Positions 1-37,990 of a stretch of DNA of 37,990 nucleotides are shown here, piece by piece. A program made the translations under genes and the position numbers. The notes under the pieces are model-generated. The model was not told where the DNA came from and made no database searches. It saw nothing but the letters and a program-made list of their open reading frames with translations. This stretch comes from a virus: the IMG/VR virus record IMGVR_UViG_3300017593_000132, positions 1 to 37,990 of that record; one strand, written 5' to 3'. How positions within the stretch are numbered: the stretch's first letter is position 1; each line of letters starts with the position of its first letter.

Positions 1-2000
1 AGCTTGGCGCGCCGAACAGCCATCGTGCCGCCAACGACCTCCGAGATCGCCACCGGCGATCCTGTCTGGTTGGCACCACCATAGCCGCCGTTGACGCTCA
101 CGTTCTTTCCGCCCAAGGTGAACCCCGATTCGGAGATCACGTCCTCAAAGCTGCTGTCTTCGACGTTGCCGTGGAAGTTGGCGGACTCCACGCCGGAGGC
201 GATGTCGTTGCTGTAGCGGCCGCGGATCACCCGGATGTCTCGACTCGGGACGGCGCAGATGTTGTCCCTACCGCCGACGGTGATGCCGTGACGCCGCGCA
301 TACACCTCGGAGTCGATCACCCGGATGTGTTGGCAGTTACTCGCGACGATGCCGTAGTCATCCCCACCATCACCCTCGTTTCGACCAAACATCAGGGTCT
401 GCTTGCCCAGCACGCAGCGGTCGAACTCGAACAGGCTATCGTTCGCATGGGTTCCCTTCATGCGCTCGAGCACCGGCGCGACGGACAGTGAGCACTTGAT
501 GAGGCCGACGGGTTGCGTGGCGCCAAGTACGGCGATGTTGACCATGCGAAAGCGAACCGAATTCATCCGATAGACGTCAACGTCGGCCGCGATGTAGGAG
601 GCGTAGAGCGGTCGCGCAACCGTGACCGTATTGCCGGACACGTTGGTCACTTCGCACCATTCCCCCGCACGGTAGTACGGGCGCCCGGGGAAGTTTGACC
701 AGCTGCCATTCGTCGGGTTGTAGATGCAAATCCAGTCCCCCTTCACCACGCCGGGGGCCGAGGTAAATGGGAGTGTCCGCGTGCCGGCCACAACATCCGA
801 GTTGAGGTCGGGTATTTGCGTCAGGCTGCCAGAGTTCGAGATTCCAGCCGCTCCCGTGATTCCTCGCAAATCGAAAATCACGCCATCGCACGTCGCCTCG
901 ATGTCGAAATGCGTCGTGCCACTGTAGGCGGTGCTGAAGACGTAGACGCCCGGCTTGGAAACCGTCACGCGGCGCCCGTTTCCAACCGCATTGACGAGCG
1001 CTGGCCGGATGTCGTAGTTGCTCGTCCCATTCGCGATCGCCGCCCACTCCGACTGGGGCACCTTCTTGAGGAGGTCAACAGGAGCAAGATCAAGCGCATC
1101 ACCGACCGTCATCGAAGCAGAGCCCGTCCCAGGTGCCTGCGTGCCGACCAGCAACGAGCCGGACGATGCCCCCAGATCAGCCCCGCTAACCCCTTGAATG
1201 AGGCGGAACTTCGCAACCTCGAACGAGCCGCTGGTCGTGAACGGAAGATAGGTGGCGATGGGGGCATAGGTCGATGTCGACACCCCATTGAAGTAGCTCA
1301 CCGTCTGGTTCGGGGCGGTCATGCTCAGGCCGGCCGCATAAGGCACCGGCGGCTGGTAGCCAATGCTCCCGAGCACCACATCCGCTTGAGAGCGGATCTC
1401 AACGCGCTGCTGCGCCGCTTGCAGCGCTGTCGAAGCGATGATGGCGTCGCCCTCGGCCTGGATCACGTCCAGCCGCGCGTTCGCCTCGTCGGAGAAGTGC
1501 ACCGAAATGTTGACGACCTCGTCGCGCGCCGCGAAGACTTCGTTCGACTGGATCGTCAGTTCCTGCAGCAGGTTCTTCGGATCGGTGTCGCTCGATGGAG
1601 GAACCTGCACCGCGCGACCAATGCTCTCTTCCAGTTGCTGAATCTGGATGGTGGTTCGATCCAGGGTGCGCTCGATCACGTCAGGATTGAATCGCCCCAC
1701 GTTGGTGATGTCGGTCACCTGGTTGACGGGAGTCGCGCCGAGGATCACAAGCTTCCACCCCGTCGGCAACACGGGCGGGCCTGCGTAGATCACGCTGCCG
1801 CCGGGCGCCGAGTCCTGATCGGGATTGAGCGTGACGGTGTAGTCGGAATCGAGCGTCAACGTTGCCTCGACGCCGATCTGATCGGCGCGCACGACCTGGA
1901 TCTCGGCTTTCGAGAACACCTTGAAGTCGAACGGGAAGCTGGTGGTGACGCCGTTCCCGTCGAATGGGCCGGCCTTTCGCGGCGTGGCGGAAACGGTCAT
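1..2000 (-). CDS. Tail fibre/tail spike protein, T7 fibre-type N-terminus and beta-helix body (3' end cut by window edge)
   Basis: Adsorption protein at the distal end of the virion. The frame starts at the ATG at 2000 (ATGA overlap with the stop of the 2067-aa gene) and stays open to base 1, about 666 residues without a stop, so the C-terminus lies outside. Residues about 1-150 resemble the T7 fibre/head-binding module: an FDGNG-TSFPF start, a strand-rich section with YTVTLN, and QVTDITNVGRFNP. Residues about 150-200 look helical, and a bridging domain with KFRLIQGVSGADL follows. From about residue 315 (DLLKKVPQSEWAAI) the sequence turns into short Gly/Asn/Val strands typical of a right-handed beta-helix spike. 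It is last in the visible structural operon, in the place of T7 gene 17. A depolymerase activity is possible but no catalytic residues can be assigned. Confidence 0.85.
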   Translation of the reverse strand, partial: MTVSATPRKAGPFDGNGVTTSFPFDFKVFSKAEIQVVRADQIGVEATLTLDSDYTVTLNPDQDSAPGGSVIYAGPPVLPTGWKLVILGATPVNQVTDITNVGRFNPDVIERTLDRTTIQIQQLEESIGRAVQVPPSSDTDPKNLLQELTIQSNEVFAARDEVVNISVHFSDEANARLDVIQAEGDAIIASTALQAAQQRVEIRSQADVVLGSIGYQPPVPYAAGLSMTAPNQTVSYFNGVSTSTYAPIATYLPFTTSGSFEVAKFRLIQGVSGADLGASSGSLLVGTQAPGTGSASMTVGDALDLAPVDLLKKVPQSEWAAIANGTSNYDIRPALVNAVGNGRRVTVSKPGVYVFSTAYSGTTHFDIEATCDGVIFDLRGITGAAGISNSGSLTQIPDLNSDVVAGTRTLPFTSAPGVVKGDWICIYNPTNGSWSNFPGRPYYRAGEWCEVTNVSGNTVTVARPLYASYIAADVDVYRMNSVRFRMVNIAVLGATQPVGLIKCSLSVAPVLERMKGTHANDSLFEFDRCVLGKQTLMFGRNEGDGGDDYGIVASNCQHIRVIDSEVYARRHGITVGGRDNICAVPSRDIRVIRGRYSNDIASGVESANFHGNVEDSSFEDVISESGFTLGGKNVSVNGGYGGANQTGSPVAISEVVGGTMAVRRAK

Positions 2001-5000
2001 CGTTTGGATTCCGGGCTGGGGGTTCCTGTGATCAGCCCGCGCGCGGTGTCGACAGGGCCGGTGGGCGCAATCCTGTCCTCGGCCATCCCGGCTATGTACC
2101 CCAAAGGCCTCGCAATGGCGGTTGCCGGCAGCCCAGTCGTCAGCGAGATCAGGGTCGCGGTGTCGCGCACCGCTGCACGCACACTGCCCTCCCCGATCGC
2201 GGCCTTGTAGATCTCCACCGGCGCCTTGACCGCGCTCTCGATCATCGAGACCGCCGGCGACGTGCTGATGCGGTCGTCGTAGGGCTTCTTGTTGAAGGTG
2301 TTGATCATGGCGTTGGCCGCCTGCCCCACGCCGGGGATCATCGCCAGGCCGGCCTTCACGTTGCCCATGAGCAGCACCGACGTGAGCCAGTCGTCCAGCG
2401 TGCTGCCGTCCTTGTCCTCGTCGTCGGGCCCGCCCTTGAAAGCCTGCGCGATCATCTCAGCCATCATGTTCGGCACCAGGAAGCCCAGCACGAAGATGTA
2501 GAGCCCGCGCCCCATACCGCGGCGCAGCCCGAGCTCGTGGAAGTTGCGCGAGAACTCGGTGCCCAGCAGGTTGGCCTGCATGTTGAAGTAGCCCGCGAAC
2601 TGCGTGAACATGCGCACGAAGGCGTTGCCGGTCTCGATGCGCGAGACGTCCTCTGGCAGCGTCGAGCCCTGGGTCTGCCGGACCACCGAGTCAGCCAGGC
2701 GCACCGAGTCGGCCGAGCTGTGGCCCTGCTCGAGCGCCTGGTTGTAGGCGCCGTTCCAGACGATCGGGCCCATGAAGTTGTCGACCGCCGACTGCATGAA
2801 GTAGGCGTGCTTCGCGGTCCAGTTCTGGGCCTTCTCGTAGACGCTGGGGTTCAGCAGGATGTCGTTGATCGCGTCGTTCATCTGCGCGACCTCGTTGTCC
2901 ATGCGCGTGGCCATGTACGTCGAGGCCTCGGCCACCGCGCGCGCGGTCTGGCGCGGCGCCATGATCGACTGCGCAAGCGCCTCGACAAGGTGGCGTGGGC
3001 GCACCTTCACGGCCGCGATGCTGAAGCCGGTGATCTGCTGCGCGGTGTTCGAGACGTTGGCGAACATGGCCGCGATGCCGGCGCGCTGGCGCGCCTTGCT
3101 AAAGAAGCGCAGCAGCCCGTTGTCGCCCGGCACCGCCTGCTCGACGGTCTGCCGCGCGGCGCGGTTCAGCCAAGGCGTGAGCAGGCCGTCGAAGGCCGTG
3201 GGGTCGATGCGGTGCAGCGGCTCGGCCACGTCCTTGTGGCCCAGCACGCGGCGCACGTCGCGCACCGGCTGCTCGAGGTGCGAGAACAGCAGCACCTTGT
3301 CGATGTGGGTCGACAGCGTGCGCAGGTCCAGCAGCAGCGGCCGGTTGTACTCCACGCGCGCCTTCGTGAAACCCTTGGCCGTCGACGGGAAGGCATAGGC
3401 CAGCGTCTGGTTCTCGCCCTCCTGCAGCGCGCGTGTGGCCGACTCGCGCACGACCTCGGCATCGGTCATGGCCGGCACGTAGCCGCCGCGGTAGGTGCCG
3501 AACTTGTTGCTGAAGCTGTTGGCCGTGACCTCGTCGAAGTACCGCCCGAACACGTCGCGGTGCGCGCGCTGCGCAAGCGCCTTGGTCTGCTCGAGCAGGT
3601 CCCAGACGCCCTGGGCGAAGTCGAAGTCGGCCTTGGTCAGCACGCCCTGGTCGATCATCCGGGCGACGAAGCCGTCCCAGCGCCGCGTATCGAGATCGCC
3701 CGTTACGTCGCTCTCGGTGGCCCAGCCGCGGCCCAGGAGCAGCTTGCGCTTGTTGCTCTCGTTGCCGGTGTGCAGGATCGCGTGCAGGATCTCGGCCTTG
3801 CCGCTGCCGCCGCGCGAGAACCCGAAGGTGTAGCCCAGCTCAGGCGCGGCGATGCGCGAGGGCGCCAGATCCACGGTCTGCAGCAGGTCTCGGTACTGGC
3901 GGATGAACCTCGCCTTGTCGGCCCGGTAGCGGTCTGCGGCCTCCTTCACCGGCTGCCAGATGTACTTCCGGAAAGGCCCCATCTCCTCGGTGCCGTCCTT
4001 CACTCCGACCCAGGACTCGACCCGGCGCAGCGCCGCGCGCGCGGTCTGCAGGCGCGTGAGGCGCCGTTCGGCATCCGTCACGGCCTGGCCCTCGCCGGCG
4101 ACGCGCGCCGGCACGCCGATCTCGTGCAGCCGCGTGGACAGCTCCGCCTGAATCTGGGCGCGGTCGACCAGCTTGCCGTCGATCTCGACCTGGCGCGAGC
4201 GCCGCGCCATGTGCCACAGGCCGCGGATCTCCTCGGCCAGGCCACGGAACTCCTCGACCGTCATCTCGGACACCGGCTTGGCGCCGGCGGTCAGCGCGTC
4301 GATTTTGTCGCGCAGCACCTCGTACATGGCCGGGTCGTCGTTCGCCATCGTCTCGAGGTAGCGCTGGGCCGGATCGCCCTTCGTGCCGATCCCGTACTCA
4401 GCCAGGACAGCGCGCGCGGCCTGCACGGTGCCCACGTCGCGAGTCTCGCCGATCTTCTTGATCGGGCGGCCGATGATCTTCTTGAATAGCTCGTTGGCCG
4501 CGGCAATCTCGGCCTGCGCCTCGTAGGCCGCCTTGGCCGCGAAGTTGTTCACCAGCTGGTTGCGCTTGTGCATCGCGGCCTCGGCCGTGTCGCCCAGGGC
4601 CTTCACAGCGAGCCGCGCGCTGCGCGCCTCGGCCGCGGCGTACTGCTTCGGCCGCAGGTTCTTCAGCTTCACCCGCGCCACCACGCCCTGCGCGAACTCG
4701 CGCGCCGCGCGCGCCATCACGTCGACGGTGCCGCCGGTGTAGAGGCTGTCGCTGGTCTCGCGCACCTTCGTAGCCTTGGCCAGCGCCTTGAGTTCGGCCG
4801 CGATGACCCGGGCGCGCAGCTCGTTGTGCACGGCCTCGTCGGCCGCGCGCTCAAGCGCATCGCGGCTGGCGATATCGCCGTGCTGCTCAAGCATGCGCTG
4901 GTCGGTGATCTGGTCGATCAGCCGCGCTGGCGGCTCGGCGGCCGCGAGCGCCGCGATCAGCTCCTGCCCGCTCTCGTAGCCGAACAGGTCGGCCACGATG

Positions 5001-8000
5001 TCGGGGTGCAGGCCCTCGTTCTCGCTGGTCATGCGCCGGCGCGTCAGCGTCTCGGCCGAGAAGGCATCCATCTCCTTCACGATCGAGGTGCGCAGCCGGC
5101 CGGATTCCTGGGCGGTGTCGATAGCGCCGGCCTCGCGCGTTCCGGGCGCGACGCGGTCCTGCTTGCCGGTGAGGAACTGCCAGGCCTGGTAGAGCGGCTG
5201 GGCCATCACCTCGCGCTGCGCCTCGTTGCGGATCTCGAGGCGCATGGCCGCGACCTCCTGCTGACGGGCGCGCAGCGCGCGGTTGCGCGCGTTGCTCATC
5301 CACTTCATGTCCTTGAGCAGCCGGGCGTCGAGCTCGGCCGCGGCGTTGTCGGTGGCGTACTGGCCGAGCTGCTGGTATTCGGCGTACTCCTCGGGCGTCA
5401 TGCCGGCTTGCTCGGGCGTCTGGAACAGCGGGCCCATCGCGCGCGCATCCTGCGCCTGCTGGATCGCCTCGTCGCTCGCCAGCATGCGGTTCATGACCGC
5501 ACGCACATCGTCGGTCAGCGTCACCTGCAGGTTCGCCAGCGACTTGTAGACCGACACCAGCCAGGCGCGGAAACGCTGGAACAGCGGCGCCAGCTCCTGG
5601 CTCGGCGCCACGCCCTCCATGGTGTAGCGCTCGAAGCCGCGGGCGAACTGCTCGTGGTGCTGGCGCTTCTCGTCGAGCGGCATCGCCAACCACGTGGCGA
5701 GCGGCGACTGGTCGGGCGTGCCGGTGATGCCGAACCAGGCGAGCACCTGGTTCATGTCGTCGACGATCTGCTGCTCGCCGGGCAGGATGGCGTCGCTGTC
5801 GGCGATCCGGCCCTGAATGCGCGCGGCGAGGTCGGCCTGCACCTCCAGGAAGAAGTGGCCGGTCTCGTGGATGAAGGTCGAAAGGTCGGCCCCCTCGAGC
5901 AGCGCGATCACGCTGGGCGCCTGGGTGATGTCGGCGCCGAAGTTCAGTGCGCCGCGCGCGCGGGCCTGGCCGGTGGGCGCGGCCGCAGGTGCGGCTGCTG
6001 GCGCCGCGAACGCGCTCGGCTGCTGCGCCGTCGGCGCCGAGATCTCCACGCGCGTAGCGTTGTCCGGCGCCGTCGTGATCGGCAGCGTGCCCCAGCGCTG
6101 GCCGGCCGCGTCCTGCATCATGCCGCGCGTCACGGCCGTGATGCGATGCGGCGTGCCCTCGGCGTAGTAGGTCACCTCCTGCCCGGCGTCGAGCGCCTGC
6201 TGTACCTGGCTCGTCAATTGGTCGGCGAACGCCTCGAGGTCGCGCGCTCCGCTGGCGTCGGTCGGCATGGCCTGAAAGTCGGCCGCAGTGATGGTGCGCG
6301 CCACGGGCTGGGCGCCCTGGAACAGCGTGCGCAGCGCGCGCGTCGCGCTCTCCACCATGCCGCGCAGCCCGGTGGCCGGCGCAGGCTGCTCGGCGGCGCC
6401 CTGCTCGAGCCGCTGGCCGCCGACCACCTCCTGCGAGGTCACGCCCAGCCGGTAGTGCTGCATCAGCTCCTGCGGCGTCATGCCGGCGCGCTGCGCCTGC
6501 GTCGCGTAGAAGTTGCCCAGCAGCGTGGCGTAGGCCTTGTTGACCTCGGGCCGGAAGCGGCCGACCTGGTCGAGCGTCGCCTGGAACTGGGCGCGCAGCT
6601 CGTCGACCTGCTCCTGCAGCGCGGCGCGCTGGTCAGCGCGGCCCAGCTCCTGCTCGACCTCGGCGCGAATCTGGTCGCCCTGCTGCTCCAGGAAGGTCTT
6701 CGCCTCGGCGCGGCTCATGGCGTCGGGCGTGGCGCGCAGGTGGTCGACCAGCGTGGCACTGATCTCGCTGGGCGCGGCCAGCAGCTCAGACACGGGAATG
6801 CGCACGTCGGTGCCCGGCACGTAGTTCTCGGCCTGCATCTGGCCGGCCACGCTGGGCGCCAGAGCCTGCAGCTCGGCCATGGACACGCCGGACTGGTTCA
6901 AGCTGTTCGCCAGGGTCTGGGCATCGATGTACAGCTCGGCGGGCACCGTGCCGCCGTCGGCGATTTGCTCGACGAAGGCGCGGAAAGTCGCGGGGTCGCG
7001 CTCGCGCAGCTTGCTCGCCTCGGCCAACTGCAGCAGCTGCTCCGCGCGCGCCGCGTCCTGCTCGGCCGCCTGGGCTTTGCGATCGATGCCGGCAGCGGTA
7101 TCGGCCACGCTCTGCAGCGCCTGCATGACGGTCACCTGGCCGCCGGCGCCAATGACCGTAGCGATCAGGGTCTGCGCCGCGGCACTGGGGCGGTCGGCCA
7201 GGTACGAGCTGAAAGGCTTGTTGGCGTTCTCGGGCAGCGCGGCCCACTCGTTCATATCCTGCAGCACGGTCGCGATCTGCTCGCCCGGGATCTCGGTCGC
7301 CAGGTTGTGCAGCAACGTCTTCCCGAAGCCAGCGCCCGACTTGAGATCGCGCAGCAGGACGTGCATCGGTAGCTTCTCGGTCGCGTACTCGATGACGGCC
7401 TGCGACGCGGCGAACGGCAGCGCCTGCGTCGGACTCAACCCCTGCTCCCGCGCCTGCTGGTACGACTGGCCGCCCTGGTTTGCGGCCATGTTCAGAAGGA
7501 CTGGGCCCTGGCCGCCGGGGAGCGCCGCCAGCGGCAGCGTGAGCAGATTTCCAGCGAGCGACTGCACGCCGCTGGAAACAGCATTGCCGAAGGTGCTGGA
7601 TCCGGCCGGGCTCAGCGCCTTGGCGCTGGCGTCGGATGCCGCGCCCATCGAGGCGAAGCCGGCCGCCACGCGGCGCAGCGGGTTCTCGGGCAGCACCGTT
7701 CCGGTCAACGGGTCCAGCACCGGCGCGAAAAGCTCGGCGCCGGCTTGGAACACGCCGGCTGCGCCGCGGTTCGCGCGCTGCACGCCAGCTCCAAGGTCAC
7801 GCAGTAGGCCGCCTCGGTCGCCGGCGCTGGCGATGTACTTGGCCGTCTCGGCCATCGCGTTCACCACCGTCTCCATCCCCGAGAGGTTGGCGACGTCGTC
7901 ATGCGCGATCGCCGCGTTCACCGGGTTCATCAGGAATCCGGCAGTGCCAGGGTTCATGCGCGCCAGCGCGCTGGTGTCGATCCCTGCGAGCGCCGCCTGC

Positions 8001-8200
8001 TTCTTGCTGAAATCGGGCAGCGCCTGCGCGGTGTCGATCGGCACGCCGATGGTGGCCGCCGTGCGTCGCCACTGCGCCACATCGTCGGGGTTCTGGCCCA
8101 CAGCATCGGCAAGGGAAGACCGCAGCGTGGTGTCCGGCGTCGGCGCCGCGCCCGACAGGTAGCGGTCCACGGCCGAAGCCGCGTCGAAGGTCTCAGCCAT
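1997..8200 (-). CDS. Very large (2067 aa) polyvalent/internal virion protein with HETGH metallopeptidase-like motif
   Basis: Probable ejected virion protein in the slot of T7 gp16, between the transglycosylase and the fibre. The N-terminal 380 residues are Ala/Gly-rich with hydrophobic stretches. A coiled-coil-like section lies near 490-560. HETGH at residues 778-782 (context TFIHETGHFFLEV) has the zincin HExxH pattern, as seen in large phage polyvalent proteins. Long charged helices fill 900-1500. Near residue 1895-1920 is a hydrophobic segment (LYIFVLGFLVPNMM), followed by a second amphipathic or hydrophobic part up to the C-terminus, as would suit a trans-envelope channel protein. Start and stop are coupled to both neighbours (TGATG at 8200, ATGA at 2000). 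Role by position and composition; the peptidase call rests on one motif. Confidence 0.8.
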   Translation of the reverse strand: MAETFDAASAVDRYLSGAAPTPDTTLRSSLADAVGQNPDDVAQWRRTAATIGVPIDTAQALPDFSKKQAALAGIDTSALARMNPGTAGFLMNPVNAAIAHDDVANLSGMETVVNAMAETAKYIASAGDRGGLLRDLGAGVQRANRGAAGVFQAGAELFAPVLDPLTGTVLPENPLRRVAAGFASMGAASDASAKALSPAGSSTFGNAVSSGVQSLAGNLLTLPLAALPGGQGPVLLNMAANQGGQSYQQAREQGLSPTQALPFAASQAVIEYATEKLPMHVLLRDLKSGAGFGKTLLHNLATEIPGEQIATVLQDMNEWAALPENANKPFSSYLADRPSAAAQTLIATVIGAGGQVTVMQALQSVADTAAGIDRKAQAAEQDAARAEQLLQLAEASKLRERDPATFRAFVEQIADGGTVPAELYIDAQTLANSLNQSGVSMAELQALAPSVAGQMQAENYVPGTDVRIPVSELLAAPSEISATLVDHLRATPDAMSRAEAKTFLEQQGDQIRAEVEQELGRADQRAALQEQVDELRAQFQATLDQVGRFRPEVNKAYATLLGNFYATQAQRAGMTPQELMQHYRLGVTSQEVVGGQRLEQGAAEQPAPATGLRGMVESATRALRTLFQGAQPVARTITAADFQAMPTDASGARDLEAFADQLTSQVQQALDAGQEVTYYAEGTPHRITAVTRGMMQDAAGQRWGTLPITTAPDNATRVEISAPTAQQPSAFAAPAAAPAAAPTGQARARGALNFGADITQAPSVIALLEGADLSTFIHETGHFFLEVQADLAARIQGRIADSDAILPGEQQIVDDMNQVLAWFGITGTPDQSPLATWLAMPLDEKRQHHEQFARGFERYTMEGVAPSQELAPLFQRFRAWLVSVYKSLANLQVTLTDDVRAVMNRMLASDEAIQQAQDARAMGPLFQTPEQAGMTPEEYAEYQQLGQYATDNAAAELDARLLKDMKWMSNARNRALRARQQEVAAMRLEIRNEAQREVMAQPLYQAWQFLTGKQDRVAPGTREAGAIDTAQESGRLRTSIVKEMDAFSAETLTRRRMTSENEGLHPDIVADLFGYESGQELIAALAAAEPPARLIDQITDQRMLEQHGDIASRDALERAADEAVHNELRARVIAAELKALAKATKVRETSDSLYTGGTVDVMARAAREFAQGVVARVKLKNLRPKQYAAAEARSARLAVKALGDTAEAAMHKRNQLVNNFAAKAAYEAQAEIAAANELFKKIIGRPIKKIGETRDVGTVQAARAVLAEYGIGTKGDPAQRYLETMANDDPAMYEVLRDKIDALTAGAKPVSEMTVEEFRGLAEEIRGLWHMARRSRQVEIDGKLVDRAQIQAELSTRLHEIGVPARVAGEGQAVTDAERRLTRLQTARAALRRVESWVGVKDGTEEMGPFRKYIWQPVKEAADRYRADKARFIRQYRDLLQTVDLAPSRIAAPELGYTFGFSRGGSGKAEILHAILHTGNESNKRKLLLGRGWATESDVTGDLDTRRWDGFVARMIDQGVLTKADFDFAQGVWDLLEQTKALAQRAHRDVFGRYFDEVTANSFSNKFGTYRGGYVPAMTDAEVVRESATRALQEGENQTLAYAFPSTAKGFTKARVEYNRPLLLDLRTLSTHIDKVLLFSHLEQPVRDVRRVLGHKDVAEPLHRIDPTAFDGLLTPWLNRAARQTVEQAVPGDNGLLRFFSKARQRAGIAAMFANVSNTAQQITGFSIAAVKVRPRHLVEALAQSIMAPRQTARAVAEASTYMATRMDNEVAQMNDAINDILLNPSVYEKAQNWTAKHAYFMQSAVDNFMGPIVWNGAYNQALEQGHSSADSVRLADSVVRQTQGSTLPEDVSRIETGNAFVRMFTQFAGYFNMQANLLGTEFSRNFHELGLRRGMGRGLYIFVLGFLVPNMMAEMIAQAFKGGPDDEDKDGSTLDDWLTSVLLMGNVKAGLAMIPGVGQAANAMINTFNKKPYDDRISTSPAVSMIESAVKAPVEIYKAAIGEGSVRAAVRDTATLISLTTGLPATAIARPLGYIAGMAEDRIAPTGPVDTARGLITGTPSPESKR

Positions 8201-10440
8201 CAGAAGCTCCCCGTGCGCGCGTCGCGCGGCGCCTGCGCCGACTTCGATGCCCAGTAGGCGCCGAGGATGTCGGCATCGGTCGGGTTGTCGTTGCCACGGG
8301 CCTTGAATGCCTTTTTGATCGCGTCGGCCTGGGCACTCGGGATGTCGCCGACCTTCATGGAGAGCATCTGCTGCCCGCCAGTGCCGGTGTCGAATCCCAG
8401 GAAGGATCGGCGGAACGTCACGTTCTTTGCGAACAGCCCATCGATGTGCGCTTGCACCTCGGCGTCGCTGAACTTCTTGCCGGCGGCGCGCTGTGCATCG
8501 ATGACCGACGAATCGATGAACCGGCGGATGGCGCCCACCCGTTGCGCGTCAGCACTGCCATCCTTGGGCGTAGGGTCGATACCCAGACTGGCTAGGCGCT
8601 GGTTCGCCACGCGGCTGATGGCGCCGTCGTTGAGGTCGCCCGGAGCGTTGGTGCCAACGCCGGCCAGGAGGTCTGCGCGCTTCTGCGAGAACCGCTGAAA
8701 GTCCTCCTTCGATAGGCCGTTGCGCAGCTGGTAAAACTGCGCGTCCGTCATCTGCGTGAGTGCCTGGGGATTGGTGGTCAGACGCAGGTAGATCCTGTCG
8801 TCCGTGGTGTCGTCGCCCAGCGCCAGCCGCTTGCCGAAGTTCATCACCTCATCGACCTTGTCCGGAGCAAACCGCGCGAGGCTGGCGCGCGTTCCGGCCG
8901 GCAGTTCGGTGTACCTGCCGCCGTTCTTCACCAGCTCCTGCATTGCGGCCGTGACGATCTCGTCCTTGCGTTGCGCGATTGCCTTGCTCTGATCCTCGAA
9001 CTGCTGGGTGACCGTGTCGAGCGCGGTCTTCAGTGCAACCGGGCTGGCGTTGGGCCCCAGCCGCTCGCGCACAGCCTGGTGCAGCTGCTCCTGCGTCGGC
9101 CGCGGCGCCACGCCGCCGGAGGGGGTGGTGAGCTGCTGGACGACGTTCGCGACGTAGGTGCGCGTCTCGGCCGGTGCGCTGGCCAGCCAGGCATCGGGCG
9201 CCACGCGCTCGCCCTTGCCCGCGTTCTTCTCGGCCGCCTTGATCGCGTCATCGACGGCGCCCGGCCCCCAGTTGTAGGCGGCCGCAGCCTTGGCGACGTC
9301 ACCGTCGTAACGCTTGACCATGGCTCCCAGGTAGTCGCGCCCGACGCGCGCGCGCTCCTCGAGGCTGTCATTCGCAGCCGGCCGCACGCCGAAGCCGGGA
9401 TCTCGGTTGGTGCCGTCCATGACCTGCATGCGGCCCTTGGCGCCCCTCGGGGAGGTCAGCACGTTCCCAGCGGCATCGGTGTCGCGGCCGCGGCTTTCCA
9501 GACCCATCACGATGTTGGTCAAGCGGTCCATGCTGCTCGGGTTCACCGTCGACTGCGTGCCCTGCACAATCTGCGTCGCGACGGCGGCGCCCACTCGCGT
9601 GTCGTAGTCGCGCTGCAGCGTGCCGTCGATCTGCAGCATGTCGCTCGCTGTCAGCCGGTCGCCGTAGCGCTTGCGGTAGGCCATGGCGGCGTTCACGTTG
9701 CCGGCGTCCAGCGCCGACTTAATGGCGCCCAGGTGCGCGCCGCTGATCGCCTCGGCCGACTTCTCGCGCGCCCAGCTCGCGGCCTTGCCCTGCATCTGCG
9801 CGGCGCCCGGCACGAACACACCGCTGTCGGGGTCCACGCCGCCCTCGATCGCGGCGCGGATGCGAGTCTCCTGCTGCTTCACGTTCTCCGGATCGGAGAA
9901 GTTGAGCACCAGTGCGTTGGCAGCGTTCTTCACCGAGGCCTCGCGCACGCTGAGCGTGTAGCTCTGCTGCTGCTCGCCCTCGTACTTCATGGCCTGGCCG
10001 TAGAACTGCGTGCGCACGTTGTTGGCGCGCGCAGTGAACATCGCGCGCTGCCGGTCGTTGCCCAACCCGCTGGCGATCTCGGAGAACGTCTTGTCCAGCT
10101 TGCCCGCGTACTCCTCGGCCAGCGGCATGCCGCTCTGCCGATTCAGCGCGTCGTAGCCCTTGATCGAGGAGTAGCCATCCTTCGGATCGCTCTGCAGTCG
10201 CAGCGCAGCCTCGGTGGCTTGGTTGAGTGCATCGTCGACGCGCAGGGCATTGGCCTGCTCGATTGCCTCGTAGCGCGCGCGCTCGAGCACCTCGCCGGCC
10301 TGGCCGAGCGCGGCGCCCGCGGCCTGGCTCTGGCGCGCGCCGATGGAGAGCAGTCCGGCGGACTGGCTATTCTGCAGGGTGATATTCGGCGCGCCGGCGG
10401 GGGCGACGCTGCGCTGCGTGACGCGGGGAACGGTTGCCAC
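8200..10440 (-). CDS. Internal virion protein with lytic transglycosylase (SLT) domain
   Basis: Predicted to open the peptidoglycan locally during DNA ejection. It has 746 residues. The first 300 are mostly helical and Gln/Ala-rich, as in virion core proteins. Residues about 305-435 carry an SLT/lysozyme-like domain: the catalytic Glu is E315 in GLESRGRD, followed by SPRGAKGRMQVM and the AAYNWGPGAV block that marks family 1 transglycosylases. The C-terminal third is helical. It sits between the gp14-like protein and the giant 2067-aa protein, so in T7 terms the enzyme is on the gp15-slot protein, not on gp16 as in T7. Its stop overlaps the next start (TGATG). Confidence 0.88.
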   Translation of the reverse strand: MATVPRVTQRSVAPAGAPNITLQNSQSAGLLSIGARQSQAAGAALGQAGEVLERARYEAIEQANALRVDDALNQATEAALRLQSDPKDGYSSIKGYDALNRQSGMPLAEEYAGKLDKTFSEIASGLGNDRQRAMFTARANNVRTQFYGQAMKYEGEQQQSYTLSVREASVKNAANALVLNFSDPENVKQQETRIRAAIEGGVDPDSGVFVPGAAQMQGKAASWAREKSAEAISGAHLGAIKSALDAGNVNAAMAYRKRYGDRLTASDMLQIDGTLQRDYDTRVGAAVATQIVQGTQSTVNPSSMDRLTNIVMGLESRGRDTDAAGNVLTSPRGAKGRMQVMDGTNRDPGFGVRPAANDSLEERARVGRDYLGAMVKRYDGDVAKAAAAYNWGPGAVDDAIKAAEKNAGKGERVAPDAWLASAPAETRTYVANVVQQLTTPSGGVAPRPTQEQLHQAVRERLGPNASPVALKTALDTVTQQFEDQSKAIAQRKDEIVTAAMQELVKNGGRYTELPAGTRASLARFAPDKVDEVMNFGKRLALGDDTTDDRIYLRLTTNPQALTQMTDAQFYQLRNGLSKEDFQRFSQKRADLLAGVGTNAPGDLNDGAISRVANQRLASLGIDPTPKDGSADAQRVGAIRRFIDSSVIDAQRAAGKKFSDAEVQAHIDGLFAKNVTFRRSFLGFDTGTGGQQMLSMKVGDIPSAQADAIKKAFKARGNDNPTDADILGAYWASKSAQAPRDARTGSF

Positions 10441-10443
10441 TGA

Positions 10444-11016
10444 TCAATCCCCCATTCCGCGGTTGCTTCGGAAGGCCCAAGCCGAGAACCCGTCTGCGCC
10501 CGCGCCGGCGGCGACGCGGTTGCCGGAGTACCAGGTGCGCGCGGCCTGCGTCGCGCTGGTGAGCAGCGACGTGCCGGCCGACAGCCACGGGCGGATCTGG
10601 CTGGCGCCGGTGGCCGCGGCTACCGAACGATCGGCGTACTGCCGCGCCTGCATCCGGTATCCCCAGGCCTCCCGCGCCGCGTTCTGCTGCAGTTGCGCCG
10701 CGTCGACGGCCGACAGGTAATCGGTGTCCGTGATGACCTGCAGCGCGGACCCATAGCCGAGGTCTACGCCATTGGCGGCCAGCGCCGCGCGCTGCGACCC
10801 CTTGACCTGCGCGCCCCGGCGCAGTGCCTCGCTCGCGGCCATGTCGCCGCGCTCGATGGCGTCCTCGGCCTGCCAGGCCGACAGCTGCGAGTTGTTGGCC
10901 TGCACCTGCGCTTCGGCGCGCAGCGACGCCTGCTCGGCCTTCGCCTGGCTGTAGGCGCCCATCGCCTGCACGCCAGCGCCCATGCCCTGGAAGATCTGCC
11001 CGACTTCAATGCCCAT
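10444..11016 (-). CDS. T7 gp14-like internal virion (core) protein
   Basis: 190 residues, rich in Ala and Gln. A short Gly-rich hydrophobic N-terminus (IFQGMGAGVQAMGAYSQ) leads into one long helical region (AEQASLRAEAQVQANNSQL... to about residue 130) and a Gly/Ser tail. This matches phage virion core proteins of the gp14 family in size and pattern. In T7, gp14 forms the outer-membrane part of the ejection conduit. It follows the GNAT gene with an 11-nt overlap and precedes the transglycosylase by 3 nt, as expected for the ejectosome cluster. Family call is by eye and by position. Confidence 0.75.
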   Translation of the reverse strand: MGIEVGQIFQGMGAGVQAMGAYSQAKAEQASLRAEAQVQANNSQLSAWQAEDAIERGDMAASEALRRGAQVKGSQRAALAANGVDLGYGSALQVITDTDYLSAVDAAQLQQNAAREAWGYRMQARQYADRSVAAATGASQIRPWLSAGTSLLTSATQAARTWYSGNRVAAGAGADGFSAWAFRSNRGMGD

Positions 11017-11485
11017 CGTTTTTCACCATCGTGTAGCCCGCCAATCGGTAGCCCATGCGCTCGTAGGCGCGCACGGTCTGCTCGGCGTGGATCTCGGTGC
11101 TGACGCCCAGCACGGGCCCGGAAACACCCTGCTCAGCGCCCCACTGCTCGAGCGCCATCACTAGAGCCCGGAAGGCTCGGCCGCCGAGCAGCGATGCGCG
11201 CACCTCGGGGCGCACGTACAGCGTGAGGTCGGTGAGGTAGCGTTCCTCCGAGAACCACCGCGAGGCGATCGTTCCGACCGTCATGCCTACGATGTACCCC
11301 TCGGACTCGGCGACGAAGGCGCAGCCCGCGGGCACCAGCAGCGTGCCGTGCAACTGGTGGAAGACCTCAGTCAGCTTGCGGGGGCTGAACGCCATGCCGC
11401 TGTAGCGCGGGCTCTCGGCGTGCAGAGCGCGGCCCATCTCGATCATCACGGCGAGATCCGCCTCGGTGGCTTCGCGCACGCGCAT
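11006..11485 (-). CDS. GNAT-family N-acetyltransferase in the T7 gene 13 position
   Basis: 159 residues with the GNAT layout: an N-terminal REATEADLAVMIEMGRAL strand-helix, a central beta-hairpin (CAFVAESEGYIVGMTVG), the LTLYVRPEVRASLLGGRAFRALV acetyl-CoA binding strand and helix (RASLLGG stands where the usual RxxGxG/A loop is expected) and a C-terminal AVRAYERMGYR-like block (TVRAYERMGYRLAGY). It sits between the tail nozzle and the gp14-like core protein. Whether it acetylates a phage or host target, or has become a structural protein, cannot be told. The start is 1 nt after the upstream stop. Confidence 0.8.
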   Translation of the reverse strand: MRVREATEADLAVMIEMGRALHAESPRYSGMAFSPRKLTEVFHQLHGTLLVPAGCAFVAESEGYIVGMTVGTIASRWFSEERYLTDLTLYVRPEVRASLLGGRAFRALVMALEQWGAEQGVSGPVLGVSTEIHAEQTVRAYERMGYRLAGYTMVKNDGH

Positions 11486-11486
11486 G

Positions 11487-14105
11487 TCAGCCGCCCACCG
11501 CGACCTCGAGGGTCATGCCAAGGACCATCAGGCTCACCGGATTGGCCTGCTGCACGCACATCGAGCCACTGCGGTTCCAGTCCGGGTCCGCGACGATCTC
11601 GACCTCGTCCGTGACCAGTTCTGGCGGGCTCCCGTAGGGCTCGGTGTTGCGGGTCTTGAAGGGGCGCAGATTGTTGAAGCTGGGCCCCGTCTCGAAGCCG
11701 TTGGACTCGAGCACGCGCACGTGCACCTTGTTCACGTTCTTCTGCGTCCCCTGCCCCAGCGCCTCGGTCTGCAGAGAGATCGGAAGGGTCTGGATTCGGG
11801 TCGTGTACGGCAGTCCGACATGCACTTTCGAGGCAGGGCTCGACAGCGTGATCTTTCCGCCCACCACGACCTGCGGCGGCTCGACACCGCCGTCGGCCAG
11901 GATGGCCACGGTCTCGCCCTCGAGGTGGTGCAGGTTTCCGATCACGTCGGCCGGCGCGCCGCTGTAGCTGGCGCCGCAGTCGACGAAGAACTGGTCGGCG
12001 GGCGTGTCGAAGCGCCGCGTGTGCAGCCGTTCGACGTAGCGCAGCGGCTGGCCGTTGATCTCGCGCCGCACGATCACGTAGAGCACGTCCTCGTCGCCCT
12101 CGGCCACCGTGCAGCAGGATTCGAACTGCCCCGCCGTGCGATGGCGGTGCCAGGCGCGCACCTCGTGCTCGGTCACGTAGGTCATACCCAGCATCGCACC
12201 GTCGCTGCGCACCGACCACAGGAGCTGTTGCGGCGCGCGCGAGAACGCCATCTGCCGCACGGCCAGGTAGTCGAACAGGTGCGGCGCCAGGATCGAAACG
12301 TCCGAGGTCTGGTAGCCCTGCTGCTGCCAACTGAACTCGAGCTCTCGGATGTGGCCGCCGCGGTCCTGCGCGAACAGGATGGTGCGATTGGTCACCACCG
12401 GCTGCACGTTCGACGCGCCGCTGTAGCCCTGCTGCTTCACGCTCACGCTGCTCGGCGTCAGCGCGCCGCCGTCCGCGCTCATGAGCTTCCACTCCCCGCC
12501 CGAGGTCAGCAGCATCAGCTCGTTCATGGGCACCAGGTGGCGAATGGTGTTGGCCTCTCGGCTGACCACGCGCAGCGTGATGCTGTCGTCGTCGCGCGTG
12601 GGCTGGCTGTACCCCAGGTTCAGCTCGGTCCCGGAGCGCGTCATCCAGACGGTTTGCGGCGCGTTCAGCGTGCCGGCGAAGACGCGGCGCTGCTCGTGGT
12701 AGCTGACCGCCTGAGGAAAGTTGCCGTCCCCCAGGAAGGGGTTGATCTGCAGCGGTGGGGTGGTCGACGTGTCCGGCAGGATGTTTGCGTCCATGAAGAC
12801 GCAGTCCGGGCCTGCGCGGCCGACATAGGCGAGGATGCCATTGGTGAGGCGGTAGACGTTGTACGCCCGCACACCCGGCACTGCCGGCCAGCGCACTGTG
12901 TTGTAGTTGCCAGCGACGGTGAGGTCGTTCAGCGCGAAAGCCGACGACGAAGCGATCGATTCCTCTTTGCCGAGCTCGTCGCTCGAGGTGACCGCGTAGG
13001 CGTATTCGATGAGGCCGGCGCCCGTAGGAATCACCGACACGCCGGTGGAGAAAGGCGCGACGGCGGTGGCGCTGATGATCGGCGTCGGCCCGATGCCGCC
13101 ATAGTTCGGCACCGATGGATCGGGCAATCGGTCACCGTCGTCGATGAACTGGCTGCTCGAGGGAGACACGCCGAAGAATTGAGGCTGGCCGCCCACGTAC
13201 TTGTAGACCAGGTACAGCTGCGCGCCCGGGATGCTTCCCCACGCCACCACGTTGTAGCGGCCGGGGATTGAGAGGTCGTTCATGCAGCTCACCGGCAGCG
13301 ACATGGTGCCGTAGCGGTAGTCGCTCAGGATTGCCACCACCGAGTACTTGTGCTCGATGGCGTTGGGGATGGCCACGTTGCTCTGCGGCGGCGAGAGCGA
13401 CGAGGTGAACTGGATCGTCTGCAACTCCCAGTTCGTGGCGCCCTTGCGCCGGAGCTCGCGCGGCGCGTAGCGCGGCGACACGAGCGTCATGACGTCCGCC
13501 GACTGCACGTAGTGGAGCGTGTCGAGGTCGTTCTCGTCGTAGGGTGACGCGATCTCGTACAGCCGCGCCAGCGTACCGCCACCCGTGTAGGGGCCCATCC
13601 CGACGCTGCTGATCGGCACGCCGTTCAGATCGTTGAGCGTCAGCGAGTCGCTGGTCGGCGTTGAGGCCACCATGAACCAGCGGGTGGTCAGGTCTGGCAT
13701 GCCGCCGATGCCGACGCTGTAGACCCAGTTTCCCGCCGACAGACCATGCGCACCGGTCATCCCGAAAACCGCTGGGCTGGCGATGGAGATGGTGTTGATG
13801 GCCAGGGCCGGCTCGAGCAGCGTGCCGCCCTGCGTGTGGAAGCGGATGTAGCCATGGCCGAACTCGAGCGCAAAGGTCTGCTGGGTGTTGAACGCGAAGG
13901 GCAACAGGCGCGACTTGCGCGCCGAGTCGCGCGTGCGGTTGATGTAGCCGAAACCTGGCCGGTTCTGGATCGGGCCCTGAGGCGTGACGATCGCGTTCTC
14001 GCACAGCGCCAGACCGGTCTGGTACTTCTCGAGGTCGACGCGCGAGAACAGTTCTGGCGAGATCTCGCCGCCGGCGAACGAGCGGCTCAGGGTCTTGATC
14101 GCCAT
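11487..14105 (-). CDS. Tail tubular protein B (T7 gp12-like nozzle)
   Basis: Forms the distal tube of a podovirus tail. The 872-residue protein begins MAIKTLSRSFAGGEISPEL and has the gp12 signature LEKYQTGLALCENAIVTPQG with NRPGF, followed by a long beta-rich body. The start at 14105 is chosen over an ATG 21 nt upstream because GGAGG lies 9-13 nt before it and the ATG overlaps the gp11-like stop as TGATG. Two repeated modules occur in the middle: IPNAIEHKYSVVAILSDYRYG...NVVAWGSIPGAQLYLVYK and GLIEYAYAVTSSDELGKEE...NTVRWPAVPGVRAYNVYR, which look like tandem fibronectin-like or bulge domains. The order gp11-gp12-core matches T7. Confidence 0.88.
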   Translation of the reverse strand: MAIKTLSRSFAGGEISPELFSRVDLEKYQTGLALCENAIVTPQGPIQNRPGFGYINRTRDSARKSRLLPFAFNTQQTFALEFGHGYIRFHTQGGTLLEPALAINTISIASPAVFGMTGAHGLSAGNWVYSVGIGGMPDLTTRWFMVASTPTSDSLTLNDLNGVPISSVGMGPYTGGGTLARLYEIASPYDENDLDTLHYVQSADVMTLVSPRYAPRELRRKGATNWELQTIQFTSSLSPPQSNVAIPNAIEHKYSVVAILSDYRYGTMSLPVSCMNDLSIPGRYNVVAWGSIPGAQLYLVYKYVGGQPQFFGVSPSSSQFIDDGDRLPDPSVPNYGGIGPTPIISATAVAPFSTGVSVIPTGAGLIEYAYAVTSSDELGKEESIASSSAFALNDLTVAGNYNTVRWPAVPGVRAYNVYRLTNGILAYVGRAGPDCVFMDANILPDTSTTPPLQINPFLGDGNFPQAVSYHEQRRVFAGTLNAPQTVWMTRSGTELNLGYSQPTRDDDSITLRVVSREANTIRHLVPMNELMLLTSGGEWKLMSADGGALTPSSVSVKQQGYSGASNVQPVVTNRTILFAQDRGGHIRELEFSWQQQGYQTSDVSILAPHLFDYLAVRQMAFSRAPQQLLWSVRSDGAMLGMTYVTEHEVRAWHRHRTAGQFESCCTVAEGDEDVLYVIVRREINGQPLRYVERLHTRRFDTPADQFFVDCGASYSGAPADVIGNLHHLEGETVAILADGGVEPPQVVVGGKITLSSPASKVHVGLPYTTRIQTLPISLQTEALGQGTQKNVNKVHVRVLESNGFETGPSFNNLRPFKTRNTEPYGSPPELVTDEVEIVADPDWNRSGSMCVQQANPVSLMVLGMTLEVAVGG

Positions 14106-14752
14106 CAGCGGTCCCTCCACGGCCACGCACTAGGCGCGCCCCGCGCGCGCACAGCCGACGGCACAAACTCGCGCAACTGGTTCTTCCTGCTCCCGGTGTT
14201 GGAGTCATCCGCCTTCGCAGTGGCAAGCTCGACCAGGTAGATCTGCATCTGGCCCTGCGACACCCTCATGCCCTCGCCGCCCTTGATGATCGGCCCGGCC
14301 AGCATCGAGGCCAGCAGGCGCGCCAGCGCAGCAACGAACATAGGCGTGAAGCGCGTGGTGTCGGTGAGCGTGCGCGTGTAGCGCAGCGTCGCCTCGGAGC
14401 GGTTCGTGTAGAGCACTTTGGTGCCCGCGGCATTGGTCTCCACGATGTAGTCGTCCGAGACTGAGTCGTCACAGACCTCGTTAGCCAGCACGGACCGGGG
14501 CTTCAGGCAGTCGGCCGGCAGCTGGTAAGCGTAGGCCCAAGACGGCCGGTCGCTGCTGACGGCCGCCAGTACTGCGCGGCGCATCGCGAATGTCCACGGA
14601 TGCACCTCCAGCATTTGGTCGCGCGCGATCGGGTAGAACCGGCCGCACTGCTGTTCTTCTGCGCCGTCATAGGGCGGCACGATCGTGGTGACCTGTGCGA
14701 GCGAGCCGATGTGCGCGAGCGCCAGGTTCGAGATATCGACGTCGGATGCCAT
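14105..14752 (-). CDS. Tail tubular protein A (T7 gp11-like adaptor)
   Basis: 215 residues. Starts MASDVDISNLALAHIGS, the typical opening of gp11-type adaptor proteins, with ARDQMLEVHPWTFAMRRAVL, the arginine/tryptophan helix that packs on the portal, and a Pro/Leu block (YAYQLPADCLKPRSV). The C-terminal part is helical and then basic (RKNQLREFVPS). It joins the portal ring to the tail nozzle. Lies just upstream of the gp12-like gene with a TGATG overlap. Confidence 0.88.
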   Translation of the reverse strand: MASDVDISNLALAHIGSLAQVTTIVPPYDGAEEQQCGRFYPIARDQMLEVHPWTFAMRRAVLAAVSSDRPSWAYAYQLPADCLKPRSVLANEVCDDSVSDDYIVETNAAGTKVLYTNRSEATLRYTRTLTDTTRFTPMFVAALARLLASMLAGPIIKGGEGMRVSQGQMQIYLVELATAKADDSNTGSRKNQLREFVPSAVRARGAPSAWPWRDR

Positions 14753-14758
14753 GACGTG

Positions 14759-15214
14759 TCAGGTGAAGTTGAGGTTGACGGACACGTCGCCCGCGCCCAC
14801 TGCCGCGAGCACCCCGTCGAGGATGCTGGTGGTGATCGCGATGGCCAGGCCGTTGGGAAAGGCCACACCACGCGAGCGCGAGATGTCGATGGGGAAATTG
14901 CCCGGCACGACGAACACCATGGCCGGCAGATCGGCAGCGACTGGAATGGTGCTCTGGTTGTAGAGCTTCACCACCCGCGTAGCGCCCAGGGCGGTCATGT
15001 TGCTGATCTGGATACCGTAGAGGATCGCGGCGCTGTTCTTGATCACCGCTGCGTTGTTGTTCGCGGCCGAGAGCGCTCGGAATGTCGAGGCGCCGCCGGC
15101 CACCATCATGCGGTCGAGCGACACGACAACTGCGGCTTTTGTGCCGTCTCCCAGGTCCATGTAACGGGTCTTCACGCCGAAGTCATTGGGGTCGGCGACG
15201 ATGATGTCGGGCAT
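14759..15214 (-). CDS. Conserved phage beta-rich virion-associated protein (function unknown)
   Basis: 151 residues, nearly all short hydrophobic strands and Gly/Asn turns. The core (NMTALGATRVVKLYNQSTIPVAADLPAM then VVPGNFPIDISRSRGVAFPNGLAIAIT) matches a pattern I recognise from hypothetical proteins in phage structural modules, where it looks like a compact beta-sandwich. Placed between the capsid genes and the tail adaptor, so it may decorate the capsid or fit at the head-tail neck. An intrinsic terminator precedes it (15230-15254). The ribosome site AGGAG is 8 to 12 nt upstream of the ATG. I do not know its role. Confidence 0.7.
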   Translation of the reverse strand: MPDIIVADPNDFGVKTRYMDLGDGTKAAVVVSLDRMMVAGGASTFRALSAANNNAAVIKNSAAILYGIQISNMTALGATRVVKLYNQSTIPVAADLPAMVFVVPGNFPIDISRSRGVAFPNGLAIAITTSILDGVLAAVGAGDVSVNLNFT

Positions 15215-15229
15215 GCTGGTTCTCCTGTG

Positions 15230-15254
15230 AAAAAGGCCGCTCGTCGGCGGCCTT
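15230..15254 (-). terminator. Intrinsic terminator inside the late operon
   Basis: On the minus strand AAGGCCGC, a 6-nt loop and GCGGCCTT form a perfect 8-bp stem directly followed by further T residues (five Ts in all counting the stem end). It stands between the 160-aa gene and the 151-aa gene, just before the ribosome site of the latter. It would reduce transcription from head into tail genes unless transcription is antiterminated. Confidence 0.75.
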
Positions 15255-15280
15255 CTGCGTTGCTCGGCGCAGGCGGCCGA

Positions 15281-15763
15281 TCAGCGACGACGCTTGGATG
15301 CCTTCTCCTTGGCTTCCCAGTCGGGGTCGTGTTCGGCGTCCTCGAACCAGCTGGTCGGGTCCTCGGGGTAGGTCGGCAGGTTGCGATCGTTGGGGAAAAC
15401 TTCGCCCTTTTCCTTGATGCCGCCGTATTCGCCCTTCGCGCGCGCGCGCACGACTTCGGCGTATTCCGTGTCGTCCTCGGACGAGCCCGGCTGGATGCCC
15501 TTGGCGATCAGCGAGGACTGCAGCGGCTGCGACACGGCGCGCGGATTACTCGGCGCCGGCGGAGCGGCGGCCAGGCCGTAGTCGTAGGCCATGTCGGGGC
15601 GCGACTCGCCCGGGTTTCCGATGACCGGGCTATTCGCCGGGTCCCCGCCGGCCGGCGTGGCCGAGGCCTTGCCGTTCTCGTTGGCCGTGCCGCTGGCCTC
15701 GGTCTCGTACTGGGTGCCAGCACCCTCAGGGGTGGCAGACGTGGGCTTGGGTTGACGCGACAT
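15281..15763 (-). CDS. Hypothetical Pro/Ser/Glu-rich virion-module protein
   Basis: 160 residues from the ATG at 15763, chosen because GGAG lies about 9-12 nt upstream and the frame further upstream overlaps the cement gene in the wrong frame. The sequence is low-complexity: Thr/Ala/Gly/Pro-rich for the first 80 residues, then charged (RARAKGEYGGIKEKGEVFPNDRNLPTYP split over two short blocks), ending with KASKRRR. It looks disordered. It lies between cement and the tail genes. I do not recognise the family; a flexible head-associated or neck protein is possible. Confidence 0.65.
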   Translation of the reverse strand: MSRQPKPTSATPEGAGTQYETEASGTANENGKASATPAGGDPANSPVIGNPGESRPDMAYDYGLAAAPPAPSNPRAVSQPLQSSLIAKGIQPGSSEDDTEYAEVVRARAKGEYGGIKEKGEVFPNDRNLPTYPEDPTSWFEDAEHDPDWEAKEKASKRRR

Positions 15764-15793
15764 GATGATGATCTCCGAATTGGGTTGCGGAAT

Positions 15794-15818
15794 GCCGGCC
15801 CGGTTGCGGCGGGCCGGC
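15794..15818 (-). other. Strong GC hairpin between the cement gene and the 160-aa gene
   Basis: GCCGGCCC and GGGCCGGC form a perfect 8-bp stem around a 9-nt loop, in the 62-nt gap after the capsid cement gene. There is no T tract, so it is more likely a 3'-end-protecting or processing hairpin for the abundant capsid mRNA than a terminator. Confidence 0.5.
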
Positions 15819-15825
15819 GTGGCCG

Positions 15826-16260
15826 TCAGGTGCCGACCTTGAAGCCCGAAGCCAGGTACTGCTGGATGTCGGTGTCGAGCACGACGAACGCGCTGGCCGT
15901 GCCGGCCGTCATGGCAGCGGTGCCCACGCGCCACGCCACACGGGTGTACCGACGCAGATTGCCGGGGAAACGCACCTGCGCGATCGTCTTGTTGGCGCCG
16001 AGTGCAGCCAGCGCAAGCGCAGGCGTCACCACCAACACATCGGTGAAGGACGAGTTGTCTGCCGAGTCCTGCAGCACGGCCTGCAGCGTGCCGGCACCGC
16101 CCGAGGTGAAGGCCGCGTTGGTCTTCACCACGAGCCACAGGTCGCCGGCGCCCGGTCCCGAGTTGCCCGGGCCATGGTCGTAGCTGTTGGTGCTGGCGGT
16201 GTCGCCGGTGGACGTGATCGCCTGGGCGTTCGCGTAGATGGCTTGGTTGTCGAGAATCAT
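15826..16260 (-). CDS. Bbp16-like capsid cement (decoration) protein
   Basis: 144 residues beginning MILDNQAIYANAQAIT, the signature opening of the BPP-1 Bbp16 family, with GPGAGDLWLVVKTNAAF and a LVVTPALALAALGANKTI/VRFPGNLRRYTRVAWRVG core rich in beta strands. In BPP-1 the homologue is the cement protein that clamps the capsid lattice. It directly follows the major capsid gene with a 37-nt gap. Length and order agree with that family; assignment is by pattern, not by search. Confidence 0.82.
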   Translation of the reverse strand: MILDNQAIYANAQAITSTGDTASTNSYDHGPGNSGPGAGDLWLVVKTNAAFTSGGAGTLQAVLQDSADNSSFTDVLVVTPALALAALGANKTIAQVRFPGNLRRYTRVAWRVGTAAMTAGTASAFVVLDTDIQQYLASGFKVGT

Positions 16261-16297
16261 GGTGATCTCCTGGGTTTGTTTGCTGGGATCGCCTGCC

Positions 16298-17449
16298 TCA
16301 GACGATGCGAGCCTCGGTGTTGAGGATGCGGTCGACCGTGCGGATCGGCGTTCCGAAGAACTGGGTGTCCTTCTGCACGTAGCCGGGAGCGACGGCGCCG
16401 AACTGGTTGGTTGCGGGCACGATGGCCACAGCCGAGTTCGACTTGTCGAGAGCGGCCTTCGACAGCGCGCCCTTGACCGTGCGGTTGGCGTAGAACGCCG
16501 CGCGGCCCATGCCCATATTCGGGATCAGGGTCTGCGCCTGGATCATCAGTTTCATGAGCGCGGTCGCGGCGGTGGGCGCCTGCGTGCCGGTCTGGGCCAG
16601 CAGATCGCTCACGTTGATGTTGGCGATGCGCACCACGTAGCGCCAGTCGCGCACAGTAACGCCCGCCTTCCACTTCCACAGGTCACCCAGCGCGCGGTAG
16701 CGGTTGTTCAGTTCATCGAAAGCGTCGTACTCGCCGAGATCCTGGTGGTCAAGGCCAGCCGGACTACCCTTCGGGTAGATGCCGGTGACGGTGTTCTCGC
16801 TCCAGATGACGAGCCACACGGAGGTGTTGTTCGAACCCGAACCACCAGCATCGATGATGTTGCCGCCGTTGCCGGCCGACAGCGAGCTGTAGCGCGGAGC
16901 GAAGCCGGTGAAGCGCTCAGCGTTGACGGACGCATCGCCGTACAACACGGTCTCGGCCATGTTCTGGTTCATCGCCTCCAGGAACGGGCCGGATTCGGCA
17001 AGGCGCCAGGCCGCGCTGTTGCCGTTGAGCTTGTAGGCATCCACGTCGACTTCCGAGCGGGCCTCGAGCATGCCGATCGAGTCCGTCACGTTCGCGCGGG
17101 TCGCCTTGCTGGGCGGAACACCCTGGTACAGCTTGCGCCAGATGGGCACCGGCAGGCCGGTCAGGATGGTCGACTTGTGGCCCGTCGGAAGATTGCCCTC
17201 CATCCAGGTCATGTCGTTCAGCATCTCGTTGGTCTGCGAGAGCAGGTTGATGGTGCGCGCGACCTTGCCGTCAGGGTCGAGGCCCTGGGCGATGTCGAAC
17301 AGCGTCACGGCACCGGCCTTCGTCGGCAACGTCGCACCGATCAGCATGGCGCCCATCGCACTGTCAGCATGGCCGAGATGCCAAAGCACGAGGCCGACGG
17401 CCATCGCGGTCAGCGCGTAAAAGTGATGAGAGCGGAGGAACGATTTCAT
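16298..17449 (-). CDS. Major capsid protein (Bbp17-like, HK97 fold expected)
   Basis: 383 residues. After residue 35 it reads GATLPTKAGAVTLFDIAQ, with NEMLNDMTWMEGNLPTGH, KLYQGVPPSKATRANVTDSIGMLEARSEVDVD and a C-terminal half with NMGMGRAAFYANRTVKGAL and ending NTEARIV, as in the major capsid proteins of BPP-1-like podophages. Followed by cement and preceded by scaffold, as expected. Odd: the first 34 residues are basic then strongly hydrophobic (FYALTAMAVGLVLWHLG) and resemble a signal peptide. The start is supported by AAGGAA 6 nt upstream; the internal ATGs at residues 32 and 35 have no ribosome site. Confidence 0.88.
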   Translation of the reverse strand: MKSFLRSHHFYALTAMAVGLVLWHLGHADSAMGAMLIGATLPTKAGAVTLFDIAQGLDPDGKVARTINLLSQTNEMLNDMTWMEGNLPTGHKSTILTGLPVPIWRKLYQGVPPSKATRANVTDSIGMLEARSEVDVDAYKLNGNSAAWRLAESGPFLEAMNQNMAETVLYGDASVNAERFTGFAPRYSSLSAGNGGNIIDAGGSGSNNTSVWLVIWSENTVTGIYPKGSPAGLDHQDLGEYDAFDELNNRYRALGDLWKWKAGVTVRDWRYVVRIANINVSDLLAQTGTQAPTAATALMKLMIQAQTLIPNMGMGRAAFYANRTVKGALSKAALDKSNSAVAIVPATNQFGAVAPGYVQKDTQFFGTPIRTVDRILNTEARIV

Positions 17450-17476
17450 GGTTTTTCCTTGGAATTCGGCCCGGTG

Positions 17477-18211
17477 TCAGGCCTTGGGTGCGTAGAACAC
17501 GTCGGCATCCGACTTCGTGCCGGCGGTCGACCGGCCCGGCGGAACGCCGTCTTGGCTGATGGCCTTGCCCGCGCGGTACAGCAGCCGAATCAATTCCGGG
17601 TTGGAACCCAGACGCGACTCGAGCAGGAAACTGTTCAGCTCGGGTGTGCCGAAGGTCTTCAAAGCCTTGGCCGCAACGCCAATCACCTGCTGGTGGTTCT
17701 CGCCGCCCAGCTCGGGATCGGCCTTCACGGCGGTCTCCCAGGCCTTGGCGTTGGTGTCCACGCGCTGCTGCAGATCGGTCACGAACTTGCCCGCGAGCCG
17801 CTGCGACTCGCGCGCGCCGAGCTGCGCGAGCTTCTGGGCCTTGTCTTGCGGCAGGTCCAGTTCCTTCGCGAGCGGCTCGAACGACTCGAGGAACTCGCCA
17901 TCGAGCTGCGCGTCGCCCTCGAGCTTGAAGGGTTCGTACTTTTCGGGGGCATGCTGCTCGGCAGTCTTCGGATCGGCCTTGCCCTGGGTAGGGTCCGCTG
18001 GCTTGTCGCTCGCGGGTGCGGGCGCAGCGGCCGGGGACGCAGCGGCGGCCGTTCCGTCGTCGGTACTGGCAGCTGCATCGGTGAGCAGCGTGGAGGGTTG
18101 CGCGGTCGATGCGGCAGATGCGGCCGCCGGCGCCGAAGCAACTGCACCATCGACCGGGGCCGGGGCTGCTGCAGAAGCTGACGCGTCACTTGCTGTCGGT
18201 TGCGGGTCCAT
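17477..18211 (-). CDS. Capsid scaffolding/assembly protein
   Basis: 244 residues. The first 95 are Ala/Pro/Ser/Thr-rich and presumably disordered. Residues about 90-200 contain YEPFKLEGDAQLDGEFLESF, KELDLPQDKAQKLAQLGA and WETAVKADPELGGENHQQ, the helical pattern of T7 gp9-type scaffolds. FGTPELNSFLLESRLGSNPELIRLLYRAGK follows, split here into two helices, and the tail ends TKSDADVFYAPKA. Internal scaffold needed to nucleate the procapsid, immediately upstream of the capsid gene. The start overlaps the Bbp19-like gene by 26 nt. Its C-terminal peptide is almost the same as that of the 103-aa gene at 18702. Confidence 0.8.
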   Translation of the reverse strand: MDPQPTASDASASAAAPAPVDGAVASAPAAASAASTAQPSTLLTDAAASTDDGTAAAASPAAAPAPASDKPADPTQGKADPKTAEQHAPEKYEPFKLEGDAQLDGEFLESFEPLAKELDLPQDKAQKLAQLGARESQRLAGKFVTDLQQRVDTNAKAWETAVKADPELGGENHQQVIGVAAKALKTFGTPELNSFLLESRLGSNPELIRLLYRAGKAISQDGVPPGRSTAGTKSDADVFYAPKA

Positions 18212-18506
18212 TGGCTTTGACTTCCTTGAACATCTCGGACATGCGACCAGGGCAGTGTTCGGAGATGCGTCCCATCAGCTTCAGTCCAACGCTGCGCACA
18301 CCCTCGAGGAACGAGGTTGCATGGGTGTCGCCTGGCGTGTAGCTCTGCCGATAGATGCCGCATTCGCCGAGCAGGCCGTGGATCACACGGCGCCCGCGTT
18401 TGTCGCTCATCAGCCAGTTGAGGTCGTCGGCGGTCTGTTCACGCAACAGTTGGGCCCGGCGGGCTTTCTCATCGCGCTCAGCGGTGTCGTGTCCTGCTGC
18501 TGGCAT
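18186..18506 (-). CDS. Bbp19-like conserved phage head-module protein
   Basis: 106 residues. The core DDLNWLMSDKRGRRVIHGLL, CGIYRQSYTPGDTHATSF and GVRSVGLKLMGRISEHCPGR is the pattern of the Bbp19 family of BPP-1-like phages, always found next to scaffold and portal genes. Function unknown; the fold is predicted helical. No ribosome site is evident before its ATG at 18506; a 21-codon mini-gene with an excellent site ends 10 nt before it, so translational coupling is likely. Confidence 0.75.
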   Translation of the reverse strand: MPAAGHDTAERDEKARRAQLLREQTADDLNWLMSDKRGRRVIHGLLGECGIYRQSYTPGDTHATSFLEGVRSVGLKLMGRISEHCPGRMSEMFKEVKANGPATDSK

Positions 18507-18516
18507 GGACGCGAAT

Positions 18517-18582
18517 CTAGGAACGAGGGGTTGACCTATGTACCCCTGAAGGGGAGCCGTTCCGCACTTGCCGCGACTTCAT
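18517..18582 (-). CDS. Possible 21-aa leader peptide echoing the TerL C-terminus
   Basis: ATG at 18582 is preceded by GGAGG at a 7-nt spacing, the best ribosome site nearby. The peptide MKSRQVRNGSPSGVHRSTPRS stops 10 nt before the Bbp19-like start. Its second half, SPSGVHRSTPRS, matches TerL residues 467-478 (SPRGVHRPTSRS) at both protein and DNA level and in the same frame. It may be a translated leader or the remains of a duplicated terminase end. I cannot tell if it is expressed. Confidence 0.5.
   Translation of the reverse strand: MKSRQVRNGSPSGVHRSTPRS
18526..18554 (-). promoter_or_regulatory. Two mutually exclusive hairpins within the leader mini-gene
   Basis: Read on the plus strand, AGGGG (18526-18530), CCCCT (18543-18547) and AGGGG (18550-18554) follow one another, so the central element can pair with either neighbour. 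On the mRNA (minus) strand the order is CCCCT, AGGGG, CCCCT. Translation of the 21-codon leader would pass through this structure. An attenuator-like role is inference only. Confidence 0.4.
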
Positions 18583-18701
18583 TTCAGGCCTCCGCGGATG
18601 CAACACGCTCGCGCACCGAGAGCCTTCGGGAGCACGCGAGCAGCCAGTGCAGCTTGTCTTCCGGGTGGCGAGCCCGGGCGAAAGGAGGAGAGGCCCCCGT
18701 G

Positions 18702-19013
18702 TTACCCGTAGAACGCCTCGGCGTCCGACTTGGTCGGGCCGGGAGCGAGATCCATGTCGGTGATCTGCAGATCGAGCGACTGGTCCTTGTCGCCGTCCTG
18801 CTGCTGGCGCTGGCTGGTGCCGGTGACGACCACGCGCGCCGTGAGCGTGAACTCGGTGCCAACCTCGGGCGGCACCTTGATGCCGAGCCGGCCGAGCAGC
18901 TCGGTGTCAAGGCACAACGTCGTGCCCCAGCTGTACGCCGGCGCGTCGCTCGCGGTGGCCGGGCCGTCCGCGTATTCCTTGGCCTTCTCGGCCGACATCT
19001 TCGTGCTGATCAT
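18702..19013 (-). CDS. Small beta-rich capsid-associated (staple-like) protein
   Basis: 103 residues: MISTKMSAEKAKEYADG, YSWGTTLCLDTELLGRLGI, a beta-rich centre (TEFTLTARVVVTGTSQRQQQ) and DLQITDMDL near the end. This pattern, with SAxxAKE at the front and LQITDM at the back, is what I recall for phage proteins annotated as capsid staple proteins. The end, TKSDAEAFYG, is almost identical to the end of the scaffold (TKSDADVFYAPKA). ATGA overlap with the upstream coiled-coil gene. Function by pattern only. Confidence 0.6.
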   Translation of the reverse strand: MISTKMSAEKAKEYADGPATASDAPAYSWGTTLCLDTELLGRLGIKVPPEVGTEFTLTARVVVTGTSQRQQQDGDKDQSLDLQITDMDLAPGPTKSDAEAFYG

Positions 19014-19213
19014 GTTGCGCTCCCGGGTTGGACGCTGTTTTGGTTCGCAGCCAGCCAGGTGTCGAGCTGGTCGCGCTCCTTGAGCAGCGCGGTGATCTGG
19101 GCCTGGCTCGCCGCGAGTGCGCGCTGCGCGGCGAGCTGCGAGTCATTCGCGGCGATGAGCTCGGCTTCCAGGGCGCGACGGCGCGCGGCCGCAGCGTCGT
19201 AGACGGCGTTCAT
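19010..19213 (-). CDS. Small coiled-coil protein between portal and capsid genes
   Basis: 67 residues, helical over most of its length: heptad-like ARRRALEAELIAANDSQLAA and ASQAQITALLKERDQLDTW. No signal or membrane segment. The ATG at 19213 has AGAGGA at good spacing, and the frame ends in an ATGA overlap with the next gene. The longer open frame upstream overlaps the portal gene and is not likely coding. A head-assembly accessory or coiled-coil scaffold-like role is possible; I do not recognise the family. Confidence 0.65.
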   Translation of the reverse strand: MNAVYDAAAARRRALEAELIAANDSQLAAQRALAASQAQITALLKERDQLDTWLAANQNSVQPGSAT

Positions 19214-19223
19214 GGTGGTCCTC

Positions 19224-20945
19224 TCACTGGGTGGTGAAGCCGCGGACCAGTTGGCCCAGGGCGTTCTCGGGCGCGACCGGCGCGGCGGCAAGGTTGCGCG
19301 CGGTCTCGCTGGACTGCTTTGCCTGTTCGGCCGCGGCGGCCTGCTGCTGCGCCTCGGCGCGCGCCTGGCGCATCTGCTGAATCGCCGGCGCGTCGCGCAG
19401 GATCTCGGGGTCGACGCCCTCGTAGTCGCCGGCCTTCTGGATCGCCTTGTCGGTGTCGATGTTGTCCCAGACGCTGGGGTCCTGCTTGGCGGCCGCGATC
19501 GAGGCGGTGGCACCGATGAGCCGGTCGACGCCCGACATGGCCGCGCGGCGTTGGGCCTGCGCGAGCACGCTGGTGTAGCGAAACTCCAGCGGCTGCTCGG
19601 CGAGCTCCTCGGGGATGTCGGGCAGCAGACCTGCCTCCTCCAGCGAGTCGAAGGCGATGTTGATCAACGGCGCGAGCAGCTCGGTCTGCTGGCGCTCGAC
19701 CACCGGGCCCAGCATCAGCATCTTCTCCTCGTGCCGCTCCTGCACCTCGCGCTCGTTACGCGGCTGGATGCCTGGCATGCGGTCCATCATCAGGAACACG
19801 TCCGCGTAGAAGGCGTTGTTGATCAGCTCGCGCACGTCCTGGATGTCAAGCAGCAGGTGCTGCAGGTTGATCGAGGCGTTGAAAGCGTTCTCGACCTTCC
19901 CGGCCCCGACCCCGCCAACGTCGTAGTAGGTGATGCCGCCAGGGAGGAAATCGGCGTCGGCCCCCTTGAGATTCGACGGCACGAGGATCGGCGGGTCGGT
20001 CTGGTAGTCGATGCCTTGCAACTTCCGCATGTGCTGGTGCTGCAGCTGCTTGATGCCGCCGAGCGCCCGCATTCCCGGGCACGTGGTGCCATAGATGTCG
20101 TTGCCGGTGACCGCCCAGCGCGGCGCGACAACCGGGAACCGCTTGAATCCGCCCTCGTGCAGCACCTGGTCGCTCGACGCACCTTCTTCGATGATGGCGT
20201 TGCGCCAGGCCATGTTGATCTTGTCGAGCTTCGACGGGTCTCGCTCGCGCCGCGGCTCGATCAGCTGCTGAACTCGCACCCAGGGATCGACCTCGTGCTT
20301 GTCCCACAGGTTCTTGATCGCCGGCGAGACGCGCGACCAATCCCAGGAACCTGACTTCTCTTTCAGCGGCGCGCCCTTGGCGACATAGCCGCCGACGATC
20401 TGCCCCACCGTCATTTGCAGTTCGCGGCCCAGGCTATCCACCTCGTTCTTCGCGTTCGTGCCGAGCGTGTACTCGCCGATGGTCAGCGTGGTGTGGTGGA
20501 CGATGGACTGGTAGTCCGGCAGCACAATGGCAGCAGCCGTACCGAAGGCGCCGAGCTCCTCGTACATGCTGTGCAGCGACCGATAGGTGTTCGACTGGGC
20601 GAAAACCCGCAGGATCAGGCGCGTGACCTGGCCGCACCAGAGGCTGACGGCCGCGCTCTCCATGAGGTCGGGATCGGCCGTCTCGATCGTCATCCACGGG
20701 CGCGAGGGGCTGGTCATGCCGTACTGCATTCCCGCCCCCAAGATCGTGAGCGCAGCCGTCGCGGTGTCATCGAGGATGTCGTTCCGGCGGTCACCCTTGT
20801 TCTCCTCGGTCGCGAAGAAGCGGCCGGCGCGCGGGAGGACCACTTGTTGCACCTCCTGCCAGTGGCTCATCCATGAGGATCGCTCGGTCTTCAGCGCCTT
20901 CAGCCTGCGCTGCACGCGATCGCGCGTGGTCAGGTTCTCCATCAT
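19224..20945 (-). CDS. Portal protein (T7 gp8-like head-tail connector)
   Basis: 573 residues. Opens with the typical connector helix (LTTRDRVQRRLKALKTERSSW, then WQEVQQVVLPRAGRF), followed by ILDDTATAALTILGAGMQYGMTSPSRPW, YEELGAFGTAAAIVL and the central wing/stem section. The later LLDIQDVRELINNAFYADVFLM and PRNEREVQERHEEKML blocks are hallmarks of podovirus head-tail connectors. The C-terminus is a Gln/Ala-rich barrel helix (RQARAEAQQQAAAAEQAKQ). Either of two adjacent ATGs (20945 or 20942) can be the start; the second overlaps the upstream TGA. It forms the dodecameric DNA gate. Confidence 0.92.
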   Translation of the reverse strand: MMENLTTRDRVQRRLKALKTERSSWMSHWQEVQQVVLPRAGRFFATEENKGDRRNDILDDTATAALTILGAGMQYGMTSPSRPWMTIETADPDLMESAAVSLWCGQVTRLILRVFAQSNTYRSLHSMYEELGAFGTAAAIVLPDYQSIVHHTTLTIGEYTLGTNAKNEVDSLGRELQMTVGQIVGGYVAKGAPLKEKSGSWDWSRVSPAIKNLWDKHEVDPWVRVQQLIEPRRERDPSKLDKINMAWRNAIIEEGASSDQVLHEGGFKRFPVVAPRWAVTGNDIYGTTCPGMRALGGIKQLQHQHMRKLQGIDYQTDPPILVPSNLKGADADFLPGGITYYDVGGVGAGKVENAFNASINLQHLLLDIQDVRELINNAFYADVFLMMDRMPGIQPRNEREVQERHEEKMLMLGPVVERQQTELLAPLINIAFDSLEEAGLLPDIPEELAEQPLEFRYTSVLAQAQRRAAMSGVDRLIGATASIAAAKQDPSVWDNIDTDKAIQKAGDYEGVDPEILRDAPAIQQMRQARAEAQQQAAAAEQAKQSSETARNLAAAPVAPENALGQLVRGFTTQ

Positions 20946-21280
20946 TGGCCAAGCAGCGTGGATGTGCCGAGGTTGAGTCCGCCGGTGATGCCTTGGCTTC
21001 CGGTCAGCAGCGTGCTCGAGTTCCCCGCGAGCGCGCCAGCCGCGCTGGCCGCCAGGGCGTTCTTGTCGAGCATCGCGTTGCGGTCGATCGTCTTCTCGGC
21101 CTGCACGCCTGGCGCCTTGTCGCCCTGGTTGAGGGGCGTCGGGCTGTCCGCCTTCTGAGGCTTCGGCGCGGTGGCCGCGCTGACGATAGCGCCCGCAGCA
21201 GCGGTGTAGATCCCGGTGGCCACGGCGCTGGCCGTGGTGGCGGACATGCCGAGAGCGGCCAGACCTGTTTCGATGCCCAT
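20942..21280 (-). CDS. Small hydrophobic/Ala-rich phage protein between TerL and portal
   Basis: 112 residues: a hydrophobic N-terminus (TASAVATGIYTAAAGAIVSA, about residues 15-35), a polar middle and a conserved-looking tail (GNSSTLLTGSQGITGGLNLG, then TSTLLGQ). The TLLTG...TLLGQ ending is one I have seen in hypothetical proteins next to terminases and portals of podophages. Role unknown; it might be a minor virion or membrane-active protein. Its ribosome site lies in a hairpin loop (21281-21301). Confidence 0.7.
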   Translation of the reverse strand: MGIETGLAALGMSATTASAVATGIYTAAAGAIVSAATAPKPQKADSPTPLNQGDKAPGVQAEKTIDRNAMLDKNALAASAAGALAGNSSTLLTGSQGITGGLNLGTSTLLGQ

Positions 21281-21301
21281 GGGTCGGTTCCTTGCCGACC
21301 C
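21281..21301 (-). promoter_or_regulatory. Hairpin presenting the ribosome binding site in its loop
   Basis: On the minus strand GGGTCGG, the loop CAAGGAA and CCGACCC form a perfect 7-bp stem whose 3' arm touches the ATG at 21280. The Shine-Dalgarno AAGGAA is thus displayed in the loop, 7 nt from the start. This could tune translation of the 112-aa protein and stop read-through coupling from TerL. Confidence 0.6.
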
Positions 21302-21307
21302 GCTGGG

Positions 21308-22771
21308 TCAGCGACGTTTGAAATTCAGCGGATCGTAGGAACGGCTGGTGGGCCTATGTACCCCGCGAGGAGATACTGGGTAGGCGAAGGAAAGCGCCAG
21401 GGAATCCCCGCGGCCGGGAGATGGAAGGCCGCGCGCCTTCATGTCCTTCTTCGATTCGAGCTGGATCTTTCCATCGGGCCGGAACACCAGCTCGGGACCG
21501 ATCAGGTCCTGGTAAAGCACGTCATCGGCTTCATCGATCGCCCCGCCGGACTTGAGCCAGAGCCGCATGCCGTTCCACATCTCGGCGCGCTTGTTCGCGC
21601 AACCGGGGTCGGCCGACTCGCCCGCGAAGTAGACCAGTTGCCAGTTGCGGCCCATGGTCTTGCCGCCGCTGTAGATGCCGGTGCCGTAGCCAGCGTCGAT
21701 GAACACAGCATCGGCCCCGATCTCGTCCTCCCAGCGCGCCAGCTTGGCCGCTATTACCATGTCGTTGTCGTTCTTGGGAATTGTCTCCAGCACCTTGAAG
21801 TACAGCCCCTGGCGCATGGAGATGACGATCTCGTCGTCGCCCTCCCAGGCCGGATCGCAGGTCAGGATCTTGGGGGCAAAGGTGTACTGCTCGGGCTGCA
21901 GATGGCGTCCGCGCGCCGCGTCGACATCGTCAGTCGCGATGAACTGCTTGGCCGACATTGAGGGGAACATGCCGCGGATACGAACCTTCACGATGTCGCT
22001 GTTTTCCCCATAGGCGTCGACCATGGCCTGCAACGTCTCTTTGTTCGTGCCCTCCACGGTGCGGCTGTCGATCTGTCGCGTGACCCACAGATGGCGGAAT
22101 TTGCGGAAACACTCCCGGAATCGCCCCGTGTTGCGGGTTGGGTTGCCGAACACGATCCAGATGATCTCGGTGTCCTCGTCGGTCAGCACGCCCTCGGCAA
22201 CCTCCCAAACCTTGTCCGCGATCGCCGAACCCTCGTCCATCACCATGAGGATGCGGCTGCCCTGGTTGTGCAAGCCTGCGAAGGCCTCGGTGTTGTTCTC
22301 GCTCCAGGGCGTCGCATCCAGCCGCCAGGACTTTTGCGCCTCAGGATCGCCCGAGAACATCCCCATGGCGGTGACCTTGAACCAGTCGGCGTTGAAGGCC
22401 AGGCGGAACCACTTCCCGATCTCGGGCATGGTCTTGGTGCGCAGCTGGCTCTCAGTGTTGGCGGTGACCACCACCCGCGTGTCGGGGCAGGTGCTCATGG
22501 CCCACTGCGCGAGCATGCCTATCTCGGCCGACTTGCCGATGCCGTGGCCGGACGCCACCGCGATCAGCAGCGGCTTGAAGCGAGTGGCGGGGTTGCTCAG
22601 ATGCGTGCCGATCACCTCTTGGATCTCGGCTTGCCAGGTCCGTGGGCCGGGGTGTTTCTCGAGCTGGCCGCCCTTTACCCCCCACGGGAACATGGCGCGC
22701 ACGTAGCCCGCAGGGTCGTGCTGGTACTGCAGTACCTCTGCGATGTCCGCGTCGGTCAGAACGGCCTCCAA
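21308..22771 (-). CDS. terL: Terminase large subunit (ATPase/nuclease)
   Basis: DNA packaging motor of 487 residues. Walker A is at residues 73-81 (ASGHGIGKS) and Walker B with the catalytic Glu at 175-180 (LMVMDE). A coupling motif lies in the FGNPTRNTGRF segment. The RNase H-like nuclease has acidic residues at D306 (ILTCDPAWEG), D359 (VFIDAGYG) and D456 (GRGDSLALSF). The start is a TTG at 22771: a stop codon lies only two codons upstream, so no earlier start is possible. It overlaps the 28-aa membrane gene. The extreme C-terminus SPRGVHRPTSRS is echoed in the mini-gene at 18517-18582. Confidence 0.93.
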   Translation of the reverse strand: MEAVLTDADIAEVLQYQHDPAGYVRAMFPWGVKGGQLEKHPGPRTWQAEIQEVIGTHLSNPATRFKPLLIAVASGHGIGKSAEIGMLAQWAMSTCPDTRVVVTANTESQLRTKTMPEIGKWFRLAFNADWFKVTAMGMFSGDPEAQKSWRLDATPWSENNTEAFAGLHNQGSRILMVMDEGSAIADKVWEVAEGVLTDEDTEIIWIVFGNPTRNTGRFRECFRKFRHLWVTRQIDSRTVEGTNKETLQAMVDAYGENSDIVKVRIRGMFPSMSAKQFIATDDVDAARGRHLQPEQYTFAPKILTCDPAWEGDDEIVISMRQGLYFKVLETIPKNDNDMVIAAKLARWEDEIGADAVFIDAGYGTGIYSGGKTMGRNWQLVYFAGESADPGCANKRAEMWNGMRLWLKSGGAIDEADDVLYQDLIGPELVFRPDGKIQLESKKDMKARGLPSPGRGDSLALSFAYPVSPRGVHRPTSRSYDPLNFKRR

Positions 22772-22842
22772 GGATCAGACAGCTTGGCAACCAAGTAGCC
22801 GGCAATGAAACACGCTGCGAACAGAACACCCCAAGCAAGCAT
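22756..22842 (-). CDS. 28-aa single-span membrane mini-protein between TerS and TerL
   Basis: MLAWGVLFAACFIAGYLVAK plus LSDPWRPF: one hydrophobic segment of about 18 residues with a Lys at its C-terminal edge. Its ATG overlaps the TerS stop (TGATG at 22842), AAGG lies upstream, and its 3' end overlaps the TTG start of TerL by 16 nt, so it tightly links the two terminase genes. It may be a true membrane peptide or mainly a translational bridge. No family recognised. Confidence 0.55.
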   Translation of the reverse strand: MLAWGVLFAACFIAGYLVAKLSDPWRPF

Positions 22843-23372
22843 CACGCGCCGCCCTTCTGCTGGCGCATGCGCTCGCGCAGCCCCTTGACGGTCGCCTCGA
22901 CCTCCAGCCGATCCTTGAACATGCCCATGTGTCGCATCGCCAGCGTGAGCGCGCTGTTCTTGTCGTGAACCTTGGCCTTCTTCGTGTAGCCGATCAGCGT
23001 GCGCTCGTCGCCGCGGCCATCGAACTCCTCAAGAACATCCACGCCGGCCAGCACCGCCGCCGCGTCGTCGTCGAGCTCGTGCGGCGCCTTCATGCTGCCG
23101 TTCTCGCGGTACAGCTTCCGGATGTCGAAGAACGCGATCCGCGCCAGTTCCGTCAGCACGCGGTCGGCGGTGAGCTCGATTCGCTCGATTCGCCTTGCCT
23201 TGGCAGCCTCGATAGCGAAGCGCACACTAACATTTGCTAGCAGTCTCGCGCCCTGCTCGTTCGCCGTGCGTGCACTGTAGCCGGCGCGCGTTGCTGCCTG
23301 CGTCGCGTTCAGATCGATCAGGTACTCCGCAACGAAGCGTTCTTGCTTCGGCGTCAGCTTCTTTTCGATCAT
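22842..23372 (-). CDS. terS: Terminase small subunit
   Basis: 176 residues of the Terminase_2 type: KKLTPKQERFVAEYLIDLNATQAATRAGYS at the N-terminus (here named in two blocks, KQERFVAEYL and NATQAATRAGYS) is the helix-turn-helix DNA recognition domain. The middle is VRFAIEAAKARRIERIELTA with ELARIAFFDIRKLY, and an oligomerisation/C-terminal region follows with RHMGMFKDRLEVE. It recognises the pac or cos site and regulates TerL. ATGA overlap with the HTH gene upstream. Confidence 0.92.
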   Translation of the reverse strand: MIEKKLTPKQERFVAEYLIDLNATQAATRAGYSARTANEQGARLLANVSVRFAIEAAKARRIERIELTADRVLTELARIAFFDIRKLYRENGSMKAPHELDDDAAAVLAGVDVLEEFDGRGDERTLIGYTKKAKVHDKNSALTLAMRHMGMFKDRLEVEATVKGLRERMRQQKGGA

Positions 23373-23659
23373 GCCTTCACCACCCGTGCAATGGGAACGC
23401 CGCGTGTGCGGCCGCGGCAGATGGAGCGGACGGTCATCTTCGACACCTCGAACTTCTCAGAGAGCCATGCGTGGGTGAACCCCTCGGAGTGGAGCTCGAG
23501 CAGCAAGCCGACCTCGTGGTCGGACAGCACAGCCTTGGGGTGCGACTCCCCGCACAGGTTTCCCGACTCAGCGTAGAAGCGCTGGCGCTTGATGCGGGCT
23601 TCGGCGCGAAGCTCTGGCGAGATGGTCTGGAAGGCGTTGGCCTTGTCTTTCAGGGTCAT
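23369..23659 (-). CDS. Small HTH DNA-binding protein next to terminase
   Basis: 96 residues from the ATG at 23659, which overlaps the NinG stop as ATGA. The C-terminal half is a helix-turn-helix: KAVLSDHEVGLLLELHSEGF, then WLSEKFEVSKMTVRSICRG and a basic end. It resembles the DNA-binding tail of phage HNH homing enzymes, including the tail of the HNH protein at 25750 (VLAKRWDVSEAYVRMLKRN), but has no nuclease part. It may regulate late genes or assist packaging; unproved. Confidence 0.7.
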   Translation of the reverse strand: MTLKDKANAFQTISPELRAEARIKRQRFYAESGNLCGESHPKAVLSDHEVGLLLELHSEGFTHAWLSEKFEVSKMTVRSICRGRTRGVPIARVVKA

Positions 23660-24261
23660 GGTGCCGTCCTTTTCAATTCCTTGAGCTTTGAGCGATACGT
23701 AGTCTTGATGGCGACGAGCTCGTCTCGCGTCCACTTGTGGACCTCGTGGTTCGCTTCGACGGCGGCCAGGCGCTCTTCGCCGATCCTGGTGAGCACGCCG
23801 GCGCGAAAGGCCGCGTAGGTCGTGCCGCCCGGCCGGTTGCAGTTCTTCCGCTGGGCGAAGCAGTTGTCCTCGTTGAAGCGAAGGTGTGGCGCGCTGCCGC
23901 GGCTGCGGAAGTGGCCGGCGTCCACGGAGCCGCCGGGCCTGTCGGGCTCGAAAGGCTTGCCGCAGCAGATGCAGGGCTGCCCCGCGTCACGGGCGCGGAT
24001 GAAGGCGTTGAACTCCACTTGCGCCTCGGCGATCAGATCGGCAATGGTCTTCAACGCCTCGCGGCGCTGACGATCGCGCGCCTTCTCGACGCGCTTCTCT
24101 GCGCGTTCCTTCTTCGCCCGCGCGGCGGCCTTCTTCTGCGCCATCACTTCCAGGAAGGGAGCGATGCAGTCCTCGTGCAGCACGTGTCGCGCGAGCTCTG
24201 CGGGCATGCGCTCCTTGCAGTGCTTGCAGCGGTTGGACTTCGGATTGGCGGAGAGAATCAC
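23656..24261 (-). CDS. ninG: NinG recombination protein (lambda Rap-like)
   Basis: 201 residues. An N-terminal zinc-like knuckle (CKHCKERMP...HEDC), a long charged helix (KKAAARAKKERAEKRVEKAR) and a C-terminal metal-binding nuclease-like core with CICCGKPF, DAGHFRSRGSAPHLRFNEDN and CNRPGG are the NinG signature. In lambda the protein helps Red-dependent recombination and acts on branched DNA. Start is GTG at 24261 in a GTGA overlap with the upstream stop. It lies in a lambda nin-like block ahead of the terminase genes. Confidence 0.9.
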   Translation of the reverse strand: MILSANPKSNRCKHCKERMPAELARHVLHEDCIAPFLEVMAQKKAAARAKKERAEKRVEKARDRQRREALKTIADLIAEAQVEFNAFIRARDAGQPCICCGKPFEPDRPGGSVDAGHFRSRGSAPHLRFNEDNCFAQRKNCNRPGGTTYAAFRAGVLTRIGEERLAAVEANHEVHKWTRDELVAIKTTYRSKLKELKRTAP

Positions 24262-24464
24262 ACCACCTCCAGATCGAACCCGCTGCGGCGCGGCCTGCCG
24301 TCGGCGTGGATGCGCTGGACCGCGATGGAGAACGTGCGTCCGCCGAGATCCCTGGCGCGAACGCTTGTCAGGCCGCGGTCCGTTGTGAGCCCGTTGCCCA
24401 CGATGGTCAGGACCCGCGGCTTCATGCGCGGATCGTTGTCGTGTAGACGGTCGCCTGGCTTCAT
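24258..24464 (-). CDS. Small conserved phage protein (KPGDR type)
   Basis: 68 residues: MKPGDRLHDNDPRMKPRVLT at the front, then a beta-rich section and RIHADGRPRRSGFDLEV at the end. This compact pattern occurs in nin-like regions of other phages and looks like a small beta-barrel. It overlaps both neighbours by 4 nt (ATGA at 24464, GTGA at 24261). Function unknown. Confidence 0.7.
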   Translation of the reverse strand: MKPGDRLHDNDPRMKPRVLTIVGNGLTTDRGLTSVRARDLGGRTFSIAVQRIHADGRPRRSGFDLEVV

Positions 24465-24913
24465 GCCCAACCCTCCACGATCATGTCCATGAGCCGGTTC
24501 GCGGTCGCCTCGTCCATCGTCGGCAGGATGTGCTGCAGAACGCCATCGATGGCCGCGCTGTAGAAGACGTCGAAGTCCTCCTGGCCCATGGCCTCGTAGC
24601 TCACCGACTTCGGGACCTGGACGATCTCGCCGGTCTTCGGGTCGGCCATCAGGTCGAAGTGCCCGGTAACCAGCTTCACGGCCACCAGCGCTTTCTCGAC
24701 CGTGTTGTAGGTCTCGCTGTTCTCGGCGACGAGCTGCAGCAGCGCCATCAGCTTGCGGTGGTGCCGGCCGTTGCGCGGGCTGGAGAACTCGAAGCGGAGC
24801 CACTTCCCGGGCTTCATCGTCTCGATCCGGCGGCGGAACTTGGACCATGCGTCCTGGTCTGCGGGCGTGGCGCCGCGCAGGCCTTGAGGGGTGCGAACGA
24901 GGATGGCTTTCAT
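24461..24913 (-). CDS. DUF1367-family protein
   Basis: 150 residues from the ATG at 24913, chosen because it overlaps the upstream TGA (ATGA) and begins MKAILVRTPQG as the family does. The core SSPRNGRHHRKLMALLQLVA and SVSYEAMGQEDFDVFYSAAI is characteristic. DUF1367 proteins are common in nin-like regions of lambdoid phages, near NinB/NinG. Activity unknown; a DNA-metabolism role is inferred from context. Confidence 0.82.
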   Translation of the reverse strand: MKAILVRTPQGLRGATPADQDAWSKFRRRIETMKPGKWLRFEFSSPRNGRHHRKLMALLQLVAENSETYNTVEKALVAVKLVTGHFDLMADPKTGEIVQVPKSVSYEAMGQEDFDVFYSAAIDGVLQHILPTMDEATANRLMDMIVEGWA

Positions 24914-25053
24914 GCGGGCACCTGGTTGTGGAAGTAGCGCATGGGCAGCGGCGTGAGCTCGGCCGCATCCACCAGGATCGGCGGCGAGCACCACTCCCAG
25001 GTCGGATCGACGTAGACCACGCGGGCCACCGGGCCAGAGTTCAACGAGATCAC
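24910..25053 (-). CDS. 47-aa hypothetical protein
   Basis: Starts at a GTG (25053) that overlaps the upstream TGA as GTGA, with GAGG about 10 nt before it. The sequence ISLNSGPVARVVYVDPTWEW is followed by a Pro/Leu section and RYFHNQVPA. Beta-rich, no motif. The open frame extends further upstream but overlaps the next gene and has no good start. Family not recognised. Confidence 0.55.
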   Translation of the reverse strand: MISLNSGPVARVVYVDPTWEWCSPPILVDAAELTPLPMRYFHNQVPA

Positions 25054-25238
25054 GTCGGCGCCTCGGTAGTCGTATCGATGGCCCTGGCGCGCATGGCGTC
25101 CGTCAGCAGCCGCGGCAGGTCCGCCAACTCCGGCCGCTTCGCCAGCTCCTGCGCTCGGTGCCAGCAATGCGCCTTCCAGGCCTCCGGGTTCTCCTCCATC
25201 AGCCAAAGCAAATGTCTCAGGTGGTCGGCAAGCGTCAT
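25050..25238 (-). CDS. 62-aa hypothetical helical protein
   Basis: MTLADHLRHLLWLMEENPEA, then WKAHCWHRAQELAKRPELAD, a single-domain helical protein. The ribosome site AAGGA is well placed before the ATG at 25238. Coupled to the next gene by a GTGA overlap. Small proteins of this look are frequent in phage replication-to-nin regions; no function known. Confidence 0.65.
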   Translation of the reverse strand: MTLADHLRHLLWLMEENPEAWKAHCWHRAQELAKRPELADLPRLLTDAMRARAIDTTTEAPT

Positions 25239-25247
25239 GAGCGTCCT

Positions 25248-25757
25248 TCACAGGGTGTTTCCTTCATGGAGAAGTCGTTTTGCCGACAGGTAGGCAGAGT
25301 GCGCGAGCTCAGGCGTGGGAAACGTACCCAGGTACTTCTGCTTTCCCGCGACTTTGATCACGGCGCGGAACCCCGTCTTGTCGCGAGCGACGCCCAGCAG
25401 CCCCGATCGGTTGTCCGAACGGGCTCGCCGAATGTTCTGCAAATTCACATTCGCTGTGACATCTCGCAAGTTGCAGAGCCTGTTGTCAGCCTTGTTTCCG
25501 TTGATGTGGTCGATGCTCCGCGTCGGCCAAGCTCCATGCGCAAGCAGCCATGCCAAGCGATGTGCTCGATGGAACCGCCCATCGATGCAAATTCGGATGT
25601 ACCCACCCGCCTCAATAGCACCGGCAATGCTTCCGGCGCGTGCGCGACTTCCGTTAGACACCCGCCAACGGATAACTCCATCGGCAGGGTCATAGACCAA
25701 GAGGGCCCGAGCGCGCTCAAGCGTCAGCATGCGCGGTTCGGTACACGTGTCACGCAT
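25248..25757 (-). CDS. HNH endonuclease with AP2 DNA-binding domain (homing-type)
   Basis: 169 residues from the ATG at 25757 (AGGGG upstream). An N-terminal section (LTLERARALLVYDPADGVIR with WRV) resembles the pre-HNH strand of phage endonucleases. The HNH core is AHRLAWLLAHGAWP followed by IDHINGNKADNRLCNLRDV, giving D-H, N and N metal and catalytic residues. The C-terminus GVARDKTGFRAVIKVAGKQ then YLGTFPTPELAHSAYL is an AP2 domain. Typical free-standing homing endonuclease. It overlaps the next HNH gene's stop by 8 nt. Confidence 0.9.
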   Translation of the reverse strand: MRDTCTEPRMLTLERARALLVYDPADGVIRWRVSNGSRARAGSIAGAIEAGGYIRICIDGRFHRAHRLAWLLAHGAWPTRSIDHINGNKADNRLCNLRDVTANVNLQNIRRARSDNRSGLLGVARDKTGFRAVIKVAGKQKYLGTFPTPELAHSAYLSAKRLLHEGNTL

Positions 25758-26256
25758 TGGCGCCCCTGCCCTGAAGTTGGTGGTACGGGCTGCTGAAGTC
25801 GTGACGGAACTCGTTGCGCTTGAGCATGCGGACGTAGGCCTCGCTGACGTCCCAGCGCTTCGCGAGCACCTCGGTACGCTCCTCCGACGTGCGGATGTCG
25901 AGCACGCCGGCATCACTCAGCTTGCTCGACTTGCGCTTGCCGGCCGCCACGCGCGCCGCGCGCGCAATGGAGTTGTGGCGCTTGTTCGTGCGGGAGACCA
26001 GATGCGAGCGCGTCACCGGCACGATGTGCTCGTGGTTCAGGCAGTTCGCGTTTTCGCAGCTGACCGAAGCCACCCGGTCGGACTGCCATGCGCGGCCGTG
26101 GGCGTGCTCCCACACCACGCGGCGCAGCGACAACTGCTTCTGCGCGACTGTCGCGACCGGCCCGCGGTCGTTGATCGCGCCGGGCCAGAGCAGGCAATCC
26201 CCCTCCTCCACGCAGCGGGAGCGGATCTTGTCCATTAGGTAGGCGCCCTCGTTCAC
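25750..26256 (-). CDS. HNH endonuclease with C-terminal HTH
   Basis: 168 residues. Residues about 15-95 carry the HNH-type core: CLLWPGAINDRGP, RRVVWEHAHGR, and C-(4)-CLNHEHIVPVTRSHLV, as in phage HNH_3-like enzymes with His and Asn ligands. The C-terminal part KLSDAGVLDIRTSEERTEVL then AKRWDVSEAYVRMLKRNEFR is a helix-turn-helix. Start is GTG at 26256 in a GTGA overlap, with GGAGG 9-13 nt upstream. Second enzyme of a tandem homing-type pair. Confidence 0.82.
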   Translation of the reverse strand: MNEGAYLMDKIRSRCVEEGDCLLWPGAINDRGPVATVAQKQLSLRRVVWEHAHGRAWQSDRVASVSCENANCLNHEHIVPVTRSHLVSRTNKRHNSIARAARVAAGKRKSSKLSDAGVLDIRTSEERTEVLAKRWDVSEAYVRMLKRNEFRHDFSSPYHQLQGRGANA

Positions 26257-26504
26257 GTTGTTGCCTCCAGGATCTCGCGCACCTCGATGCCGGGTGGCAC
26301 GGTACAGCGAGGGGTGATCGAGTAAACATAGGAGTGCTTCGCGCCGGTCCGCTCGATGTACCCGAGCCGGTACGACACGGTCAGGGCCGGCGCGCGCTGG
26401 TTGTGCGAAAGCTCAGGCAGTGCGGCGCAGATGTCGGCGTAGCGAACCGGAGCTTGAGCGCGGAGGATCGCGATCCAGACGGTACTGACGAGGGTCGAGG
26501 CCAT
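26253..26504 (-). CDS. 83-aa winged-helix-like hypothetical protein
   Basis: MASTLVSTVWIAILRAQAPV, RYADICAALPELSHNQRAPA and LTVSYRLGYIERTGAKHSYV suggest a small winged helix (helix, helix, beta wing) as in regulators or DNA-end proteins. It sits between the lambda P-like gene and the HNH pair, with TGATG and GTGA overlaps at its ends. No family can be named with confidence. Confidence 0.65.
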   Translation of the reverse strand: MASTLVSTVWIAILRAQAPVRYADICAALPELSHNQRAPALTVSYRLGYIERTGAKHSYVYSITPRCTVPPGIEVREILEATT

Positions 26505-27067
26505 CAGTGCACCCCCAGCACGCGATCGAGCCGCAGCAGCTCGCCCGCCTCGTCGCCGCCCGCCTCGCCCACCGCCGCCGCGATGGCCTGCTTGAGGCCG
26601 TCCAATCCGCCCGGCAGTGGCCGGAACCCGGTGGCGCGGCGGCGCGCGCGCTCCGCGTGCTTCTCGTTGATCGCCCGGGCCTGCGCCGCATACCGGCTTC
26701 GCAGCTTGTCGCTCATGCCGATGGCGTTTTCGAAGGTGTAAGCCTTGCGCGGCTCGCACGCAGCGCACAGAGTCACGAACTCGGGCAGGCTGGGGGGGAA
26801 CTGCGGATGACGCTCTTCGCAGCGATCCAGGGCCAGGACGACGGTCGACTCGGCGAATCGGCGCAGCTTGAACGCCCACACCGTCCGCGCGCTGCCCACG
26901 CCCATGTCCCGGCCGCGCGCGTCGACCACGCCCGACGCGAACTTGTTCAGGAACAGATTCCCGTAGTACCCGTGCATCACCTTGAACACGTTGTTGACCA
27001 CGGACTCGTCCGGCTGCTGCTGGGCCGAGGTGAACTGCTCGGCGTTGACTGCGATGGGCTTAAGCAT
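26504..27067 (-). CDS. Replication protein P-like (helicase loader candidate)
   Basis: 187 residues from the ATG at 27067, which has a perfect AGGAGG 7-12 nt upstream and overlaps the end of the DUF1376 gene. VNNVFKVMHGYYGNLFLNKF, ARTVWAFKLRRFAESTVVLA and FPPSLPEFVTLCAACEP resemble lambda P-type proteins (small helical protein, ...FPPS..EF..LC). Lambda P brings DnaB helicase to the initiator. Its place right after the DUF1376 initiator-like gene fits that role. Assignment moderate. Confidence 0.62.
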   Translation of the reverse strand: MLKPIAVNAEQFTSAQQQPDESVVNNVFKVMHGYYGNLFLNKFASGVVDARGRDMGVGSARTVWAFKLRRFAESTVVLALDRCEERHPQFPPSLPEFVTLCAACEPRKAYTFENAIGMSDKLRSRYAAQARAINEKHAERARRRATGFRPLPGGLDGLKQAIAAAVGEAGGDEAGELLRLDRVLGVH

Positions 27068-27797
27068 CGATGACCTCCTGACGGTCCATGTCGAAGATGG
27101 CGGCGGCTGCGCCGGCGTGCTTGGGGGCGCCGAAGGACTGGCGGGAAGCAGCCGGCGCGCGCTCCTCGCGCACCCAGTTGCGCCAGGTCGCCAGCCAATC
27201 GAGCTTGCGGGCCGCGGCGCCTCCCTTGCCGTGCCAGTAGTCGGCAAACTTGTCGGCTACCCGCTGCGGGTCGAGGTCAGGCCGTTCGGCCTTCGCCCAG
27301 TCCGCCCACTCGACGGGAAGCTCGAAGGGCTTGGGCAAGCGCGAAGCGCGCCCCTCTGCTGAACGTAGTGAAGCAGAGGTATCTGAGCTATGAGGAGCTT
27401 TCGACCCGGGTTCGTCTTGGGTTTGCTCTTGGTTATCTACAGAAAACCCACTGGGTTTCTCTTGGGTTTGTTTTCTGGGTCTTCCACCCTTTTTCCCGTT
27501 CAACCTAGCGGCTTCGATGGCGGGCGCCGCTTCGGCGATCTCCTCCGACGCGCGGCCGTTGTGCCTCAGTCCATCCGAGGCGATGGGGAAGTGGAGATCG
27601 GCCACGAACCTCACCGCAGCCTGCTCGGCCTTGTCCATGGCCCGGCAGATGCGATAGAGCTCCACGAAGTCGGCCGGCAGCCCCTGCTCGGTCGTGTAGA
27701 GCTCGTCCAGCAGGAGCGTGTAGGCCCCGTGCTGCGCGAGCGTAAGCCGTGCAGTTTTCTTGCCGTAGTCGGCCGGATAGCGCTTGTAGTAGTTCAA
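27060..27797 (-). CDS. DUF1376-domain replication protein (initiator-like)
   Basis: 245 residues. The N-terminal 95 residues NYYKRYPADYGKKTARLTLA, QHGAYTLLLDELYTTEQGLP and AVRFVADLHFPIASDGLRHNGR form the DUF1376 domain, typical of phage replication initiators. A basic linker follows (NGKKGGRPRKQTQ, AT-hook-like) with a Ser/Gln-rich low-complexity stretch, then a C-terminal helical domain (VADKFADYWHGKGGAAARKL with WLATWRNWV) like that of phage O-type or DnaT-like proteins. The start is taken as TTG at 27797 (TTGA overlap, GGAAGA upstream); GTG at 27809 is the alternative. Confidence 0.8.
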   Translation of the reverse strand: MNYYKRYPADYGKKTARLTLAQHGAYTLLLDELYTTEQGLPADFVELYRICRAMDKAEQAAVRFVADLHFPIASDGLRHNGRASEEIAEAAPAIEAARLNGKKGGRPRKQTQEKPSGFSVDNQEQTQDEPGSKAPHSSDTSASLRSAEGRASRLPKPFELPVEWADWAKAERPDLDPQRVADKFADYWHGKGGAAARKLDWLATWRNWVREERAPAASRQSFGAPKHAGAAAAIFDMDRQEVIDA

Positions 27798-28108
27798 AGG
27801 ATCTTCCACCGAACCACGGGATGGCTGTGTGTCTTCTCGCTGGCCGCGCGCTGGTAGCCGTCGAACTCGATCAGGCCCAGGTTCTTCACCGCGGTGGTGA
27901 TGGCGCCCCAGGACTGGTGGGACGATGGGTGGTTGACCGCGACGTGGCGGAACTCCTCCATCGTCATGTGCGTGGCGCCAGAGGCCTTGCGGGTGGCGAG
28001 CCAGGCTCGGAGCTCGACCACCACCAGCTCTTTCCACTCGACGTTGACATCGAGGGTCAGCTGCTGGCCGGCGAGCTTTGCGGCCTCGGACCGGGCAGCA
28101 CTGAGCAT
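27794..28108 (-). CDS. Conserved phage winged-helix-like protein in the replication module
   Basis: 104 residues from the ATG at 28108 (TGATG overlap with the upstream stop). The pattern VELRAWLATRKASGATHMTMEEFR, split at helix boundaries, then HPSSHQSWGAITTAVKNLGL and THSHPVVRWKI, is one I know from hypothetical proteins beside phage replication genes. It looks like a winged helix. Possible replication accessory or regulator. Confidence 0.72.
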   Translation of the reverse strand: MLSAARSEAAKLAGQQLTLDVNVEWKELVVVELRAWLATRKASGATHMTMEEFRHVAVNHPSSHQSWGAITTAVKNLGLIEFDGYQRAASEKTHSHPVVRWKIL

Positions 28109-28425
28109 CAGGCGCCCTCCGCGGGAGCAGAAATATCGACGGCGCGCGCGTGCAGCATGGAAAGGTGCTGGCAGTAGTCGAGCGTCCAAACGGAAGCGCG
28201 ATCGAGCTCCGCCAGGTAGCCCTCGAGAACGTCAGGCTTCATGGTGACGTTCTCCGCCTTCGACTGGATGATCTCCAGCAACTGAATGTAGGCGCGCGTT
28301 CGCACAACGCCCCAATCCGGATAGTCTGCGGGCATCGCCTTCGATAGAACGGATGCCCGAGCTCGCGCGGCTACGAGCCGCTGGGCATCGGCGATCTTCT
28401 TGGCTTCTCTCGCCTCCCGGCGCAC
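28108..28425 (-). CDS. Helical hypothetical protein; its natural start appears frame-shifted by a 13-bp repeat
   Basis: 105 residues from a GTG at 28425 without a ribosome site. Sequence: a basic helix (REAREAKKIADAQRLVAARA), a middle PADYPDWGVVRTRAYIQLLE and a helical end. The open frame continues upstream through the tandem repeat to a TAG near 28545 but has no usual start codon. An ATG with AAGGA at 28504 would be in frame with this body if the 13-bp unit were present three times; with the four present it opens a 90-codon frame instead. The protein may therefore be switched off, expressed from the weak GTG, or rescued by frameshifting. Confidence 0.6.
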   Translation of the reverse strand: MRREAREAKKIADAQRLVAARARASVLSKAMPADYPDWGVVRTRAYIQLLEIIQSKAENVTMKPDVLEGYLAELDRASVWTLDYCQHLSMLHARAVDISAPAEGA

Positions 28426-28446
28426 CTTGCGATCGGCCGCAAGCTG

Positions 28447-28498
28447 AGCGGTCTTGCTGAGCGGTCTTGCTGAGCGGTCTTGCTGAGCGGTCTTGCTG
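28447..28498 (-). repeat. 13-bp tandem repeat, four perfect copies, at the start of a gene
   Basis: On the minus strand CAGCAAGACCGCT occurs four times in direct succession, followed by a partial CAGC, starting two codons after the ATG at 28504. Thirteen is not a multiple of three, so every gain or loss of a unit changes the reading frame. This makes it a candidate slipped-strand switch. Confidence 0.9.
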
Positions 28499-28539
28499 TT
28501 CCATGGAGTGTCCTTCCGTGCGGCCGGCGCCCCTTCGGG

Positions 28540-28890
28540 CTATGCCAACGCTTTGAGCGCCTGCATTTCTTCGAGGGGATTCAGTTGAGCGTTCTGTGCA
28601 TGCCATTGGGAAATTGCAGTGTTCCCGCACACCCCCTCGAATACCTTCACCGCCCATCCAGGCAAGTCGCGCTTGGTCTTCGCGTCTGCCTTGATGTAGC
28701 AAGTGATGTGAGACGAATACAGCCCTGTCTCCTGCGCAAGCGTGCGCTTGGACATCTTCTTCACGCGCCTCAGGTCCCAGCAAAGCATTACTGCGTCTCG
28801 ATAGGTCTTGCAGGCCGCGACAAGCCGCGGGTCCGCTATTCCTGGTGCGTTCAATCGGCCGAATACGCCGGGGATGTGCATCTGTTCCAT
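28540..28890 (-). CDS. CII-like / XRE-type HTH regulator
   Basis: 116 residues from the ATG at 28890 (AGAGG upstream). YRDAVMLCWDLRRVKKMSKR then TLAQETGLYSSHITCYIKAD is a helix-turn-helix, followed by KRDLPGWAVKVFEGVCGNTA and ISQWHAQNAQL, a pattern repeated in phage proteins located after cro. By position (first DNA-binding gene after Cro on the leftward early operon) it may take the role of CII. The open frame extends 67 codons upstream in frame, but there is no better start there. Confidence 0.75.
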   Translation of the reverse strand: MEQMHIPGVFGRLNAPGIADPRLVAACKTYRDAVMLCWDLRRVKKMSKRTLAQETGLYSSHITCYIKADAKTKRDLPGWAVKVFEGVCGNTAISQWHAQNAQLNPLEEMQALKALA

Positions 28891-29100
28891 AGGTGCCTCT
28901 ATAGAGAAATGAAATGGGATTACCTGTTGAATTACCCGTTGGCACGGGACAAAACTAAGTGCATGCCGAATCCGAAAAACATGCGCTTTCTGACGTGCCC
29001 GACCACCCTTGCTGATGCCTTGGGAGGCACCCCGCTGGCAAGCAGCGCGGGAGGTGGACACGTCAGAAAGAACACGTGGGTGCATGTGCATGACGCCGCC
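28891..29100 (-). promoter_or_regulatory. Leftward early leader region with a long inverted repeat
   Basis: 210 bases between the 46-aa membrane gene and the CII-like gene. CTTTCTGACGTG (28986-28997) pairs perfectly with CACGTCAGAAAG (29059-29070), and CCACC (29003-29007) with GGTGG (29053-29057), giving a 12 + 5 bp stem with a 45-nt loop. There is no T tract. It could be an attenuator, antitermination site, operator or structured RNA. A small hairpin, CCCGT-TGGC-ACGGG, lies near 28938-28951. Confidence 0.55.
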
Positions 29101-29241
29101 TTACTTGGCCTTTCCGCGCTGCTGGCGGGCGCGGTCATCGAGCGCGAGGCCGACGACGCAAACGAGCACGACGAAGCCGCCGATGAGCAGGACGGCCTGC
29201 ACGCCGGGCGGCTGGATCAGGAGAAGGTCGAAGGGACCCAT
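29101..29241 (-). CDS. 46-aa single-span membrane protein next to Cro
   Basis: MGPFDLLLIQPPGVQ, the hydrophobic segment AVLLIGGFVVLVCVVGLAL (about residues 16-34) and a charged tail DDRARQQRGKAK. Starts 3 nt after the Cro-like stop, so it is in the same transcript. The tail with positive charge suggests N-out/C-in topology. Position in the immediate early operon fits a host-takeover or exclusion peptide, but nothing in the sequence proves it. Confidence 0.65.
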   Translation of the reverse strand: MGPFDLLLIQPPGVQAVLLIGGFVVLVCVVGLALDDRARQQRGKAK

Positions 29242-29244
29242 GAC

Positions 29245-29523
29245 TCAAGCCACCTGTTGTTGGCGGTTGCGACGCTTCGGGCCGCGAAGCACGGACCAAT
29301 TGGTCTTGGGACTGAGCAACTCGCAACGAACGCCAGTCAGGTCCTCGATGTCAGGGCAATACTTCTCAGGCGTGCCGTTGATCTGCCATTGGCTGATGGT
29401 GTTATGACTGTTGACCTCGTGACCACGCTCGTTCAGCTTGCGCATCAGAGAGGTCTTGCCGCCCGCAGCATCTATCGCACGATCCAAGGCGGCGCGAGGG
29501 GTGAGTTCATTGCGGTGTTCCAT
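29245..29523 (-). CDS. Cro-like regulator (YdaS-type HTH)
   Basis: 92 residues. ALDRAIDAAGGKTSLMRKLN, NSHNTISQWQINGTPEKYCP and DIEDLTGVRCELLSP follow the YdaS/Cro-like pattern, with the recognition helix around TISQWQING. Divergent from the S24 repressor across a 71-bp operator region, the usual Cro arrangement, and the first gene of the leftward operon. Basic tail (RGPKRRNRQQQVA). Confidence 0.85.
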   Translation of the reverse strand: MEHRNELTPRAALDRAIDAAGGKTSLMRKLNERGHEVNSHNTISQWQINGTPEKYCPDIEDLTGVRCELLSPKTNWSVLRGPKRRNRQQQVA

Positions 29524-29594
29524 GAGCAGCCATTCTAGATAGTTTTTCTATCTTTGCAAGAACTTCTATCAAACCACCTAGATACCCTGCGAGA
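29524..29594. promoter_or_regulatory. Divergent operator/promoter region between cro-like gene and repressor
   Basis: Contains the palindrome AGATAG-TTTTT-CTATCT (29537-29553) and a looser pair of the same half-sites (CTATC at 29566-29570, TAGATA at 29579-29584). The region is AT-rich against a GC-rich background. Candidate promoter parts: on the plus strand TTGCAA (29554) and TAGATA (29579) with 19-nt spacing; on the minus strand TTGATA and TAGAAA with about 16 nt. The repressor ATG lies only 10 nt after the plus-strand -10 candidate, so its mRNA may be nearly leaderless. Confidence 0.7.
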
Positions 29595-30239
29595 ATGTCT
29601 ATCCATCAACTGATCCGCCAAGGCCGGCTTCGCCTGAAACTGACCGAGCAAGAGTTCGCCGAAAAAGTCGGGGTTAGCCGCGGAGCTGTTCAACAGTGGG
29701 AAAAGGAGGGAGGGACCGCCCCTCGCAGAGCGAATCAACCTGCCGTGGCAAACCTGCTGGGCCTTTCTGTCGCCGAGCTCATGGGTGGCGGAGAGCCCAA
29801 CATCGAACAACTCGAGCAGGGGGCGAAGGTCCCGCTTATCTCTTGGGTGGAGGCTGGACTTTTGAGCGACATTTCTGACCCGTTCCAACCAGGCGATGCA
29901 GACGAGTGGGTGACTGCATCGGAAAGCCACCCCTCGAAAGGCTCGTTCGCCCTGCGTGTGACGGGCTCCAGCATGACCAGCCCGGACCCGGAGGCGCAGT
30001 ACAACTTTCCCGACGGAACCGTGTTGCTTGTCGACCCAGAGCGCTCCGTCGATCCTGGCGACTTTGTTATCGCGAAAGATGTGGAAACGCAGAAGGCCAC
30101 CTTCAAGCGTCTTGCCTATGACGGCGGCCGCTGGTATCTGCGCCCGCTGAACCCCAACTTCAAAACCGTAGAGATCGACGACCCAAAACTACGGATCATC
30201 GGTCGAGTGATCGAATACCAACGTCGAGGCAAGTTGTAG
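29595..30239 (+). CDS. CI/LexA-type repressor with S24 peptidase domain
   Basis: 214 residues. The N-terminal HTH (LKLTEQEFAEKVGVSRGAVQ, then QWEKEGG) is followed from about residue 75 by an S24 autoprotease: cleavage site A87-G88 (SWVEAGLLSD), catalytic S126 (VTGSSMTSP) and K171 (ATFKRL). Sustains lysogeny and is presumably inactivated by RecA-assisted self-cleavage on DNA damage. Divergent from the Cro-like gene; a terminator follows. It is the only gene of its transcript, and operator-like repeats occur on both sides of it. Confidence 0.93.
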   Translation: MSIHQLIRQGRLRLKLTEQEFAEKVGVSRGAVQQWEKEGGTAPRRANQPAVANLLGLSVAELMGGGEPNIEQLEQGAKVPLISWVEAGLLSDISDPFQPGDADEWVTASESHPSKGSFALRVTGSSMTSPDPEAQYNFPDGTVLLVDPERSVDPGDFVIAKDVETQKATFKRLAYDGGRWYLRPLNPNFKTVEIDDPKLRIIGRVIEYQRRGKL

Positions 30240-30261
30240 GTAGCTTCACCCCTCAAGCGCG

Positions 30262-30283
30262 GCCGCCCACGAGGCGGCTTTTT
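30262..30283 (+). terminator. Intrinsic terminator of the repressor gene
   Basis: GCCGCC, a 5-nt loop and GGCGGC form a perfect 6-bp stem followed directly by TTTTT. It lies 22 nt after the repressor stop and separates it from the rightward operon. Confidence 0.85.
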
Positions 30284-30315
30284 CACGTCTAGGGGTTTCT
30301 GCTTACAATTTTCCC

Positions 30316-30351
30316 GGATAGTTTTTCTTGCTTTGCTAGTTTTTCTATCTT
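30316..30351 (+). promoter_or_regulatory. Operator-like repeats and promoter of the rightward accessory operon
   Basis: GATAGTTTTTC (30317-30327) and CTAGTTTTTCTATCTT (30336-30351) repeat the palindrome found on the other side of the repressor gene (16 of 18 bases for the second). TATCTT at 30346 can serve as a -10 element about 40 nt before the first gene. This points to control of the rightward operon by the same repressor or by the Cro-like protein. Confidence 0.6.
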
Positions 30352-30389
30352 AAACTTCATCCCATGCGCTGCACTCCCCGCAGCAAACC

Positions 30390-30827
30390 ATGGAGATGAG
30401 ATTGAACGCTCCCAACTTCGCAGAGATCTCGCGCCGGCCGATGCCGGAATGCGAGTTGCAGTTGTCGGTCGACCTGGCTGACGAGCGCCGCGGCTGGAAG
30501 GTCGGCCGCAACTTCTTCGGCCGCTCAATCGACAAGACCTCGGACGCTGGCGACCGCGAGCACAAGCAGCGCGCCAGCGATGCACGCGCCGCCTTCATGC
30601 GCGACCTGTCGGCCACCCAACTCGGCGACATCGCTTGCGATGACGACCTGCTGGCGGCGGTGCGCACGGGCAATCCCGTCTTCATCGGGGCGCGCCTCAT
30701 GTCCCTCGTGGACGAGGCCGGTGATCGCGCCGCCTGCGTCGAGCACAAGCCCAACCGCTGCATGCACTGCGGCGACTGGCTGGGTGAGCACGACGCCGAC
30801 TGCATCAAGGCTCGGAGGTCCGCATGA
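30390..30827 (+). CDS. Hypothetical protein with C-terminal CxxC zinc-like motif
   Basis: 145 residues, first gene of the rightward operon. FAEISRRPMPECELQLSVDL and RNFFGRSIDKTSDAGDREHK are followed by a helical middle (ARAAFMRDLSATQLGDIACD) and a C-terminal NRCMHCGDWLGEHDADCIKA, a Cys-His cluster like a small zinc finger. Not recognised. The ribosome site is poor, so the exact start (30390 or the ATG two codons later) is not certain. Confidence 0.65.
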   Translation: MEMRLNAPNFAEISRRPMPECELQLSVDLADERRGWKVGRNFFGRSIDKTSDAGDREHKQRASDARAAFMRDLSATQLGDIACDDDLLAAVRTGNPVFIGARLMSLVDEAGDRAACVEHKPNRCMHCGDWLGEHDADCIKARRSA

Positions 30828-31027
30828 GCGCCGCGCACACGCCGGCCGCAGCGCTGCAAGCTGCCCGTGAAGCTGCGGATCTGGCGAACCACCGCGAGCG
30901 GCTCGTGTGGCTCTCTGCGGAGCGCCCGAGGTGGTCGTGCGGCGCATTGGTGGACTGCCACACCCGAAACGTCTTGCTGCAGCAGAGCCGCGCCGCCCTC
31001 GCCAAGGCACAAGGGGCCGCATCGTGA
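30824..31027 (+). CDS. 67-aa hypothetical helical protein
   Basis: MSAAHTPAAALQAAREAADL, then ANHRERLVWLSAERPRW with a Cys-rich short middle and a helical end LLQQSRAALAKAQGAAS. Overlaps the previous gene as ATGA and the next as GTGA. Its first codons resemble the beginning of the next gene (MSAAKHTP), suggesting copying of a start region. Function unknown. Confidence 0.6.
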   Translation: MSAAHTPAAALQAAREAADLANHRERLVWLSAERPRWSCGALVDCHTRNVLLQQSRAALAKAQGAAS

Positions 31028-31227
31028 GCGCCGCGAAGCACACGCCGGGCACCCATGTGTCCTACCAGTACCGCCAGCACCATCTGCTCGGCGGTGCGTT
31101 GATCGAAGGCGATGGCATCGTGATCGACAGAACCATCGTCGGCACCAGCGATGCGTACTCGATCCAACCGACCGACGGCTCTCCTGTCGTGCACGTCCGT
31201 GCCGCTGGAGTCAGGAGCGTGGCATGA
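31024..31227 (+). CDS. 67-aa hypothetical beta-rich protein
   Basis: Starts GTG (31024, GTGA overlap). MSAAKHTPGTHVSYQYRQHH, then a strand-rich section LLGGALIEGDGIVIDRTIVG and VVHVRAAGVRSVA. Compact beta protein of the type common in phage accessory operons. No family known to me. Confidence 0.6.
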   Translation: MSAAKHTPGTHVSYQYRQHHLLGGALIEGDGIVIDRTIVGTSDAYSIQPTDGSPVVHVRAAGVRSVA

Positions 31228-31505
31228 GCGAGAACACCGCAACCGCTCGCTGCACCGAGGCCGAATGGAGCGCTGCTCGTGCAGCTGGCCTTCTGGTTGT
31301 CACTACCGCCGAGGAAGTCGCGCTCCACAAGTTCGCCGAGGCGATTCGCTCTGAGGCAATGGCGAACCTGCTGCCATCCTTTGAGGAGTTGATCGACCTG
31401 ATGCAGGGAGTGATCGACGGCAACTACAAGCCCGACAGCTTCACGCTCCAGCCCGCTCGCGCCGCCATCGCCAAGGCCACCGGCCAGGAAGGCGGTGCCA
31501 AGTGA
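31224..31505 (+). CDS. 93-aa hypothetical protein
   Basis: ATG at 31224 overlaps the previous stop (ATGA). CTEAEWSAARAAGLLVVTTA, EEVALHKFAEAIRSEAMANL and a helical end with DGNYKPDSFTLQPARAAIAK. Helical, acidic to neutral. Coupled to the following gene by GTGA. Not recognised. Confidence 0.6.
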   Translation: MSENTATARCTEAEWSAARAAGLLVVTTAEEVALHKFAEAIRSEAMANLLPSFEELIDLMQGVIDGNYKPDSFTLQPARAAIAKATGQEGGAK

Positions 31506-31657
31506 GCACGCCCTTCATCAACGACGAGGAAGCAGTCGCAAAGCTGCGCGAAATGGCTCGTGTCACCGAGCCCTACAGCCCCGAGTTCAACGCTCTGTGC
31601 AAGGCAATCGGCGTGCTGCAGAAGCGCATCGAAGACCGCAAGGCGGTTCCGGCATGA
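31502..31657 (+). CDS. 51-aa hypothetical protein
   Basis: GTG start (31502) in a GTGA overlap. MSTPFINDEEAVAKLREMAR, VTEPYSPEFNALCKAIGVLQ and KRIEDRKAVPA: two helices, no motif. Coupled to the next gene by ATGA. Support comes from the overlap pattern and codon use like its neighbours. Confidence 0.55.
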   Translation: MSTPFINDEEAVAKLREMARVTEPYSPEFNALCKAIGVLQKRIEDRKAVPA

Positions 31658-31827
31658 ACAAGCTCAAGCACACCGTCGTGACCTGGGCGCTGAGCATCTC
31701 AGCAGGCATCGCCGTGCTGTTCCTCAACGCCTACCTCGAGCACCAGCACAGCGAGACGGACGCTCTCCAGCGCTCCGCAGACATCGACAACGAACGAGCT
31801 GCCGAATGGGTAGCTATGGGGAAATGA
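31654..31827 (+). CDS. 57-aa membrane protein (N-terminal anchor)
   Basis: A basic start MNKLKHTVVT, a hydrophobic span WALSISAGIAVLFLNAYL (about residues 11-28) and an acidic, His/Gln-rich soluble tail (EHQHSETDALQRSADIDNE). ATGA overlaps on both sides. First of two consecutive tiny membrane genes before the recombination pair. Could be an anchored accessory peptide; no family. Confidence 0.6.
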   Translation: MNKLKHTVVTWALSISAGIAVLFLNAYLEHQHSETDALQRSADIDNERAAEWVAMGK

Positions 31828-31952
31828 CCGTGGACTACCTTAACAGCCCTATCGGTGATGACGCTCCTACGGGAACCATCGCCGCCGCCATCGGAATCGT
31901 GACCCTGATCGTTGCCATGGTCGGGTTTGGTTTCTCCATCTACTTTGCTTGA
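31824..31952 (+). CDS. 42-aa membrane protein (C-terminal anchor)
   Basis: MTVDYLNSPIGDDAPTG, then one long hydrophobic segment TIAAAIGIVTLIVAMVGFGF and SIYFA reaching the C-terminus. ATGA overlap with the previous membrane gene. With its N-terminal soluble part and C-terminal span it is the mirror image of its neighbour. Function unknown. Confidence 0.6.
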   Translation: MTVDYLNSPIGDDAPTGTIAAAIGIVTLIVAMVGFGFSIYFA

Positions 31953-31957
31953 ACACC

Positions 31958-32464
31958 ATGACCGAAAAGACCCACTATCGGAAAGCATTCGATTCGCCGT
32001 ATCTCAGCAGTGCGGACATCGTTGAGCCCACCGTCCTGACGGTGCACCACGTCTCGCTCGAGGGCGACAAGACGAAGAAGACCAAAGACGTCTTCAATAC
32101 GGCGTACTTCGCCGAGAAGGAAATCCGCCAGGGCGAGAAGCTCAAGCCGATGATCCTGAACGCGACGAACTCCAAGACCATGAAGGGCCTGACCGGATCA
32201 GCGTTCATCGATGACTGGAAGGATGTTCGGATCACGGTCTACGTGGATCACAACGTTCGGTTCGGCAAAGAATCCGTTGAAGGCCTGCGCATCAGTCCGC
32301 ACGCCCCTGAAAAGCGCATGTTGATACCTGAGAACGTCAAGGCCTGGAAGAACGCAAAGGCCGCGTTCAAGCGCGACGGCAACTTGCGTGCTGTGCTGTC
32401 TCGGGTGGACATCAGCCCCGAGCATCAGAAGCAGCTCATGGACGAGTGCGCCGAGGCCGCGTGA
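31958..32464 (+). CDS. Conserved phage recombination-module protein (partner of the exonuclease)
   Basis: 168 residues from the ATG at 31958; a TTG at 31949 overlapping the upstream stop is the alternative. HYRKAFDSPYLSSADIVEPT, a strand-rich section, KLKPMILNATNSKTMKGLTG then SAFIDDWKDVRITVYVDHNV and RFGKESVEGLRISPHAPEK form a pattern known from conserved hypothetical proteins beside YqaJ exonucleases. It may bind single-stranded DNA or assist recombination; that is inference from context. Overlaps the exonuclease start as TGATG. Confidence 0.7.
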   Translation: MTEKTHYRKAFDSPYLSSADIVEPTVLTVHHVSLEGDKTKKTKDVFNTAYFAEKEIRQGEKLKPMILNATNSKTMKGLTGSAFIDDWKDVRITVYVDHNVRFGKESVEGLRISPHAPEKRMLIPENVKAWKNAKAAFKRDGNLRAVLSRVDISPEHQKQLMDECAEAA

Positions 32465-33081
32465 TGCAGTTTGTTGATGTGCCCCAGAACACCGACGAGT
32501 GGCAAGCCCTGCGTCTCGGAAAGGTGACGGCTTCCAACTTCGGATGCTTCATGGCAAATGAAGGGAAGGCTTTCGGAGATCCGGCCAAGCGCTATGCCCT
32601 GCAGATCGCGTTGGAGATCAGCACCGGCCGCAAGGCTGAGGCCAGTTTCTCCAATGAGCACATGGAGCGCGGCCACGAGCAAGAGCCTGTCGCTCGCATG
32701 CTGTACGAAGAAGAAACCTTTTCGGATGTGTCGAATGGGGGGTTCTTCGACTGCGGCGACTATGGCGATTCTCCTGACGGCCTGGTGGCGAACGACGGCG
32801 TGATCGAAATCAAGTCGGTGATCGCTCCGACGCACTACGCCACCCTGCAGCGCGGAAGCTTTGACCCAGCCTACCGCTGGCAACTGATTGGTCATCTGGA
32901 CTGCACTGGCAGGGACTGGGTGGACTTCATCAGCTATTGCGCTGACTTCCCTGTTGCTCGGCAGCTGATCGTCCACCGGTTGAACAAAGACGACTGCCAA
33001 GACGAGCTCGAGCGCCTTCGTGCGCGCCGCGCCGAGTTTCTGGAGCTGGTACGAGCCACGCTCAAGACGATCCAAAACTGA
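32464..33081 (+). CDS. YqaJ / lambda exonuclease-family recombination nuclease
   Basis: 205 residues of the PD-(D/E)XK alkaline exonuclease type: TDEWQALRLGKVTASNFGCF at the front, NEHMERGHEQEPVARMLYEE (the conserved Glu-rich helix), GDSPDGLVANDGVIEIKS with the D-(12)-ExK metal site, and AYRWQLIGHLDCTGRDWVDF with the conserved Gln. In Red-like systems it resects ends for annealing. The usual annealing protein (RecT/Beta type) is not seen next to it; the neighbour at 31958 may partner it. Confidence 0.9.
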   Translation: MQFVDVPQNTDEWQALRLGKVTASNFGCFMANEGKAFGDPAKRYALQIALEISTGRKAEASFSNEHMERGHEQEPVARMLYEEETFSDVSNGGFFDCGDYGDSPDGLVANDGVIEIKSVIAPTHYATLQRGSFDPAYRWQLIGHLDCTGRDWVDFISYCADFPVARQLIVHRLNKDDCQDELERLRARRAEFLELVRATLKTIQN

Positions 33082-33095
33082 AGCCAGGAGCACTC

Positions 33096-33824
33096 ATGCC
33101 CTCCCCATCCCAATCTCTGCCCGCCCTTCTCGGCGATCTTCGCTGGCGCATCAATGACGTGCGCGACATGCTCATGAAGGAGGGCTACAACGGCCAGCGC
33201 ATCTATGGCTGCGACGAATGGTCTACGCCGACCATCAATCTCCAGCTCGCAATCGACAAGATTGACGAAGCCCTCTCCCGCCCCACCCCACCAGAAGCGC
33301 AGGCAGGGGCGGTTGATCCGCTCTCGGACCTGCGCAACGCGGTGGAGTTTCTCGACCAGATGCGCGCGGCTGCGGAGTCCGGCGAGGACGTCATGGGAAC
33401 CGGCATCGCAAAGGACGCACGCAACTGGCTCGAGCGTGCGGCGCGTGCTGCGATCGAACCGCGAGCCGCTACCGCAGTCGGCTTCCTGCGCCAACTCGAT
33501 CTCGACAACTTCCCCCGCGCCAACATCCTCATGGCTAGGTCTGCGGACGGCGATTGGCAAGTGCCGGTCTACCTCGCCCTTGCCGCCCCCAAGGCTGTGG
33601 CGCAGGGGTGGATCAGCGTGGAGGAGCGGTTGCCAGCATGCGATGGCGAGACGATATTCATCGGCGAGAACGAGGCAGGCTACATCGCTTGCTTCAACGA
33701 ACTGACGCCGGACGGCTACTGCATGCACGCCACGGCCGAGGGTTCGATCTGCGTGATGAGCGGGCTGCGTCAGTGGAGCCTCGTGAATCGCCCCTCCTCC
33801 CCATCCGAGGAGAAGAAGGCATGA
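33096..33824 (+). CDS. DUF551-domain protein
   Basis: 242 residues. The N-terminal half is helical with two blocks of the form NLQLAIDKIDEALSRPTP and DLRNAVEFLDQMRAAAESG; residues about 155-242 start GWISVEERLPACDGETIFIG and end SLVNRPSSPSEEK, the DUF551 pattern (WISV..RLP) found in many phage accessory proteins. Function unknown. Ribosome site CAGGAG before the ATG. Confidence 0.75.
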   Translation: MPSPSQSLPALLGDLRWRINDVRDMLMKEGYNGQRIYGCDEWSTPTINLQLAIDKIDEALSRPTPPEAQAGAVDPLSDLRNAVEFLDQMRAAAESGEDVMGTGIAKDARNWLERAARAAIEPRAATAVGFLRQLDLDNFPRANILMARSADGDWQVPVYLALAAPKAVAQGWISVEERLPACDGETIFIGENEAGYIACFNELTPDGYCMHATAEGSICVMSGLRQWSLVNRPSSPSEEKKA

Positions 33825-34333
33825 GCCGCAGTGGATACATCGATGACGGCGATTGCGACGACGTGCTCGCAATGGGCCGCTGGCAAGGGCAAGTCGCCTC
33901 TGCCATCCGGGGCAAGCGCGGACAGGCCGCACTGCGCGAGCTGGCCGCAGCCATGGACGCAATGCCGGTTAAGGCGCTCGCCGCTGAATCGTTGGTCACG
34001 GCCGACGGTGAGTTCTGCACGCTCGGCGTGCTCGGCCAGGCGCGTGGCCTCGACATGGCGCCCATCGATCCCGAAGACTGGGACGCCGTCGCCAAGGCGT
34101 TCAACCTTGCGCCGGCGATGGTGCGAGAGATCGTCTACGAGAACGACGAAGGCATCATCGGCTACGACTGGGTCGATGTCGAGATCTGCGGGCCCCTCCG
34201 CCGATGGGAGCGCCGTCACGTCAGCGTTCGCGTGGAGCGCCCTTGGGAGGTCGTCGCCCGCAAGCGCTGGAATCGCATGCGCAAGTGGGTCGCTGACCAC
34301 CTCGCCTCTGCCACGGGAGCCCGCCATGGGTGA
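33821..34333 (+). CDS. Conserved phage protein of unknown function (DUF-like)
   Basis: 170 residues. MSRSGYIDDGDCDDVLAMGR, RGKRGQAALRELAAAMDAMP and SLVTADGEFCTLGVLGQARG with IDPEDWDAVAKAFNLAPAMV and EIVYENDEGIIGYDW: a pattern widespread among phages and prophages of proteobacteria, mainly helical. ATGA overlap with the DUF551 gene. Role not known. Confidence 0.75.
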   Translation: MSRSGYIDDGDCDDVLAMGRWQGQVASAIRGKRGQAALRELAAAMDAMPVKALAAESLVTADGEFCTLGVLGQARGLDMAPIDPEDWDAVAKAFNLAPAMVREIVYENDEGIIGYDWVDVEICGPLRRWERRHVSVRVERPWEVVARKRWNRMRKWVADHLASATGARHG

Positions 34334-34343
34334 GCGGGAGATC

Positions 34344-34742
34344 ATGAGCACGCAAGCAGTTGAGGCCGGCGCAGTCTTCAAGGTCGTCTACCCGTTCATG
34401 CGGGTCGAGTATGAGAAGACCGAATGGGACGGCGAGGGCGCGGCAAGCAGCACCATCAGATCGTGGAAGCCCGGTTGCGAGTACGTCCCGCGCGGTCCCT
34501 ACGGCGAGGACAGCGAGGGCGTCTGTGATGGCGAGGGATGGATGGTCCTGACCGTTGTCGCGGTCTTCAAGCCCGGCAAATACCCGGCTCGCGTCTTCTT
34601 CACTCGCCAGTGGGTAGACCCCGAAGGCCGGACGTTTGGCAAGAACAACTTGCGAATCATGACGCTGCCTGCATTCAAGCGCCGGGCCGCTGGGTGGTTT
34701 GCCGAGCCCTACACGCTCCAGCAAGAGGAGCAACCGTCATGA
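34344..34742 (+). CDS. Hypothetical beta-rich protein
   Basis: 132 residues from the ATG at 34344, preferred for GGGAG 5-9 nt upstream; an ATG at 34326 overlapping the previous stop is possible. FKVVYPFMRVEYEKTEWDGE, GCEYVPRGPYGEDSEGVCDG, MVLTVVAVFKPGKYPARVFF and NNLRIMTLPAFKRRAAGWFA. Aromatic, strand-rich. Family not recognised. Confidence 0.65.
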   Translation: MSTQAVEAGAVFKVVYPFMRVEYEKTEWDGEGAASSTIRSWKPGCEYVPRGPYGEDSEGVCDGEGWMVLTVVAVFKPGKYPARVFFTRQWVDPEGRTFGKNNLRIMTLPAFKRRAAGWFAEPYTLQQEEQPS

Positions 34743-34813
34743 AGCCCGCCACCCGCGCCGCAGCATCCCCGACACCCGCACCCGCACCCGCACAAGGAGA
34801 GAACCATGGCTGA
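34739..34813 (+). CDS. Possible 24-aa Pro/Ala-rich mini-ORF
   Basis: ATG at 34739 overlaps the previous stop (ATGA) and its stop overlaps the next gene's start. Sequence is mostly Thr/Ala/Pro (AAASPTPAPAPAQGE). It also contains the AAGGAG ribosome site of the next gene. It may serve only to carry ribosomes across the gap. Confidence 0.35.
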   Translation: MKPATRAAASPTPAPAPAQGENHG

Positions 34814-35693
34814 CACCACCAATTCCGCCCTCCAGACCGTGAAGCTGCAGGCCCAGCCAGCAGCCTTCCTCGTGACGAATCTCCCCAGCGGAGAGCCGAG
34901 CCTGTGCTTCGAAGACGAGCGCGGCGACTACGGCAACGAGCAGTTCACGCCCGTGTTCGAACCGCTCTACCTCGCCGCCCCGGCGCAGGCCGCTATCGAT
35001 GCGCGCGAGCAGGAATCAACCGTTGGCGACGGCTGGTTGTTGGACAGCGAAGGATGCCGTCTTGTCGGTGCATCGCACCACTACACCGCCGCGAACATCA
35101 AGGCCCTGATCTGGGAGCTGAAAGCCCTCGAAGACCCGCGCATGACCACGCAGGCCGACTTTGAAAACAGAGACTGGCGCGCATGGTGCGGCACTCTGCA
35201 CCGCATCCTTTCTGGCCTTGCATCCGAAGTGCCGCTTGGTCTGGGCGATGCCGCCCCGGCACCCGCTGCGGCTGGGGGAGTGACGGATGCATTCACCGCC
35301 GCCTACATGGCCGCGTGCAAGGGGCGTGCGCCAGACCACAATGAAATCGGGCTGCACTACTTCCGGGCCGGCGCCGCCCTCGCGCAGTCCGTGCCCGTGC
35401 AGCCCAGCAACGGGTGCGAGGTGAACGAGTACAGCAGCCGAGTTTGCGAGCGTGGCACGCGCTCCTGCACGGCGTCTCACGAGGCCGCGCCCGTGCAGCA
35501 GGAGGCACTGCAAGAGGCCCATCGCCTGGGTTTCCTGCGGGCCGCCGGGTGGATGCAGTGCGACAAACTATTCGCCGACGTGAACGGGTCGACTTACCGA
35601 AAAGATCGCGACCATGATGTTGCGACCATCGCACTCACGCCCCCGGCCGTGGCAGCACCTGCGCAAGCGGGGGAGACGAAGGGAGATGCGTGA
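34806..35693 (+). CDS. Hypothetical modular accessory protein
   Basis: 295 residues with an excellent AAGGAG site. It appears built from several modules: an N-terminal segment (AAFLVTNLPSGEPSLCFEDE then PLYLAAPAQAAIDAREQ), a central segment with DAFTAAYMAACKGRAPDHNE and a C-terminal LQEAHRLGFLRAAGWMQCDK. Phage accessory proteins in such operons often mix modules of this kind. No specific function visible. Confidence 0.65.
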   Translation: MADTTNSALQTVKLQAQPAAFLVTNLPSGEPSLCFEDERGDYGNEQFTPVFEPLYLAAPAQAAIDAREQESTVGDGWLLDSEGCRLVGASHHYTAANIKALIWELKALEDPRMTTQADFENRDWRAWCGTLHRILSGLASEVPLGLGDAAPAPAAAGGVTDAFTAAYMAACKGRAPDHNEIGLHYFRAGAALAQSVPVQPSNGCEVNEYSSRVCERGTRSCTASHEAAPVQQEALQEAHRLGFLRAAGWMQCDKLFADVNGSTYRKDRDHDVATIALTPPAVAAPAQAGETKGDA

Positions 35694-35944
35694 TGGCGCG
35701 AATCGAGTTTTCTGCCCTCGGTCCCACCCTGGCTGAGCAGTGCGAGCAGCAGGGCCTCTATGCGCTGGATCTGCCCATCGACATGGCCGACAAGCTGGCC
35801 CACGCCGTGACGCTCTGCCACCTTCGTGGTGTGCTCACCGACACGGAGGCGAATCGCGCCCGCGCTCGCATCCTCAAGCTGATGAACCTGCGACAGGTCC
35901 GCGCCGCCCTCCAGGCATCGGCAGCGAAGACGGGGGAGGTGTGA
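35693..35944 (+). CDS. 83-aa hypothetical protein
   Basis: MARIEFSALGPTLAEQCEQQ, GLYALDLPIDMADKLAHAVT and RARARILKLMNLRQVRAALQ: helical. ATG at 35693 in a TGATG overlap. Lies between the modular protein and the GNAT-like gene, with TGATG overlaps on both sides. Not recognised. Confidence 0.62.
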   Translation: MARIEFSALGPTLAEQCEQQGLYALDLPIDMADKLAHAVTLCHLRGVLTDTEANRARARILKLMNLRQVRAALQASAAKTGEV

Positions 35945-36414
35945 TGCTTGAGCTTCGCCCAATCACTCAGGCGCTGGCCTTCGACTTCATCAAGGTCCAC
36001 CACCGGCACCACGGCGTGCCCGTCGGCGGCCTCTGGTGGCAGTCAGTGCAGGACGACGATGGCCGACTCGTGGGCGTCGCGATTTCCGGCCGGCCCGTGG
36101 CTCGCGGGCTTGACGATGGCCTGACGGTCGAGGTCACGCGGCTCTGCACCGATGGTGCCCCGAATGCCTGCTCGATGCTTTACGCCGCAGCACGGCGCGC
36201 AGCTGAGGCCAAGGGCTTCCGTCGCGGCCTGACCTACATCCTCGCCTCCGAGGACGGCGCCAGTCTGCGGGCCAGCGGCTGGCGTCTGCTTTGGGCCGTT
36301 CGCGGTCGGTCCTGGGACTGCCAGAGCCGCCCGCGCACCGACAAGCATCCCACCGAGGATAAGCAGGCTTGGGGATGGGGCGCATGGCCGCAAAGCTCAA
36401 CGGAGGCAGCATGA
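35944..36414 (+). CDS. XF1762-family protein (GNAT fold)
   Basis: 156 residues. MLELRPITQALAFDFIKVHH, RHHGVPVGGLWWQSV, GVAISGRPVARGLDDGLTVE and VTRLCTDGAPNACSMLYAAA, with AAEAKGFRRGLTYILASEDG and ASLRASGWR. This is the XF1762 pattern seen in many phages, distantly like N-acetyltransferases. Substrate unknown; possibly modifies or reads nucleic acid or protein in phage defence evasion, which is guesswork. Confidence 0.82.
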   Translation: MLELRPITQALAFDFIKVHHRHHGVPVGGLWWQSVQDDDGRLVGVAISGRPVARGLDDGLTVEVTRLCTDGAPNACSMLYAAARRAAEAKGFRRGLTYILASEDGASLRASGWRLLWAVRGRSWDCQSRPRTDKHPTEDKQAWGWGAWPQSSTEAA

Positions 36415-36872
36415 CCCCCTTCGAGGAAGTGCCGATGCCTCCAACCCTGCCGAAAAGCCTGCTGGACACCATCGGCGAGTACGGCATGGCCCGCACTGAC
36501 CGCGTATCGGAATTGACGATCCAGCACCGCTGGGAGCTGCTCATCGCGGCCATCAAGGACTACGCCCGGGCCTACGGCGACCAGCGTGCCAATGCGGCGT
36601 TGGAGCAAGCCTACGACGCCATGTTCAGCCTCAAGGGCGACAAGGTGACTCGATTCGATGCACAGACCGCCATCCGGAAGCTCAAGACCGATTCGACCAC
36701 CGCGCGCGGATGCCCCTGGACCCCTGACACAGACGGCTACTGGAAGACCGCATGCGGCAAGAGCCACGCTTTCAACGAAGGCGGGCCCACAGAGAACCAA
36801 CACCGCTTCTGCTGCTACTGCGGCGGGGCGATCACGATGAAGGAGAACGGCGATGAAGCTCACCAAGGCTGA
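36411..36872 (+). CDS. Hypothetical protein with C-terminal Cys cluster
   Basis: 153 residues from the ATG at 36411 (GGAGG 5-9 nt before, ATGA overlap). A helical body (HRWELLIAAIKDYARAYGDQ, RANAALEQAYDAMFSLKGDK) and a C-terminal zinc-like cluster: C in RGCPWTP, TACGKSHAF and HRFCCYCGGAI. May bind metal or nucleic acid. The last part overlaps the next gene by 20 nt. Confidence 0.68.
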   Translation: MTPFEEVPMPPTLPKSLLDTIGEYGMARTDRVSELTIQHRWELLIAAIKDYARAYGDQRANAALEQAYDAMFSLKGDKVTRFDAQTAIRKLKTDSTTARGCPWTPDTDGYWKTACGKSHAFNEGGPTENQHRFCCYCGGAITMKENGDEAHQG

Positions 36873-37275
36873 GCGCGCAACCCTGCGCGAGATGTTCGCC
36901 GGCCGGTGCGCGTACTGCGGAGTGCCGCTGGGAGAGCGCTGGCACGCGGACCATTTCGAGCACGTCGAACGGAAGATGAAATGGGCCGACGGGCCCAATG
37001 GCGTGCGCCGGCTGGTCAGCACCAGCGAAGTCCACCGGCCCGAGCGCGACACCATCGCGAACCTGATGCCGTCCTGCGCGCCCTGCAACATCGACAAGCA
37101 CGCGATGACGCTCGAGGACTGGCGCCGCAAGCTGCAGAACGCGGCCGAGGTGCTGCGCCGGAACCAGCCCACCTACCGCCACGCACTGCGCTTCGGCCTC
37201 GTACAGGAGACGGGCGCGACGATCGTTTTCCACTTCGAGCGCCTGGCGCACAAGGACCCCTCCCATGACCACTGA
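36853..37275 (+). CDS. HNH endonuclease-like protein
   Basis: 140 residues. RCAYCGVPLGERWHADHFEH gives the first Cys pair and the D-H of an HNH fold; NLMPSCAPCNIDKHAMTLED provides the N and second Cys pair, in the order of a zinc-bound HNH. A helical C-terminal part follows. The third HNH-type gene besides NinG. In some phages HNH proteins help terminase; this one lies in the accessory operon, far from it. Confidence 0.82.
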   Translation: MKLTKAERATLREMFAGRCAYCGVPLGERWHADHFEHVERKMKWADGPNGVRRLVSTSEVHRPERDTIANLMPSCAPCNIDKHAMTLEDWRRKLQNAAEVLRRNQPTYRHALRFGLVQETGATIVFHFERLAHKDPSHDH

Positions 37276-37534
37276 CTTCACCGAGACGACCTACAGGGTC
37301 GTGCGCACCGACGGCTATGGCGTCCACAAGCACAGCAACGATAACGGCGACGTGTGGCTTGAGGGCGTAGTGCGCACGCCACACGGGTTCTTGAGGGTCT
37401 ATTCCGAGGAACGCCGCACCAGCATCTCGCTCATCCACGACGGCTACGAGGTGACTCGCGTATGGGAGCGCGGCTTTCAACATCGGGCCCTTGTGACGCT
37501 CGCCCGCCGCTTCGCAGAGGAGATGCAGCCATGA
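37265..37534 (+). CDS. 89-aa hypothetical protein
   Basis: MTTDFTETTYRVVRTDGYGV, a beta-rich middle (GDVWLEGVVRTPHGFLRVYS) and a helical C-terminus (ERGFQHRALVTLARRFAEEM). Overlaps the HNH gene by 11 nt and the next by 4 nt. The bases around its start (CCATGACCACTGAC) are repeated at the next gene's start. Family unknown. Confidence 0.6.
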   Translation: MTTDFTETTYRVVRTDGYGVHKHSNDNGDVWLEGVVRTPHGFLRVYSEERRTSISLIHDGYEVTRVWERGFQHRALVTLARRFAEEMQP

Positions 37535-37990
37535 CCACTGACATCCACGCCGCCACGCAGGCGATTCGCGAGGCGTTGGCCGCAGGGCCTACGCCGGGGC
37601 CTTGGCTTGAGAAGGGGCGCGTAAATCCTTCGCGCGAGGCCATCAGAATCGAGAGCCACCACCCCGCCGATGAGCACCACCTGTATCAGGTCTGCGACGT
37701 GCTCGATGCCAATGGCTACCCGAGGAATCAGGCCAATCTGCAGTTCATCGCCGCCTGCAACCCCGAGGCCATCACTACCATCCTCGCAGCCCTTGAGGCA
37801 CGGGACGCAGAGATTGCGGCGCTCACTGGCCTGCTGGTCGGGCTCGTGGAGCAACTGGACGACGGCGACGACCAGGTGCCCGGGCACTGCCACGCGAAGC
37901 CCGGAATCTGGGACGAGCACAACGGCGAGAAGTCCGGGACGCCGTGCGCGCTGTGCGCCCTGTGGACCTTGGCCAAGGGCTATGCAGCAT
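37531..37990 (+). CDS. Ead/Ea22-like accessory protein (cut by window edge)
   Basis: ATG at 37531 (GAGGAG upstream, ATGA overlap); open to the window end. MTTDIHAATQAIREALAAGP then TPGPW, a motif common at the N-terminus of phage accessory proteins, and NLQFIAACNPEAITTILAAL with EARDAEIAALTGLLV, the Ea22-like helix. Later PGHCHAKPGIWDEHNGEK and CALCALW give Cys/His. Function unknown; the rest of the protein is outside. Confidence 0.65.
   Translation, partial: MTTDIHAATQAIREALAAGPTPGPWLEKGRVNPSREAIRIESHHPADEHHLYQVCDVLDANGYPRNQANLQFIAACNPEAITTILAALEARDAEIAALTGLLVGLVEQLDDGDDQVPGHCHAKPGIWDEHNGEKSGTPCALCALWTLAKGYAA

Follow-up and report, generated by a model that had tools for sequence, protein, structure and literature searches.

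A frame-breaking 13-bp tandem repeat at the start of a small early gene in a temperate tailed phage, with a plausible but unproven role in phase variation

The sequence examined was the IMG/VR virus record IMGVR_UViG_3300017593_000132 (positions 1 to 37,990), and the whole of this 37,990-bp stretch is called the window below. The window encodes a repressor, NinB, NinG, a terminase and tail genes, and represents a temperate tailed phage. Its early operon lies on the minus strand and runs from a gene in the CII position to an ATG at 28504 with a tandem array, a coding body, a gene overlapping the body, a DUF1376/primosomal gene and a weakly P-loader-like gene. The features of this region, in the order of transcription, were as follows.

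28540 to 28890, minus strand: preceding gene, occupying the CII position and encoding a small protein that resembles a regulator (judged from its place and appearance only; no family match)
28111 to 28539, minus strand: full open extent of the body frame in the window, starting where the preceding gene stops
28502 to 28504, minus strand: ATG start codon, preceded by an AAGGA ribosome site at 6-nt spacing
28232 to 28504, minus strand: 90-codon frame presently opened by this ATG, of non-coding composition after the array
28443 to 28498, minus strand: perfect 13-bp tandem array, 4.3 copies of CAGCAAGACCGCT (TRF and sequence inspection)
28108 to 28425, minus strand: 105-aa body frame, of coding-like composition and predicted to form three helices; it starts with a GTG that lacks a ribosome site, and its TGA overlaps the next gene's ATG (TGATG)
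27794 to 28108, minus strand: next gene after the body, its start overlapping the body's stop; homologues in the related loci L007, L008 and L020
27060 to 27797, minus strand: gene for a DUF1376/primosomal-type replication protein

The same nine bases, ATGGAACAG, open both the CII-position gene (28882-28890) and the array gene (28496-28504). Elsewhere in the early operon, HNH-endonuclease family matches were obtained in two adjacent, partly overlapping open reading frames (25251-25916 and 25753-26256).

The 13-bp array was the top-scoring tandem repeat of the window by TRF (score 112; runner-up 66). On the minus strand its four full copies span 28447-28498, and the rest of the window contains no copy with one mismatch or fewer. 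The longest perfect self-match at lags of 4-40 was 43 nt (lag 13, at 28443), against a maximum of 14 nt in 40 first-order Markov simulations, and the array is far beyond chance. It is 56 bp long, lies in the 5' part of the coding region and begins directly after ATG GAA, i.e. after codon 2, so that TRF and the coordinates both agree with an earlier note on this DNA, which had placed four perfect copies two codons into the gene. Because the array is perfect and tandem and its unit is not a multiple of three, slippage would change the reading frame. RNA structure around the array was unremarkable (z 0.26), and neither a promoter nor a terminator was found within it.

The array was confined to one phage lineage among the viral and bacterial contigs searched. 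The only other record carrying it, IMGVR_UViG_3300017593_000167, likewise has 4.3 copies; it matches the window at 100% identity along their 13,833-bp overlap, and is therefore not an independent sample. No copy-number variant was seen in the window and this one identical, non-independent record, and bacterial genome contigs contained no two tandem copies of the 13-mer.

The ribosome site which the earlier note had described as good was borne out at the ATG of 28504, with a 5-nt Shine-Dalgarno match at 6-nt spacing and a duplex of -5.7 kcal/mol; among all the ATGs of the window, just 5.9% have a match of at least 5 nt. At the GTG of 28425 there was no ribosome-site match, and the duplex was -1.7 kcal/mol. 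The ATG is 35 nt from the stop of the preceding gene and the GTG about 115 nt from it, and the two junctions downstream in the operon overlap, unlike the gap before the GTG. Upstream of this GTG, the open body frame (28111 to 28539) contains no ATG, GTG, TTG or CTG.

With four copies the distance from the ATG to the GTG is 79 nt, the ATG opens the 90-codon frame with its stop at 28232, and the body frame is offset by +1; with three copies the distance is 66 nt, which is in frame. The coordinates thus uphold the expectation that three copies would give an in-frame 127-aa protein and four a separate frame. The ATG is in frame with the body at copy numbers of 0, 3 and 6; at 1 and 4 it opens the frame found here, and at 2 and 5 a third frame, which stops at 28371. 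By this arithmetic one copy-number class connects the good start to the coding body. The claim that each gain or loss of a unit toggles the gene therefore held for the change of frame but not for a toggle between two states, since the cycle has three states, in which going from four copies to three restores the frame and going from four to five does not.

Because one and four copies share a frame, a single-copy ancestor would also be out of frame, and this identity weakens the case for a switch. Tandem arrays usually arise by growth from a single copy, and the simplest birth of this array would have bypassed an in-frame gene; either the ATG was never the start of the body, or the array passed through an in-frame number as it grew, or a further indel occurred. 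Confidence in a switch was kept limited chiefly on account of this arithmetic.

Coding potential was scored with codon usage trained on the long open reading frames of the window, which were picked mechanically and are in part probably spurious, so that the figures are indicative. The body frame scored +0.29 bits/codon, or +0.31 if prolonged up to the array, against -0.25 bits/codon for the post-array part of the frame that the ATG now opens. The body frame looks coding and the frame presently entered does not; the natural reading is that the gene starts at the ATG of 28504 and that the present array breaks its frame. Searches of genome and viral contigs, phages, plasmids, PHROGs, Pfam, NCBIfam and PDB sequences returned only the identical record and chance matches to the body, and no homologue with an intact N-terminus or otherwise intact form was found among them. 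One candidate homologue, in locus L019, was rejected as a chance helical match within an 886-aa open reading frame. A single-sequence fold of the body gave three helices (pLDDT 71.5), with no significant structural match. Programmed frameshifting was also considered and rejected: the body would require a +1 shift, and the sequence showed neither a classical slippery site nor a stop-coupled +1 site.

Related viral loci (n = 80) were gathered by a terminase search. In the repeat survey of the fetched loci (1.46 Mb in all, including duplicates of the array locus), every other perfect array that reached at least 2.5 copies and a 26-nt self-match had a period divisible by three. The gene content of the operon slot varies between relatives. 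Two of them, L007 and L020, share the next gene of the window (62-67% identity), and upstream of it their slot holds a different small gene, with no detectable homology to the body. In L007 this gene has a C9 tract near its start (3697-3705) and is in frame (102 aa). In L020 the tract is C10 (4433-4442), the start is out of frame, and the open reading frame from this start runs on into the next gene as an in-frame fusion of 217 aa. C or G runs of at least nine numbered only five in 1.40 Mb (relatives and window), two of which are these tracts, at an orthologous position in the same slot. Downstream of the C tract dN/dS between the two slot genes was 0.10, with no selection apparent in the shifted frames, and after the tract the gene appears from this comparison to be under purifying selection. 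The parallel with the window is one of position and architecture, namely a repeat in a poorly structured N-terminus followed by a small helical body (low-confidence models). The C10 of L020 may be due to phase variation, to a recent mutation or to a homopolymer sequencing error of the type put right by Sanger reads in PMC3670811; the C9/C10 tract makes slippage control of the operon slot more credible, with sequencing error as a possible explanation of C10. Directly before the tract (L007 3636-3695; L020 4372-4431) the DNA was 93% conserved over 57 nt, compared with 88% in the rest of the slot gene and 78% in the upstream gene, and this stretch is a possible DNA or RNA element.

The strongest rival explanation, unlikely but to be taken seriously, is that the 105-aa body is made from the GTG of 28425 and the array lies in the leader, where its copy number scarcely matters. 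This GTG is the sole usual start upstream in the body frame, the arrangement would be the same for four copies and for a one-copy ancestor, and several other open reading frames of the window also start without a ribosome site. Translation from the GTG has, however, to do without the ribosome site and with the weaker duplex, places a gap of about 115 nt within a tight operon, and leaves the good site of the ATG unexplained. Next comes neutral breakage, likewise on the unlikely side, by which a chance, selectively neutral slippage expansion broke a dispensable small gene in this lineage. The confinement of the array to one lineage agrees with it, and the slot differs in gene content among relatives as dispensable cargo would; on the other hand, the body has kept a coding composition without a stop, and the same slot in relatives holds another frame-breaking repeat with purifying selection.

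That the four copies are an assembly error is highly improbable. The assembly is metagenomic and the two records are not independent, but the 56-bp array fits within an ordinary read, and assemblers are more prone to collapse repeats of this sort than to add copies. Improbable too is that the repeats are iterons or operators, serving as DNA sites of a replication or regulatory protein, even though perfect direct repeats are typical of iterons and the array lies within the early/replication operon. Single or one-mismatch copies are absent from the rest of the window, the 13-bp spacing is not helically phased, and the array is GC-rich (local GC about 0.63-0.65); an AT-rich, repeat-bearing stretch near 27400-27480 in the DUF1376 gene suits an origin better. 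Iterons are expected in or beside the initiator gene together with an AT-rich stretch, and here the array lies outside the DUF1376 gene, with the AT-rich stretch about 1 kb off.

A real gene at the ATG of 28504, out of frame here, is supported by the sequence, the ribosome site and the composition. The frame-breaking repeat is real; that it makes this a phase-variable early phage gene is plausible, if unproven, at somewhat under an even chance. According to this preferred reading, a small early gene would begin at the ATG, and the array after codon 2 would throw it out of frame in the phage that was sampled. Replication slippage would alter the copy number and hence the frame, with three or six copies giving a protein of 127 aa or longer and four or five giving no body. 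The role would likely be stochastic on/off expression, by simple-sequence-repeat phase variation, of a small helical protein made just before the replication proteins. The phase switch proposed in the earlier note gained from the coding-like body, the ribosome site and the same-slot C9/C10 parallel, and lost from the frame shared by the present array and a one-copy ancestor. A broader and distinctly doubtful proposal is that of a positional contingency slot, in which whichever small gene follows the CII-like regulator and precedes the replication genes would be controlled by a frame-switching repeat (the 13-mer array in the window, poly-C in two relatives), so that, as lytic replication begins, each phage population would contain both expressers and non-expressers. 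Should a switch of this kind operate in an early phage gene, the population would be hedging its lytic programme by genetic means.

In bacteria, phase variation through slippage at repeats is a classic strategy. The simple-sequence-repeat contingency loci of Neisseria, Haemophilus and Campylobacter resemble the present locus in having, just past the start codon, a perfect tandem repeat whose unit is not a multiple of three and which decides whether a coding body is read in frame; the present array differs in its place in a phage early operon and its longer 13-bp unit, and is a putative switch only. A limited literature search, mostly at the level of titles and abstracts, turned up no account of a phage gene of the early or replication region being controlled by repeat slippage. 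Genomes of N4-like phages contain homopolymeric tracts for which slippage-based regulation was suggested, and Sanger data removed apparent frameshifts from the first 454 assemblies of these genomes (PMC3670811). These tracts are likewise frame-affecting repeats in phage DNA, but are single-base and occur in podoviruses.

Origin iterons inside lambda-type O genes share with the array the short direct repeats and the replication region, whereas the array is outside the initiator gene and has a 13-bp unit that is not a multiple of three. A better fit to such iterons is an in-frame 24-bp array of relatives, CCCAAAAACGGGATGTTGAATGAT, located within a replication-type gene in L083 (4623-4708) and in many other loci among L055-L092. 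It has 2.6 copies in most loci and 3.6 in L083, and these arrays are likely to be origin iterons of varying copy number. In the window itself, positions 27380-27520 inside the DUF1376 gene are AT-rich and carry an 18-bp direct repeat 45 bp apart, and this stretch is a candidate replication origin.
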